Shown here: in pieces, positions 1 to 48,122 of the stretch
Layout: each line of letters opens with the position of its first letter
Numbering within the stretch: the first letter of the stretch is position 1
Source: Acidimicrobiaceae bacterium
GTDB lineage: Bacteria > Actinomycetota > Acidimicrobiia > Acidimicrobiales > RAAP-2
Direction of reading: 5' to 3'
Assembly (NCBI GenBank): GCA_003158855.1
Contig: PMLJ01000012.1
Span: 65,516-113,637, forward strand
DNA length: 48,122 nucleotides
Notes under the pieces: model-generated
Told to the model about the DNA's origin: nothing
The model's input: only the letters and a program-made list of their open reading frames with translations
The model's database searches: none
Made by a program: the position numbers and the translations under genes

Positions 1-512
1 CGCTTCCAGGCGGTGTCCACGTGGTCGAGCGCGATTGACCGGTCGACGGTGATCGGGTGGTGGAGGGTCTCGAGGACGGGCCATCCTTCGCGGTGCAACC
101 TCAGGATTCCCGGTCCCATGCACTGGTTGTCGTGGATGATGTCGAAGTCACCGCGGCGGTTCTTCAGGATCTTCTCGATGCGCATCGAATAGGCCAGGGG
201 CTCGCCGAAGCCGGCGCTCATCATGACCGCGAACTCGGCGACGTCGGCCTTCGACGTGAACTCCGAGCGGGCGGGAATCCGGAAGGGGTCCGGGTCACGG
301 TAGAGGTCGAGCCCGCGAACAGCGGTGAAGCCCACGCCCTCGTCGAGCTCGGGCCACGGCGGCCCAGAGAACACCTCGACGCTGTGGCCCAGGTTCATGA
401 GTTCGCGGGTGAGGTGACGGGTGTAGACGCCCTGGCCGCCGCAGCGCGGATTACCCCGGTAGATGAGAAAGGCAATGCGCAACTTGCCCGGCTCGGGCGC
501 GCGCGCCGCCAC
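1..512 (-). CDS. Family-4 glycosyltransferase, N-terminal part (cut by window edge)
   Basis: Read on the minus strand from a GTG at 512, the frame stays open to base 1 and gives about 170 residues. The N-terminus LRIAFLIYRGNPRCGGQGVY is the typical opening of a GT-B retaining glycosyltransferase of family GT4: a first Rossmann strand, then the glycine-rich GGQG loop that binds near the donor. Further on come ELMNLGHSVEVFSG and an IIHDNQCMG stretch, also usual for the acceptor domain. Such enzymes are cytoplasmic or membrane-associated and transfer a sugar from a nucleotide sugar; the substrate cannot be told. The donor-binding C-terminal half is outside the window. The GTG is the first good start after a segment without family similarity and has no clear Shine-Dalgarno, so the start may be wrong by some codons. 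The gene is divergent from the acyl-CoA dehydrogenase. Confidence 0.8.
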   Translation of the reverse strand, partial: MAARAPEPGKLRIAFLIYRGNPRCGGQGVYTRHLTRELMNLGHSVEVFSGPPWPELDEGVGFTAVRGLDLYRDPDPFRIPARSEFTSKADVAEFAVMMSAGFGEPLAYSMRIEKILKNRRGDFDIIHDNQCMGPGILRLHREGWPVLETLHHPITVDRSIALDHVDTAWK

Positions 513-683
513 GTGGGCGGGTGTCGAGATCGTCTTGGAGAGGGCCCACGAAGCCTTGGTTTCGGCAATTGTCTGGCGAAGGGATCGAGACACGGTCCAA
601 CTTTCGGATTCGGCGAAGTGCTACAGTCTCCCCCAATTCACGATTTGGCACAAATGCCACTTCACGGGTGCGCGAAGGATGAC

Positions 684-689
684 TACGCT
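684..689 (+). promoter_or_regulatory. Leaderless -10 box of the acyl-CoA dehydrogenase gene
   Basis: TACGCT, then 7 nt, then the ATG at 697. There is no usable Shine-Dalgarno between box and start, which fits a TANNNT promoter that starts transcription at the start codon. Confidence 0.5.
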
Positions 690-696
690 GCCATCT

Positions 697-1929
697 ATGG
701 ATCTCACCTACCCCACCGAAGCTGAATCGTTCCGCAAAGAAATCCGCGCCTGGCTCGAGGAGAACCTGCCCACCGGCTGGTTCGAGCCGGGCTTCAATCT
801 GAGCGGCGACGAGCGCAAGGAGTTCAACAAGACCTGGACCGACAGGTTGTTCGCCGGCGGCTGGATTTGCGCCGGATGGCCGGTCGAATACGGCGGCAAG
901 GGCCTCACGCTGCTCGAGCAGGTCGTGCTCAATGAGGAGTTCGCGAAGGCCGGCGCGCCGATGCGCGCCGACTTCTTCGGCGACACGCTCGTCGGGCCGA
1001 CGATCCTGCAGTGGGGCACCGAAGAGCAGAAGCGCGAGTTCATACCGGGCATCCTCCAGGGGAAGATCGCCTGGTGCCAGGGCTTCTCCGAGCCCGACGC
1101 CGGAAGTGACCTCGCGAGCCTGAAGACGACCGCGGTGCTCGACGGCGACGAATGGGTCATCAACGGCCAAAAGGTGTGGACGACCCAGGCCCAGCACGCC
1201 GACTACGTCTTCCTGATGACCCGAACGGACCCCGATGCGCCCCAGCACGCGGGAATCAGCTACATGCTCGTGCCCATGCACCAAGAAGGCGTCGAGGTCC
1301 GACCGATCACGCAGGTTGACGGAAGCGCTGAGTTCAACGAGGTGTTCTTCACCAACGCGCGCTGCGCCAAGGCCAACGTCGTGGGCGGCGTGAACAACGG
1401 CTGGAAGGTTGCGATGACCACCCTCGGTTTCGAGCGCGGCTCGTCGTCGACCACCGGCTACCGGCGCTTCTTGAAGGAGTGGGAAGTGATCCTGAAGGAG
1501 GCCCAGCGCCTCAACAAGAGCGAGGACCTTCGCGTGCGCAACGATCTCGTCAAGGCGTGGGAGAAAGTGAAGATCATGCAGATCAACGGCTACCGCTCGT
1601 TGACCGACTCGCTCAACAACACTCACAACTCCGCGCTGCTGGGCGCGTGCAACAAGATGTTCTGGTCCGAGACGCACCGCGCGAGCATGGAGCTCGCCAT
1701 CGATGTCTTGGGAATGCAAGGTCAGATCCTGACCGGCACGGGAGACGCTGAAGGGATGTTTCCGGGAGTGCGCCGCGGTCGCGCCGACTACCCGGTCTCG
1801 GAGATGCAGGCGTCCTTCTTCTTCTCGCGTTCCGAAACAATCTGGGGCGGCACCGCGGAGATCCAACGCAACATCATCGGTGAGCGCGCGCTGGGACTGC
1901 CGAAGGAGCCAAAGCCTCAGAAGGTCTAG
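697..1929 (+). CDS. Acyl-CoA dehydrogenase
   Basis: 410 residues, a normal length for a flavin-dependent acyl-CoA dehydrogenase, which oxidises acyl-CoA to the 2-enoyl-CoA and passes electrons to ETF. The family pattern is clear: an N-terminal helical domain (PTEAESFRKEIRAWLEENLP), the middle-domain FAD/substrate signature WCQGFSEPDAGSDL from about residue 126, and the C-terminal IWGGTAEIQRNIIGERALGL from about residue 382, the usual end of FadE proteins. The open frame runs back to 463, but similarity begins only at MDLTYPTEAE, so ATG 697 is chosen; ATG 679 is possible. A TANNNT box 7 nt upstream of 697 supports it. It stands alone between divergent and convergent genes. Chain length or steroid preference cannot be read from the sequence. 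Confidence 0.92.
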   Translation: MDLTYPTEAESFRKEIRAWLEENLPTGWFEPGFNLSGDERKEFNKTWTDRLFAGGWICAGWPVEYGGKGLTLLEQVVLNEEFAKAGAPMRADFFGDTLVGPTILQWGTEEQKREFIPGILQGKIAWCQGFSEPDAGSDLASLKTTAVLDGDEWVINGQKVWTTQAQHADYVFLMTRTDPDAPQHAGISYMLVPMHQEGVEVRPITQVDGSAEFNEVFFTNARCAKANVVGGVNNGWKVAMTTLGFERGSSSTTGYRRFLKEWEVILKEAQRLNKSEDLRVRNDLVKAWEKVKIMQINGYRSLTDSLNNTHNSALLGACNKMFWSETHRASMELAIDVLGMQGQILTGTGDAEGMFPGVRRGRADYPVSEMQASFFFSRSETIWGGTAEIQRNIIGERALGLPKEPKPQKV

Positions 1930-3170
1930 GCCCTCTGCAGCATGGCGGTGTTGCGCTCGTCCTGGCGCAGTGAGAGCACGAGCCAGACACCGGTCAGCAA
2001 CGCGAATCCTGATCCGACTTCCATGCCGATCCTCGGATTCGTGACGGCGACGATCGCCCCGATGAGCGGGGCGCCGATGGGGGTCGTGCCGAGGAACGCG
2101 ACGCCGTAGAGGCTCATCACCCGGCCACGCATGTGCTGGCTCGAGTTCAACTGCAACGTGGCGTTCGCCGATGACATGAAGGCAATGGAGAATGCACCCG
2201 TCGGCACGAGCGCGATCTCGGCCCAGGTGATCGAGGGGGCGAACGACGTGAGCGTCATGAAGAGCCCGAAGCCGAGCAGGAGCGTCGCGATCAGGCGAGG
2301 CGTGGGTCGCGAGCGGTGAGCGACGAAGAGCCCGCCGAAGACGGCGCCCAGGCCCATCGCCGCCATGAGGAGCCCGTAGTCCGCTGCCGACGTCTGGTGG
2401 AAGGTGTGGCGGGTCAGCAGCGGCAGCGTCACCGTGAAGTTGTAGGCGAACGTCCCGACGACTGCCACTGACAGGATGACGTTTCGAAGCACCGGATTCG
2501 CCGCGACGTACTTGAGCCCGAGCCGCAACTGGCCCTTCTCGCGTTCGACGGTCTTCATGGGCAGGAACTCAGCTCGTCGCATCATCGCCAGCGCCAGCAA
2601 CACGGCGAGGTAGGAGACCGCGTTCGCGTAGAAGCACACGGCCGTCCCAACGACCGCGATGAAACCGGCGGCGATTCCGGGGCCAATGAGACGTCCCGCG
2701 TTCATCAGCACGCTGTTGAGGCTCACCGCGTTCGCGATCAGGTCACGGCCCACCATCTCCTGCACGAACGCCTGGCGCGCGGGCACGTCGAACATGTTGA
2801 CCACGCCGAGCAGTCCGGCGAGCACGAACACCGTGGCGACGGTGACGTGATGGGTGGTGACGAGCAGCCCGAGCACCAGGGCGAGCAGGCCCGCCGAGAC
2901 TTGGGTGAAGTACAGGATGCGCCGCTTCTCGTGGCGGTCGGCGATGAGTCCGCCGTAGGAACCGAGCAGCAGCATCGGCACGTACTGCAGCGCCACGGCG
3001 AAGCCGAGGTCGACCGAGGATCCGGTGATTTGCAGGACCAGCCAGCCCTGGGCCACCGACTGCATCCAGGTTCCCGAGACTGAGATGAGCTGGCCAATGA
3101 AATAGAGGCGGAAGTTGCGCACCGAGAGCGCGGCGAAGGTCCTCGACGAGAATCTCCGGGCTGCGCTCAT
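1926..3170 (-). CDS. MFS efflux transporter (MFS_3/EntS-like)
   Basis: 414 residues with about 12 hydrophobic segments. The N-terminus FAALSVRNFRLYFIGQLISV and the loop GGLIADRHEKRRIL (the MFS signature between TM2 and TM3) place it in the major facilitator superfamily, near the enterobactin-exporter/macrolide-efflux branch. VNMFDVPARQAFVQEMV and LIGPGIAAGFI are also typical of that branch. The start is fixed by a 4-base ATGA overlap with the end of the marR gene upstream (ATG 3170), so the two genes are translationally coupled; the longer open frame reaching 3332 overlaps marR and is ignored. Its 3' end overlaps the end of the acyl-CoA dehydrogenase by 4 bases on the opposite strand. Pairing with MarR suggests drug or toxic-metabolite export induced by its substrate; the substrate is unknown. 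Confidence 0.9.
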   Translation of the reverse strand: MSAARRFSSRTFAALSVRNFRLYFIGQLISVSGTWMQSVAQGWLVLQITGSSVDLGFAVALQYVPMLLLGSYGGLIADRHEKRRILYFTQVSAGLLALVLGLLVTTHHVTVATVFVLAGLLGVVNMFDVPARQAFVQEMVGRDLIANAVSLNSVLMNAGRLIGPGIAAGFIAVVGTAVCFYANAVSYLAVLLALAMMRRAEFLPMKTVEREKGQLRLGLKYVAANPVLRNVILSVAVVGTFAYNFTVTLPLLTRHTFHQTSAADYGLLMAAMGLGAVFGGLFVAHRSRPTPRLIATLLLGFGLFMTLTSFAPSITWAEIALVPTGAFSIAFMSSANATLQLNSSQHMRGRVMSLYGVAFLGTTPIGAPLIGAIVAVTNPRIGMEVGSGFALLTGVWLVLSLRQDERNTAMLQRA

Positions 3171-3592
3171 TCGTCTTCCAGCAGTGCTTCGAGAAAGGCG
3201 GCGAGCTCGTGGGCCTTCAACTGCTCCTTCGCCGTCAGCGAGAGGAGTTTCTTCTCCAGGAATTCGGTCTTGCGTTGACGAATCGTGGCCAGCTCCTTTC
3301 GACCCAGCGCGGTCAACCGGACCCGGGTGCATCTGCGGTCTTGCGGGTCGGCAGAGCTCGCGATGAGCCCCGCCTCCTCCATGCTCCGTACGAGGCGCGT
3401 CACCGACGGCGGCTGAATCTGTTCGGCGAGGGCCAGCTCGCCCAGCGAGGGATTCTTTCGATTGTTGATGACGGCGAGCATCGATGCTTGGGCGGGCGAG
3501 ACACCGCCGAGCGCCGAGTACCGCAGTTTGCGATTGAGCCGCGTGATCGACCGTCGTAGCCGTGCCGCGGTCTCTGTCGTCGTCTCATCCAT
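3167..3592 (-). CDS. MarR-family transcriptional regulator
   Basis: 141 residues, the usual MarR length. The winged helix is seen in the middle: LGELALAEQIQPPSVTRLVRSMEEAGLI is the helix-turn-helix, followed by the wing with DPQDRRCTRVRLTALGRKEL. N- and C-terminal helices would form the dimer interface. MarR proteins repress their own operon and release DNA on binding a phenolic or other small ligand. ATG 3592 is preceded by AGGTGA at 4 nt. That Shine-Dalgarno lies in the spacer of a perfect 17-bp inverted repeat (3592-3608), a likely autoregulatory operator. The gene overlaps the MFS transporter by ATGA and is transcribed with it. Confidence 0.93.
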   Translation of the reverse strand: MDETTTETAARLRRSITRLNRKLRYSALGGVSPAQASMLAVINNRKNPSLGELALAEQIQPPSVTRLVRSMEEAGLIASSADPQDRRCTRVRLTALGRKELATIRQRKTEFLEKKLLSLTAKEQLKAHELAAFLEALLEDE

Positions 3593-3608
3593 TAGTTCAC
3601 CTAACTAA
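3592..3608 (-). promoter_or_regulatory. Candidate MarR operator over the RBS of marR
   Basis: Perfect inverted repeat TTAGTT-cacct-AACTAA. On the minus strand the 5-nt spacer carries the AGGTGA Shine-Dalgarno and the right arm reaches the first base of the start codon. An AT-rich -10-like stretch (TATTAT) lies just upstream. Size and symmetry suit a MarR dimer. Confidence 0.6.
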
Positions 3609-3652
3609 ATAATATCAGGTGACCCGGGGTTTGATGCAGAGGTAGGGGTCCC

Positions 3653-3985
3653 TTAGAGCTGGCGGTAGCGAGGGACGTAGCCGCCGGTGCCGAGCGACAT
3701 CGAGTCCTCGGGATCCATCGAGTCATCCACCCCTCCGATGACTTCGGTGACCCACTTCAGCCGGTCGGTGAGGATCCGGGTCACCCCGCCCTGCAGCGTG
3801 TCCGACGAGATCGCGCAACTCGAGCAGGCGCCCTGCAGCTGCACCTCCACAACCCCCGTCTCGACGTCGGCGCGGATGAGGACGAGGTCACCTCCGTCGG
3901 CTTGGACGGCGGGACGCATGAGATCGAGAAGCGCGTTCAGCGCCTTCAGTCGGCTCGATCGTTCTTGGTCGGTGAGTTCTGGCAC
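3653..3985 (-). CDS. NifU C-terminal domain (NfuA-like) Fe-S scaffold
   Basis: 110 residues making up a single NifU-C domain. LLDLMRPAVQADGGDLVLIR is the standard opening and GACSSCAISSDTLQGGV holds the CxxC pair (Cys54, Cys57) that binds a labile 4Fe-4S cluster between two subunits. NfuA-type proteins receive clusters from the SUF machinery and hand them to target enzymes in the cytoplasm. The start is GTG 3985, directly before PELTDQERSS; no Shine-Dalgarno is visible. The C-terminal tail with SLGTGGYVPRYRQL is outside the domain. No suf or isc gene lies next to it. It is divergent from the P450 gene, whose electron chain also needs Fe-S proteins, but a functional link is only a guess. Confidence 0.88.
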   Translation of the reverse strand: MPELTDQERSSRLKALNALLDLMRPAVQADGGDLVLIRADVETGVVEVQLQGACSSCAISSDTLQGGVTRILTDRLKWVTEVIGGVDDSMDPEDSMSLGTGGYVPRYRQL

Positions 3986-4038
3986 TTAGACAGTCTGCCG
4001 TGAAAACCCGGCGGCGTGACCGCCCATCGCTCAGTGGC

Positions 4039-4044
4039 TACGAT
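4039..4044 (+). promoter_or_regulatory. Leaderless -10 box of the P450 gene
   Basis: TACGAT, then 7 nt, then ATG 4052, with no Shine-Dalgarno. This spacing favours 4052 over the upstream GTG at 4016 as the start. Confidence 0.5.
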
Positions 4045-4051
4045 CTTCCAG

Positions 4052-5317
4052 ATGACACCCGATGCGCGATGGAACCCCGACGATATTGACCTCTCCGACA
4101 TGGAGTTCTGGCGTCGACCGTGGGCCGATCGCGAGGCGGCGTTCGCGGCCCTTCGCCAGGAGCGGCCAATCTCATTCCACCCGGGTATCCGGCTTGAGGG
4201 AACCAGCATCGAGTTTCCCGAGAGCACGGGCTACTACGCGCTCACGCGCCACCGAGACGTCGCAACGGCGTCGCGTCATCCGGAGATCTTCCTTTCCGGC
4301 CCTGGGGCGGTCTCCCAGATCGACTTGCCGCCCGAGATGGTGGAGTATTTCTCGGGAATGATCTCGACCGATAATCCCAAGCACGCCCGGCTTCGACGGA
4401 TTGTCTCGAACGCGTTCAACCCGCGTAACGTGCGATCCGTCGAGGATTCGATCGAACGCGTTGCCGACGAAGTCGTGGAGAACGCGAGAAGCCACGGCTC
4501 GGGCGACTTCGTCACCGACATCGCGGCGCCCTTCCCCCTCGAGATCATCTGCACCATGATGGGGGTTCCGAGGAGCGAATTCGCGACCGTGTTGAAGTGC
4601 TCGAACATCATCCTCTCCATGGGCGACACTGAACTCGTGCCCGAGGGCGTCGATCCGGTGCTGGCGGTGCTCGAAGCGGGAGCCTCGCTCACCGGCATCA
4701 TGGAGGAGCTCGGGAAGTATCGTCTCGATAATCCCATCGACGACATCACGAGCGCTCTCGTCAACGCCGAAATCGAATCCGAGAAGCTGACCCAGCAGGA
4801 GTTGGCATCGTTCTTCGTGCTGCTCGTCACCGCCGGGAACGAAACCACCCGCACCGCGATAGCCCACGGCCTGCACGCCTTCAGCGAGCACCCCGACCAG
4901 AAGGCTCGCTTGATCGCCGACTACGAGGGGCTCGCGAAGACTTCGACCGACGAGATCGTCCGTTGGGCGTCGCCGGTCATTTGGATGCGCCGCACCCTGG
5001 CGGTCGACCACGCGCTGTCGGGCTTCGATCTGAAGGCCGGCGACAAGGTTCTGCTCTTCTACAGCTCGGCCAACCGCGACGAGGAGGCCTTCGTCGATCC
5101 CTACACGTTCGACGTCGGCCGCACGCCGAACGACCACTACGGATTTGGCGCTCCGGGCCCGCACTTCTGCCTCGGCGCGCACCTAGCTCGCCGAGAGATC
5201 ACCGTCATGTTCCGCGAACTGCTGAAGCGCACGCCCGACATTCACGCCACCGGCGCACCGTCACAGTTGGCGTCGAGTTTCGTGAACGGGATCAAGCATC
5301 TGCCCTACAGCTTCTAG
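4052..5317 (+). CDS. Cytochrome P450 (CYP125/CYP142-like group)
   Basis: 421 residues, a soluble bacterial class I P450 that inserts one oxygen atom using electrons from a ferredoxin. The oxygen-binding I-helix motif AGNETT is at about 261-266, the K-helix ExxR is E301-IV-R304, and the haem loop FGAPGPHFCLGAHLARRE carries the thiolate Cys at about 373. The N-terminal DIDLSDMEFWRRPWADREAAF and FLSGPGA-type segments resemble actinobacterial sterol or fatty-acid P450s. The frame is open from a GTG at 4016, but ATG 4052 with a TANNNT box 7 nt upstream is preferred. No ferredoxin gene is adjacent. The substrate is not inferable. Confidence 0.93.
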   Translation: MTPDARWNPDDIDLSDMEFWRRPWADREAAFAALRQERPISFHPGIRLEGTSIEFPESTGYYALTRHRDVATASRHPEIFLSGPGAVSQIDLPPEMVEYFSGMISTDNPKHARLRRIVSNAFNPRNVRSVEDSIERVADEVVENARSHGSGDFVTDIAAPFPLEIICTMMGVPRSEFATVLKCSNIILSMGDTELVPEGVDPVLAVLEAGASLTGIMEELGKYRLDNPIDDITSALVNAEIESEKLTQQELASFFVLLVTAGNETTRTAIAHGLHAFSEHPDQKARLIADYEGLAKTSTDEIVRWASPVIWMRRTLAVDHALSGFDLKAGDKVLLFYSSANRDEEAFVDPYTFDVGRTPNDHYGFGAPGPHFCLGAHLARREITVMFRELLKRTPDIHATGAPSQLASSFVNGIKHLPYSF

Positions 5318-5321
5318 TTCC

Positions 5322-5672
5322 TTACAGGGACCTCGCCGCGACCGCTTCGTCGAACGAGCGAAGGGCCCGCGGACCCCACACCGTTCCCGGTCCCCCGTTC
5401 ATCAATATGGCGACGCCGACCACTTCAGCAACTTGCTGGCGGGTCACGCCCTGCTGCGCGGCGCCTCGCGCGTGGGCGACGATGCAGCCATCGCACTCGC
5501 GCGTGATGGCAATCGCGATCGCCAGCAGTTCCTTGTGAGCGCTCGACAACTCCCCCTCGCTCATCGCCGCACGCGACATCTCCGCGTACCCCTTCATGAC
5601 GTCGGGGATAAGACCGCGCAGGTCGAGCGCCGGCTGGCGGAGCTCTTCTCGCACCTCGTGCATGTGTTCCAT
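5322..5672 (-). CDS. Carboxymuconolactone decarboxylase/AhpD-like protein
   Basis: 116 residues, all alpha-helical CMD fold. The centre reads ITRECDGCIVAHARGAAQQG: Glu59, Cys60-x-x-Cys63 and His67 form the AhpD-type redox site, whereas true carboxymuconolactone decarboxylases lack the cysteine pair. Hence a peroxidase or disulfide reductase role (alkylhydroperoxidase-like) is more likely than lactone decarboxylation. ATG 5672 is chosen because GGAGGT lies 4 nt upstream; a TTG at 5684 lacks such a site. The gene ends 4 bases from the convergent P450 gene. The physiological electron donor is unknown. Confidence 0.88.
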   Translation of the reverse strand: MEHMHEVREELRQPALDLRGLIPDVMKGYAEMSRAAMSEGELSSAHKELLAIAIAITRECDGCIVAHARGAAQQGVTRQQVAEVVGVAILMNGGPGTVWGPRALRSFDEAVAARSL

Positions 5673-5751
5673 GACTACCTCCAAGGTGCAGCGTAGCGAT
5701 CAGACGATGACTCATTCGCAGGTGGGCGAACCGACGCAAATGTCGGTTCCC

Positions 5752-5757
5752 TAGGAT
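5752..5757 (+). promoter_or_regulatory. Leaderless -10 box of the carbonic anhydrase gene
   Basis: TAGGAT, then 6 nt, then ATG 5764, with no Shine-Dalgarno. Confidence 0.5.
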
Positions 5758-5763
5758 GGTGCG

Positions 5764-6258
5764 ATGAGCGTGATTGACGACCTACTGTCCAACAATCGCG
5801 ACTACGTGGCGAGGCACGGCCACCGCGAGCTCCCCACCAAACCCAAGCTTCATCTGGCGGTGCTCACCTGCATGGACTCCCGCCTCGACCTCTTTGGCGC
5901 CTTGGGTCTCGACCTCGGCGAGGTGCACCTCATCCGAAACGCCGGGGGCCTCGCGACGGACGACGCCGTTCGCTCGCTGCTCCTCAGCCAGAGGCTCCTC
6001 GGAACAATTGCGATCATGGTCATCCACCACACCCGGTGCGGACTCGAGTCCTTCGAGGAGGACGTCCTTCAGGCGGAACTCGAGGCCGAATTCGGCGAGC
6101 GACCCCCCTTCCGCCTCGGCGCCTACGACGACATCGACGTCGACGTGCGAGCCACCGTCGAAACCCTGAGGCGAAGCCCGTTCATCAACGGCACCGAGAT
6201 CCGCGGGTTCGTCTTCAACGTCGACGACGCGGACCTGCGCGAAGTGTCCACCGACTGA
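5764..6258 (+). CDS. canA: Beta-class carbonic anhydrase (CanA/Rv1284-like)
   Basis: 164 residues, close in length and pattern to the short mycobacterial enzyme Rv1284. It interconverts carbon dioxide and bicarbonate in the cytoplasm. The zinc site is complete: Cys36 with the Asp38-Arg40 dyad in LTCMDSRLD, and His89-x-x-Cys92 in IHHTRCG. IRNAGGLATDDAVRSLLLSQ is the conserved segment between them. The C-terminal NGTEIRGFVFNVD matches the family end. It is monocistronic, convergent with the amidase. The gene symbol rests on family resemblance from memory. Confidence 0.93.
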   Translation: MSVIDDLLSNNRDYVARHGHRELPTKPKLHLAVLTCMDSRLDLFGALGLDLGEVHLIRNAGGLATDDAVRSLLLSQRLLGTIAIMVIHHTRCGLESFEEDVLQAELEAEFGERPPFRLGAYDDIDVDVRATVETLRRSPFINGTEIRGFVFNVDDADLREVSTD

Positions 6259-6299
6259 GTGCCGCTGGATTCCCAGACGGGCGCGGTGACACCAGTGGC

Positions 6300-7700
6300 T
6301 CAGCCTCGCGGGTCGATCGGGGTCAGCACGCCGACGCTCGCCTCGACGACTTCTGCGGCGTCGAGGCAGAGGTCTTCGCGAAAGAGGTCGCCGATTATCT
6401 GGGCTCCGGTCGGCAGTCCGTTGGCCACTCCCGTGGGCACGCACGCCGCGGGCAGCCCCAAGAGATTCGCCGGCAGGACGAACCGGAAGAGCTCGACGAC
6501 GTTCATCGCCGACTCGGCGCTTTCGATGTCGTAGCCATGCTTGAACGGTTGCTGGGTCCAAGTCGGCCCGACGATAAGCGGGTACTCGCTGAGGAACTCG
6601 CGCCAGGCCTTCGCCACGCCGTAACGGCTCTGGTGCATGACGAAGAGCGAGTCTGGCGTCGGGGGCGGGAACATCGCGTCGGTGAGCGTCAGGAACTGCC
6701 TGGCGCCTTCGCCCATCATCGCAAAGAGCATCGCCTTTTGCATCTCGAGGCTCGTCATCATCAGTTCGGTCCACGCGAAATACGCCTCGAACAGCAACGG
6801 GGGTTCCAGTTCGTCGACTTCGTAGCCCGCGGCTTCGAGAGCTCGTCCCGCGACGCGAACCCCCTCGGCGATGTCCGGATCGGTCGCCCCGCCGAACGGG
6901 TTCGGCACGAGGGCCACCCGGCGCGGCGCGGCGCTGCCGCGAAGCGGCGCACTGATCGACTGCGGGTCGCGGTGGTGCGCGCCCATGACCGCCTCGAGCC
7001 CCATGCGCACGTCGCCCACGTGACGGGCCAGCACGCCCTCGACCAGCATGATCTGGCTGTTGATCGGCATGTCGATGATCTCGCTCGGGTTACCCTGGGG
7101 AACCCGTCCCCGCGACGGCTTGATGGAGGCGATGCCGCAAGCGAACGCCGGGTTGCGCAGCGATCCGCCGATATCGTTGCCGAGTCCGATGGGGCTCATG
7201 CCCGAGGCGATGGCCGCCGCCTCACCCCCGGACGAGCCCCCCGCGGTGCGCCCGTGCATCCATGGATTGTGCGTAGGCCCGTAGAGCGACGACTCGGTGT
7301 TGACGCGAAGTCCCAGGTCGGGCATGTTGGTTCGCGCGAGCGCGACGCCACCGGCTTGGCGCATCCGTTCGACCGTAGGCGCGTCACCCGGCGCGATGAA
7401 GTCCTTCAAGGCGACGACGCCTTCGGTGGTTGCGTAACCTTCGACGTCGATATTCGTCTTGATGGTGAATGGCACGCCGTGCAGCGGGCCGAGTGGCCCG
7501 CCGGCCTTCAGCTTGGCGTCGGCGGCGTCGGCTTCTTTGCGGACGTCGTCGGGGCGGATCTCGACGACCGCGTTGACGGCGCCGTTCACGGCTTCTATCC
7601 GTTCGAGGTGCGACTCAACAACCTCTCGCGAGGTTGTCTCGCCGCTTCGAATCATTCCCGCCAACGACGACGCGGACCGCTGCCATAAATCTTGACCCAT
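6300..7700 (-). CDS. Amidase signature (AS) family hydrolase
   Basis: 466 residues from ATG 7700. The Ser-cisSer-Lys triad of the amidase signature family is visible: Lys81 in VPFTIKTN, cis-Ser156 in AGGSSGGE and nucleophile Ser180 in GNDIGGSLRNPA. These enzymes hydrolyse C-N amide bonds. The family also contains GatA, but no gatB or gatC is adjacent and a stand-alone amidase is more likely. A GTG at 7739 would add 13 residues; ATG is preferred because GGGGGG lies 5 nt upstream, although that G-run is inside a perfect hairpin. The gene follows pstB by 60 nt (or 21 nt) on the same strand, so read-through from the pst operon is possible. Substrate unknown. Confidence 0.88.
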   Translation of the reverse strand: MGQDLWQRSASSLAGMIRSGETTSREVVESHLERIEAVNGAVNAVVEIRPDDVRKEADAADAKLKAGGPLGPLHGVPFTIKTNIDVEGYATTEGVVALKDFIAPGDAPTVERMRQAGGVALARTNMPDLGLRVNTESSLYGPTHNPWMHGRTAGGSSGGEAAAIASGMSPIGLGNDIGGSLRNPAFACGIASIKPSRGRVPQGNPSEIIDMPINSQIMLVEGVLARHVGDVRMGLEAVMGAHHRDPQSISAPLRGSAAPRRVALVPNPFGGATDPDIAEGVRVAGRALEAAGYEVDELEPPLLFEAYFAWTELMMTSLEMQKAMLFAMMGEGARQFLTLTDAMFPPPTPDSLFVMHQSRYGVAKAWREFLSEYPLIVGPTWTQQPFKHGYDIESAESAMNVVELFRFVLPANLLGLPAACVPTGVANGLPTGAQIIGDLFREDLCLDAAEVVEASVGVLTPIDPRG

Positions 7701-7706
7701 TGCTTC

Positions 7707-7728
7707 CCCCCAAGAATCGACTTGGGGG
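7707..7728 (-). promoter_or_regulatory. Hairpin that would hide the amidase Shine-Dalgarno
   Basis: Perfect 8-bp inverted repeat, arms CCCCCAAG and CTTGGGGG, 6-nt loop. On the minus strand the 3' arm contains the G-run that would pair with 16S rRNA 5 nt before ATG 7700. If the GTG at 7739 is the real start, the hairpin is inside the coding region instead. Confidence 0.45.
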
Positions 7729-7760
7729 TAGTTTGTCACGCCGTTAGGCAGCGATCCAAC

Positions 7761-8600
7761 TCAGCCGAATCGTCCAAGGGTGTAGTCCAAGGTCCTGGAG
7801 TCCTTCGGATTGTTGAAGATCTTCTCGGTGGTGTCGAACTCGATGAGCTCGCCCGCCCGGTCCTCGCCCATCAGCAAGAAGGCGCAGTCGTCGGAGATGC
7901 GCGCGGCCTGCTGCATGTTGTGCGTGACGATGATGATCGTGACCCGACTCTTCAGGGTCGTCATCAACTCCTCGATGCGCAGCGTGGCGATCGGGTCGAG
8001 CGCCGACGTGGGCTCGTCCATCAGCAGGACCTCGGGGTCCATGGCGAGGGCGCGAGCGATGCAGAGACGCTGCTGCTCTCCGCCCGAAAGGTTCGAGGCG
8101 GCCACCTTCAACCGGCTCTCGACGCTGTCCCACAGCGCCGCGGCCCTCAGCGAGGTCTCCGCCGCCTCGTCCAACAACGCCTTCTTCTTGATGCCGTTGA
8201 AGCGAAGCCCGGACACGACGTTGTCGTAAATCGACATCGTGGGAAAGGGATTCGGTCGCTGGAAGACCATGCCGACCCGGGTGCGCAGCTCGGTGACGGT
8301 GACGTCGCCGCGGTAGATGTCCGTGCCTTCGAGCAGGATCTGGCCGGACACCTTGGCGCCCGGGGTCAGGTCGTGGAGTCGGTTGAGGGCGCGCAGCAGT
8401 GTGGTCTTGCCCGAACCCGAAGGGCCGATGAGGCTCGTCACGCGGTTCTTCGCGATGTCGAAGGTGCAGTCACGCACCGCGGTTCGCCCGTGGAACGAAA
8501 CCGCCACGTCACGCAGCTGCATCGCGGTCGCACCTCGAATGTCCGCTGAAGTTGCCACCGCGGCTCCGGATTTAATCTCTGTCATGATCTCTGGCTCCAT
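7761..8600 (-). CDS. pstB: Phosphate ABC transporter ATPase PstB
   Basis: 279 residues. Walker [10 protein letters not shown] at 59-67, Q-loop in VFQRPNPFP, signature LSGGEQQR at 171-178 and Walker [13 protein letters not shown] from 192. The PNPFP and RALNRLHDL segments and the C-terminal [18 protein letters not shown] are characteristic of PstB. It drives uptake of inorganic phosphate through PstC-PstA. The start ATG 8600 directly abuts the pstA stop and has AGGTGAG 7 nt upstream inside pstA. It is the last gene of pstSCAB; no phoU or phoR follows. Confidence 0.97.
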
Positions 8601-9533
8601 TTAGTTTCTCACCTGCTGCTTTCTTGACGCCCACATCCGGGCGCTGAGACTTAGTACGAAGATGAATGCCACCAGCACCAACGCGACGCCCCACACCTGG
8701 GCTCGCTGGCTGGGCCATTCGGACTTGGCGTTCTCGAAGATCGTGAGCGGCAGGGCCGACACCGGATCGAACGGTTTCCACGAGTTGGTGAATCCGCCGC
8801 CGATCACCAAGAGCACCGGCGCGGTCTCACCGACGGCCCGCGAGATCGCGAGAATTGAGCCCGTCACGATGCCCGACACCGCCGCGGGCAAGACGACGCG
8901 CAGCGAGACCGTGTGGGACTTCGCTCCGAGGGCGAGGCCCGCTTCTCGCAGCGTATTCGGAACGCCGCGAACGGCTATCTCAGTTGAGATGACGATTACC
9001 GGCAGCATCAAGACGGCGAGGGCGAACGAGCCGGCGATGGCGGTGAAGCCGATGTTCAGATCGCGGACGACGAACGAGAACGCGAACAGGCCCATCAGGA
9101 TCGACGGCGCACCCGCCATCGTTTGGGCGATCACCCGCAGCGACGAAGCCAGCTTCGTCTCGGTTTCGGCTAGGTAGACCCCGACCAGCACGCCCAGGGG
9201 AATCGCCAGCACCGACGCGTAGAGGGAGAGGGCGATGCTTCCGACGATAGCGTTCGAGACGCCCCCGGTCGCGTTGGGGGCGATCAATGACGGCGTCGAC
9301 GGCAGCGTCGTGAAGAATGTCTTGTCGATGACCGGTATGCCCTTTTCCAGCAGTTGGAGAATCAGGAGAACCAGGGGCACCGCCGAGACGACGAGCGCGA
9401 CGGCGCACAGCGCGATCATCACCTTCGAGACAGTGGCCCGCCGTGCGCGTGAATGTTGGGAGATTCGTCGAATCTCATTGCGCAGTTCGTTGTCGACTTC
9501 GATTGGCTTGTCGAGTTCAGTCATGTCGCTCAT
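8601..9533 (-). CDS. pstA: Phosphate ABC transporter permease PstA
   Basis: 310 residues with six predicted membrane segments. The N-terminal cytoplasmic tail is charged (residues 1-35), followed by TM1 near KVMIALCAVALVVSAVPLVL. The permease EAA-type coupling loop reads TLREAGLALGAKSHTVSLRVVLP, and ISRAVGETAPVLLVIGGG is a PstA hallmark. ATG 9533 overlaps the pstC stop (ATGA), so translation is coupled. The long frame continuing upstream to 10334 is a shadow of pstC. Together with PstC it forms the channel for phosphate. Confidence 0.96.
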   Translation of the reverse strand: MSDMTELDKPIEVDNELRNEIRRISQHSRARRATVSKVMIALCAVALVVSAVPLVLLILQLLEKGIPVIDKTFFTTLPSTPSLIAPNATGGVSNAIVGSIALSLYASVLAIPLGVLVGVYLAETETKLASSLRVIAQTMAGAPSILMGLFAFSFVVRDLNIGFTAIAGSFALAVLMLPVIVISTEIAVRGVPNTLREAGLALGAKSHTVSLRVVLPAAVSGIVTGSILAISRAVGETAPVLLVIGGGFTNSWKPFDPVSALPLTIFENAKSEWPSQRAQVWGVALVLVAFIFVLSLSARMWASRKQQVRN

Positions 9534-10510
9534 ACGCGCTCCAGTACCAATCGTTGGCGGCGCACCATCCAGCGGCTCACGAGGGAAAAGCCGAAGTTCA
9601 AGAGCATCAGCAGCACGCCGAGCGCCATGAGGGCCGCTATCTCGTTGCCCTGCGCCTCGCCAAACGTCAAGGCGATCCACGCAGCAATCGACGTCCCGGG
9701 ATAGAGCAAATGGAACTGCGCGTTCGCCACTCCACCCGCCACGAGGGCCACGGCGACCGTTTCGCCGGTCGCGCGCGCGAGTGCGAGGAACGTGGCGCCG
9801 AAGAGGCCGATCTTCGCCGTGGGCAGCACCACTCCTCGGATGACCTGCCACCGGGTTGCGCCTAGGGAAAGACTGGCTTCGATGAGGTCCTGAGGGACAA
9901 CGGCGATGACTTCGCGGCTGATCGCGACGAAGGTGGGCAGAATCATGATCCCCAACACGATGGAGGCGAGCAGGAGCGAGGTGCCGAACTCCTTGCCGGG
10001 ACTGCCAAAGATCGCCGTGGCGAAGGGCCACTTGTTGAGCCAGGGATTGACGGTCGATTCCATCCACGGAGCGAGGATCAGGAGACCCCAGAGTCCGTAG
10101 ACGATGCTCGGAACCGCAGCGAGCAGTTCGACGAGCGTCGCGACCACGTTTCGAAGCCGCTTCGGGATCAGATAGACGATGGCGACTGACGTACCCAAGC
10201 CGATGATCACAGCCAGGACCAGGGCGATCAATGAGGTTTCGAGGGTTCCGGCGATCATCGCGAGACCGCCGAAAGGGCCCGCCGGCGACACCCATCCCTT
10301 GCCGCCCAAGAGCGTGCCGGCGTGGTGCAGCCACGTTGGCAGCGAACTCCAGAAGATCGTTCCGACGAACCCGACGCTGACGGCGGCGAAGAGGATCGCC
10401 CCAGCGAGAAGGACGTAGTGATACCAGGAACGCTCGACGGTGGCGGAGTTGTACTCCGCCACCGCCTCGCGCTCGTCTTGAACTACCAGTTCTGCGGGAA
10501 CCAAGCTCAT
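9530..10510 (-). CDS. pstC: Phosphate ABC transporter permease PstC
   Basis: 326 residues with about six membrane segments. Typical PstC features are AAVPSIVYGLWGLLILAPWM, the long periplasm-facing loop with NPWLNKWP, the coupling loop DLIEASLSLGATRWQVIRGVVLP and LARATGETVAVALVAGG. It partners PstA to form the phosphate channel in the plasma membrane. It lies 44 nt downstream of pstS and overlaps pstA by 4 bases. The loop between TM2 and TM3 is somewhat extended, as in other actinobacterial PstC proteins. Confidence 0.96.
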   Translation of the reverse strand: MSLVPAELVVQDEREAVAEYNSATVERSWYHYVLLAGAILFAAVSVGFVGTIFWSSLPTWLHHAGTLLGGKGWVSPAGPFGGLAMIAGTLETSLIALVLAVIIGLGTSVAIVYLIPKRLRNVVATLVELLAAVPSIVYGLWGLLILAPWMESTVNPWLNKWPFATAIFGSPGKEFGTSLLLASIVLGIMILPTFVAISREVIAVVPQDLIEASLSLGATRWQVIRGVVLPTAKIGLFGATFLALARATGETVAVALVAGGVANAQFHLLYPGTSIAAWIALTFGEAQGNEIAALMALGVLLMLLNFGFSLVSRWMVRRQRLVLERV

Positions 10511-10554
10511 GCTGGAAACTACCTACCCTTACCTTCTCGTATTTCTACTACGGA

Positions 10555-11883
10555 CTACGACTTCTGGTTCACGCAAGCGGTGCCGCCAGAAGTGATCGTC
10601 TGGAGCTGCTGGCGCGCGTAGGTCCGGATTGCCGAGGGCAGCGGCACGTAGCCTTCGCCCGCGGCGTACAGGTTCTGGCCGGCGTGCGACTCCCAGTCGA
10701 GGTACTTCGTGATCGCCTCGCAGGTCCCTTCGCTGGTCTGTGCCTTCTGGACGAGGGCCCAGCTGTAGGTCGCGAAGGGCCAGACGTTGTTCCCCGGCTC
10801 GTTGACGATGGAGAAGTAGTCGGGCGAAATACCCGTACCGGCTGCAGCCGCCGCGTTCCCGATGTTGGTCAGGCTGGGCTGGAGCCACTGACCATTCTTG
10901 TCCTCCAGTTGCGCCACCTGAATCTTGGCGTTGCCAGGAATCAGCACGTAGCTGTACTCGACGTAGCCAATCGAACCGGGGGTGCTGACGAGGCCCTGGG
11001 CCATGGCCGAGTTGTTCGCCACGCCGTTGATGTTCTGGGCACCCCATGTGCCGCCGGAGCCTTCCATCGGGCTTCCACCATTGGGGGCGTGTCCGGAATT
11101 GCCAGCCGAATACAGCCAGTAGGTGAACGCTTCAGTCGTGCCAGAACCGGCGTTGCGGTAGAGCACCTTGATCGTGTCCTCGGGGGCGTTGGCCAGACCA
11201 TTGGCGACGAGCAGCTTGCCGATCGGCGAGTTGGCGCCACCGTTGGTCGTGACGATCGCCGAGTTCGACCACTTGGTGATGTTCCCGTCGTAGATCTGGG
11301 CGACTTCTTGCGCCGTCAGCTTCATGTTGTCGAAGCCGGCTCCGAGGTTGTAGCCGACCACGCCGCCACCCAGAAGGTAGGGAACCTGCGTGAAGTTGGA
11401 CGCGACCGCTCCCGCTGGCAGGGTTCCTGCGGGCTGGCTCATCGGCACGTCAGAGAAACCAATGTTGAGAGCACCGCTCGCGATTTGCGATCGACCGGTT
11501 CCCGATCCCGCCGCCGGGTACGCACTGAAGGACACTTTGCCTCCGGCGGAGTACGCCGTTGATCCGCTTGTCGTCACTCCGACCAGTGGCGCGTCGAATG
11601 ACGAACCGTTGATGGCGAGTGAGACGTTGTTCGGTACGACGAGGTCCGAGTCACCGGGGAGCCCCGTTCCCATCAGGCTGGGCTTCCGCGTGGAGTACCC
11701 CTTCGGGCACCTTGGGTGCACTGCCTTGACGTGCTTGGTCTTGAGTGCCTTCGCGGTCAACTCGTAGCAAGTGATCGTCTTGGACTTTGCCTTTGACGCT
11801 GCACCAGCTGGAAGGGTGACAACAGTGAGCAGACCAGCAACGGCGAGCGATGCTGCCGCCAATGACCTGAGTGTCTTATTCAT
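10555..11883 (-). CDS. pstS: Phosphate-binding protein PstS with an extra N-terminal Cys module
   Basis: 442 residues. A signal peptide (LAAASLAVAGLLTVVTLPAGA) with a likely signal peptidase I cut after PAGA and no lipobox suggests secretion without lipid anchor. Residues about 35-65 form a short basic segment with ITCYELTAKAL and PRCPKGYS, two cysteines about 20 residues apart, not part of the PstS fold. The phosphate-binding core follows: INGSSFDAPL, YPAAGSGTGRSQ, FSDVPMSQ, and YRNAGSGTTEAFTYWL. ATG 11883 is preceded by AGGAGG at 10 nt. It is the first gene of pstSCAB. How it stays at the cell surface without a lipid is unclear; the basic Cys module might help. Confidence 0.95.
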   Translation of the reverse strand: MNKTLRSLAAASLAVAGLLTVVTLPAGAASKAKSKTITCYELTAKALKTKHVKAVHPRCPKGYSTRKPSLMGTGLPGDSDLVVPNNVSLAINGSSFDAPLVGVTTSGSTAYSAGGKVSFSAYPAAGSGTGRSQIASGALNIGFSDVPMSQPAGTLPAGAVASNFTQVPYLLGGGVVGYNLGAGFDNMKLTAQEVAQIYDGNITKWSNSAIVTTNGGANSPIGKLLVANGLANAPEDTIKVLYRNAGSGTTEAFTYWLYSAGNSGHAPNGGSPMEGSGGTWGAQNINGVANNSAMAQGLVSTPGSIGYVEYSYVLIPGNAKIQVAQLEDKNGQWLQPSLTNIGNAAAAAGTGISPDYFSIVNEPGNNVWPFATYSWALVQKAQTSEGTCEAITKYLDWESHAGQNLYAAGEGYVPLPSAIRTYARQQLQTITSGGTACVNQKS

Positions 11884-11990
11884 TCTGAACTTTCCTCCTA
11901 AAGAAAGTGATTCGTTGATGGCCAAGTGAAGATGCGAACGACCTTCGCCGCGAGCGAACCTTTTGCCACGAAGGACCTTAGAAATGAAAA

Positions 11991-11996
11991 GTGAAC
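11991..11996 (-). promoter_or_regulatory. Weak PHO-box-like half site upstream of pstS
   Basis: GTTCAC on the minus strand, followed by TTTTC, resembles one 7-base core of the actinobacterial PhoP box. A second, poorer unit adjoins, and a TTTCACC lies about 40 nt further upstream. The match is weak; phosphate control of pst is known in the family, but this site is a guess. Confidence 0.25.
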
Positions 11997-12069
11997 GGGG
12001 CGTGACGCGGACGGACGCTCAAGGTGAAATGTTAAGGAAGTCTCGAAATCGTCATGAAGACAGCGGTCT

Positions 12070-12240
12070 TCAGTCGCAGCAGCTGTCGCGCCAACCGCAC
12101 GAGGTGCACCGGAAATGCGCGTGCTCGGGGCTCAAGGAGGAGCCGCAGTGCGGGCACTCGTGAAAGACCCCGAATCGGTTGAGGCAGTCGATTCCACGCC
12201 CCACAACTGCGTCAACCGTCGGCGTGCTCGCGTCGTCCAT
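12070..12240 (-). CDS. Small zinc-ribbon protein, 56 residues
   Basis: A complete frame from ATG 12240 to TGA 12070-12072, too short for most gene callers. Residues 28-51 read ECPHCGSSLSPEH then AHFRCTSCGW: two CxxC knuckles (Cys29/Cys32, Cys45/Cys48) spaced as in a zinc ribbon, and the tail RDSCCD adds two more cysteines. The first 25 residues lack cysteines apart from Cys19. Such small zinc ribbons bind zinc and often nucleic acid or a protein partner; no specific function can be given. A -10-like CATAAT ends 6 nt before the ATG, so it is probably leaderless, and a 15-bp palindrome covers this box. It sits between pstS and the divergent pfkA. I am fairly sure it is a gene because of its ordered cysteines and its promoter. 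Confidence 0.75.
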   Translation of the reverse strand: MDDASTPTVDAVVGRGIDCLNRFGVFHECPHCGSSLSPEHAHFRCTSCGWRDSCCD

Positions 12241-12241
12241 C

Positions 12242-12256
12242 GCTCCATTATGGAGC
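12242..12256 (-). promoter_or_regulatory. Palindrome overlapping the -10 box of the zinc-ribbon gene
   Basis: Perfect inverted repeat with 7-base arms GCTCCAT and ATGGAGC around one central base. It includes the CATAAT box (12247-12252, minus strand) that lies 6 nt before ATG 12240, so a bound protein would block transcription. Confidence 0.45.
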
Positions 12257-12354
12257 AGGAGTGACCCGCCCGACGGTTACCGCGGCGTAGGAGATCCTGA
12301 TCTCGATATGTCCTAAAGTGCGATCGGGGAACAATTCGTACGAGGCGGACTTTG

Positions 12355-13386
12355 ATGCGCATAGGTGTTCTTACCGCGGGCGGAGATGCACCTGGACTGA
12401 ATGCGGCCATTCGCGGGTTGGGCCAGATGGCCTTTCGCAACGGCCACGAGATCATTGGCATCGCCAACGGGTGGGCCGGACTGGCCGGCGATTTCTCGGG
12501 GCGACCCCTCTATCAGAACGACCTGATCGGCGTGGTGGGCCAGGGCGGCACCCTCCTCGGCACCGCCCGCTTCGACCTCGACCACCCCGCGGGCGGACGT
12601 GACCAGGTGTTGAAAACGATCAGCGAGCATCTGGACGCTCTCGTCGCCATTGGCGGTGACGGAACCCAGCGGATCTCCAGCTGGCTCGCCGAGCGTGGCG
12701 CCCCGGTCATAGGGGTGCCTAAGACCCTCGACAACGACCTCGAGGGCACCGACTACTGCATTGGCTTTGACACCGCGGTGAGCATCGTCGCCGAGTCGCT
12801 CGATCGTCTTTACACGACCGCCGCGTCGCACCACCGCGTCATGGTCGTCGAAACCATGGGACGCGCCACCGGCTGGGTGGCCGCCATGGGCGGACTCGCC
12901 GGCGGAGCTGACCTGATCGTGATTCCCGAGTTCCCGATCACCATGGACCAGATCATCGCCCACCTCGTGAAGCGGCGAAGTTCCAACAACGCCTTCTCGA
13001 TCGTGGTCGTCGCCGAAGGCATCAACCTCGAGACCATTGGGGGCCACGAAGAAGCCGGTGTCTCCACCGAGGGCATCGGCGGCGTCCGCCTGGCGACGAG
13101 GGGCGTTGGCCAGTTCGTCGCGTCCCAGATCGACGCCCACGGCGGCTTCGAAGTCCGCACCACCGTTCTCGGTCACCTGCAGCGAGGCGGGAGTCCCACC
13201 GCCTACGACCGCATCTGGGCCACCCGGGTCGGGGCCGCCGCCTTTGACGCCGTGGTCGCCGAGCAGTTCGGGATGATTCCCGTCGTTCGCGGCAGTCACG
13301 TCGAGTTGGTGCCGCTATCGGTGGTCGCGAACGGCCAGCGCCAGGTACCGCGCGAACTCTACGACCTCTGCGCGGCGTTCTTCTAG
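12355..13386 (+). CDS. pfkA: 6-phosphofructokinase
   Basis: 343 residues, a standard PfkA that phosphorylates fructose 6-phosphate to the 1,6-bisphosphate. TAGGDAPGLNAAIRG is the phosphate-donor loop. GGDGT at 100-104 carries the Gly typical of ATP use (PPi enzymes have Asp there), while PKTLDND at 122-128 has Lys at the position that is Gly in E. coli PfkA. Gly with Lys is the combination of the group III enzymes of actinobacteria. Asp126 is the catalytic base; MGRATGWVA and LGHLQRGGSPTAYDR bind the sugar. ATG 12355 is preferred to the TTG immediately before it; GAGGCGG lies upstream. ATP as donor is likely but not proven. It is convergent with tdk. Confidence 0.95.
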   Translation: MRIGVLTAGGDAPGLNAAIRGLGQMAFRNGHEIIGIANGWAGLAGDFSGRPLYQNDLIGVVGQGGTLLGTARFDLDHPAGGRDQVLKTISEHLDALVAIGGDGTQRISSWLAERGAPVIGVPKTLDNDLEGTDYCIGFDTAVSIVAESLDRLYTTAASHHRVMVVETMGRATGWVAAMGGLAGGADLIVIPEFPITMDQIIAHLVKRRSSNNAFSIVVVAEGINLETIGGHEEAGVSTEGIGGVRLATRGVGQFVASQIDAHGGFEVRTTVLGHLQRGGSPTAYDRIWATRVGAAAFDAVVAEQFGMIPVVRGSHVELVPLSVVANGQRQVPRELYDLCAAFF

Positions 13387-13399
13387 GAAACCGACCCGC

Positions 13400-13996
13400 C
13401 TACTGGTCGTCAGGTCCGAGTTGGCCCGACCGGTAGTGCTTTCGACAGAGCACCTGGTAGTGGACCGTGCCCTGCAGGACGTCCCCGGTGTAGAACTGGT
13501 GCCCCTCACGGGCCACCGCCCCGTCGACGACTCGGGCGTTGCATCGGCCCTTCTGGCCGCACCAGCACGAGGACGTGAGGGGTAGTTCGTGCGCCCAGTC
13601 GGCGATCGCGAAGAGCCGCGCGGAACCGGGAAAGACGTTGAGCAGGAAGTCCGCGCAAAGGCCGAACGCGTGAATATCAACATCGTGGTCGTCAACCATC
13701 TTGGCGAGCTCGTCAACCTGGCCGACGCTGGCGAACTGGACCTCGTCGATCACCAGGATGTTCGTGCCCTCCTGCAACGCCCGGTCAATGTGTCCGGCGA
13801 GGCTGGCGCCGGGGATGACGGCTTCGGCTTCGGCTTCGATGCCGATACGACTGGTCACCATGCCGTCGGTGCTGCGGTCGCCGAAGGTCCACAGCGCCAC
13901 GTCGCTTCGCCCCTCGCGCAGTTGCCAGCAGAGCTGCAGCGCCAGGGTTGACTTGCCCGCCGCCATGGTTCCGTAGGTAAAAGTCAGTTGCGCCAT
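13400..13996 (-). CDS. tdk: Thymidine kinase (class II)
   Basis: 198 residues, the usual length of the tetrameric TK1-type enzyme that phosphorylates thymidine for salvage. The P-loop GTMAAGKST is at 9-17, Walker B is VIDEVQF at 82-88, and the zinc-binding lobe reads CWCGQKGRCNARVV with a second pair in VLCRKHY near the C-terminus. ATG 13996 has GAGAGG 3 nt upstream. The gene is convergent with pfkA and divergent from the TsaA-like gene. All family residues seem present. Confidence 0.95.
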   Translation of the reverse strand: MAQLTFTYGTMAAGKSTLALQLCWQLREGRSDVALWTFGDRSTDGMVTSRIGIEAEAEAVIPGASLAGHIDRALQEGTNILVIDEVQFASVGQVDELAKMVDDHDVDIHAFGLCADFLLNVFPGSARLFAIADWAHELPLTSSCWCGQKGRCNARVVDGAVAREGHQFYTGDVLQGTVHYQVLCRKHYRSGQLGPDDQ

Positions 13997-14090
13997 AGGC
14001 CTCTCACATCGTTTCGCGAACGCTTAACGATACTCCGCCACACTCCGCCATGGTGCCGTGATGGTTGCGAGAGGCCGGGCCCGCACTGGG

Positions 14091-14096
14091 TAGATT
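14091..14096 (+). promoter_or_regulatory. Leaderless -10 box of the TsaA-like gene
   Basis: TAGATT, then 6 nt, then ATG 14103, with no Shine-Dalgarno. Confidence 0.5.
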
Positions 14097-14102
14097 GGGC
14101 GT

Positions 14103-14561
14103 ATGAACTACAGCGTGCGCGCGATTGCCTACATCCGAAACGAACGAAGCGAGGCGCTGGACGACAACTGGGATGACGTCACGAGCACCGTCGAACTGGC
14201 CCAGGATGTCCCCAGTGAGGCGTTGCTCGGGCTGGCCGAGTTCTCCCACGTCGAGATCGTGTTCTTCGCCGACTGGGCGCAGGACGTCCCCCCGGGACCT
14301 TGGCACCGTCACCCCCGTGGCAACGAAGACTGGCCCGACGTCGGCGTCTTCGCGCAGCGCAACAAGGACCGCCCGAACCGCATTCTCCTCACGACCGTCG
14401 CGATCGACTCGATCGCGGACCGTTCGTTCATCGTTCGCGGGCTCGACGGGATCGACGGGACGCCGGTTCTCGACATCAAGCCGGTATTCAAGTGGAGCGT
14501 GCCGCGAGGCGAGCTGCGCGTCGCTCCCTGGAGCGAAGCACTCGGCGAGAGCTACTTCTAG
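14103..14561 (+). CDS. TsaA/TrmO-like (UPF0066) protein
   Basis: 152 residues. FSHVEIVFFADWA, VGVFAQRNKDRPNRILLTTV and LDGIDGTPVLDIKPVF follow the order of the TsaA/TrmO beta-barrel. TrmO is the SAM-dependent methyltransferase that makes N6-methyl-t6A at position 37 of tRNA-Thr. The canonical motif TRSPxRPNPIG is altered here to AQRNKDRPNRILL, so the exact substrate may differ, and some family members act on small molecules. The ATG is preceded by a TANNNT box only. The gene ends 3 bases from the convergent haloalkane dehalogenase gene. Confidence 0.82.
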   Translation: MNYSVRAIAYIRNERSEALDDNWDDVTSTVELAQDVPSEALLGLAEFSHVEIVFFADWAQDVPPGPWHRHPRGNEDWPDVGVFAQRNKDRPNRILLTTVAIDSIADRSFIVRGLDGIDGTPVLDIKPVFKWSVPRGELRVAPWSEALGESYF

Positions 14562-14564
14562 CCC

Positions 14565-15476
14565 TCAGTTCACGCTCATGAACGCATTGAGCACCCCCGC
14601 GAGCTCGCGGCCCTTCTCCTCCTGCAGGAAGTGACCACCACCCTCGATCGTGACGTGCAGCTGGCCGCTGGTGCCGGGAACCTTCGCGAGGAACTTCTTG
14701 TCCGCGCCCTTGGTGATGGGGTCGCTGTCTGAGAAGCAGCAGAGAAACGGCTTCTCCCATTTCTCGAGCACTGCCCACGCGGCGACGTTGGCGTCGTGGG
14801 CGGGGTCTTGCGGGGAGGTCGGCACGAGCAGGGGAAACTGTCGGGCCCCTTCCTTGAAGGTGTCGTCAGGGAATGGCGCGTCGTACGCGGCGATCACCTC
14901 GGGGCGCAGCCGCACCACGCAACCACCCGAGACGATTCCGCCGACGTGAAGGTCCGGCGTGTTCTGGCTGTACTCCTGCCACGCCTTGAACGCATCGTTC
15001 GGCCTCTCGTCGCCGGTGGGCAGCCCGCCGTTGCCAATGGCCACCCGAGCGAACCGCTCAGGGTGCTCGCCCACGAGGCGAAGGCCCACGAGGCTGCCCC
15101 AGTCCTGGCCGAACAGGGTCACGTTCTGCAGGTCGAGGTGATCGAAGAGCAGCTCGCGCGCCCACTCCACGTGGCGCGCGTAGGTGTAGTCGCGCCGGTC
15201 GCTCGGCTTATCCGACTGGCCGAATCCGATCAGGTCCGCGACGACGACCCGGTGGCCCGCCGCGACGAGCACCGGGATCATGAAGCGATAGAGGTACGAC
15301 CAACTGGGCTCGCCGTGCATCAACAGCACCACGTCCGCGTCCGCGGAACCTTCGTCGTAGAAGGCCATGCGCAGGTCAGCACCGCCGGTGGGGTCCTTCA
15401 CGTCCGCGTACCCGGCTTCGAATGGGAAGTCTGGCAGGTTGACAAACCGTTCTTCAGGGGTGCGTACTCGCTCCAT
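14565..15476 (-). CDS. Haloalkane dehalogenase-like alpha/beta hydrolase (HLD-I)
   Basis: 303 residues. HGEPSWSYLYR (54-64) holds the oxyanion segment, GFGQSDKP the strand 4 loop, and GQDWGSLVGLR the nucleophile Asp125 with the halide-binding Trp126. An acidic FSDSDP (about 249-253) and His282 in GGGHFLQEE complete the triad. The pattern is that of HLD subfamily I (DhlA-like), which cleaves C-Cl or C-Br bonds hydrolytically in the cytoplasm. ATG 15476 has AAGGAG 5 nt upstream. It follows the sulfatase gene by 37 nt on the same strand and is probably the last gene of a four-gene transcript. Natural substrates of many such enzymes are unknown. Confidence 0.88.
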   Translation of the reverse strand: MERVRTPEERFVNLPDFPFEAGYADVKDPTGGADLRMAFYDEGSADADVVLLMHGEPSWSYLYRFMIPVLVAAGHRVVVADLIGFGQSDKPSDRRDYTYARHVEWARELLFDHLDLQNVTLFGQDWGSLVGLRLVGEHPERFARVAIGNGGLPTGDERPNDAFKAWQEYSQNTPDLHVGGIVSGGCVVRLRPEVIAAYDAPFPDDTFKEGARQFPLLVPTSPQDPAHDANVAAWAVLEKWEKPFLCCFSDSDPITKGADKKFLAKVPGTSGQLHVTIEGGGHFLQEEKGRELAGVLNAFMSVN

Positions 15477-15513
15477 CGCGTCTCCTTGTTGACGTACCGC
15501 ATTGGTGGTGCAG

Positions 15514-17769
15514 CTACTGGCGGGCCATGCCTTCTCTCGCCGCGGTCACCTTCTCCTCGGTACCATCCTGCGAAACTAGTTGAATGTCCACCCGTTCGAG
15601 TTTGCCTACGAAGGCGAACTCGCCTTCGTAGCGCTTGGAGACCGGCGAACCCTGGTCGCGGCCGATGCTCATGCCGATGGTCGACATCATTCGCATGAGT
15701 ACCGGCAGGTGATACGAACCAGCCTTTCGTCCATCGATGGTGAGGGCCACGTCGGCATCATTCTTCCCGCGTCGGAATTTGAGGCCAATCACCGAAGGCC
15801 CGGTCGGGACCGGCTCGACCGACTCGACAATGTAGTGGTCGTTGAAGAAGTTGTAGTCAAAGACCAGGCGGTCGTCCTGGATGAACAGGCTGACCCCCGC
15901 GTTCTCGGTTCCAAACGCCATCACGACCCCCTCGCCGCCCGCCGGCCGATCGATTACGGCGTCCAGATCCCAACTGCGCCCACCAATCCCCGCCGCCGCC
16001 TGCGGAGGGATCGGGTTCAGCGGAGGGTAGTAGGTGTAGTGCCGGCTCGGAGGATGAGGAGAGTTTTCACGGAACCTCGCACCGAAGAGTTCCAATCCAC
16101 GATCATCCAACGGCAAGACGTCGTACTCTTCGGCGTCTTGCCACCAAAGGTCGATGAGTTCGGCGAGTAGCTCTGGATTGGACGACGCGAGGTCGTGGCA
16201 CTCGGAGTTGTCGACCGCGACGTGGTAGAGCTCCCAGCGATCATCATCGAATGAAACACCGGGCACGTGGCGCGTCACGGCCTTCCAGCCCTCGCGATAC
16301 ATCGCTCGATGGCCGCCCATCTCGAAGTACTGCCTCGTTCTCGGGTTCGCCACGTCCTCGCCGCTGAAGGTGTAGGCAATCGACGTTCCGGCTATGGGCA
16401 TCTGCTCGAGTCCTCGATAGACGTCGGGCACGTTCACCCCCGTCGACTCGTAGACGGTGGGCGCGATATCGGTGACGTAGTGGAACTGGCGGCGCACCTC
16501 GCCCTTCGCCTCGATCCCGCGAGGCCAGTGCGCGATGAGCGGAACGTGCACTCCGCCTTCGTGAGTGTTCTGCTTGTACCACTTGAAGGGCGTGTTGCCG
16601 GCTTGGGCCCAACCCCACGGGTAGTTCGAGTGGCTGCTGGGCCCCCCGATGTCGTCGAGCCGCTGGACCGCTTCGTCGGGACTCTCCATCAAAAGATTGA
16701 AGTACTTCATCTCGTGCAGGACCCCGAATGGTCCGCCTTCCTGGGACGCCCCGTTATCCGACATCAGCAGAATCAGCGTGTTGTCGAGCTCGTCGAGCTC
16801 GTCGAGGCTCTTGACCAACCTTCCAATCTGCGCGTCGGTGTGTTCAAGGAACGCCGCGAACGCCTCCTGCAGCCGGCACGCCAACTTCTTTTGGTTCTCC
16901 GGCAGCGATTCCCACGGTTCGACGCCGGGGTTTCGCGGCGCCAGTTCAGTGTTGGCGTCGATGATTCCCAGTTCCTTTTGACGGGCGAACCAGCGATCGC
17001 GCGCGACGTCCCATCCCTCGTCGTAGCGGCCGCGATGCCTGGCGAGGTACTCGGCGGGCGCCTGGTGCGGGGCGTGCATCGCGCCAAAGGCGAAGTAGTT
17101 GAAGAACGGCCGATCGGGACGGATCGACTTGGCATCATGGATGAACTCGAGCGCGTGGTCAACGAGGTCCTCACTCAGGTGATAGCCGTCAGCCACGCTC
17201 CTCGGAGGTTCGACGCGGTGATTGTCGTAGACGAGATCGGGCGCGAACTGATCAGTCTCACCGTCGAGGAATCCGTAGTAGCGGTCAAAGCCCCGGGCGA
17301 GCGGCCACTGGTCGAACGGACCCGCCGAGGACGAGTTCTCCATCGAGACCAGGTGCCACTTGCCTACCGCGAACGTCGTGTAGCCGCTGTCGCGCATCAC
17401 TTCGGCCATCGTGCAGGCGTGATTGGACACTTGACCGCGCATGCTCGGAAAGCCCGAACTCCAGTTGGAGATGCCCCGCATGCCTACGCTGTGGTGATTG
17501 CGACCGGTCAGCAGTGCCGCGCGCGTCGGCGAACAGAGCGGCGTGACGTGAAAGTTCGAGTAGCGCAGCCCGCCCGCCGCCAACGCATCGATATTCGGGG
17601 TCGCCAGGTCGGAGCCGAAGCAACTCAAGTGCGAGAACCCGAGGTCGTCGATCAGGATGACCACCACGTTGGGCGCGCCCTCTTTCGGGTGCGTCAGCGT
17701 GGGCCACCACGGAGTCGAATCGGCCAAGGTTCTTCCGATCTCTCCTTCGAACGGCTCGAAACGCTTCAT
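15514..17769 (-). CDS. Type I sulfatase (arylsulfatase family)
   Basis: 751 residues, in the range of large arylsulfatase A/choline-sulfatase-like enzymes. NVVVILIDDLGFSHL gives the metal-binding Asp pair (41-42). The formylglycine site is CSPTR at 79-83, so Cys79 must be oxidised by a formylglycine-generating enzyme; none is encoded here. VGKWHL, GAMHAPHQAP and LMSDNGASQEGG supply further active-site residues. The C-terminal 200 residues form the usual beta-rich domain. No signal peptide is seen, so it may be cytoplasmic. ATG 17769 is preceded by a G-run at 3 nt; a GTG at 17793 is possible. It lies 46 nt after the PfkB gene. It would release sulfate from an organic sulfate ester. Confidence 0.92.
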   Translation of the reverse strand: MKRFEPFEGEIGRTLADSTPWWPTLTHPKEGAPNVVVILIDDLGFSHLSCFGSDLATPNIDALAAGGLRYSNFHVTPLCSPTRAALLTGRNHHSVGMRGISNWSSGFPSMRGQVSNHACTMAEVMRDSGYTTFAVGKWHLVSMENSSSAGPFDQWPLARGFDRYYGFLDGETDQFAPDLVYDNHRVEPPRSVADGYHLSEDLVDHALEFIHDAKSIRPDRPFFNYFAFGAMHAPHQAPAEYLARHRGRYDEGWDVARDRWFARQKELGIIDANTELAPRNPGVEPWESLPENQKKLACRLQEAFAAFLEHTDAQIGRLVKSLDELDELDNTLILLMSDNGASQEGGPFGVLHEMKYFNLLMESPDEAVQRLDDIGGPSSHSNYPWGWAQAGNTPFKWYKQNTHEGGVHVPLIAHWPRGIEAKGEVRRQFHYVTDIAPTVYESTGVNVPDVYRGLEQMPIAGTSIAYTFSGEDVANPRTRQYFEMGGHRAMYREGWKAVTRHVPGVSFDDDRWELYHVAVDNSECHDLASSNPELLAELIDLWWQDAEEYDVLPLDDRGLELFGARFRENSPHPPSRHYTYYPPLNPIPPQAAAGIGGRSWDLDAVIDRPAGGEGVVMAFGTENAGVSLFIQDDRLVFDYNFFNDHYIVESVEPVPTGPSVIGLKFRRGKNDADVALTIDGRKAGSYHLPVLMRMMSTIGMSIGRDQGSPVSKRYEGEFAFVGKLERVDIQLVSQDGTEEKVTAAREGMARQ

Positions 17770-17815
17770 GTTCCCCCCGGTGCTCAGTGCCACGATAGGG
17801 CACCGACGCCGCTCG

Positions 17816-18748
17816 CTAGAAGGACGCGGCGAGCCTCGCAGAAATCACGTCGCGTGGCGGGCACGTGGCGGGGCCGAGAGTGCTGATGGCGATGGCGGCA
17901 CCAACGTTGGCCCTGCGCAGGGCTTCGATGACGTCGGTCCCCCTCGCCAGTTCGGCTAGCAACACGCCGTTGTGCACATCACCCGCGCCGTTCGTGTCGA
18001 CCACCTCGATCGCGAAGGCCGGCACCTCGAATGCGCCGCCGTGCGCCTGGGCGGCGACGCAACCGAGCGCACCGCTTCGCACCACCACCCCGCGAGAGCC
18101 GGTGAGCTCCAGGAGTTTCTTCGCGCTGACGCTCGCCACCGCTTCGCCGCTGAGCGACGTCGCCTCGCTGGCGTTGCACAGGAACCAGTCGGTTCGCGCC
18201 ATGACCTCGTGCAGTATCCCATCGGGGATATCGAGCACCCGCGGACCGGGATCGAACGCCACGACGACCGCCACTGGGAGCTGGCGCAGCCACGTAATCG
18301 TCTGCGCCCCAATGGCTGGGTATACGAAGTTGTAGCCCGAGAGGAACACGAAGTCGCCGTCGGCGATGCCCACCGACAGGAGTTCCGACGCGCTCAAGGT
18401 CCCCTCGGCACCTGGCGACGTGACGAATGTTCTCTCCCCGTCATCCTCGACGAGCACTACGCAAAGACCCAGGTCCTGATCGTCGCGCGCGGGCACCGCC
18501 ACGTCTATCGCTTCGTGGCGCAGGGCTTCGAGAGCGATATCGGCGAAGGGCCCGTTCCCAAGTTGCCCCACGTACGTGACCGCCATGCCCTGGCGAGCCG
18601 CGGCGCTCATGGCGTTGAAACCACCCCCGGCCGTGACGAGCCGGTCGGTGGCGAGCGAATCAGAACCGCGCAGCGGAAGGTCCGTGATCTTCAGCACCAG
18701 ATCGAGCATGACCGTGTCCAGACCGAATAGCCGCGGTGACGTCTTCAT
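17816..18748 (-). CDS. PfkB-family carbohydrate/nucleoside kinase
   Basis: 310 residues. The N-terminal LFGLDTVMLDLVLKI and GGGFNAMSAAARQG form the substrate side of the ribokinase fold, and DTNGAGDVHNGVL at 251-263 is the PfkB signature with catalytic Asp257 and the GAGD anion hole. LCNASEATSL is the usual N/E motif that binds Mg. ATG 18748 has AAGGTG 7 nt upstream and lies 11 nt after the ADP-ribosylglycohydrolase gene, so both are co-transcribed. The pairing is like E. coli yegU-yegV. It may phosphorylate the ribose or other sugar freed by the neighbour hydrolase. The exact substrate cannot be read from sequence. Confidence 0.9.
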   Translation of the reverse strand: MKTSPRLFGLDTVMLDLVLKITDLPLRGSDSLATDRLVTAGGGFNAMSAAARQGMAVTYVGQLGNGPFADIALEALRHEAIDVAVPARDDQDLGLCVVLVEDDGERTFVTSPGAEGTLSASELLSVGIADGDFVFLSGYNFVYPAIGAQTITWLRQLPVAVVVAFDPGPRVLDIPDGILHEVMARTDWFLCNASEATSLSGEAVASVSAKKLLELTGSRGVVVRSGALGCVAAQAHGGAFEVPAFAIEVVDTNGAGDVHNGVLLAELARGTDVIEALRRANVGAAIAISTLGPATCPPRDVISARLAASF

Positions 18749-18759
18749 GCAATCGCACC

Positions 18760-19782
18760 TTACCGACGCAGGGCGAGGAGCTCGCCCGCGATCTTGGCCA
18801 GATCCAACGAATTCGTCTCCTCGACCAGCGCAACGGCCCACGACGGGAACGACTGCGTTCCGCCGCACGCCCCGGCCATTGCGCCGGTGATTGCGCCGAT
18901 GGTGTCGCAGTCACCGCCGAGTGACGCGGCGACGCAGCAGGCGCTCCACGAGTCATGCCCGTAGGCGGCGAGCAGGGCGAACGCCGCGGGCACCGATTCA
19001 TTGGAGGCCAGACTCGTGCCGATCTCCCGGTTGATCGCATCGATGAGGGCGATCCCCTTGCAGGAACGCCCCAGCTCGACGGCTCTCGCAATCTGCGCCG
19101 CAACTCGGGGGCCCTCGCTCGGCGCGCCGAACGTTTCGCCGATGAGCGCGGCCCGGATTCCCCGATCGATGGCGACCGCGTACGGCGCGCGGTCTATCCC
19201 GGCGCTCACCACCGCGGCGACGGCGGCCGCGGCGCTGATCGCCACCGACGTGTTGTGCGTCGGGGCGCTCACCTCGACGACCCGGGCGACGAGGGCTTCG
19301 AGGTTGTTGCTCGTGCACACGATCCCCACCGGCGCCACCCGCATCGCGGCGCCGTTGGTCACGCCCGCGAGACCCGACTCGGAGAGATCCGCACCCTCCT
19401 CGATGTTGCGCAGGGCCTTCCTCGTCGAGGGTCCGAGCAGATCGAGGATTCCGCGAGCTCGCACGCTCTCCTCCCATTCAAGGAGGCGCCGGGCGTACGC
19501 CTTGGCGTCGAACGAGTCAAAGGAAGCCAGCAGCACGTCGGCGAGAATGAGCGCCTGCTCGGTGTCATCAGTGACCGTCGCCGCAGTGAGACCGGCAGCG
19601 AATGGATGCGTCGGGCTCGACGGTTGAAAATCCCTCACCAACTCACCGAATTCCTTGACCACATCTTCACGAGTGAGCGACTGCGTTGGCATGCCGAGCG
19701 CGTCGCCGACTGCGAGACCCGCGAGGGTCGCGTACGCGCGATCGAGCGCCTTTGGGTCAACCACTGCGTCGCTGGCGCTCAT
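18760..19782 (-). CDS. ADP-ribosylglycohydrolase-family protein (DraG/ARH fold)
   Basis: 340 residues. LAGLAVGDALGMPTQ and VTDDTEQALILAD (TDDTE at 71-75) are the N-terminal metal-site motifs; LGGDCDTIGAITGAMAGA near residue 297 is the C-terminal one. The family binds two Mg ions and hydrolyses N-glycosidic bonds of ADP-ribosyl or other ribosyl groups. ATG 19782 has no Shine-Dalgarno but follows TAACTT by 7 nt, so transcription probably starts at the start codon. It is the first of four minus-strand genes and is divergent from an NCS1 permease. This setting argues for a small-molecule N-riboside substrate rather than ADP-ribosylated protein; that is inference. Confidence 0.88.
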   Translation of the reverse strand: MSASDAVVDPKALDRAYATLAGLAVGDALGMPTQSLTREDVVKEFGELVRDFQPSSPTHPFAAGLTAATVTDDTEQALILADVLLASFDSFDAKAYARRLLEWEESVRARGILDLLGPSTRKALRNIEEGADLSESGLAGVTNGAAMRVAPVGIVCTSNNLEALVARVVEVSAPTHNTSVAISAAAAVAAVVSAGIDRAPYAVAIDRGIRAALIGETFGAPSEGPRVAAQIARAVELGRSCKGIALIDAINREIGTSLASNESVPAAFALLAAYGHDSWSACCVAASLGGDCDTIGAITGAMAGACGGTQSFPSWAVALVEETNSLDLAKIAGELLALRR

Positions 19783-19789
19783 CTTGGTC

Positions 19790-19795
19790 AAGTTA
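19790..19795 (-). promoter_or_regulatory. Leaderless -10 box of the ADP-ribosylglycohydrolase operon
   Basis: TAACTT on the minus strand, 7 nt before ATG 19782. The divergent permease starts at 19928, so about 145 bp hold both promoters. Confidence 0.5.
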
Positions 19796-19927
19796 GCCGG
19801 ACTGTTCTTCTTCGAGCGAGGAACACGGCGCAAGGACGAGGGCGCAATGTTGACCAAACATCTCCGAAATGCTGCCTCTTCTGCCTAAAATCTGGCCTAC
19901 GAATTGCAACGCTGCCAAGGAGGCCAC

Positions 19928-21397
19928 GTGAGTGACGAACTTTCCGAGATTCTGGGAACGGGTGGCGGCGACGCACTTCGCGTTGAGGAGAACGGCATCA
20001 ACGTCATCGCGGAGTCCGAACGAAGGGGTCACCCTCGTGAACTCTTCTGGCCGTGGTTCGGCGCCAACATCTCGGTGCTCGGCCTTGGTTACGGCTCGTA
20101 CGTCCTGGGTTTCGGAATCTCCTTCTGGCAGGCGGTCGTGGTCGGCCTGGTCGGCATCTGCGTGAGCTTCCTGCTCTGCGGCATCATCGCCACCGCCGGC
20201 AAGCGCGGATCCGCCCCCACCATGGTCCTCAGCCGCGCGGCCTTCGGGATCCGCGGCAATCGCCTGCCATCAGCGATTTCGTGGCTTCTTTGCGTGGGCT
20301 GGGAGACGGCGCTGTCGGTCATCGCGGTGCTCGCAACATCCACCGTCTTCACCCGGCTCGGCTGGGGCGGCGGCACCGGCGTGAAGGTCACGGCGCTCAT
20401 CGTCATCGGCGTGCTCATTGTTGGCGGAGGCGTGATGGGCTTCGATCTCATCATGCGCATGCAGGCCATCATCACGGTCGTCACCGGCGTGCTCTCGGTC
20501 TTCTTCATCATCCTCACCCTCAAGCACATCAGCTGGCACGTGGTCTCGCACGTGCCCGTCGGCTCGGCGCAGAGTCTGATCGGCGCGCTCGTCTTCGTGA
20601 TGACCGGATTCGGCCTCGGATGGGTGAACGCCGCCGCCGACTACTCGCGCTACCTGCCCCGCGACGCCTCAACCAAGGGCGTGGTGTGGTGGACGACGTT
20701 CGGCTCGTCCGTGGCCCCGCTCATCCTGCTCTTCTTCGGTCTCATGCTCGCCGGATCGTCGAAAGCGCTCAGCAGCTCCATCGGCAACGACCCGGTGGGC
20801 GCCCTCGCCAACCTGCTGCCCACGTGGTTCCTGGTGCCCTTCGCCGTCGTCGCCATTCTCGGGCTGGTGGGTGGCGCGGTCCTGGACATCTACTCGTCGG
20901 GTCTGTCGCTGCTCTCGGCGGGCATAAGGATCCCGCGCTACGCCGCGGCGGGCGTCGACGGGGTCATCATGATCGGCGGCACCATCTACATCGTCTTCGC
21001 CGCGGGCAGTTTCCTCTACCAGTTCGAGGGCTTCCTCATCACGGTCGGAGTCCTCATCGCCGCGTGGTGCGGGGTGTTCCTCGGCGACCTGGTGCTTCGC
21101 AAGAAGGACTACTCCGACGCCGATCTCTTCAACGACGCCGGCCGCTACGGCGACATCCGGCTCGTCCCGATGCTCACGATCATCATCGCCAGCGCTATTG
21201 GCTGGGGACTGGTGACCAACAACTATGCGTCGTGGCTGACCTGGCAGGGTTACCTGCTGAAGCCGCTGGGGCTCGGTGGCAAGTCGGGCGCGTGGGCCTA
21301 CGCGAACCTTGGAGTCCTCGCGGCGTTGGCGCTGAGCTTCGTGGTGACGGTGATCTTCGACCGCCAGCGCGTCCTCGAGCAAGAGTCCCTCGTCTGA
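19928..21397 (+). CDS. NCS1-family nucleobase/nucleoside:cation symporter
   Basis: 489 residues with about 12 membrane segments. The cytosolic N-terminus has GINVIAESERRGHPRELFWP, then FGANISVLGLGYGSYVLGFG for TM1; the GFGLGWVNAAADYSRYLPR segment is the hallmark of purine-cytosine permeases. It should import a nucleobase, nucleoside or similar ring compound with Na+ or H+. The start is GTG 19928 with AAGGAGG 5 nt upstream; the frame is open from 19904, but that part contains the Shine-Dalgarno itself. It is divergent from the ADP-ribosylglycohydrolase operon and convergent with the isochorismatase-like gene. Confidence 0.9.
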   Translation: MSDELSEILGTGGGDALRVEENGINVIAESERRGHPRELFWPWFGANISVLGLGYGSYVLGFGISFWQAVVVGLVGICVSFLLCGIIATAGKRGSAPTMVLSRAAFGIRGNRLPSAISWLLCVGWETALSVIAVLATSTVFTRLGWGGGTGVKVTALIVIGVLIVGGGVMGFDLIMRMQAIITVVTGVLSVFFIILTLKHISWHVVSHVPVGSAQSLIGALVFVMTGFGLGWVNAAADYSRYLPRDASTKGVVWWTTFGSSVAPLILLFFGLMLAGSSKALSSSIGNDPVGALANLLPTWFLVPFAVVAILGLVGGAVLDIYSSGLSLLSAGIRIPRYAAAGVDGVIMIGGTIYIVFAAGSFLYQFEGFLITVGVLIAAWCGVFLGDLVLRKKDYSDADLFNDAGRYGDIRLVPMLTIIIASAIGWGLVTNNYASWLTWQGYLLKPLGLGGKSGAWAYANLGVLAALALSFVVTVIFDRQRVLEQESLV

Positions 21398-21414
21398 GCT
21401 GCCCGGCGAAGCCC

Positions 21415-21975
21415 CTAGTCCAGTTGCTCGATCCACTGCGCGGCGGTGACGACGGTCGCCTGGCGGGGAAAGACCTTCTCCATCAGGAGGCGGTGCACTT
21501 CGGGGTCAGCGTCGGCGCACGCGTCGCTCAGAATGGTGATCTTGAAGTCGAGATCGGCGGCGTGGCGCGTCGTCGAGAGCACGACGCCGCTCGTCGCTAT
21601 ACCGCAGAGCACCAGCGAATCAACGTCGAGCGATCGCAGGACCACGTCAAGGTCACTCCCAGCGAAGGCGCTTACGCGGCGCTTGGTCACGGTCACTTCT
21701 CCTTCGATTGGCGCGAGCCTCGCGTGCACCTGGGTCGAATCGGCGCTCTCGCTCATCGTGCTCGAGCCCGCGAGCACCGAGAACGACTGATTCTTCGGGT
21801 TCGCCTCGGGTGCGCCGTCGCGAAACGCCACGCGCACGTAGATGATGGGCATCTTCGCCGCCCGCGCGGCGCTCTGGACCGAGCCGATGACGCTCAAGAG
21901 CTCTTCGGAGCCTTCGGCGAACCGTGCGACGATTCCATTCTGCATGTCCATTATGAGCAGTGCTTGGTTTGCCAC
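21415..21975 (-). CDS. Isochorismatase-family cysteine hydrolase
   Basis: 186 residues with the Asp-Lys-Cys triad of the family: Asp10 in LLIMDMQNG, Lys98 in VTVTKRRVSAF and Cys124 in LVLCGIATSGVV. The CGIATSGVVLST loop is closer to the amidohydrolase members (nicotinamidase, carbamoylase, ureidoacrylate-type) than to true isochorismatases, which lack the Cys. The gene is convergent with the permease, 17 nt apart. An amidohydrolase next to a nucleobase permease would suit opening or deamidation of a ring compound. ATG 21975 has GGAGAC upstream. Substrate unknown. Confidence 0.9.
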   Translation of the reverse strand: MANQALLIMDMQNGIVARFAEGSEELLSVIGSVQSAARAAKMPIIYVRVAFRDGAPEANPKNQSFSVLAGSSTMSESADSTQVHARLAPIEGEVTVTKRRVSAFAGSDLDVVLRSLDVDSLVLCGIATSGVVLSTTRHAADLDFKITILSDACADADPEVHRLLMEKVFPRQATVVTAAQWIEQLD

Positions 21976-22005
21976 GTTGTCTCCTTCATCGCCGCGTGCG
22001 CGTTG

Positions 22006-22266
22006 CTAGAACTCTCTTGATCCCATGAACCTATTGACCTTCGGGCGCACCGACGCGAAGTAGATGGTCGCGAGTATCCAGCCGAACGGGGTTAGGTTCG
22101 AGACGGCCAGGACGACGATCCACGCCGTCTTGGAGGACTTCGCTTGGTAGAAGGCCACGCCCGTCTTCTTCGACGCGTTGACAATCGCCAAGATCGGCGC
22201 GACCCACGAGACCATCATCAGGGGCGCGAAAATCGTCGCGTTGGGTCCGAAGATCGCAGCGATCAT
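22006..22266 (-). CDS. Small two-TM membrane protein
   Basis: 86 residues with hydrophobic stretches at about 11-29 (IFAPLMMVSWVAPILAIVNA) and 47-70 (TAWIVVLAVSNLTPFGWILA), a KKTG-containing loop between them and the end VRPKVNRFMG. This resembles small actinobacterial membrane proteins of the DUF2516/PLDc_N kind, but I cannot assign a family firmly. No Shine-Dalgarno is seen; TACGAT lies 5 nt before ATG 22266, as in leaderless genes. It lies 30 nt upstream of the isochorismatase-like gene on the same strand and may be co-transcribed with it. Confidence 0.65.
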   Translation of the reverse strand: MIAAIFGPNATIFAPLMMVSWVAPILAIVNASKKTGVAFYQAKSSKTAWIVVLAVSNLTPFGWILATIYFASVRPKVNRFMGSREF

Positions 22267-22271
22267 GCCAA

Positions 22272-22277
22272 ATCGTA
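22272..22277 (-). promoter_or_regulatory. Leaderless -10 box of the small membrane protein gene
   Basis: TACGAT on the minus strand, 5 nt before ATG 22266. Confidence 0.4.
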
Positions 22278-22356
22278 ACCGTCAATCAGAGGACAAGCGA
22301 CCGGGGTGCCCTGGTCGGCGGCCGTCACGAGGTGGGCATCTGAAAAGACGGGCGGA

Positions 22357-23181
22357 TTACTTGGACAACTTGTTCTGAAGGTTCACGATCTGCTTGAACA
22401 GCGCGCCCAGCTCGTTGCTCAGCGCCGAGATCTGGGCGCTGGTGACGGGCGTCTTCTTGTTCTCAAGAATCAGGATCTCGTCCGCGCTCACTTCGCTCTG
22501 CGTCGTGGCAAACGATGTGAGCAAACCGTTGAACGTGGCGTTCGGACCATTGGCGTCGCTCAGAAGGCTCTGGGACTCCGCCTTGAGGTTCTCGCTGGCG
22601 TAGAGATCGTCGGCGACCGTCGATGACTTCACGTCGAGCGCTTCGGTATCGAGCTGCATTGCGTAGAGCACGGCAACCGCCCCGACGCTCCACGGGGCGT
22701 AGCCGACCGGCCCGCCGTTCACGTCGACCGAGAGCAGATAGATGTCGGATCCCACGTTCGCCGACTGGTAGTAGATCCGTCCGGTGTTGCGCGCGATGTC
22801 TTCAGCGCTGGACTGCTTCGGATACGCCAGGTAGGCGCTCGCCAGGGAACGGACGTCGGCGATGAACTTCTCCACGACGGCCTTTTGCGATGAAGGGACG
22901 CTGGCCTTGGACGCCAGCGTCGCCTCGGCGACCAGGGCTTGCATGTCCTGTGCGGCGACGCTCTCTTCCTTGCTCCTCGCCTTCTTGCACTTGGAGGACT
23001 CGCAGAAGAAGTAGTCCCGGATGTTGTTGACGTAGGTGTCGGCGTGCTTCACAATGGTCCTGGTCGCCGACGTCGTCGTGGCGGCTGAGGCCCCGCTGAG
23101 TGGAAGGGCGCAGCATCCCACCGTTAGCAGGCTCGCCAGAAAACCGCTCGCCACCCTCTTTGAATTCATGATCAGTCCCAC
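22357..23181 (-). CDS. Secreted protein of unknown function
   Basis: 274 residues from GTG 23181, chosen because AAGGAG lies 6 nt upstream; an ATG four codons later is possible. The N-terminus has a signal peptide (SKRVASGFLASLLTVGCCALPL, cleavage likely after SGASA). The mature part is helical, rich in Ala, Ser, Glu and Lys, with one close cysteine pair in FFCESSKCKKARS. The C-terminus ISALSNELGALFKQIVNLQN looks like a coiled coil. I recognise no domain. LTVGC resembles a lipobox but lacks the usual residue at -3, so a lipoprotein is less likely. A possible 71-75 codon gene lies just upstream. Confidence 0.75.
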   Translation of the reverse strand: MGLIMNSKRVASGFLASLLTVGCCALPLSGASAATTTSATRTIVKHADTYVNNIRDYFFCESSKCKKARSKEESVAAQDMQALVAEATLASKASVPSSQKAVVEKFIADVRSLASAYLAYPKQSSAEDIARNTGRIYYQSANVGSDIYLLSVDVNGGPVGYAPWSVGAVAVLYAMQLDTEALDVKSSTVADDLYASENLKAESQSLLSDANGPNATFNGLLTSFATTQSEVSADEILILENKKTPVTSAQISALSNELGALFKQIVNLQNKLSK

Positions 23182-23206
23182 GTGCGTCTCCTTGTGCCGA
23201 CCAACC

Positions 23207-23422
23207 TTAAGCGACCGGCTTCGCGTCGATCTTCTGCGGCGCGCCAAACCCAGTCACCGATTGACGAATGCGCGGCCGTTCCACCGGGGAGTTGAAACTC
23301 CAAACCCGTTCGAGTTCGAGGATCCGCACACTTCCTTCTTCCTTTGACGCGGCAACGAACGAGTGCGCCAGACCGAGACGGCGCACGCCGAGGCGCCGGG
23401 CCGTCAGCGATACGCCGATCAT
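23207..23422 (-). CDS. Possible small protein upstream of the secreted protein gene
   Basis: 71 codons from ATG 23422 to a stop 25 nt before the next gene. The sequence starts MIGVSLTARRLGVRRLGLAH and ends PQKIDAKPVA; it is basic with no motif I recognise. The position just ahead of a good Shine-Dalgarno and the same strand argue for a short leader cistron. Mixed third-codon GC and absence of a clear RBS argue against. The divergent region to 23487 otherwise shows nothing definite. Confidence 0.3.
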   Translation of the reverse strand: MIGVSLTARRLGVRRLGLAHSFVAASKEEGSVRILELERVWSFNSPVERPRIRQSVTGFGAPQKIDAKPVA

Positions 23423-23487
23423 CAATGATTTCAAGTAATCAGGCCCCCACTAATAGAGTGAGCCCAAGAACGAATGAGGAGAAGAGC

Positions 23488-23811
23488 ATGTTGATAGTGA
23501 CGACGAACGATCTTCCGGGCTACAGAATCACCAGCGTCATTGGCGAGGTCAACGGCCTTACGGTGCGGACCCGAAACGTCGGGGCGCAGATCGGCGCTAC
23601 ATTCAAGGCGCTCGGCGGAGGCGAACTTCGTGGCCTCACCAAGCAACTGCAGGAGGCTCGCGCCGAGGCGCTCACCCGCCTGAAGGAAGCCGCCGAGGCC
23701 GTTGGCGCGAACGCCGTGCTCGCGATGCGCTATGACTCGAACGAACTCGCAGGGACCTTCCAGGAAATCTTGGCCTACGGCACTGCGGTCGTCGCGGAGC
23801 AGGCTTCCTAG
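23488..23811 (+). CDS. YbjQ/UPF0145-family protein
   Basis: 107 residues. TNDLPGYRITSVIGEVNGLTVR, the AQIGATFKALGGGELRGLTK segment and VGANAVLAMRYDSNEL follow the YbjQ (heavy-metal-binding-like, UPF0145) family, small pentameric proteins with no proven role. ATG 23488 has GAGGAGAAG 5 nt upstream, and similarity begins at this Met although the frame is open from 23344. It is likely monocistronic: two terminator-like hairpins follow the stop. Confidence 0.88.
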   Translation: MLIVTTNDLPGYRITSVIGEVNGLTVRTRNVGAQIGATFKALGGGELRGLTKQLQEARAEALTRLKEAAEAVGANAVLAMRYDSNELAGTFQEILAYGTAVVAEQAS

Positions 23812-23862
23812 TCGAGATGAGTCTCGAGTCGCGATGGCCGAGTCCCCCGCAAGCCTGCGGGG
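23812..23862 (+). terminator. Tandem hairpins after the YbjQ gene
   Basis: TCGAGA-TGAG-TCTCGA (23812-23827) begins directly at the stop codon, and CCCCGCA-AGCC-TGCGGGG follows at 23845-23862. Both are perfect but lack a T-run, so they could be U-less terminators or only mRNA 3' structure. Confidence 0.4.
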
Positions 23863-23990
23863 CCGCCGATTCGGAAGCTTCGCAGACCTCCCCGCTGAAG
23901 GGATCCTTGACCACGAGAGGAAATGGGCATAGAAACTAATGAGGGTAATCAATGTTCTCGCCTCGAGATTCCAATGACTGAAGGAGGGTA

Positions 23991-24434
23991 ATGCTACGAG
24001 CACGCACCATTCGAATCGGCGTCACCGTTGTTGCCACGATGTCGATCCTGCTCGGGCCCAGCCTGATCGCAGCCCAGAGCGCATCGGGAGTTGCGTCACC
24101 AAAGTTGACCGTCACGCCCGCCACCGGTCTGAAGAATGGCGAAACCGTCATCGTGAAGGGATCCGGGTTCAAACCCAAGGACTCGGTCTACCTCGTTGAA
24201 TGTCTCAGGAAGGCGAAGGGCTCTGCCCAATGCAGCATTGATGGAATTCCCACGCCGATCACGATCAGCGCGAAGGGCACCTTCCCGACCACCAGGTTCA
24301 AGGTAAAGACCGGGAAGGTCGGCACCGGATCGTGCGGCACCAAGAAGGCGAACTTGGCGAGTTGCGACCTGAGCGTAGGCAACGCGAATGGCGGCGACTC
24401 CGCGACGAGTCCTATTACCTTCAAGTTGAAGTAG
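23991..24434 (+). CDS. Secreted neocarzinostatin-like protein
   Basis: 147 residues. A signal peptide (TIRIGVTVVATMSILLGPSL, cleavage near AQSASG) precedes an Ig-like beta sandwich: KLTVTPATGLKNGETVIVKG and SGFKPKDSVYLVEC are typical of the neocarzinostatin/macromomycin apoprotein family. Two cysteine pairs (VEC..SAQC and GSCG..ASCDL) match the two disulfides of the family. Many non-antibiotic actinobacteria have such proteins with no enediyne genes nearby; none is seen here. ATG 23991 follows AAGGAGGGT closely. Function unknown, perhaps binding of a hydrophobic ligand outside the cell. Confidence 0.82.
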   Translation: MLRARTIRIGVTVVATMSILLGPSLIAAQSASGVASPKLTVTPATGLKNGETVIVKGSGFKPKDSVYLVECLRKAKGSAQCSIDGIPTPITISAKGTFPTTRFKVKTGKVGTGSCGTKKANLASCDLSVGNANGGDSATSPITFKLK

Positions 24435-24575
24435 AGGGTTGCACCTGGCTGCGAGAGGCGGTGCGCCTGCGGGTGCGGACCCGAAGATCCACTCGCGAGG
24501 ATGCGGCGGGGTCGGCGGTGTGATCACGCCACGCGGCATTGACGGAAGAACCAAAGTGACAAGGGGCCTGTGAAC

Positions 24576-26174
24576 ATGGTGGAGGGTCCGCTGACTACGA
24601 CCGCACCCGGCGGCTGGCTGGCGACGTCGCGCCTGGCCCGGATCTCGAACCACTTCGGCTTCATCGCCCTGCTTTCGATCCTCTTCCTCACCTTCCTCGA
24701 TAACACGATCATCAGCGCCGTCCTTGCGAACGTTCAGTCCGAACTGCACTCGGGCATCGCGCAACTCCAATGGGTGGTGGGCGGTTACGCCCTCGCGTTT
24801 GCGAGCTTGATGCTGATGTGCGGATCACTCGGCGACAACTTCGGCCGCAAGAAGATCATTCTCATTGGTGTGGCGATCTTCTGCGCCGGATCAATCGTCT
24901 GCGCCATCGCCACCTCCTCGAGCGAGCTGGTGATCGGAAGGGTGGTCATGGGCGTCGGGGCCGCCAGCTCCGAGCCGGGAACGCTTTCGATGATCCGCCA
25001 CATCTATCCCGACCATCGCCTGCGAGCCCGGGCGCTCGGCGCGTGGGCGGCGGTGTCGGGACTCGCGCTCGCGATGGGGCCGGTGGTTGGCGCCACACTC
25101 GTGGGAATCTGGTCGTGGCGAGCGGTGTTCTGGTTCAATCTCCTCTTCGGCGGGCTGGCATTCTTCTGTGCGGCGCTCACCCTGACCGAAAGCTCGGACC
25201 CCACGAGGACACGACCGGACTTCGCCGGCTTCGCGCTCGGAGCGACGATGCTCGGAACCGCGACCTTCGCCACCATCGCGGGTGAGACCGCCGGGTACCT
25301 GGCGGGCTGGGTGATCAGCCTCTACGTGATCAGCGGCGTCGCGCTGGTGGCCTTCCTCGTAGTGGAGCGACGCGTCGCGAACCCGATGCTCAACCTTGAC
25401 TTCTTTCGCAACCGGGCCTTCGCGGGATCAACGTTCGTCGCCTTCGCCAGCTACTTCTCGATCTTCTCGATCTTCTTCTTCGTCGCCCTCTACCTCGAGG
25501 TGGTCGCGTCGATCGGCGCCTACGACCTGGCCCTCGACTTCCTTCCGCTGCTCGCGGGCATGGTGCTCGCGTCGATCTTCACCGGCCGGTGGGTCGGCCG
25601 CGTTGGCTCGCGGGTGCCGATGATGAGTGGATGCATGATCGCGGCCGCGGGCGTCGCGCTCACGGACGTCTTCATCGGACCGGGGGCGGGGCTCTCGACG
25701 GTCGGTTGGACAATGGGAATCGCCGGCATTGGCTTCGGAATACTGGTGGTGCCCGTGACGTCAACGGCCCTTACGAGTGTCCCCGCCGCGAACTCGGGCG
25801 TGGCGGCGTCCACGACCAACACCAGCCGCGAACTCGGAGCCGTGGCGGGCGTCGCGATCCTCGGCTCGATCGTGAACGGCCAACTGACGGTGAACCTGAT
25901 GCGCCAGCTCGCGGCGATCGGGATTCCCCCGGTGTTCCGCTCCCAGATCATCGCGGCGGTGACGACGGGATCGATCAACGCGCAGGAGAAGGGCCTGAGC
26001 GGCAAGACCAGTAAAGCCATCCAGAAGATCATCCAGAGAGTGGTCAAAGCCGCCTACAACGCGTTCGGCCACGGGCTCGACATCGCCCTCGGCCTCTCCA
26101 TCGCCCTGCTGCTGGTCTCGGCGGTGGTGGCGTACACGACCGGCACGAAAGAAGCGCTCGCTCCCGTGGACTGA
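24576..26174 (+). CDS. MFS drug transporter, DHA2 (14-TM) family
   Basis: 532 residues. LFLTFLDNTIISAVLANVQ is motif D of EmrB/QacA-like transporters, GSLGDNFGRKKIILIGV is the MFS loop 2-3 motif, and AVSGLALAMGPVVGATLVG is motif C of drug:H+ antiporters. Hydrophobic segments number about 14. The start is ATG 24576 with AAGGGG 9 nt before it; GTG 24570 is 3 nt after the same site and cannot be excluded. It stands alone in its strand block, convergent with an EamA transporter. Export of a toxic compound is likely; substrate unknown. Confidence 0.92.
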   Translation: MVEGPLTTTAPGGWLATSRLARISNHFGFIALLSILFLTFLDNTIISAVLANVQSELHSGIAQLQWVVGGYALAFASLMLMCGSLGDNFGRKKIILIGVAIFCAGSIVCAIATSSSELVIGRVVMGVGAASSEPGTLSMIRHIYPDHRLRARALGAWAAVSGLALAMGPVVGATLVGIWSWRAVFWFNLLFGGLAFFCAALTLTESSDPTRTRPDFAGFALGATMLGTATFATIAGETAGYLAGWVISLYVISGVALVAFLVVERRVANPMLNLDFFRNRAFAGSTFVAFASYFSIFSIFFFVALYLEVVASIGAYDLALDFLPLLAGMVLASIFTGRWVGRVGSRVPMMSGCMIAAAGVALTDVFIGPGAGLSTVGWTMGIAGIGFGILVVPVTSTALTSVPAANSGVAASTTNTSRELGAVAGVAILGSIVNGQLTVNLMRQLAAIGIPPVFRSQIIAAVTTGSINAQEKGLSGKTSKAIQKIIQRVVKAAYNAFGHGLDIALGLSIALLLVSAVVAYTTGTKEALAPVD

Positions 26175-26233
26175 TGCCGCCGGCGCCAGTCCACGGCTTG
26201 TCGGCCGCTTCTGCGACCACGAGAGGTTCGGGT

Positions 26234-27124
26234 TCAGAGCCGGTGCAGTTCGGCCTTCATTGAATCCGGAGCCGTCTGGGTGAGCAGGACGACCCCCAGG
26301 CACATCACCACGAAGCCCAGTCCTCCCACGCCGAAGTGGAGCAGCCCGCCGCGCAGCTTCTCCCCGTAGAGCCAAACACCAAGGACAATGCTCACGACCG
26401 GATCGACGATGACGATGAACGGCTGGGAGACCTTCAGGGGCCCGACGTGCAGGGCCGCCTGCTCGGCGAACAGTCCGAGCACGCCCCCGACGGCGAACGC
26501 GTAGACGGGCCAACGGCCGAGCGCGCCCGCGAAACCCGACGAGGCGATCGTATCGGTGGTCGCCTTGATGAAGGTCGCTTCGAGCGCCCACAGCACCCCG
26601 GTCGAGCAGGCGAACATCGCGGCCCTGCGCGACGGTGATCCGCGTTGGGCCACGAGGACGAAGACCGCCGCGGCCGCCAGGCTCGCCAGGACCGGCAGGG
26701 TCCACGACGAGGTCGTGGGAACATTCGCGCGGCCGCTCGGTGAGGTCGCGCCGAGAAACGAGACCAAGCCGGCGCAGGTGATGATCGCGCCGACCCAGGT
26801 CAGGCCGCGAAGCGACTGGCGTATCCAGTAACGACGAAGGAGCAACGCCATGACCAGCTCGGTCACCAGTATTGGCTGCACTTCGGACATCGGCCCGAAG
26901 CGCAGGGCGAGCGCCTGGAAGATCAGCGATCCGACGAGCGCCACCCATCCGAAGAGCCAAAGGGGTTGTCGAAACAGGTGGACCACGAGGGGCCAGGGTT
27001 TCATCCGCTCAGCGCTGCTGGTGGATGCGATGTGCTGGGTCGCCACCGCCACCGCGTTCGAGAGCGCCGTCGCCGCGGCGAAGAAGACCGCCAGGCCTTG
27101 ATCGAGTGTCAATGCGCCATGCAC
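26234..27124 (-). CDS. EamA/DMT-superfamily transporter
   Basis: 296 residues with about 10 hydrophobic segments in two halves (LAVFFAAATALSNAVAVATQ at the start; VDPVVSIVLGVWLYGEKLRG in the second EamA repeat, the usual P-x-x-G-E end). The family exports amino acids, nucleotide-like compounds or other metabolites. The start is GTG 27124, preceded at 6 nt by TAGGTT; an ATG at 27120 is out of frame. A GGTTTAAACC palindrome (27125-27134) lies in the same spot and may be chance. Function beyond transport cannot be read. Confidence 0.85.
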   Translation of the reverse strand: MHGALTLDQGLAVFFAAATALSNAVAVATQHIASTSSAERMKPWPLVVHLFRQPLWLFGWVALVGSLIFQALALRFGPMSEVQPILVTELVMALLLRRYWIRQSLRGLTWVGAIITCAGLVSFLGATSPSGRANVPTTSSWTLPVLASLAAAAVFVLVAQRGSPSRRAAMFACSTGVLWALEATFIKATTDTIASSGFAGALGRWPVYAFAVGGVLGLFAEQAALHVGPLKVSQPFIVIVDPVVSIVLGVWLYGEKLRGGLLHFGVGGLGFVVMCLGVVLLTQTAPDSMKAELHRL

Positions 27125-27130
27125 GGTTTA

Positions 27131-27136
27131 AACCTA
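27131..27136 (-). promoter_or_regulatory. Leaderless -10 box of the EamA gene
   Basis: TAGGTT on the minus strand, 6 nt before GTG 27124. The palindrome GGTTTAAACC overlaps it. Confidence 0.45.
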
Positions 27137-27179
27137 GGACACGCGTTCACTGACCGGGACGCGGATCGCCGCTCAAGCC

Positions 27180-27463
27180 ACGTGGTCGTCGAGCTTGCGC
27201 GTTCGTCTTCTCGAACAGGCAGGCGTCCCCGGGCCATCGAGCCGACACGTACTCACGGTCCTCGACGCAGAACGCGGGGTCGTCGTCGGAGTCGCTGCCG
27301 CGTCTGGAGAGCTCCCGCGGTCCCGCACGAAGTCCGCGTGGTGGCGTTCACCGCCGCCCTCGGTCGCGAATCTCACCTGGTGACCGCCTCGGGTGAGCAA
27401 CTTCCACGGCACCGCGACCTCGGTGGAGTCGAAGTCGTGGTCCGCCAAGGGGATCAGGATGGT
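27180..27463 (-). pseudogene. DJ-1/PfpI family remnant, internally deleted and frameshifted
   Basis: Minus-strand frame from about 27463 reads TILIPLADHDFDSTEVAVPW then KLLTRGGHQVRFATEGG, the N-terminus of a DJ-1/PfpI class I glutamine amidotransferase-like protein. Fifty codons later, in another frame (about 27275-27205), DPAFCVEDREYVSARWPGDA follows, which is the C-terminal end of the same family. The central 100 or more residues with the nucleophile-elbow cysteine are gone. No ATG precedes the first part; a stop lies upstream. Hence this is a decayed gene. Flanking bases up to 27800 also show no gene. Confidence 0.7.
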
Positions 27464-27807
27464 CGCGATCGACTGATGCTATTGCCGTGGAGGACTCGGC
27501 GTTTGGTGGACATTTCGGTCGATTCAGACCGATAGACGAAGAAATTGAGCTATTCGACTCTGCGTATCCGATGAGAACGTGCCGCCATGATTCGCTCAAG
27601 CGAGCTGACACGCAGTATCTCGTTGGTCTTCCTTATCGGGGATCAGTGTCGGTCGAAGGTGCCCCCGTGTGATTGCGTAGAGGTTATGTTTCGGGTCTCC
27701 GCGCACCCACCGCCAGTGGCCGAATGGCTTGCGGCCGATTTGGTCGCCGACTAGAAGCTTGTTCAATAACACCGGGGCCGGTGGCGTGATGATTCAGGCT
27801 CCAGTCC
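27464..27807. other. Intergenic stretch without a supported gene
   Basis: About 340 bp between the PfpI remnant and the next gene. Short frames exist on both strands but none has a family pattern, a good RBS or consistent codon use. Base composition is more AT-rich than the neighbours. It may be further decayed coding DNA. Confidence 0.5.
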
Positions 27808-28479
27808 TCAGCAGGCCACTTCGACAGGTATGCCGTAGGCGGTCTTTGGAAGTTGCACGCAATTGTTCACCGTGAACTTCGTGTTGAGACCCATCTCGAC
27901 CAGCGTGGTGAACTTCACTTTGCCGCCCTGGCCCGCCCGAAAGGTCGGCTTGTGGAACAGCGTCACGTGATAGGTCTTGGCGGCCGCCACCACGTCGGCG
28001 CCCGACACGGCATGCCCAGTTGCCGCGGCGGCAGCGATGGCCCTGTTGCTGGCGCCCAGCGCGGCGGCGTGGCTATCCCAAAGTCCCTGAGCTTGGTGGG
28101 GGCAGGAGATTATCTGCGGCGCGCCGCCTACCGTGTCGGAGAAGTTGAGACAGATGTCGGCAAAGGGTTTCTGCTCAAAGAACAGGACAAGCCGTGAGTA
28201 CCCGAACACGTCGCCCAAGTTGATCAACAGATAAAGGCTCTTGGTATTCACCGTGTTGATGCCGGCAGCATTGCTGACATCAGCTGCCGTGACGACGTGG
28301 GCCGGCCTGTCGTGCGTAGCGGTTGCCAGGGCGTACTCGGCGATGCGCAGGGCCGCCGACGAAGGCGTGGAGGCGCCGACCGGGCTGCCAAGGCCAAGTA
28401 GCACCACGATGGCTACCGCCGGCGTCAACGTGCGTGAGACACGCCGAGGCCAGGATCGTTGTCGTTTCTGCGTCATCAT
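27808..28479 (-). CDS. Secreted protein of unknown function
   Basis: 223 residues from ATG 28479, which has GAGGAG 6 nt upstream. A signal peptide with a long basic N-region (KRQRSWPRRVSRT) and core AVAIVVLLGLGSPV is cleaved probably after VGAS. The mature protein has four cysteines (DICLNF, IISCPH, VNNCVQ, VEVAC at the very end), suggesting two disulfides outside the membrane. Ala-rich helices in the middle (NRAIAAAAATGHAVSG) and a beta-rich C-terminus. I recognise no domain. The gene is divergent from the small basic protein gene at 28693. Confidence 0.7.
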   Translation of the reverse strand: MMTQKRQRSWPRRVSRTLTPAVAIVVLLGLGSPVGASTPSSAALRIAEYALATATHDRPAHVVTAADVSNAAGINTVNTKSLYLLINLGDVFGYSRLVLFFEQKPFADICLNFSDTVGGAPQIISCPHQAQGLWDSHAAALGASNRAIAAAAATGHAVSGADVVAAAKTYHVTLFHKPTFRAGQGGKVKFTTLVEMGLNTKFTVNNCVQLPKTAYGIPVEVAC

Positions 28480-28650
28480 CGTGGTCTCCTCATCGCGTAG
28501 TGCTACCCATCCTCCTTCATGGTGACGAGCGAAGCCGAGCAGGCACAAAACCACTACGCCGACTGTGCTCGTCCAAGTCCCACCTGTCGCGGACGCATGG
28601 AACACGTCACATGGCCACTAGGCAATCACCGGGGGGGAAGGGTGCACAAT

Positions 28651-28680
28651 GGAGGTGGCCAACTTAAGAGTGGCACCTCC
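28651..28680 (+). promoter_or_regulatory. Hairpin just ahead of the RBS of the 28693 gene
   Basis: GGAGGTG pairs with CACCTCC and, after one bulged G, CCA pairs with TGG, around a 9-nt loop. The next bases are the AGGAG Shine-Dalgarno of the downstream gene. It could be a translational control element, an operator or a terminator without U-run. Confidence 0.4.
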
Positions 28681-28692
28681 AGGAGACGAGTC

Positions 28693-28965
28693 GTGGACTT
28701 CTATGCAGAGTGGCAACCTGCGGTCAAGGTGGTGGGAAGAGTCCCAGATGCTCGACACCGTGCGCGCGCAGTGCTTGGAGATTGGTTAGGCGAACGCGGC
28801 ATCGACCTACGTCACGTCGATGAAGCCGACATCAGAACTGATGAAGTGGTGACCCCACAGGGTCTCGGCCTTCGATTGAGCGTGCGAAAGAAACTACTCA
28901 GGAGACGACAGTTGCTTAAGCGACTGGGGTGTCGCGCGCGACTTGGGTGTCGCAAACCAATTTGA
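28693..28965 (+). CDS. Small basic protein, unknown
   Basis: 90 residues from GTG 28693, with AGGAG 7 nt upstream. The frame is open further upstream, but that part covers the hairpin and has no RBS. The N-terminal two thirds contain LGDWLGERGIDLRHVDEADI, which looks like a folded domain; the C-terminus is strongly basic (LRLSVRKKLLRRRQLLKRLG) and ends with two Cys-Arg units. I recognise no family. Third-position GC is lower than in neighbouring genes, which may point to recent acquisition. Confidence 0.45.
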   Translation: MDFYAEWQPAVKVVGRVPDARHRARAVLGDWLGERGIDLRHVDEADIRTDEVVTPQGLGLRLSVRKKLLRRRQLLKRLGCRARLGCRKPI

Positions 28966-29204
28966 CCGATTTCTCTGGCTATTGGCCGATGTCAAACAGA
29001 ATGTCCACTAAACGCCGAGCCTTTCCCGTGGAAAGTCGCCCTTCCCTCCTCACTCGACACAGGTTCGTCCTCGCCGCCCGCGAGGCGGGCAGAAACCCGG
29101 TCCAGTGTTCGCGTTATCCCGGCCCCTGGACAGGATCGACGAGGGCACTACCATCACAGGCAGTCGTGGTTCAAGGTTGGGCCCGTTCAGTTCGTAAGGT
29201 GACC

Positions 29205-29927
29205 ATGCGTCGTCAGATTCCTCTTCTCGCACTGGCCATCGGTGCCGGGCTAACCCTGGGCCTCGCCAACTTGGCGCAGGCGGCGGCCCAGCCCTTCGGT
29301 TCGAGGACTCCCGCCCAGATACTGTCGCTGACGCGAATCGCAATGGAGAGATCTCGAAGCGTTCACGTCGTGAACAGGACGTCCCTCAACGGGTCGATCT
29401 CGTTCGCGCTGACGACGGACAGCTCAACGAGCCGAGGCACGCAGACCCAGGTCTTCGGCGCGGGCGTGGAGAAGGTGCGCCTCATTGGCTCGACGCTCTT
29501 CATCAACGCGAACTCGGCTGCCTTCAGTCTGGACTTCAACGTGTCGAACTCCACTCTCACCAATGAATGGGTTCGGGTGCCGGCGAGCAACCCGAACTAC
29601 GCGAACATCAGCGCCGCGATACTGCTGCCGTCCCTGATCAAGGACACGCTCAGCATGAAGTCGCTGAAGGATCTTGGCACGAAGACTTTCAACGGCCGAA
29701 CGACGGTGGCGATCGAGGGCTTTCCACCCAACTCCACGCCGGGAACGTCAGAGGTGCAGACCCTCTACATCGCCACGTCTTCGCCCCACCTTCCCGTCGG
29801 TCTCTCCACGGTCTTCCTCGAAGGCGTGAACGGGAAAGGCAGGAGCGTCTTCTCGCGTTGGGGCGAGAAGGTCGCGGTCGGCTCGCCCGCCACGTACGTC
29901 ACCGCTACCACGAAGGATTTCCCCTAG
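29205..29927 (+). CDS. Secreted LppX/LprG-like protein (no lipobox)
   Basis: 240 residues. Signal peptide IPLLALAIGAGLTLGLANL with cleavage likely after AQAAA; no lipobox cysteine. The mature part has alternating beta strands (SRSVHVVNRTSLNGSISFAL; FNGRTTVAIEGFPPN; TLYIATSSPHLPVGLSTVFL) and ends with a RWGEKVAVGSP motif, a pattern of the LolA/LppX-like half-barrel seen in many actinobacterial secreted proteins. A similar arrangement, including KWGEHVSVSVP, occurs in the protein at 43682. ATG 29205 follows AAGGTGA. Such proteins carry lipids across the envelope in mycobacteria; here that is inference. Confidence 0.7.
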   Translation: MRRQIPLLALAIGAGLTLGLANLAQAAAQPFGSRTPAQILSLTRIAMERSRSVHVVNRTSLNGSISFALTTDSSTSRGTQTQVFGAGVEKVRLIGSTLFINANSAAFSLDFNVSNSTLTNEWVRVPASNPNYANISAAILLPSLIKDTLSMKSLKDLGTKTFNGRTTVAIEGFPPNSTPGTSEVQTLYIATSSPHLPVGLSTVFLEGVNGKGRSVFSRWGEKVAVGSPATYVTATTKDFP

Positions 29928-30020
29928 AGCCAGCGGCTCGCCAGCGCGTGACCTCGGCGAAGTCCTCCGCCACCGGCCGAGCGGCGAGGCGTGTTCAACT
30001 TGCGAGCGCCTTCGGGGGCC

Positions 30021-31400
30021 TCACGAGATTGGTTCGAACCGGGCGGTGAAATGGCGCAGCGCCGCCGGCTCATGCACCATGCGATAGCCCGGCAGCGAGG
30101 CGGCGTCCTTCGCGACGGCGGCGACCACCTCGATGACGTAGTCGACATGGCTTTGGGTGTACGTCCTTCGAGGGATGGCGAGGCGCACCAACTCCATCGG
30201 CGCCGGCTTCTCGGATCCGTCCGGCTGACGACCGAACATCACGGTGCCGATCTCGCAACTGCGGATTCCCCCGACTTGATAGAGGGCGACCGCGAGCGCC
30301 TGGCCCGGATACTGCAGCGGCGAAATATGGCCGAGCAGGGCCTTGGCGTCGAGGTAGACCGCGTGACCGCCAATGGGCTTCACGACCGGCACGCCCGCTG
30401 CGTCAAGGGCCTCGCCGAGATACGCGGTCGAACGGATGCGGTAACGCAGGTAGTCGGGGTGCACCGCCTCCTTCAGTCCCTGGGCGATTGCCTCGAGGTC
30501 CCTCCCCGCCAGCCCGCCGTAGGTGGGAAAGCCCTCGGTCAGAATCAAGAGATTGCGGCACTTCTCGGCCAGAGCGTCGTCGTTCATCGCGAGCCAGCCG
30601 CCTATGTTGGCGAAGGGATCCTTCTTCGCGCTCATCGTCATCCCGTCGGCGAGCGACGCGATCTCGCGCACGATATCCGAGATGTCGCGATCGCCCTGGC
30701 CGGGTTCGCGCTCGTGGATGAACCAGGCGTTCTCCGCGAACCGGCACGAATCAAGGAAGAACGGGACGTTGTTTCTCCGGCAGATCTCGCTCACCCCGCG
30801 TATGTTCGCGAGCGACACCGGTTGGCCTCCTCCGGAGTTGTTCGTGATCGTCAGGAAGACCACGGGGACGTCCGCCGACCGCTCGAACAGCAGCCTTTCC
30901 AGGGCCACGAGGTCCATGTTGCCCTTGAAGGGGTGGATCGTCGCCGCGTCGTGGCCCTCGGGTATGAGCAGGTCGACGCCTTCGGCGCCGGTCGCCTCGA
31001 CGTTGGCCCGCGTGGTGTCGAAGTGCGTGTTGTTGGGCACGACCTTCCCGGGGCCGCCGAGCACCGAGAAGAGTATCTTCTCCGCCGCTCGCCCCTGGTG
31101 CGTCGGGATGACGTGCTGGAAGGGGAAGAGCTCCTTGACCGCCGACTCGAAACGAAACCACGACGGAGACCCGGCGTAGCTTTCATCTCCATGCTGTATG
31201 GCCGCCCATTGGTCACGCGACATCGCGCCCGTTCCGGAGTCGGTGAGCAAGTCAATGAGGACGTCCTCCGCGTGGAGGTTGAACAGGTTGAAGCCGCTGC
31301 TCTCGATCGCCTTGGATCGATCCTCGGCGCTCGTCATGCGCAGCGGTTCGACCGAGTGAATCCGGAAAGGTTCGATGATTGTGTTGAACGTTTGGGCCAT
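30021..31400 (-). CDS. tnaA: Tryptophanase (tryptophan indole-lyase)
   Basis: 459 residues, close to E. coli TnaA (471). It splits tryptophan into indole, pyruvate and ammonia with PLP. The PLP lysine is Lys260 in MTMSAKKDPF; LLTDSGTGAM, IPTHQGRAAEKI, NNSGGGQPVSL and LDSCRFAENAWFI are family motifs. The segment RSCEIGTVMFGR has Ile where tyrosine phenol-lyase has the substrate-binding Arg, so tryptophan is the better substrate call. ATG 31400 follows TACCAT by 6 nt with no Shine-Dalgarno, and a CRP-like palindrome is centred 44 nt upstream. No tnaC leader or tnaB permease is nearby. The frame reaching 31661 has no family similarity before this Met. Confidence 0.92.
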   Translation of the reverse strand: MAQTFNTIIEPFRIHSVEPLRMTSAEDRSKAIESSGFNLFNLHAEDVLIDLLTDSGTGAMSRDQWAAIQHGDESYAGSPSWFRFESAVKELFPFQHVIPTHQGRAAEKILFSVLGGPGKVVPNNTHFDTTRANVEATGAEGVDLLIPEGHDAATIHPFKGNMDLVALERLLFERSADVPVVFLTITNNSGGGQPVSLANIRGVSEICRRNNVPFFLDSCRFAENAWFIHEREPGQGDRDISDIVREIASLADGMTMSAKKDPFANIGGWLAMNDDALAEKCRNLLILTEGFPTYGGLAGRDLEAIAQGLKEAVHPDYLRYRIRSTAYLGEALDAAGVPVVKPIGGHAVYLDAKALLGHISPLQYPGQALAVALYQVGGIRSCEIGTVMFGRQPDGSEKPAPMELVRLAIPRRTYTQSHVDYVIEVVAAVAKDAASLPGYRMVHEPAALRHFTARFEPIS

Positions 31401-31406
31401 TTCGCG

Positions 31407-31412
31407 ATGGTA
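31407..31412 (-). promoter_or_regulatory. Leaderless -10 box of tnaA
   Basis: TACCAT on the minus strand, 6 nt before ATG 31400. Confidence 0.5.
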
Positions 31413-31435
31413 CCCCTGCGTCTTCGCGCGTTTGA

Positions 31436-31451
31436 TGTGACTTAAGTCACT
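31436..31451 (-). promoter_or_regulatory. CRP-like operator upstream of tnaA
   Basis: TGTGACTTAAGTCACT matches the CRP consensus TGTGA-N6-TCACA in 9 of 10 positions and contains a perfect 14-bp palindrome. Its centre is about 43-44 nt from the predicted start of transcription at the tnaA ATG, near the -41.5 position of class II activation. Confidence 0.6.
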
Positions 31452-31593
31452 AGGGGCACGCCGCAGGGAAACTTCGTCCGTGTCCCTGCACTCCGAAGTC
31501 CCCGCCACCGGTCCTTCAATCAGACACGCGCCTCCGTGGGGCCCGTTGTTCGCCTGCATCAAGAGCCCACAGCGGAGCCGCACCGGATGCCAG

Positions 31594-32256
31594 CTAGTGA
31601 AAGAGGTACTTCTGGCCCGCGTAGTTCCTCGCGAAGCGCAAGTGCAGCGCGATCGCCCCACTCACCAGCGCCGCGTAGAAGCACCACAACGACGTGAATC
31701 CGTTGGCGCAGAGAAGCGCAAGAACGATGACGGCCGCCAGGTTCACGACGCCGAACCACACGATGGAACGAAAGCCCGAAGCAAGAAGCGGCCCGCACGT
31801 CGAGACAACGTAGAGACCGATGATCGCTGTGCCGTGGCGAAGGCCAATGGTGTAGGCGAGGTGATAGGCGCCCAATCTCACGTTGGGATGGCCAACCAAC
31901 ATCGCCTCGAGCAGGACAATCGACACGCCCACACCGAGTACGAGGAACGGAGCGATCCGCCATCTTCGTCGAAAGGGACTTTCGAAGAGCATCATCAAAA
32001 GCGGCACGAGGATCGGCAGAACCACCAACGCGAAAACGAGATAGATCCACATCGCCACCCGGCCAACACCGGCTGGCACGCGGCCTTGGAGTCCCCACCA
32101 GACGAACGTCTCGTCAATTTGGTGGAGGCCGAGCAGTAGGGGAAGAGCCGCAATCGCGAGGTATTCAGTGCGCCCCTTTACGTGAAGGCACGCGTCGACT
32201 CCAATCGCCGCGACGACCGTCCCGCCCACCAAATCACCCACCGGAGAAAAACACAT
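31594..32256 (-). CDS. DUF6629-like integral membrane protein
   Basis: 220 residues with about seven hydrophobic segments. The N-terminus MCFSPVGDLVGGTVVAAIGV and the LLLGLHQIDETFVWWGLQG segment are characteristic of a conserved bacterial membrane family (DUF6629) that has no known function. The Met-Cys-Phe-Ser start and the His-Gln-x-x-Glu pair in the second segment are the conserved features. There is no clear RBS before ATG 32256. It is followed on the same strand by tnaA after a 190-bp gap containing the CRP-like site. Confidence 0.75.
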   Translation of the reverse strand: MCFSPVGDLVGGTVVAAIGVDACLHVKGRTEYLAIAALPLLLGLHQIDETFVWWGLQGRVPAGVGRVAMWIYLVFALVVLPILVPLLMMLFESPFRRRWRIAPFLVLGVGVSIVLLEAMLVGHPNVRLGAYHLAYTIGLRHGTAIIGLYVVSTCGPLLASGFRSIVWFGVVNLAAVIVLALLCANGFTSLWCFYAALVSGAIALHLRFARNYAGQKYLFH

Positions 32257-32570
32257 CTTGAGCCTCTCGATAACTCGATCATTGAAACGGGCGAACCGAC
32301 GTGAAGGGAGGAACCGTCAATCGCCGCCCCAGAGGTACTGACCTCACCATAGGTGCGCAGGTGCGACCGCGAGGGATCGCGAGACCCGGGGACGTGATCG
32401 CGAGGCGCTCGAAGCCGACCGGCCGCCGCTTGCCAGAGCCGCCCAGGACTCGCGAATACCGTGGCGTCCGGCGAGGCCGACGCCCCAATTTTTTGGCGAA
32501 GCACGGAGTATTCCTGTACGTTTGGCTTGCGCGCCCAAAGGTTCAAGTCACCATCTGAAGTGGAGAGATC
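32257..32570 (+). promoter_or_regulatory. Divergent region and structured mscL leader
   Basis: About 310 bp without a supported protein gene. It is GC-rich with local inverted repeats (for example CGCGA-GGGA-TCGCG near 32370) and two copies of GATCGCGAG. It ends with a strong terminator hairpin (32463-32494) about 80 nt before mscL. A TACGTT box near 32517 may be the mscL promoter, in which case the upstream part encodes a short terminated transcript. Confidence 0.4.
32463..32494 (+). terminator. Rho-independent terminator or attenuator before mscL
   Basis: Arms GGCGTC and GACGCC, then an inner GGC/GCC pair around a GAG loop with one bulged C, followed after four bases by six T. On the plus strand this is a classical intrinsic terminator, yet no plus-strand gene precedes it. 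Confidence 0.55.
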
Positions 32571-32990
32571 ATGCTCAAGGGATTCAAGAACTTCCTCATG
32601 CAGGGAGACCTCATAGTCATCGCGGTAGGACTGGTCGTCGCGTTGGCATTCAGCACCCTCATCAAGGCGTTCACCGACTCGATCATCACCCCGCTCGTGG
32701 GAGCGATCGAGGGCAGCTCGAGCAGCGCGCCGGGTCTCGGATGGACCCTCAACGGACAATTCATCAACGTCGGTGCCTTCATCTCCGCGATCATCTACTT
32801 CTTGATCTTCATGATCGTTATCTACTTCGTCCTCGTCGTGCCGTACCGCGTGTACATGGCGAAGCAGGGCAAGAAGGTGTTCGCTGCCCCGGAGCCGCCC
32901 GCGTCAGTCAAGACCTGCCCCGAGTGCCTGTCCGCGGACCTGCCCGCCGCGGCGACCAAGTGCAGCCACTGCGCGAGCGTCGTGGCCTAG
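32571..32990 (+). CDS. mscL: Large-conductance mechanosensitive channel with C-terminal zinc ribbon
   Basis: 139 residues. The MscL core is complete: the amphipathic start LKGFKNFLMQGDLIVIAVGL, TM1 with VVALAFSTLIKAFTDSIITP, a loop with GWTLNGQFINVGAF and TM2 ISAIIYFLIFMIVIYFVLVV. It opens on hypo-osmotic shock to release solutes. In place of the usual C-terminal helix bundle, residues about 118-136 form a zinc ribbon (KTCPECLSADLP then TKCSHCASVV, two CxxC). ATG 32571 has TGGAGAG 3-5 nt upstream. Confidence 0.93.
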   Translation: MLKGFKNFLMQGDLIVIAVGLVVALAFSTLIKAFTDSIITPLVGAIEGSSSSAPGLGWTLNGQFINVGAFISAIIYFLIFMIVIYFVLVVPYRVYMAKQGKKVFAAPEPPASVKTCPECLSADLPAAATKCSHCASVVA

Positions 32991-33008
32991 AGGCCTCGAG
33001 AGGAACTT

Positions 33009-35036
33009 CTATCTCGAGGTGACGGTCTTTGGCGCCTCGGCGAGGTGATGCAGGGCAATCCTCACGCTCCCGCGTCCCGATGTGATGTTGCGAAGTTCAA
33101 GCCCGTAGCGATGAAGCTCGGCTTCTGGAACATGGGCCGTGACTATGGCGGTGTGTTCTTCGTGCTCCGTGCCGATTACCCGTCCCCTTCGAACCGACAA
33201 GTCGTTCAAGACGTCCCCGAGGTGCTCCGAGGGGACGGCCGTCGTGACCACCATGATCCGCTCGAGCACGGTCGTTCCGACCTCCTCGAGCGCCGAGCGG
33301 AGTCCCATCGACGCGGCGGTCTCGAAGGCGGCCTCCGAAGAGTCGACGCTGTGGTGCTTGCCGTCGACCAGGGTGGCCCGTAGCCCCACCACCGGATGCC
33401 CCTTGGGTCCCCCGTGCGTCATGGCCTTCTCGACCCCGTTGCGGACAGCTCCGATGTACTGGCGAGGGACCGCCCCACCCACCACGGCGTCCACGAATTC
33501 GAACGGCGCGGTTGGCTCGAGCGGCTCAATCTTGAGGTTGACGACGGCGTACTGGCCATGGCCTCCGGTCTGCTTCTTCAGGCGGCCCTCCGCATCGCAG
33601 GCGGCGGCGATCGTTTCGAACAACTCCACCGAGGGCGGCTCCGTCGCGACTTCGACGTTGAACCGGCGACGCAGTCGCTCCAGGGTCACTTGAAGGTGGA
33701 CGTCGCCCATCACGTCGATCACGAGACGCCGCGACACCGGATCGTGACGGACCCGCAGTGACGGGTCCTCCTCGGCGAGCCGGTGCAGCGCGGTGGCGAT
33801 CTTGTCGTCGTCATCGTGCGAACCGCCAACGAGAGCGACGGACAGCGCGGGAGTCGGAGCCGATACGAGGCCGCCCGTCAGGTTCCGGCCCTTGCGCGTG
33901 AGCAGGTCGCCCACCACGACGTTGTTCAACTTGGCGACCGCCACGACGTCGCCGGCGTAGCCCTTGTCGATCGGGATCAACTTGCTTCCGAACAGGTAGT
34001 TGAGCCCGTGGAGGCGCTCTTCGGACTTCGTCCTTGCGTTGACGAGGCTTACGTCCGAGGTGATCGTTCCCGAGACGGCCTCCATCACGACAATCCGTCC
34101 CACGTAAGGGTCGACGATGACCTTGAACGCCCTGAGGACGAGGTCCGCGTCCGAGTCGCGGCTCAGCGCCACCTCATTGCCGTCCTCCAGAACGGGAATG
34201 GGACGGCTCTCGGCTATCTCGTCGAGGAGCGAAGCGAGCCGGTCGATACCCACCGCACGGATCGCCGACCCGCACGCGACCGGCACGATGGCCCCGCTCA
34301 CCATGAGATGGCCGAGGACCGCCTCGAGCTCCTCCATCGAGGGCACCTCGCCTTCAAGGTAGCGCTCGGTGAGCGAGTCATCACCGACGACGATCGCTTC
34401 TAGAAGGCTCGAGCGGACCCTCGCCTCCATTTCTGCGAAACCCGACGGGATCGGCCCGTGCTGGGTTCCACCGGCGCCATAGGTGATCGCCTCGTCGGCG
34501 AGTAGGTCGATGATGCCCTCAAAACCTGCGCCCTCGCCCATCGGCAGTTCCAGGGGCGCGAGTGTCGGTCCGATCAACCTCTCGAGCGCGGACAGCGTCG
34601 ATTCGAAGTTGGCCCGCTCGGCGTCAAGGCAGTTCACGAAGACCACGACAGGCACACCAGCCTCTCGTGCGAGATGCCAGACGACCACGGTGTCGCCTTG
34701 CACTCCGTCAACCGCGCTCACGACTAGAACGGCCACGTCCGCGACGTCGAGGGCTCGCTCGACCTCGCCGTAGAAGTCAATGAATCCGGGCGTGTCGAGA
34801 ATGGTCAGCTTGTCGCCCCCTACCCACACGGGCGCCATCGCGATGCCGAGAGACATCTGATGCTTGCGCTCTTCGGGGTCGGTGCCGCAAAGGGTGGTCC
34901 CCTCTTCGACCTTGCCTGGCCGGTCCAGGGCGCCGGTGGCGACGACGAGGGCCTCGAGAAGCGACGTTTTGCCAACGCCACTTCGACCCACGAGGGCGAC
35001 CGTGCGAGCCTTCGGGTGACTGAGAGAAGGAACCAT
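33009..35036 (-). CDS. Elongation factor G-like GTPase (EF-G2/FusA2 type)
   Basis: 675 residues. P-loop GRSGVGKTSLL, then G3 DTPGFIDF and EF-G domains II-V (KKQTGGHGQYAVVNLKIEPL and PRQYIGAVRNGVEKAM mark domains IV). The G4 motif, normally NKxD, reads NCLD; loss of the Lys is seen in other actinobacterial EF-G2 proteins as far as I recall. It is shorter than EF-G (about 700), so it is the paralogue that is not the main translocase. Role unknown; ribosome-linked stress functions have been proposed for relatives. ATG 35036 has GAGG upstream. It lies alone, convergent with mscL. Confidence 0.9.
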   Translation of the reverse strand: MVPSLSHPKARTVALVGRSGVGKTSLLEALVVATGALDRPGKVEEGTTLCGTDPEERKHQMSLGIAMAPVWVGGDKLTILDTPGFIDFYGEVERALDVADVAVLVVSAVDGVQGDTVVVWHLAREAGVPVVVFVNCLDAERANFESTLSALERLIGPTLAPLELPMGEGAGFEGIIDLLADEAITYGAGGTQHGPIPSGFAEMEARVRSSLLEAIVVGDDSLTERYLEGEVPSMEELEAVLGHLMVSGAIVPVACGSAIRAVGIDRLASLLDEIAESRPIPVLEDGNEVALSRDSDADLVLRAFKVIVDPYVGRIVVMEAVSGTITSDVSLVNARTKSEERLHGLNYLFGSKLIPIDKGYAGDVVAVAKLNNVVVGDLLTRKGRNLTGGLVSAPTPALSVALVGGSHDDDDKIATALHRLAEEDPSLRVRHDPVSRRLVIDVMGDVHLQVTLERLRRRFNVEVATEPPSVELFETIAAACDAEGRLKKQTGGHGQYAVVNLKIEPLEPTAPFEFVDAVVGGAVPRQYIGAVRNGVEKAMTHGGPKGHPVVGLRATLVDGKHHSVDSSEAAFETAASMGLRSALEEVGTTVLERIMVVTTAVPSEHLGDVLNDLSVRRGRVIGTEHEEHTAIVTAHVPEAELHRYGLELRNITSGRGSVRIALHHLAEAPKTVTSR

Positions 35037-35391
35037 GGGAACCTCGATTCAACTGGGAGTGATTAAGTTCAAGATATCCCGAACTGCAACGTCGCATCGA
35101 ACCCAGGCGCAGAGCTGAACGGCACTTCCATATTTCGCTCTTCACCAGATAGAACAGTGAGCGAAGACGAGACCGCTCGGACTACCGGATCTCTTGATTC
35201 CGATGATTCCGGTCAGTTCGCCCCGGGCCACTTCGAACCTTCACTGGACGGATTCCTTGCTCCCCATCTCGCGCGCATCACGTCAACGGCCCTTCTCTTA
35301 ACTCCGTCGATCAGCCCTTGCGGGAAACCATCTGCGCGACGAGAAGAGACATCGCAGACGCGACCTCACCATTCTCCGGCGGGGAACGTCG
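35037..35391. other. Intergenic region between EF-G2 and GH3 genes
   Basis: About 355 bp. A plus-strand frame of 81 codons from GTG 35157 has no RBS, no motif and atypical composition, so I do not call it. A direct repeat GATTCCG-AT-GATTCCG is near 35195. The promoter of the EF-G2 gene must lie near the left end. Confidence 0.4.
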
Positions 35392-37956
35392 TTACATGCT
35401 GACTTTGAGGTGCATCGATAGATCCGCTGAGGACTGACCAATGTCAAGACCGTACTGACCGGGCACGAGCACAAACGAATTCTTCTGAAAGATCTGAAAC
35501 CCGCTGGACGGAATAGTCATTACGACCCGCTTTGAGGCGGAAGGTCCGATTTCAACACGAGCGAAGGCGCGCAACTGTTCGGGCGGCTCTCCGGCTGAAG
35601 TGGGGTATCTCACGTAGGTTTGGATCACGTCCGCACCTGGACGCGATCCGGTATTGGTGACCTTCACGCGCACCGTCACACCGGACGACGTCTTCGTCAC
35701 CGTCGGATTCGACAACTTGAACGAGGTGTAACTTCGCCCATACCCAAAGGCGAAGAGCGGCGAAACTCCGTTCAGTTGATACCACCTGTAGCCAACGCCG
35801 AGACCCGTTCCAAAATTGACCACTTCCTTGACTCCGGGAAACTGTTGAGCGCTGGTTGCGGGCATCTTCGTGGAACTGGCTGGAAAGGTCAATGGGAGGC
35901 GCCCGGACGGGTTCGAGGCACCGGTGAGAATTCTTGCGATCGCCGCGCCATCTTCCTCACCGGGATACCAAGCTTCAAGCACTCCCGCGACGTGGGAAAG
36001 CCACGGCATGAGCACGGCGCCACCAGTGTTCAGTACCACGATGGTGCGAGGATTGGCGGCGGCCACTGCCGAAATGAGGGGATTGGCATCGCCGGGAAGG
36101 TTGAGGCTGGGAATATCAACGCCCTCGGAGTTGAAGTTCCCGACAAAGACTATGGCGACCCTTGCTTTGCGGGCTGCCGCGACCGCCGTATTGATCAAAG
36201 GTGTGACGTTCATCAGGCTGAACTTGGGCGCGGGATGATTCTTGATCTGGAACCATTGCGCTGAGAACGTGTAGCGACGACCCGCGGTGAACTGCGCCGT
36301 CGCGCTCATGTCCGAGGGAGCGTGAAGACCCGGCGAAGCAATGAACGGCTTGTCGTTCAGCTTGAGCCAGGTGTCGCCGTACTGCTGGAACGTGATTTCG
36401 TAGGTTCCCGTCTGCTTGGCCTTGATGGCCAGGCTCCATTTGTCCCATCCAATGCCCTTACCCGGTTTGGTTGCGGTGGCTACTGCGGCGGTCACGTTCG
36501 GGTCCTTTTCGAGGGCGATGTCAGCCTTGCCCGCTTCACCGATCGGTGGAATTGGCTTAACCAGCTTCAACGGTGTGCCTTTGACGATGTCGACATCGCT
36601 CAGTTGATCAAGATCCAAGGTCGGTGGACCGCCGGGCTCGTACGTCACTTGAACCTTGTTGCCAACCATCGATCGAAGAGCCCTGAGCGGCGTAATTACA
36701 AAGGTCGGCTGCACCTTGGAACTCCCACCGCCCGATATCTGAGGAGTCTGCCCAGCGTCGGTGCCAATGACCGCGATGGTGGGTGCGGTCCTCGAGAGGG
36801 GAAGCACCGATCCGGCGTTCTTCAAGAGGACAATGCTTTCGAGCGCTGCAGCGAACGCAGTCCTGGTGTGGGCGGGCGATGTCGCGTTCGCAGTGAGAGA
36901 ACCCCGCAGCGGATGAGTGATGAGGCCGGAGCTGAACATGGGAATGAGCACTGACCTCACCGCCCGGTTGAGGTCGCGTATCGGTACCGATCCCATTTGG
37001 ACCAAATGGACAAGGGTCTTCGCCGAACCGGGCTTGATGAGCGACATACCTGCGCGAAACGCTTGAGCCATGTTCGGCACCGCTCCAAGATCGGATCTCA
37101 CGAAGCCGGTGAACCCCCACGACTTGAGCGTTGAGTAGATAGCGGGATCGGAGCAGGTATTGACACCCTCCAACTCCCCGTACGAGCACATCATTGATGC
37201 GACGCGAGCCTGCTGCACCACCGCCTTAAATGGCGCGTCGTAGAGTTCGGCGAGGGCTCGAGGAGAGACGACCTGGTTAAGTCGAAGTCGCGCCGTTTCT
37301 TGGGTGTAAGCCGAGAAGTGCTTGGCGTTGGCCAGATCTCCGGTCGACTGGATGCCATTCACGTCGGCGACCCCGAGAACGCTCGTAAGGTACGGATCCT
37401 CACCGTACGTCTCGAAGATCCGCCCGCTTTGGGGCACACGCGCGAGGTTGAGTTCAGGTCCCTGCACTACGGCAATTCCTTTGGTTCGAGCCTCGACGGC
37501 TTCTGCTTGGCCCACCGCTCTTGCCACTGTCGGATCAAAGCTGGCCGCGATGCCGATCGCCGCTGGAAACTGCGTAACTCCCGTGAGGCCGTTGGCGACG
37601 CCGTCTGGACCGTCGGTGAGGGTGATCGGCGGAATGCACAATGAAGGAACACCGATATTGCTGTTCTCCAGCGGTGGATACGTCGCCAGAATGACGAAAG
37701 AGGCCTTTTGGGTGAGCGACATCTTGGCGAGCACCTCATCCGCGAGAGTTGTCGAACCCGCGGAGTGATGCAGGGACTGCGAGATCCATGGGCAATGAGT
37801 GTTTGTACTTGGAGCCGCTGTACGCGCAACCGGCTTTGCGCCACTCGCACCGCTCTGCTGCTCCGAAACGGCCACCGTTGCGAGGAGCGTTACTACGCCC
37901 AGAACTGTGATGAAGGCGAACCTGGTGGTCTTGCGTAGGGACATGTTCCCGGCCAC
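35392..37956 (-). CDS. Secreted glycoside hydrolase family 3 (beta-glucosidase-like)
   Basis: 854 residues. A signal peptide (TTRFAFITVLGVVTLLATVA) precedes the GH3 (alpha/beta)8 domain: TDGPDGVAN, RIFETYGEDPYLTSVLG, DLANAKHFSAY, then GFVRSDLGAVPN with the nucleophile Asp289. The (alpha/beta)6 domain follows, interrupted at about 470-580 by a PA14-like module (KQTGTYEITFQQYGDTWLKL). A C-terminal fibronectin type III-like domain holds GYGRSYTSFKLSNPTV. It should release beta-linked sugars outside the cell. GTG 37956 is chosen because AAGGA lies 7 nt upstream; ATG 37944 is possible. GH3 enzymes usually have SDW at the nucleophile; here it is SDL. Confidence 0.92.
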   Translation of the reverse strand: MAGNMSLRKTTRFAFITVLGVVTLLATVAVSEQQSGASGAKPVARTAAPSTNTHCPWISQSLHHSAGSTTLADEVLAKMSLTQKASFVILATYPPLENSNIGVPSLCIPPITLTDGPDGVANGLTGVTQFPAAIGIAASFDPTVARAVGQAEAVEARTKGIAVVQGPELNLARVPQSGRIFETYGEDPYLTSVLGVADVNGIQSTGDLANAKHFSAYTQETARLRLNQVVSPRALAELYDAPFKAVVQQARVASMMCSYGELEGVNTCSDPAIYSTLKSWGFTGFVRSDLGAVPNMAQAFRAGMSLIKPGSAKTLVHLVQMGSVPIRDLNRAVRSVLIPMFSSGLITHPLRGSLTANATSPAHTRTAFAAALESIVLLKNAGSVLPLSRTAPTIAVIGTDAGQTPQISGGGSSKVQPTFVITPLRALRSMVGNKVQVTYEPGGPPTLDLDQLSDVDIVKGTPLKLVKPIPPIGEAGKADIALEKDPNVTAAVATATKPGKGIGWDKWSLAIKAKQTGTYEITFQQYGDTWLKLNDKPFIASPGLHAPSDMSATAQFTAGRRYTFSAQWFQIKNHPAPKFSLMNVTPLINTAVAAARKARVAIVFVGNFNSEGVDIPSLNLPGDANPLISAVAAANPRTIVVLNTGGAVLMPWLSHVAGVLEAWYPGEEDGAAIARILTGASNPSGRLPLTFPASSTKMPATSAQQFPGVKEVVNFGTGLGVGYRWYQLNGVSPLFAFGYGRSYTSFKLSNPTVTKTSSGVTVRVKVTNTGSRPGADVIQTYVRYPTSAGEPPEQLRAFARVEIGPSASKRVVMTIPSSGFQIFQKNSFVLVPGQYGLDIGQSSADLSMHLKVSM

Positions 37957-38319
37957 TGTGTTGTCCTTTTGATTACGCCCATCCGTAGCCTCATCCGAAG
38001 GAGGCCTTCCGAACTCTTCTTTCAGTCTTTGGGTTCAATCTACGACGCGAAAAGCGCACTGGCTTAGAGCCACAAGTCACATCACCAACGAACTTCGCCG
38101 ACCATGACCCAGATCCACGTCAAGAGGCTCGAGTCTCTTGAACGGCGCAGCGAACTGATCAAAGACATTGAGAATCGTCGAATCGAAGCGTTCGACGTGG
38201 CGACCGACATCTGCAACCCGTACTCATCCGCGAAGACTCCGATGCGACTCCATGGCTCCAGACTCGTGACAAGGAGTGACATCCCCGCGGTCTCGTCAAT
38301 GTTCTCGCGCTGGTGGAAC
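37957..38319. other. Intergenic region before the tRNA remnant
   Basis: About 360 bp. The GH3 promoter should lie near 37960-38050. Frames exist on both strands (ATG 38104 plus, ATG 38282 minus) but neither has a recognised motif or a consistent RBS, and the plus frame runs on into the tRNA-like sequence. I see no supported gene. Confidence 0.4.
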
Positions 38320-38394
38320 TGGTGCCCCTGGCAGGATTCGAATCTGCGCTCACGGTTTAGGAAACTGACGCTCCATCCCTTGAGCTATGGGAGC
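38320..38394 (-). pseudogene. Degenerate tRNA-Arg(CCT) copy
   Basis: 75 bases including an encoded CCA end, same length and orientation as the intact tRNA-Arg at 46977-47051 and with similar 5' flank. The anticodon loop TTCCTAA is kept, but the acceptor stem has two mismatches (positions 6-67 and 7-66), the anticodon stem has an A-C mismatch (29-41) and the T-stem has lost the conserved G53-C61 pair. It is probably non-functional. Confidence 0.7.
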
Positions 38395-38483
38395 GGGATT
38401 TCTGCGCCAAGCTCCGCACGCGGGTTACCTTTGGCTAGACGTCGATCTACCTTTGAGGCTCCCCCAGTCGCAGTTCCAATTCA

Positions 38484-38565
38484 TGGGTCATCAAGTCCAA
38501 TGGATGACCCACGCGACTGTCGATCACCTCATATTCGGCAGCAAGAATTGACCCACGCAATTCTT
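38484..38565 (-). terminator. Two adjacent perfect hairpins after the kinase gene
   Basis: TGGGTCATC/GATGACCCA with a 10-nt loop (38484-38511) and AAGAATTG/CAATTCTT with a 7-nt loop (38543-38565). Both carry the 10-mer TGACCCACGC at their right side. They lie 50-130 bp downstream of the histidine kinase stop and may end that transcript; no T-run follows. Confidence 0.4.
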
Positions 38566-38616
38566 CCGCGGGTCGCACCACAGCATGAAACGCATCGGGT
38601 ACACCGCAGTTCGCTG

Positions 38617-40029
38617 CTAGTCGATAAGACGAACGGCGACAACGTTGGGTTCGGAACTGACCGTCTGGCCACATGGGAGGGTCACCATGACGCGGGTGCC
38701 GGCCACCGAGTCCGACTGTAGGGTGACGTCGCCACCATGAGCCACGACGATACTGCGCACGATGGGAAGTCCGAGCCCCGTACCGGACCGGGATCGACTG
38801 ACGTCAGCTCGCCAAAACCTGTCAAAGGCGTGACTCGCTTCCTCATGTGTCATGCCAGGTCCTGAATCTTCAACCTCGAGCATCACCGTGTCTCCATTGA
38901 CGGACAGGCGGACCTCGACGGCTGCGTCGTGTGGCGTATACCGAAGAGCGTTATTCACCAGATTGGCCACGACGCGACGAAGACCAGAAGGGTCGCCCTG
39001 GACGATAACGGAGCCAGGGGCCTTGACCGCGATTATCCGATGAGGGTCAGTCGTCGAGGCGTCAGCCACAACCTCTTGGATCAGCCGCGCGAGGTCGACG
39101 CGAACGCGGTCCATGAGTCGGCCCTCGTCGAGACGAGCCAAAAGCAGGAGTTCTTCGACGAGTTTGCCCATCTGGTTCCCGGAGACTCCAATACGGTGGA
39201 TAGCCTCGTCGCGCTCCTCGCCATTCCTCAACTCGCCCTGGCGCCACAACTCGGTAATGCCGAGGATGACTGAGACGGGCGTGCGAAGTTCGTGCGACGC
39301 GTCCGCTACGAACTGGCGAAGTTGAACTTCGAGCGAGAGTTGCTCGTCAAGCATCATGTTGAAAGCCAGCGCCAACTTACCTGCCTCTGTTTTCCTTCGT
39401 ACCATCGTTACCCGACGCGTCCGGTCACCCGCGGTGATGGCGTCGGCCACTTCCGTTACCTCGGCAATCGGGCGCAGACCAAGTCGGGCGATCCAGAATC
39501 CTGTGGCGGCGACGACCGCGAGGACCACGAGCCCGGCCAGAAGGAAAGCGAGTCGAAAGAAACTCATTGTCGCGTCAATCTGCGCGAGTGAGACGGCTAC
39601 GAGCATGTCGGTATGCGAGTGCGGTAGTGCGAAGAGGACGGCGCGCCAGCGAAGGGAATTGGCGGTTGAGCCCACTGAGAAGATCTTGATGTCACGAAGT
39701 GACGTCGACGCGACGTGAGGAATCTGTGGCGCCGCTCGCCCCGTGTCGAGCGGCGTTGAGATGACGTTGCGTTGTCCGTATGTGATAGTGGCGATGTAGT
39801 ACGCGCTGATTCGACTGGTGTTGAACGTCTGCTGCGAGGAGCCGACTGGGTGAAACGGCAGTGGGGCTGGAGCGCCAATAGTCTGGGCAACCGGCAACGC
39901 ATTCTTCAACTGCTGGTCCACCTGTTGGAGTTCTGAACTTCCGACTGAGTGGACCAGAAAGACGCCAAGGAGCGAGATAAGCGCGAGGAGAAGTGTCGCT
40001 GCGAATGTGAGTCTGAGACGAAGGCTCAC
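38617..40029 (-). CDS. Two-component sensor histidine kinase
   Basis: 470 residues. TM1 at about 8-27 (FAATLLLALISLLGVFLV) and TM2 at about 157-180 (FRLAFLLAGLVVLAVVAATG) enclose an extracellular sensor of 130 residues with no known fold. HAMP follows (LGLRPIAEVTEVADAITAGD). The H-box is FVADASHELRTPVS with His246; N box LVNNALRYTP, G1 DSGPGM and G2 GTGLGL form the ATP lid. It should phosphorylate the response regulator encoded 7 nt upstream. The ORF starts at ATG 40029. Its position inside the tRNA-flanked segment with MacB-like and HtrA-like genes suggests envelope stress as signal. Confidence 0.93.
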   Translation of the reverse strand: MSLRLRLTFAATLLLALISLLGVFLVHSVGSSELQQVDQQLKNALPVAQTIGAPAPLPFHPVGSSQQTFNTSRISAYYIATITYGQRNVISTPLDTGRAAPQIPHVASTSLRDIKIFSVGSTANSLRWRAVLFALPHSHTDMLVAVSLAQIDATMSFFRLAFLLAGLVVLAVVAATGFWIARLGLRPIAEVTEVADAITAGDRTRRVTMVRRKTEAGKLALAFNMMLDEQLSLEVQLRQFVADASHELRTPVSVILGITELWRQGELRNGEERDEAIHRIGVSGNQMGKLVEELLLLARLDEGRLMDRVRVDLARLIQEVVADASTTDPHRIIAVKAPGSVIVQGDPSGLRRVVANLVNNALRYTPHDAAVEVRLSVNGDTVMLEVEDSGPGMTHEEASHAFDRFWRADVSRSRSGTGLGLPIVRSIVVAHGGDVTLQSDSVAGTRVMVTLPCGQTVSSEPNVVAVRLID

Positions 40030-40036
40030 CCAGAAA

Positions 40037-40717
40037 CTACTGTCGCTCGAGTCGGTATCCGACGCTTCGGATTGTGCGGATCATCGTTGGCGGTGACGTG
40101 TCAATCTTTCTGCGCAGTTGAGAAATGTACGATTCGACGATAGTCGGCTCGCCTTCGAAGCTGTAGTCCCAGACGTGGTCGAGTATCTGCCAGCGTGTTA
40201 GAACCCTTCCAGCATTCTTCATCAGGAAGAGCAGGAGACGGTACTCTGTCGGCGACAAGTCAACGAGAGTGCCATTCTTGACGACCGTGTGGGCGTCTTC
40301 GTCAATGATGATACCTCCACAAGACGTCATCGGACGTTCCGAGACGTTGTCAACGCGTCGCAAGAGGGCCCTCACACGGGCCGCGAGTTCTTCGACGCTG
40401 AATGGTTTGGCGAGATAGTCGTCGCCGCCGATTATCAAGCCCCTGACTTTGTCGCCGACGGAGTCCGCCGCGGTGAGGAATATCACTGGAATATTTGCGC
40501 CAGCCTCTCTCAGTCGCTGGCAGACCTCGAAGCCGTTGAGATCTGGGAGCATCACGTCGAGGATGATCAGGTCGGGTCGGTTGCCCTCGAGGGCCAGTCG
40601 GAGAGCTTCGTGACCGTCCTTCGCGCGTGTCACACTGAACCCCCTTAGTTGAAGGGCCGTAGTGATGACGTACGCGACGTTGTCGTCGTCTTCAACCGAC
40701 AGAATCTCGATGCTCAC
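40037..40717 (-). CDS. OmpR/PhoB-family response regulator
   Basis: 226 residues. Receiver domain with acidic pocket (SVEDDD), phospho-acceptor Asp54 in IILDVMLPDLNGFEV, Thr82 and Lys104 (YLAKPF). The C-terminal winged helix has LSPTEYRLLLFLMKNAGRVL and the recognition helix IVESYISQLRRKID. It regulates promoters upon phosphorylation by the downstream kinase; the stop lies 7 nt before the kinase start, so both are in one operon. ATG 40717. The ABC transporter genes are divergent and may be targets. Confidence 0.95.
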   Translation of the reverse strand: MSIEILSVEDDDNVAYVITTALQLRGFSVTRAKDGHEALRLALEGNRPDLIILDVMLPDLNGFEVCQRLREAGANIPVIFLTAADSVGDKVRGLIIGGDDYLAKPFSVEELAARVRALLRRVDNVSERPMTSCGGIIIDEDAHTVVKNGTLVDLSPTEYRLLLFLMKNAGRVLTRWQILDHVWDYSFEGEPTIVESYISQLRRKIDTSPPTMIRTIRSVGYRLERQ

Positions 40718-41326
40718 CGACCAAGTGTGGCATCACTTCATAAGGATTCCCTGAGGGTTCGATGACTGAATTCATAACGTTGTCTTCGCCGAGCCGAACG
40801 ACTGTCTGCGTGAGACCATTGAATCACTGTGTCGCGTTGGGTTCCGCGTGTCGTGTCGGCCAGCGTCCATGAATGATTTACTTCGCCCTCACCTTTCGTC
40901 CAGATTCGCTCTCCATACTGTCGCTGTGACCAAGAAGTCAATCTCAATTAAGCGCTGGGCCAGATTCTGGTCCACCCCTGGAGAGCTGCTCGCTCTGCCT
41001 CTCTCGGGAGCGGTGCTGGCGACGGACGGGGGCGGAGTTGCCTCGGCGTCGTCCAAGATCTCTACTAAGAAATCGACCGCGTCCGGCCATGCTTTCGGAC
41101 GGCGAGCAACAGCGCGTGGCCATCGCTCGAGCCTTCGCCACCCAACAGCAACTCCACCCCGCCCGAGATCCCGACGGGAGGCGCGTCCGGTCCCGTATCG
41201 ACCACAGCAAATGCGCACTTCCCGAGATAGCGACGAGCATCGATTCTTATCGCTCCATTACTACTATCTGCGCCGCACCTTTGAATGCCTTACCAAGACT
41301 CCGAAGTCAAATCGAAAGGACAATTC
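40718..41326. other. Divergent region containing decayed DNA
   Basis: About 610 bp between the response regulator and the permease. Apart from the ABC ATPase remnant (41050-41190), a plus frame around 40920-41050 (KKSISIKRWARFWSTPGELL) has no recognised family. The promoter of the two-component operon should lie at 40720-40800, which is relatively AT-rich. Confidence 0.4.
41050..41190 (+). pseudogene. Fragment of a MacB-like ABC ATPase
   Basis: Bases 41081-41150 closely match 43134-43203 of the intact ATPase gene. The frame reads [20 protein letters not shown], the ABC signature and following helix, but then shifts where Walker B DEPTGSLD should be, and no Walker A is found upstream. Only about 140 bp of similarity remain. 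It is a decayed partial duplicate. Confidence 0.65.
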
Positions 41327-42715
41327 GTGAATTCAGTTCGTCGGGGCATCCACAATGCCTTCAGGAACGCCATGCGCTCGGTTGGTGTCATCGCGATCTT
41401 GGCCGTGGCCATCGCGCTGTCAATCTCCATGCTGATCGCCCGCGACGCGGTCTCGGCCAAGATCAATTCGGTTCGCGCCTCGACGGGTAACACCATTACC
41501 GTGTCGCCCAAGGGCTTTTTCGGCTTCTCGGGTGGTGGCACTCCGCTGAAGGCCACCAAGATCGATGGCCTCTTGTCCATCGCCAACGTGACCGCCGTTC
41601 AAGAATCGCTCAGCGAGGAGTTGACCTCCACCTCCACGTCGCTCAAGTCGCCCACGACCGCGGGTTCACTCGGGAGTCAGTTCGGCGGCCCGGGGGCCAG
41701 TCCATCGGGCAGCTCCACCACCTTCTCGATTCCTGTTCGAGTGATTGGCACGAACAGTCCCGGCAATGCCGTCACCGGCGGCGCCAACGGCGGCGGCACC
41801 GAGAAGCTCACCTCCGGCAAGGCCTTTAGCCCGACCTCCAAGGCGGACGTCGCCATCGTTGGCTCATCACTGGCTTCCAAGAACAAACTCAAGGTCGGAT
41901 CGACCTTCACCGCCTGGAAGAGCAAGATCACGGTCGTGGGAATCTTCAGCGCCGGCTCCACGTTCACCGACGCGAGCGCCTTGATGCCGCTCGCGACCGT
42001 CCAGAAGCTCGCGGACGCTTCCAATCAGGTTACGAGCGCCACCGTGGTCGTGAACTCGATCAACAACGTGGCCAGCGTCCAAAAGAAGGTCGCGAAGGCA
42101 GTTGGCTCGAAGGCTGACGTCACGTCGACCGAGCAGACCGTCCAGACGCAGTTGGCGCCGCTCAACTCTGTGAAGACCATTTCTACGTACACGCTCTTGG
42201 GCGCAGTGGTGGCGGCCGCGCTCATCCTGCTCCTATCCATGCTCATGATCGTGCGCGAACGTCGTCGAGAGATTGGGGTGCTCAAGGCACTGGGCGCGCC
42301 AAACCGATCGATCATCGGGCAATTCATCTCCGAGTCGACAACGTTCACCATCATCGGTGCAATCGTTGGGTTCTTCATCGGTGTCGTCATCAGCAGTCCG
42401 ATCACCTCGGCCCTGGTGTCGGCTTCGAGTGGTAGTAGCACGGCCAGCAACACGGGCGGATTCGTGCGCCCCGCCGGCGGCGCGAGCGGGTTTACCGGCG
42501 GCGGCTCGGGCTTCACTCCGCCAAGCGGATCCCCCTCTGGTGGTGCTCTCCACTTCGGCGGCGTGACCAACACCCTGAGCCAGATCCACACCTCGGTGGG
42601 CTGGACGACGCTGGGCTTCGCTCTCGTCGCCGCCGTCGTCATCGCCGCTCTCGGCAGTACCGTGGCGACCGCCACCATTGTCCGAATCCGTCCCGCCGAA
42701 GTCCTGAGGAGTGAA
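41327..42715 (+). CDS. MacB/FtsX-family ABC permease
   Basis: 463 residues from GTG 41327, chosen because AAAGGA lies 6 nt upstream. TM1 ([20 protein letters not shown]), then the extracellular MacB_PCD-like domain (about 60-290), then three C-terminal segments starting at [40 protein letters not shown] is the coupling loop to the ATPase. A Gly/Ser/Pro-rich insert of about 60 residues separates TM3 and TM4. MacB-type systems use the energy of the ATPase to move substrates outside the membrane by mechanotransmission. The end overlaps the next gene. Substrate unknown. Coordinates exclude the stop (TAA 42716-42718). Confidence 0.9.
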
Positions 42716-42717
42716 TA

Positions 42718-43392
42718 ATGCTAAAGGTTGAGAATCTCAACAAGACGTTCCACACTGACGCTGGCGACGTGCACGCCGTGAAGAAGGTGAGCTTCAGTGC
42801 CAACCACGGCGAAATGGTCGCGATCATCGGCGCCAGTGGCAGCGGGAAGTCAACGCTGCTCGCCCTGCTGGGCCTGCTCGACGCGCCTGACGAGGGAAGC
42901 ATCGTCGTTGACGATGTGGAACTCGCGAACCTCGACTCCGCGGGGCGCACCAGGTTCCGTTCACGAGGCGTGGGCTTCGTCTTCCAGCAGTTCAACCTCA
43001 TCCCCAACCTCAGTGCGAAGGAGAACATCAAGTTGGCGCTGGAGTTCGCGCACTGGCCCAAAGAGGACCGTGACGCTCGCGCCGACGCCATGCTGAACAT
43101 GGTTGGCCTGGATACCACGAAGAGTGACCGGCGTCCGGCCAAGCTTTCGGGCGGCGAACAACAGCGCGTGGCCATTGCTCGAGCCTTCGCCGCCCAACCG
43201 CAACTGATCCTCGCCGACGAACCGACCGGGAGTCTCGACCGCTCCACGGGTCAGAAGATTGTCGAGCTCTTGCGATCGGCGGCGACCCAGCAGCAGGCCA
43301 CCGTCCTGGTGGTGACGCACGACGAAAAGGTGGCCCAGAAAGCGGACCGCCGCCTCGAGATCGAAGATGGCGTACTTAGGGAGTTGGCCTAG
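42718..43392 (+). CDS. MacB/LolD-family ABC ATPase
   Basis: 224 residues, the length of stand-alone LolD/MacB-like ATPases. Walker [10 protein letters not shown] at 38-46, Q-loop [17 protein letters not shown], signature [16 protein letters not shown] from 142, Walker [12 protein letters not shown] and the switch His in VVTHDEKV. The ATG shares its A with the TAA of the permease (TAATG), so translation is coupled. It powers the permease upstream. Part of it is duplicated as a remnant at 41050. Confidence 0.95.
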
Positions 43393-43425
43393 TCCAATGG
43401 ATAACCCTCCACGCCACTCTCACCA

Positions 43426-43500
43426 ACGACACCGACCAGTCCAGTCCGAGCGAGGTGCCGTCTCCCTTCGCCTCACCAGGGAGGGATTGGTCGGTGTCGT
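43426..43500 (+). terminator. Long nested hairpin after the ABC operon
   Basis: Perfect 13-bp outer arms ACGACACCGACCA (43426-43438) and TGGTCGGTGTCGT (43488-43500) enclose a 6-bp inner stem CTCCCT/AGGGAG (43462-43483). It lies 34 nt after the ATPase stop. No strong T-run follows, so it is either a U-poor terminator or another structured element. Confidence 0.45.
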
Positions 43501-43681
43501 CCAAAATCAGCTTTCATCTAGAGAACTTTTGTCATCGGTGAGTAGTTGGGACAACCAAGCACGCGTCCAGAAGATTTGCTTCATAGAAACTTCTTGTGAC
43601 TCTCACGAGCACCCCAGCCATTTCGTCCGGCGCTTTACGAACACAAATGCACCCCCGCAATTCCCGAAAGGCTACTGAATT

Positions 43682-44407
43682 ATGGTCTCTTTACGGCATC
43701 ATCGACTTCTCCTACCCTCCCTCTCCCTCGCCACCTTGGCAATGGTGGTCGCCGCTCCGATCACCGCCCAGGCTTCGGTCAAGGACCCAACCGCGAGCTC
43801 CGTGATCAACACCACGAAGGCCACAATCGCCAACGAGCCGGGCGTTCACGTACTGCTCACGTCCAAGACCTCCTCAACTTCGACAAAGCTGGTCGCCGAT
43901 ATCGGTGCAACGAGTGGCGTGGAGACCATCACCAAAGGATCCGACCGAGCCACGATCAAGGTGACACCCGCGTACGCCTACCTCAGCGGAAACGCTGCCG
44001 GCCTCATCTCGCTCATGGGGTTGAGTGCCAAGGAACAGAAGAAGGTCGGCACTCACGCAATCTCCATGAAGGCGGGAACAACCCCCTACAAGAGTCTCAA
44101 GTCGAGCGTCACGATTCCCGTGCTGGACAACCTGCTGCCCACGACCAAGGGCACCACCTACTCGACGAGGGCCATTGGGGGCACGCCGTACTACGAGTTG
44201 AGTTGGACCACGAAGGCCACTAGCTCGACGTCAAAGTCGAAGTCCGTCCTCACTCTCTCGGAGGGAACGGCAGTCCTGCCCATCCGCGAGGTCAGCACTA
44301 CATCAAGCAGCACCGGCACGACAACCTTCTCCAAGTGGGGCGAGCACGTCAGCGTTTCGGTGCCGCCAACATCACAGATCATTCCCTACTCGAAGGTCGT
44401 CAGTTGA
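43682..44407 (+). CDS. Secreted LppX-like protein (no lipobox)
   Basis: 241 residues from ATG 43682. Signal peptide HHRLLLPSLSLATLAMVVAA with cleavage near AQAS. The mature part is rich in Ser, Thr and Lys, with beta strands (VHVLLTSKTSSTSTKLVADI; SDRATIKVTPAYAYLSGNAA; TPYYELSWTTKAT) and a TTFSKWGEHVSVSVPP end like that of the protein at 29205. Same inferred LolA/LppX-type fold. It lies between the ABC pair and an HtrA protease on the same strand and could be a periplasmic partner of that ABC transporter. No clear Shine-Dalgarno: GAAAGG lies 10 nt upstream. Confidence 0.7.
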   Translation: MVSLRHHRLLLPSLSLATLAMVVAAPITAQASVKDPTASSVINTTKATIANEPGVHVLLTSKTSSTSTKLVADIGATSGVETITKGSDRATIKVTPAYAYLSGNAAGLISLMGLSAKEQKKVGTHAISMKAGTTPYKSLKSSVTIPVLDNLLPTTKGTTYSTRAIGGTPYYELSWTTKATSSTSKSKSVLTLSEGTAVLPIREVSTTSSSTGTTTFSKWGEHVSVSVPPTSQIIPYSKVVS

Positions 44408-44575
44408 TAACCGCTCCCTTCGCCATCGGTGCAAACTTCCAACTCGTCGCCCCCGGCGCACGGCGACTTGAACTTCGCTGTGAAGTTGCACACGGCTCAG
44501 ACGTGGACTCACTCGCGTTGCTTGTCCCAGCGGCGCCCCAGGACATCGAAGAGACCGTAATAGAAGGGGAATGAA

Positions 44576-45619
44576 ATGAATCGACGGAACCTGCGTCGCA
44601 GTAGCAACTGGATACCGACGAGCCTCTCGCTCGTCGTGCTCGCGGTGAGCGCCCTCGCGCCGGTCTCGGGTGCTGAGGCGAGCACGGTCTCGAAGGTAAT
44701 CGCCGGTATCGTTGATGTGAATGTGAAGCTCGGCTACGAAAATGGCACTGCGGCGGCGACAGGAATCGTCCTCACCCCCACCGGTGAAGTGCTAACGAAC
44801 AATCACGTGATCCGCGGTGCGACGGCCATCAAGGTGCGTGACGTAGCCAACGGCAAGAACTACACCGCGACGGTCGTCGGTTACGACGTCGCCGCCGATA
44901 TAGCGGTGCTGCAACTGAAGGGTGCCGCTGGGCTGAAGACGGTACCGATCGGCAACTCCTCGTCAGTCAAAGTGGGCGCGAAGGTCACCGGGATTGGCAA
45001 CGCTGGCGGCACTGGCGGGACGCCGAGCTCAGCGAGCGGGACCGTGACGGCGCTGGACCAGACCATCACCGCGAGCGACGAGGCCGCGGGAACGAGGGAG
45101 CAGCTGACGGGGCTCATCGAAACGAACGCTCCGATTGAGCCGGGTGACTCGGGTGGACCACTGGCCGACGCCTCCGGCAACGTCATCGGCATGGACACCG
45201 CCGCGTCGAGCAGCTTTCAGTTCCAGTCCGGCGCCAACGAGGGATTCGCGATCCCGATCAACACGGCGGTGTCGATCGCCCGTCAGATCGAGGCCGGGAA
45301 CTTCTCGGGCAACGTCCACCGAGGCGCGACGGCCTACCTCGGGGTAGAGGTGGGGAACTCGGGCTACTACCAAAACGGCTCCTTCCTTACTGGTGTAGTC
45401 GTGGTCGGTGTCGTGCACGGATCCGCGGCCGAAAAGGCGGGACTCAGCTACGGCGACGTCATCACCTCGCTCAACGCCAAGACCATCACGTCGCCGACGC
45501 AACTCGTGAACATGCTGCTCGCGATTTCGCCCGGCACCAAGGTGACTCTCAACTGGGTTGATCAGTACGGCACCACCCACCGCACAGTCGTGAAGCTCAC
45601 GAGCGGACCACCGCAATGA
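44576..45619 (+). CDS. Secreted HtrA/DegP-like serine protease with PDZ domain
   Basis: 347 residues. Signal peptide IPTSLSLVVLAVSALAPVSG, then a trypsin-like domain with the full triad: His77 (VLTNNHVI), Asp108 (VAADIAVLQL) and Ser192 (EPGDSGGPL). A PDZ domain follows (YLGVEVGNSGYY ... VHGSAAEKAGLSYGDVITSL). HtrA proteins degrade or refold damaged envelope proteins. ATG 44576 has AAGGGG 6 nt upstream. It is 168 nt downstream of the LppX-like gene; a hairpin follows the stop. The enzyme is soluble after cleavage because the N-terminal anchor has a plausible cleavage site, but a retained anchor is possible. Confidence 0.92.
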   Translation: MNRRNLRRSSNWIPTSLSLVVLAVSALAPVSGAEASTVSKVIAGIVDVNVKLGYENGTAAATGIVLTPTGEVLTNNHVIRGATAIKVRDVANGKNYTATVVGYDVAADIAVLQLKGAAGLKTVPIGNSSSVKVGAKVTGIGNAGGTGGTPSSASGTVTALDQTITASDEAAGTREQLTGLIETNAPIEPGDSGGPLADASGNVIGMDTAASSSFQFQSGANEGFAIPINTAVSIARQIEAGNFSGNVHRGATAYLGVEVGNSGYYQNGSFLTGVVVVGVVHGSAAEKAGLSYGDVITSLNAKTITSPTQLVNMLLAISPGTKVTLNWVDQYGTTHRTVVKLTSGPPQ

Positions 45620-45624
45620 GCGTC

Positions 45625-45651
45625 ATGACATATTGCAGGCATGCAAGTCAT
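45625..45651 (+). terminator. Terminator-like hairpin after the protease gene
   Basis: ATGAC/GTCAT and TTGCA/TGCAA arms with a 3-nt internal bulge and GGCA loop, 5 nt after the stop codon. No T-run. Confidence 0.4.
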
Positions 45652-45731
45652 AAGGCGCCCCTGCTGACGTCACGTGCGAAGTTCGTCGGTGGGAGTGGTG
45701 AAGACAAGACCGAACTTTTGCGCGATTATTT

Positions 45732-45757
45732 CCTTTAGCAACGCCTTTAGCAACGCC
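45732..45757 (+). repeat. 12-bp tandem repeat, 2.2 copies
   Basis: CCTTTAGCAACG repeated head to tail, then CC. Confidence 0.7.
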
Positions 45758-46054
45758 GGCGGTTACGTGCGATCGCGCCTGAACGCCGGCGAACTAAAAC
45801 CCCAATATTGCAGCCAGATACGGTCACCAGCGAACGTCAGCGAACTGAAATCGACCGCATGGCATGCACGAGCGTCAAGATCTTCGGGGCCTATCTTTTC
45901 GTAGTGGTGCAATGACCACCCAGAAGCAAGATTTCTCCTCGCATTTGCTCCAATGTTGCTCCACTGTTTTGCAATACGCGTGTGCCGTGACACCTGTAGG
46001 CCCAGTGAAAAGCCCGAATTTCCAACGTTTCCCAGTCTCTCCCACATCTAACTT

Positions 46055-46074
46055 CGGATTAGGAAACCGATGCT
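46055..46074 (-). repeat. Copy of the tRNA-Arg anticodon arm (att-like)
   Basis: 19 of 20 bases equal 47010-47029 in the intact tRNA-Arg, in the same orientation, 955 bp away. The 16 central bases are identical. The tRNA arms on both sides are absent. Such a segment could be a recombination core of an integrated element, or chance retention of tRNA-derived DNA. Confidence 0.45.
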
Positions 46075-46111
46075 GGGGCGATACGCGCTCCACCAACAGC
46101 GCGGCCGAAAA

Positions 46112-46933
46112 TCAGCCCGGCGAGTCCCCCGTCGCAACAGGATGATCGGTGGCGAGACTGTACTGAGACCAAGAACCGGGATACAGCCGTCCTCGACCAA
46201 GACCCGCGAGCTCTAATGCCAGCAAGTTATGACAGGCCGTGACACCTGAGCCGCAGTAGGAGATTGTTTGATCCCCATCGACAACTCCTGCGTCGACGAA
46301 CTTTTGGCGAATCTCGTCGACCGGCAGGAAGGTACCTCCCTCAGTGAGGTTCTCTCGGCACGGCACGTTGCGAGCACCAGGTATGTGCCCGGAGCGCGAA
46401 TCAACCGGGTCAAAGTCCCCCCGATAGCGATCTCGATTGCGGGCGTCGAGCAGAACATTGGTGCGGTTAGTGGTATCGGAGATTTCAGCGAGTCGCTCCT
46501 GCGGCCACGGTTGAGCATCAAATGTGCCTGGCCGCCGCGTGATGATTCCGGTCTCGAGTGGCCCATGGTAGGCCTTCAGGCCACCATCCAGTAGCGCGGC
46601 GCTATGGCCCGTGACTCGCAGCATCCAAACGAGACGTGCAGCGATCACCCCACCCGCGTCATCGTAGGCAATGACTGTGTGGTTATTGGAAATGCCGCTC
46701 TGCGCCATGCCTGCAGCGAACCTTTCTGGTGATGGCAGCGGGTGGCGGCCATTAGGTGGGCTCGATTCATCGGACAGCCAACGGTCGAGATCGATGAAGA
46801 CGCTGCCGGGAATGTGACCCTTTTCGTAGACTTCGCTACCGGAACGACCGTCGAGGTACCAGCGAACATCCGCGATAACCACATCAGCTTGGTGTTGCCT
46901 CAACCAAGAAGCGTCAACAACGGGCCCGATCAC
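46112..46933 (-). CDS. 3-mercaptopyruvate/thiosulfate sulfurtransferase (two rhodanese domains)
   Basis: 273 residues. Domain 1 is inactive (VVIADVRWYLDGRSGSEVYE, GHIPGSVFIDLDRWLS); domain 2 has LLDARNRDRYRG, SGHIPGARNVP and the active loop CGSGVTACHN with Cys227. CGSGVT loops are typical of mercaptopyruvate sulfurtransferases (SseA), CRKGVT loops of thiosulfate enzymes. It transfers sulfane sulfur to cyanide or thiols. The open frame continues upstream into the tRNA sequence, which is an artefact; GTG 46933 with GGAG just before it is taken as start. It lies directly downstream of tRNA-Arg on the same strand. Confidence 0.88.
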   Translation of the reverse strand: MIGPVVDASWLRQHQADVVIADVRWYLDGRSGSEVYEKGHIPGSVFIDLDRWLSDESSPPNGRHPLPSPERFAAGMAQSGISNNHTVIAYDDAGGVIAARLVWMLRVTGHSAALLDGGLKAYHGPLETGIITRRPGTFDAQPWPQERLAEISDTTNRTNVLLDARNRDRYRGDFDPVDSRSGHIPGARNVPCRENLTEGGTFLPVDEIRQKFVDAGVVDGDQTISYCGSGVTACHNLLALELAGLGRGRLYPGSWSQYSLATDHPVATGDSPG

Positions 46934-46976
46934 GTCTCTCCTCTCTGATGCCGTGGCCCCCTTGGGTTTGCGACAT

Positions 46977-47051
46977 TGGTGCCCCCGGCAGGATTCGAAC
47001 CTGCGCACACGGTTTAGGAAACCGATGCTCTATCCCCTGAGCTACGGGAGC
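46977..47051 (-). tRNA. tRNA-Arg (anticodon CCT)
   Basis: Minus strand. Acceptor GCTCCCG pairs with CGGGGGC (one G-T pair), D-arm GCTC/GAGC, anticodon loop TTCCTAA with anticodon CCT, T-arm GCAGG-TTCGAAT-CCTGC and an encoded CCA end. All stems close. It reads AGG codons. Confidence 0.95.
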
Positions 47052-47545
47052 GGGATTTCCGCGCGAAGCTCCGTGAAAAGCTCCGCGCGTAGATCATCCC
47101 CAGCCTACGCCCCGAGCAATCCCCAACTGGTCACGCTGATCAGCATCACCGACGACGAACCTCCAATGAGCCTCTCGCCCGTCCTGATTCTGGGCGACAG
47201 TCCAGCATGCTACGAATCGAACCGCGTAAGTGTCAGTGCTCGTCTCACATTGACCAGTCGTCAGCGGCAAAGTCGGCTTTCGCGAGGCGACGATCCCTCG
47301 CACCCTTCTAGACCGGCCGCCGAGATGCCAAAAGTCGCGCTGCCGGGCGACGATGGGCGCCGAGGATTGATGTGAACGTTGGAGGCAACACCCGTATCAG
47401 AGTGCTGCGCGGTCCGAGGCGAGCGCGCCTTACCTTGTCGGGCCAGCCCGCCGATATCGTAGATGTGAGCTGGTCGTGCCCCACGCGTCACCTTTTGGCG
47501 TTTCGCCGGCAGCGATCCACCACCCAGCAGATCTTGAGTAGTCGC
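47052..47545. other. Intergenic region without a supported gene
   Basis: About 490 bp between tRNA-Arg and the last gene. It begins with the repeated AAGCTCCG that also flanks the tRNA remnant. Frames on both strands have no motifs and contradict each other. The tRNA promoter should be at its left end. Confidence 0.5.
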
Positions 47546-48122
47546 ATGACAGAAGCGGAACACGACGAAGCCATACCCCACGAGGACCTCGCCTTCGCAG
47601 GCGCGAATGCCGAACGCCAGTCGCTCGACGATCACGTAACCTCGCTGCGCGGTCCTGCAGCAGCCAGTGTCGGGCGCACGCTATGGCTGTTCGCGGGGGC
47701 ACTTGGATTGGTCCTCTTCGCCATCGCCCTCGTGGTGAGCTTCATATCCGCCACCAACGACAACGCCCGCATCGACCGCATGAAGGCCCACGGAATCCCC
47801 GTCATCGTCACCGTGGTCGACTGCATCGGGAACATCGGCGGCAGCGGAAGCAACGCGGCCGGGTACACCTGCCGCGGCGACTACACCGTGGGTGGCACCA
47901 CCTACCGCGAACTCATTGGTTCGATGACAACCTTCTCCGCGTCAGGCACGCCAGTGCGCGGCGTGGCCGACCCGTCGCAGCACAGCACCGTGGTGCTCGC
48001 GTCCGCGATCAGGACTTCAGTGGCTTCACCCAAGGCCTACGTCCCCCCAGGGCTTTTCACCACCGTGCTCGTCGCCCTGACACTGGCTTTGCTTCGAGTA
48101 GCACGACGCTCCGAGCCGCCTC
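47546..48122 (+). CDS. Conserved actinobacterial membrane protein (DUF3592-like), 3' end cut
   Basis: An open frame from ATG 47546 to the window end, at least 192 residues. A charged N-terminal tail of about 45 residues, TM1 (LWLFAGALGLVLFAIALVV), then an extracellular domain with MKAHGIPVIVTVVDCIGNIG and GYTCRGDYTVGGTTYREL (two cysteines), VADPSQHSTVVLAS, and TM2 (GLFTTVLVALTLALLRVA). The arrangement resembles DUF3592-type proteins; function unknown. No Shine-Dalgarno; TTGAGT 6 nt before the ATG is a weak leaderless box. The end (RRSEPP) suggests few residues are missing. Confidence 0.75.
   Translation, partial: MTEAEHDEAIPHEDLAFAGANAERQSLDDHVTSLRGPAAASVGRTLWLFAGALGLVLFAIALVVSFISATNDNARIDRMKAHGIPVIVTVVDCIGNIGGSGSNAAGYTCRGDYTVGGTTYRELIGSMTTFSASGTPVRGVADPSQHSTVVLASAIRTSVASPKAYVPPGLFTTVLVALTLALLRVARRSEPP

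Follow-up and report, generated by a model that had tools for sequence, protein, structure and literature searches.

A PfkB kinase, an ADP-ribosylglycohydrolase-fold hydrolase and an NCS1 permease as a possible form of a widespread riboside cassette

In a soil bacterium, genes for an NCS1-family permease, a PfkB-family kinase and a hydrolase of the ADP-ribosylglycohydrolase fold (ADPRH) lie side by side. We read them, tentatively and with slightly less than even confidence, as one version of a widespread cassette for riboside salvage or breakdown, which would import, phosphorylate and cleave its substrate. The core of hydrolase, PfkB kinase and transporter is also found in Streptomyces, Burkholderiales, rhizobia, Lactobacillaceae and E. 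coli (yegTUV). In other phyla, hydrolases of the same clade adjoin a CblS-like protein (alpha-ribazole kinase family) instead of PfkB, and this replacement is a new link.

The locus and its core within the genus

The window is the whole stretch of DNA that was analysed, 48,122 nucleotides long. A sequence-only reading had placed six genes in it, and all six are open reading frames at those positions, with every protein above its Pfam cut-off in a profile search. Together with two promoter-like hexamers read from the sequence, the features are:

14565-15476, minus strand: haloalkane dehalogenase, accessory (Abhydrolase_1, 96 bits)
15514-17769, minus strand: type I sulfatase, accessory, alternative start at 17793 (Sulfatase, 213 bits)
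17816-18748, minus strand: PfkB-family kinase, ribokinase-like fold without Lys43 and Glu143 (PfkB, 141 bits)
18760-19782, minus strand: ADPRH-family hydrolase, cassette-linked clade (ADP_ribosyl_GH, PF03747, 208 bits against a gathering score of 26.2)
19790-19795, minus strand: TAACTT, -10-like hexamer 7 nt upstream of the ADPRH start codon (leaderless)
19886-19891, plus strand: TAAAAT, -10-like hexamer of the NCS1 permease gene
19928-21397, plus strand: NCS1-family permease, GTG start (Transp_cyt_pur, PF02133, 119 bits)
21415-21975, minus strand: isochorismatase-fold protein without the amidohydrolase Cys (Isochorismatase, 137 bits)

Reading the frames with starts at 19782, 18748, 17769 and 15476 reproduced the intergenic gaps of 11, 46 and 37 nt; the first separates ADPRH from PfkB, whose adjacency is kept in relatives. 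The permease, for which the ORF tool gives a TTG start at 19904 instead of the GTG at 19928, has no PDB sequence match at E<=0.001. Among known RNA families, only two tRNAs (46980-47051 and 38323-38394) were found in the whole window.

A single leaderless promoter had been proposed for the four minus-strand genes. The pattern TA(A/G)(C/G)TT-GACCAA(C/G)-(A/G)TG, conserved in the window and in four of the six genus relatives having ADPRH at the same place, fits such a putative promoter at ADPRH without thereby proving transcription. The permease gene has its own -10-like hexamer, which sits within a GCCTAAAATC element present in 7 of the 14 loci compared, the window included, and AAGGAGG precedes its GTG.

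The same six-gene order is present in two relatives, G029 (92-98% identity) and G017 (73-90%; loci L011 and L012), and the arrangement is therefore not an assembly artefact. Only these two genomes and the window's own have the exact contiguous four-gene leftward series. What stays constant in the genus is the pairing of PfkB with a divergent NCS1 permease: in all 14 genus loci with both sides visible, the permease is divergent from PfkB or from an ADPRH-PfkB unit. Kinase and permease persist without an adjacent hydrolase in seven genus loci, and six of the seven genomes concerned have no ADPRH match at all at E<=1e-20; the loss was probably one event, not seven. The six-gene unit first suggested is too wide: its core is widespread, while sulfatase and dehalogenase follow the kinase in some genus members only.

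The sulfatase carries CSPTR, which fits the type I CxPxR motif, and its nearest solved relatives are arylsulfatases (e.g. 4cxk and 1hdh). Against the NCBIfam subfamily model for haloalkane dehalogenases (PRK00870, cut-off 265), the dehalogenase reaches 448 bits, and its GQDWGS aligns with CQDWGG, containing the nucleophile Asp and a Trp, of its nearest solved relative 6f9o. A single pathway acting on a riboside with sulfate and halogen groups, as envisaged from the sequence, would suit the uninterrupted same-strand series with its short gaps in the three genomes and the presence of both genes downstream of PfkB in three relatives without ADPRH (G003, G014 and G012). Both genes are patchy across the genus, however: neither follows PfkB in G020, G007 and G010, or lies within about 7 kb in G008, and the sulfatase is absent from the G036 and G018 loci. 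In two other families the pair recurs with a metallo-beta-lactamase gene in the middle, and no cassette genes were found around it within the 18 kb read. The window's genome also contains no match to an FGE-type maturase (PF03781), and its radical-SAM candidate maturase match stays at 37.6 bits, below the cut-off of 349. Being gained or lost independently of ADPRH and recurring without cassette genes, the two look like a lineage-specific neighbour pair, downstream in some species, and their part in one pathway is highly unlikely.

The isochorismatase-like protein had been assigned the opening or deamidation of the base. Its gene is convergent with the permease gene, and in the window and all five orthologues read the motif is SGVVLST, with Val in the position of what we take to be the catalytic Cys of isochorismatase-family amidohydrolases; both observations speak against the assignment.

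One hydrolase clade beside two kinases

The window ADPRH contains the motifs GDALGMPTQ, TDDT, TNGAAMR and GGDCDT, of which TDDT and GGDCDT are metal-site motifs, and its structure model (pLDDT 94) has 1t5j as best PDB match (Z 38.8). It resembles the DraG/ARH ADP-ribosylhydrolases in fold (Z about 33-35 for DraG and ARH3) and in the aspartate/threonine motifs, but differs from DraG in the TNGA.MR signature and in a Gln replacing DraG's Glu in the first motif. Scores of 75.8 bits against the DraG model TIGR02662 and 70.1 bits against the Tri1 model lie far below the respective cut-offs of 337 and 490. In a tree of 46 rows chosen by us (18 labelled pfkB, 12 cblS, 2 unk and 14 none; root drawn at the midpoint), the window ADPRH and E. 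coli YegU fall into one clade of 33 rows (support 100/100), split with the same support from 13 non-cassette actinobacterial ADPRHs.

The parallel with yegTUV drawn earlier therefore amounts to homology: YegU belongs to the clade, and YegV scores 394 bits against the cassette PfkB model, of whose eight rows it is one. Both transporters are of the nucleoside/nucleobase type and adjacent, YegT being annotated as a nucleoside permease whereas the window has an NCS1 protein. The E. coli genes lack a sulfatase or dehalogenase and are adjoined by the GntR gene yegW, whereas no GntR gene was found within 4.5 kb in the eight genus loci scanned (L015-L022, which include the window's two nearest relatives L019 and L020 but not the window). 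Cassettes of Streptomyces and Paraburkholderia/Caballeronia consist of the same three families as the window, NCS1 included, in the order GntR-ADPRH-cytosine permease-PfkB on a single strand with GntR first, unlike the divergent permease of the window.

A 2024 paper describes GgaR as a repressor of yegTUV that senses ADP-glucose and affects glycogen accumulation, and calls the function of yegTUV unclear (PMC10819704). In the open-licence PMC literature this was the nearest paper; none assigning an activity to the cassette was found. Together with the ADPRH fold and its motifs, this regulation would be consistent with ADP-ribose or ADP-glucose chemistry, either de-ADP-ribosylation of protein or small molecules or a role in glycogen metabolism, as proposed for yegTUV via YegW/GgaR. 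Given the low DraG and Tri1 scores and the separate cassette clade, and as such chemistry leaves the nucleobase/riboside-type importers and riboside-type kinases unexplained, we regard it as distinctly unlikely.

Among 59 cassette-type ADPRH genes, 35 have only a PfkB gene nearby, 19 only a CblS-like gene, one both and four neither, counting kinase model scores >60 within 4.5 kb. Three of the four kinase-less loci (L031, L059 and L060) are at contig ends; L057 is without a nearby kinase. The loci were collected by similarity to the window ADPRH and the models built from members of the set, to which the window's genus contributes eight loci and Streptomyces many closely related ones. Left out of the table were the window, L064 (26% match) and the loci L011/L012 and L013/L014, which equal L019-L022. 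A further 29 actinobacterial loci (L085-L113), taken from the top-scoring among 55 genomes that gave a match, were kept apart as a source of controls. The controls proper, 26 actinobacterial ADPRHs that fall outside the clade, all lacked a PfkB or CblS-like gene within 4.5 kb, although in 8 of them the sequence extends less than 2 kb to one side. The control search also returned three clade-like ADPRHs. L087/L211 has PfkB alongside (126 bits; labelled 'none' in the tree). L085/L209, which carries the label 'unk', had already been assigned to the clade when a CblS-like gene was found 4.0 kb from it. L086/L210, whose gene is split between two frames, lacks both kinases. With the labels as first given, the starred branches of the tree require at least three changes per kinase label. 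As either kinase stands beside one hydrolase clade, two unrelated kinases occupy one slot.

The CblS-like protein matches a Listeria gene immediately 5' of cobU-cobS-cobC (model score 150 bits), presumably CblS (lin1110/lmo1146), and a Levilactobacillus gene flanked by cobS and the gene of an ECF S-component (198 bits). Its alpha-ribazole specificity is putative, because identity to these cob-locus counterparts is only 30-39%, no cobalamin riboswitch reached the gathering score in 16 loci (15 CblS-type and one Streptomyces locus, L023; only two tRNAs were found), and ECF genes are in range in 12 of the 19 tabulated CblS-type cassettes and in none of the other 7. Searches of these 19 genomes found no CobS in 17 and no CobT in 18, absences that may partly be assembly gaps, as completeness is not given for the 19.

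CblT/CblS salvage of alpha-ribazole resembles the window core in joining an importer to a riboside kinase, and CblS-like operons in other phyla contain ADPRHs of the window's clade; the window differs in its NCS1 and PfkB proteins. Cobamide lower-ligand salvage, in which the riboside phosphate would feed vitamin B12 nucleotide-loop assembly, draws on the CblS-like kinase, the ECF genes and the presence of both CobT and CobS in three module-bearing genomes of the genus (G017, G020 and G035). Against this stand the many CblS-type genomes without a CobS match, and neither protein was found in five other module-bearing genomes of the genus (G010, G022, G029, G034 and G036) or in the window's own genome, a 96% complete bin, which thus holds no local pointer to alpha-ribazole itself. 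Unless the two genes are missing from the bin, cobamide assembly is rejected as the purpose here, and we hold it to be extremely improbable.

Substrate and order of steps

A riboside-like role is our best guess for the cassette. We infer that the permease would import an N-riboside poorly handled by ordinary nucleoside enzymes, perhaps alpha-linked and of the alpha-ribazole type. PfkB would phosphorylate, and so trap, the riboside at its 5' hydroxyl, and the ADPRH-fold enzyme would then split the phosphorylated product at its N-glycosidic bond, releasing ribose 5-phosphate and the free base. An ARH3 mutant has been solved with alpha-NAD+ bound (title of 7arw), so the ADPRH fold is able to hold alpha-N-ribosides. 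The logic would be that of PsuT, PsuK and PsuG for pseudouridine with a different hydrolase; PsuG is unrelated to ADPRH and cleaves a C-glycosidic bond. The pseudouridine operon likewise combines an importer, a PfkB riboside kinase and a glycosidase (PMC9247573). In the alignment, the window kinase lacks the base contacts of PsuK, Asn143 and Lys170.

The sequence-only reading had the hydrolase act first, splitting the imported riboside, with PfkB as a ribokinase trapping the ribose. Every cassette with both genes is compatible with either order, and ribokinase is both the best NCBIfam match of the kinase (TIGR02152, 110.7 bits) and the top structural match of its model (pLDDT 89.9; 1rk2, Z 36.8, rmsd 2.0, 296 aligned). 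The match, however, falls short of the 299.65-bit cut-off. Lys43 and Glu143, which we take to be ribose contacts of ribokinase, correspond to a gap and a Val in the window kinase, and are kept in 0 and 1 of 22 PfkBs from the loci studied, respectively, a set that includes YegV and seven PfkBs without ADPRH alongside; the Lys43 result depends on the alignment, since its column is mostly gap. All 22 retain Asn46, Glu190 and Asp255. The seven ADPRH-less loci, with kinase and permease retained, and the riboside kinase family in the same slot further weaken the hydrolase-first order, which we consider rather unlikely.

Under our preferred kinase-first reading, the whole cassette-linked clade, YegU included, could hydrolyse the 5'-phosphates of alpha-N-ribosides, with a PfkB or a CblS-like riboside kinase serving interchangeably as partner. 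We put this forward as a doubtful extension. If the extension is true, alpha-ribosides and other unusual ribosides that are out of reach of nucleoside phosphorylases would be broken down by a general route. A riboside role would give the ADP-ribosylglycohydrolase fold a metabolic function beyond protein de-ADP-ribosylation, and the kinase swap narrows the yegTUV annotation problem to a short, testable list of substrates.

Two points speak against our preferred reading. ADPRH could also act on the unphosphorylated riboside, counter to a kinase-first order. The nearest solved relatives of PfkB, by fold and sequence, are mainly ribokinases, which favours a free sugar as the substrate. PfkB kinases with many different substrates lie within a few Z, though, and structural neighbours were rejected as a substrate guide, as they do not separate ribokinase from nucleoside kinases.

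Gene layout and conservation within the genus

The contig holding the window measures 118.5 kb and belongs to a 2.7 Mb genome with a completeness of 96%. All six genes named in the sequence-only reading are present, and their family-level names are correct. The leftward run of ADP-ribosylglycohydrolase family (ADPRH) hydrolase, PfkB kinase, sulfatase and haloalkane dehalogenase was confirmed, with 11, 46 and 37 nt between neighbouring genes. Divergent from this run is the NCS1 permease gene, on which an isochorismatase-like gene converges. The window and four relatives share a TAACTT-like hexamer 7 nt ahead of the ADPRH start. The element GCCTAAAATC at the permease gene is present in 7 of the 14 loci compared. 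Internal promoters may lie within the 46 and 37 nt gaps. Window positions 22357-23247 encode a 296-aa protein with no Pfam match; its gene and the isochorismatase-like gene occur together in five relatives from the genus.

At E<=1e-20 nine of the 37 genus genomes and none of 24 other genomes of the order gave an ADPRH match; a permease orthologue (at least 72% identity) was found in 11 of the 23 genus genomes searched. Fifteen genus loci, the window's own included, were compared. PfkB, or the ADPRH-PfkB pair, is divergent from NCS1 in all 14 loci showing both; in the fifteenth (genome G034) the permease sits at the contig start. The ADPRH gene lies between PfkB and NCS1 in seven genomes (the window's own, G029, G017, G035, G020, G036 and G022) and is missing from this position in seven (G003, G007, G008, G010, G012, G014 and G018). 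Six of the latter, all but G010, gave no genome-wide ADPRH match (E<=1e-20; completeness 75-94%); G010 carries a second, diverged PfkB-ADPRH pair ~3 kb from its ADPRH-less PfkB-NCS1 pair (L018:9062-16238). The PfkB tree groups the seven ADPRH-linked kinases in a single clade (97/90), sister to a second clade (93/86) of the seven remaining ones. As the tree splits in the same way as ADPRH presence, the split probably reflects one event, not seven, and as the out-of-genus relatives in this tree carry an ADPRH, loss would be the simpler reading of its direction.

Sulfatase and dehalogenase

The sulfatase and dehalogenase, which had been counted as part of a single riboside module, both follow PfkB in six genomes (the window's own, G029, G017, G003, G014 and G012; in G012 the sulfatase gene is spread over two reading frames, L184:9864-12015). 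The dehalogenase follows without the sulfatase in G036 and G018, and both are absent from the stretch after PfkB in G020, G007 and G010 and, over about 7 kb, in G008; the G035 and G034 loci are truncated by contig ends. In G022 there is no sulfatase match in the 1.5 kb downstream of PfkB, but a separate contig has the gene order of the flank: the end of a sulfatase gene, then dehalogenase, TrmO and TK. Two genomes, from two further families of the order, have a dehalogenase, a metallo-beta-lactamase-fold gene and a sulfatase in a row (L192:7383-11549 and L193:7013-11245); identity of the dehalogenases and sulfatases is 61-63%, and the 18 kb read contains no match to a cassette gene. With their patchy presence after PfkB and their joint occurrence away from the cassette, the two genes appear to form a separate pair, which argues against their membership in the module. 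The dehalogenase retains the Asp-Trp of its family. The sulfatase motif is of the Cys type (CSPTR); in the window's own genome no FGE-type sulfatase-modifying enzyme was found, only a weak radical-SAM match.

Exchange of transporter and kinase

Relatives outside the genus, from several phyla, were gathered by a genome scan with the window's ADPRH and a plasmid search. The loci were thus found via similarity to this one protein, and the models derive from members of this collection; the Streptomyces loci are near-copies of one another, and many genomes are metagenome-assembled (MAGs). The order (GntR)-ADPRH-NCS1-PfkB occurs in Streptomyces, a Bacillota MAG, Paraburkholderia, Caballeronia and Lactiplantibacillus, ADPRH-PfkB-ABC transporter in Mesorhizobium, Rhizobium and Paracoccus, and yegT-yegU-yegV with yegW in E. 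coli. The transporter of the cassette is exchangeable. In Streptomyces himastatinicus (L030:9983-12577) ADPRH and NCS1 permease share one 864-aa frame; the two genes may be fused, or the draft sequence may have lost a stop codon. In genome G319 (L210:5014-6346) an ADPRH split over two frames adjoins a 100-aa NCS1 remnant, which we read as a decaying cassette.

An AIR-synthase-like protein precedes the ADPRH in Ignavibacteriota, Fidelibacterota, Bacteroidota, Bacillota and a spirochaete. It matches Listeria EL207_RS12750, whose gene is directly upstream of cobU, cobS and cobC, and also a Levilactobacillus plasmid gene flanked by an ECF S-component gene and cobS. CblS and CblT are described as alpha-ribazole kinase and transporter (PMC6461909), and together with the cob-gene context this supports an assignment to the CblS family. 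ECF genes are in range in 12 of the 19 cassettes of this type, a GntR gene in 18. Downstream of one of them (L040:9980-20559) are genes for a PHP-type metallohydrolase, two TonB-receptor-like proteins, an adenosylhomocysteinase-like protein, a CNT nucleoside transporter and adenosine deaminase, a content that points to nucleoside use.

Within a reach of 4.5 kb, 35 of the 59 cassette ADPRHs have a PfkB neighbour, 19 a CblS-like one, one both and four neither, three of these four being at contig ends. The locus with both is from a Bacteroidota MAG (L051:8-9124), where the two cassette forms stand side by side: an ADPRH-PfkB pair is divergent from a BtuF-like/GntR/ECF-S/CblS-like/EcfA/EcfT/ADPRH operon. 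With the same reach, neither kinase was found beside any of 26 actinobacterial ADPRHs outside the clade, eight of which have <2 kb on one side. Three further actinobacterial ADPRHs are clade-like; one has PfkB, one (L085, which the tree had already placed in the clade when its flank was examined) a CblS-like kinase, and one broken copy neither. Given the starred branches of the ADPRH tree, each kinase label must have changed at least three times; YegU falls among the CblS-type hydrolases. The cassette kinase is likewise exchangeable.

Of the 19 CblS-type genomes, two had a CobS match and one a CobT match, counts given without genome completeness, from which we infer that the phosphorylated riboside would mostly not be built into a cobamide. 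It should have another consumer, for which the ADPRH is the obvious candidate.

Enzyme features and proposed order of steps

The window PfkB keeps Asp16, Asn46, Glu190 and Asp255 (ribokinase numbering) and lacks ribokinase Lys43 and Glu143, ribose contacts of that enzyme; among 22 PfkBs compared, Lys43 is kept in none and Glu143 in one (L082). This speaks against the order first proposed, in which hydrolysis precedes a ribokinase step. The closest solved relatives of the window PfkB are still ribokinases, which counts the other way; hydrolysis first keeps a low but real probability. In the pseudouridine kinase PsuK, the riboside is contacted by Asp16, Asn45 and Asp256, the equivalents of the kept Asp16, Asn46 and Asp255, while Glu190 lies close to the supposed metal site (PMC9247573). 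The simplest account of the cassette would be a route parallel to pseudouridine breakdown, in which a riboside would be imported, 5'-phosphorylated by the kinase and then hydrolysed at its N-glycosidic bond.

The link to CblS and the ability of the ARH fold to handle alpha-linked ribose, as in the structure of an ARH3 mutant with alpha-NAD+ (7arw), suggest an alpha anomer as substrate. In the window ADPRH the family aspartates and threonines are kept and a TNGA.MR loop is present; where DraG has Glu in its first motif, the window protein has Gln. Its predicted model (pLDDT 94) matches MJ1187 (Z 38.8) and has its fold in common with DraG and ARH3 (Z about 33-35).
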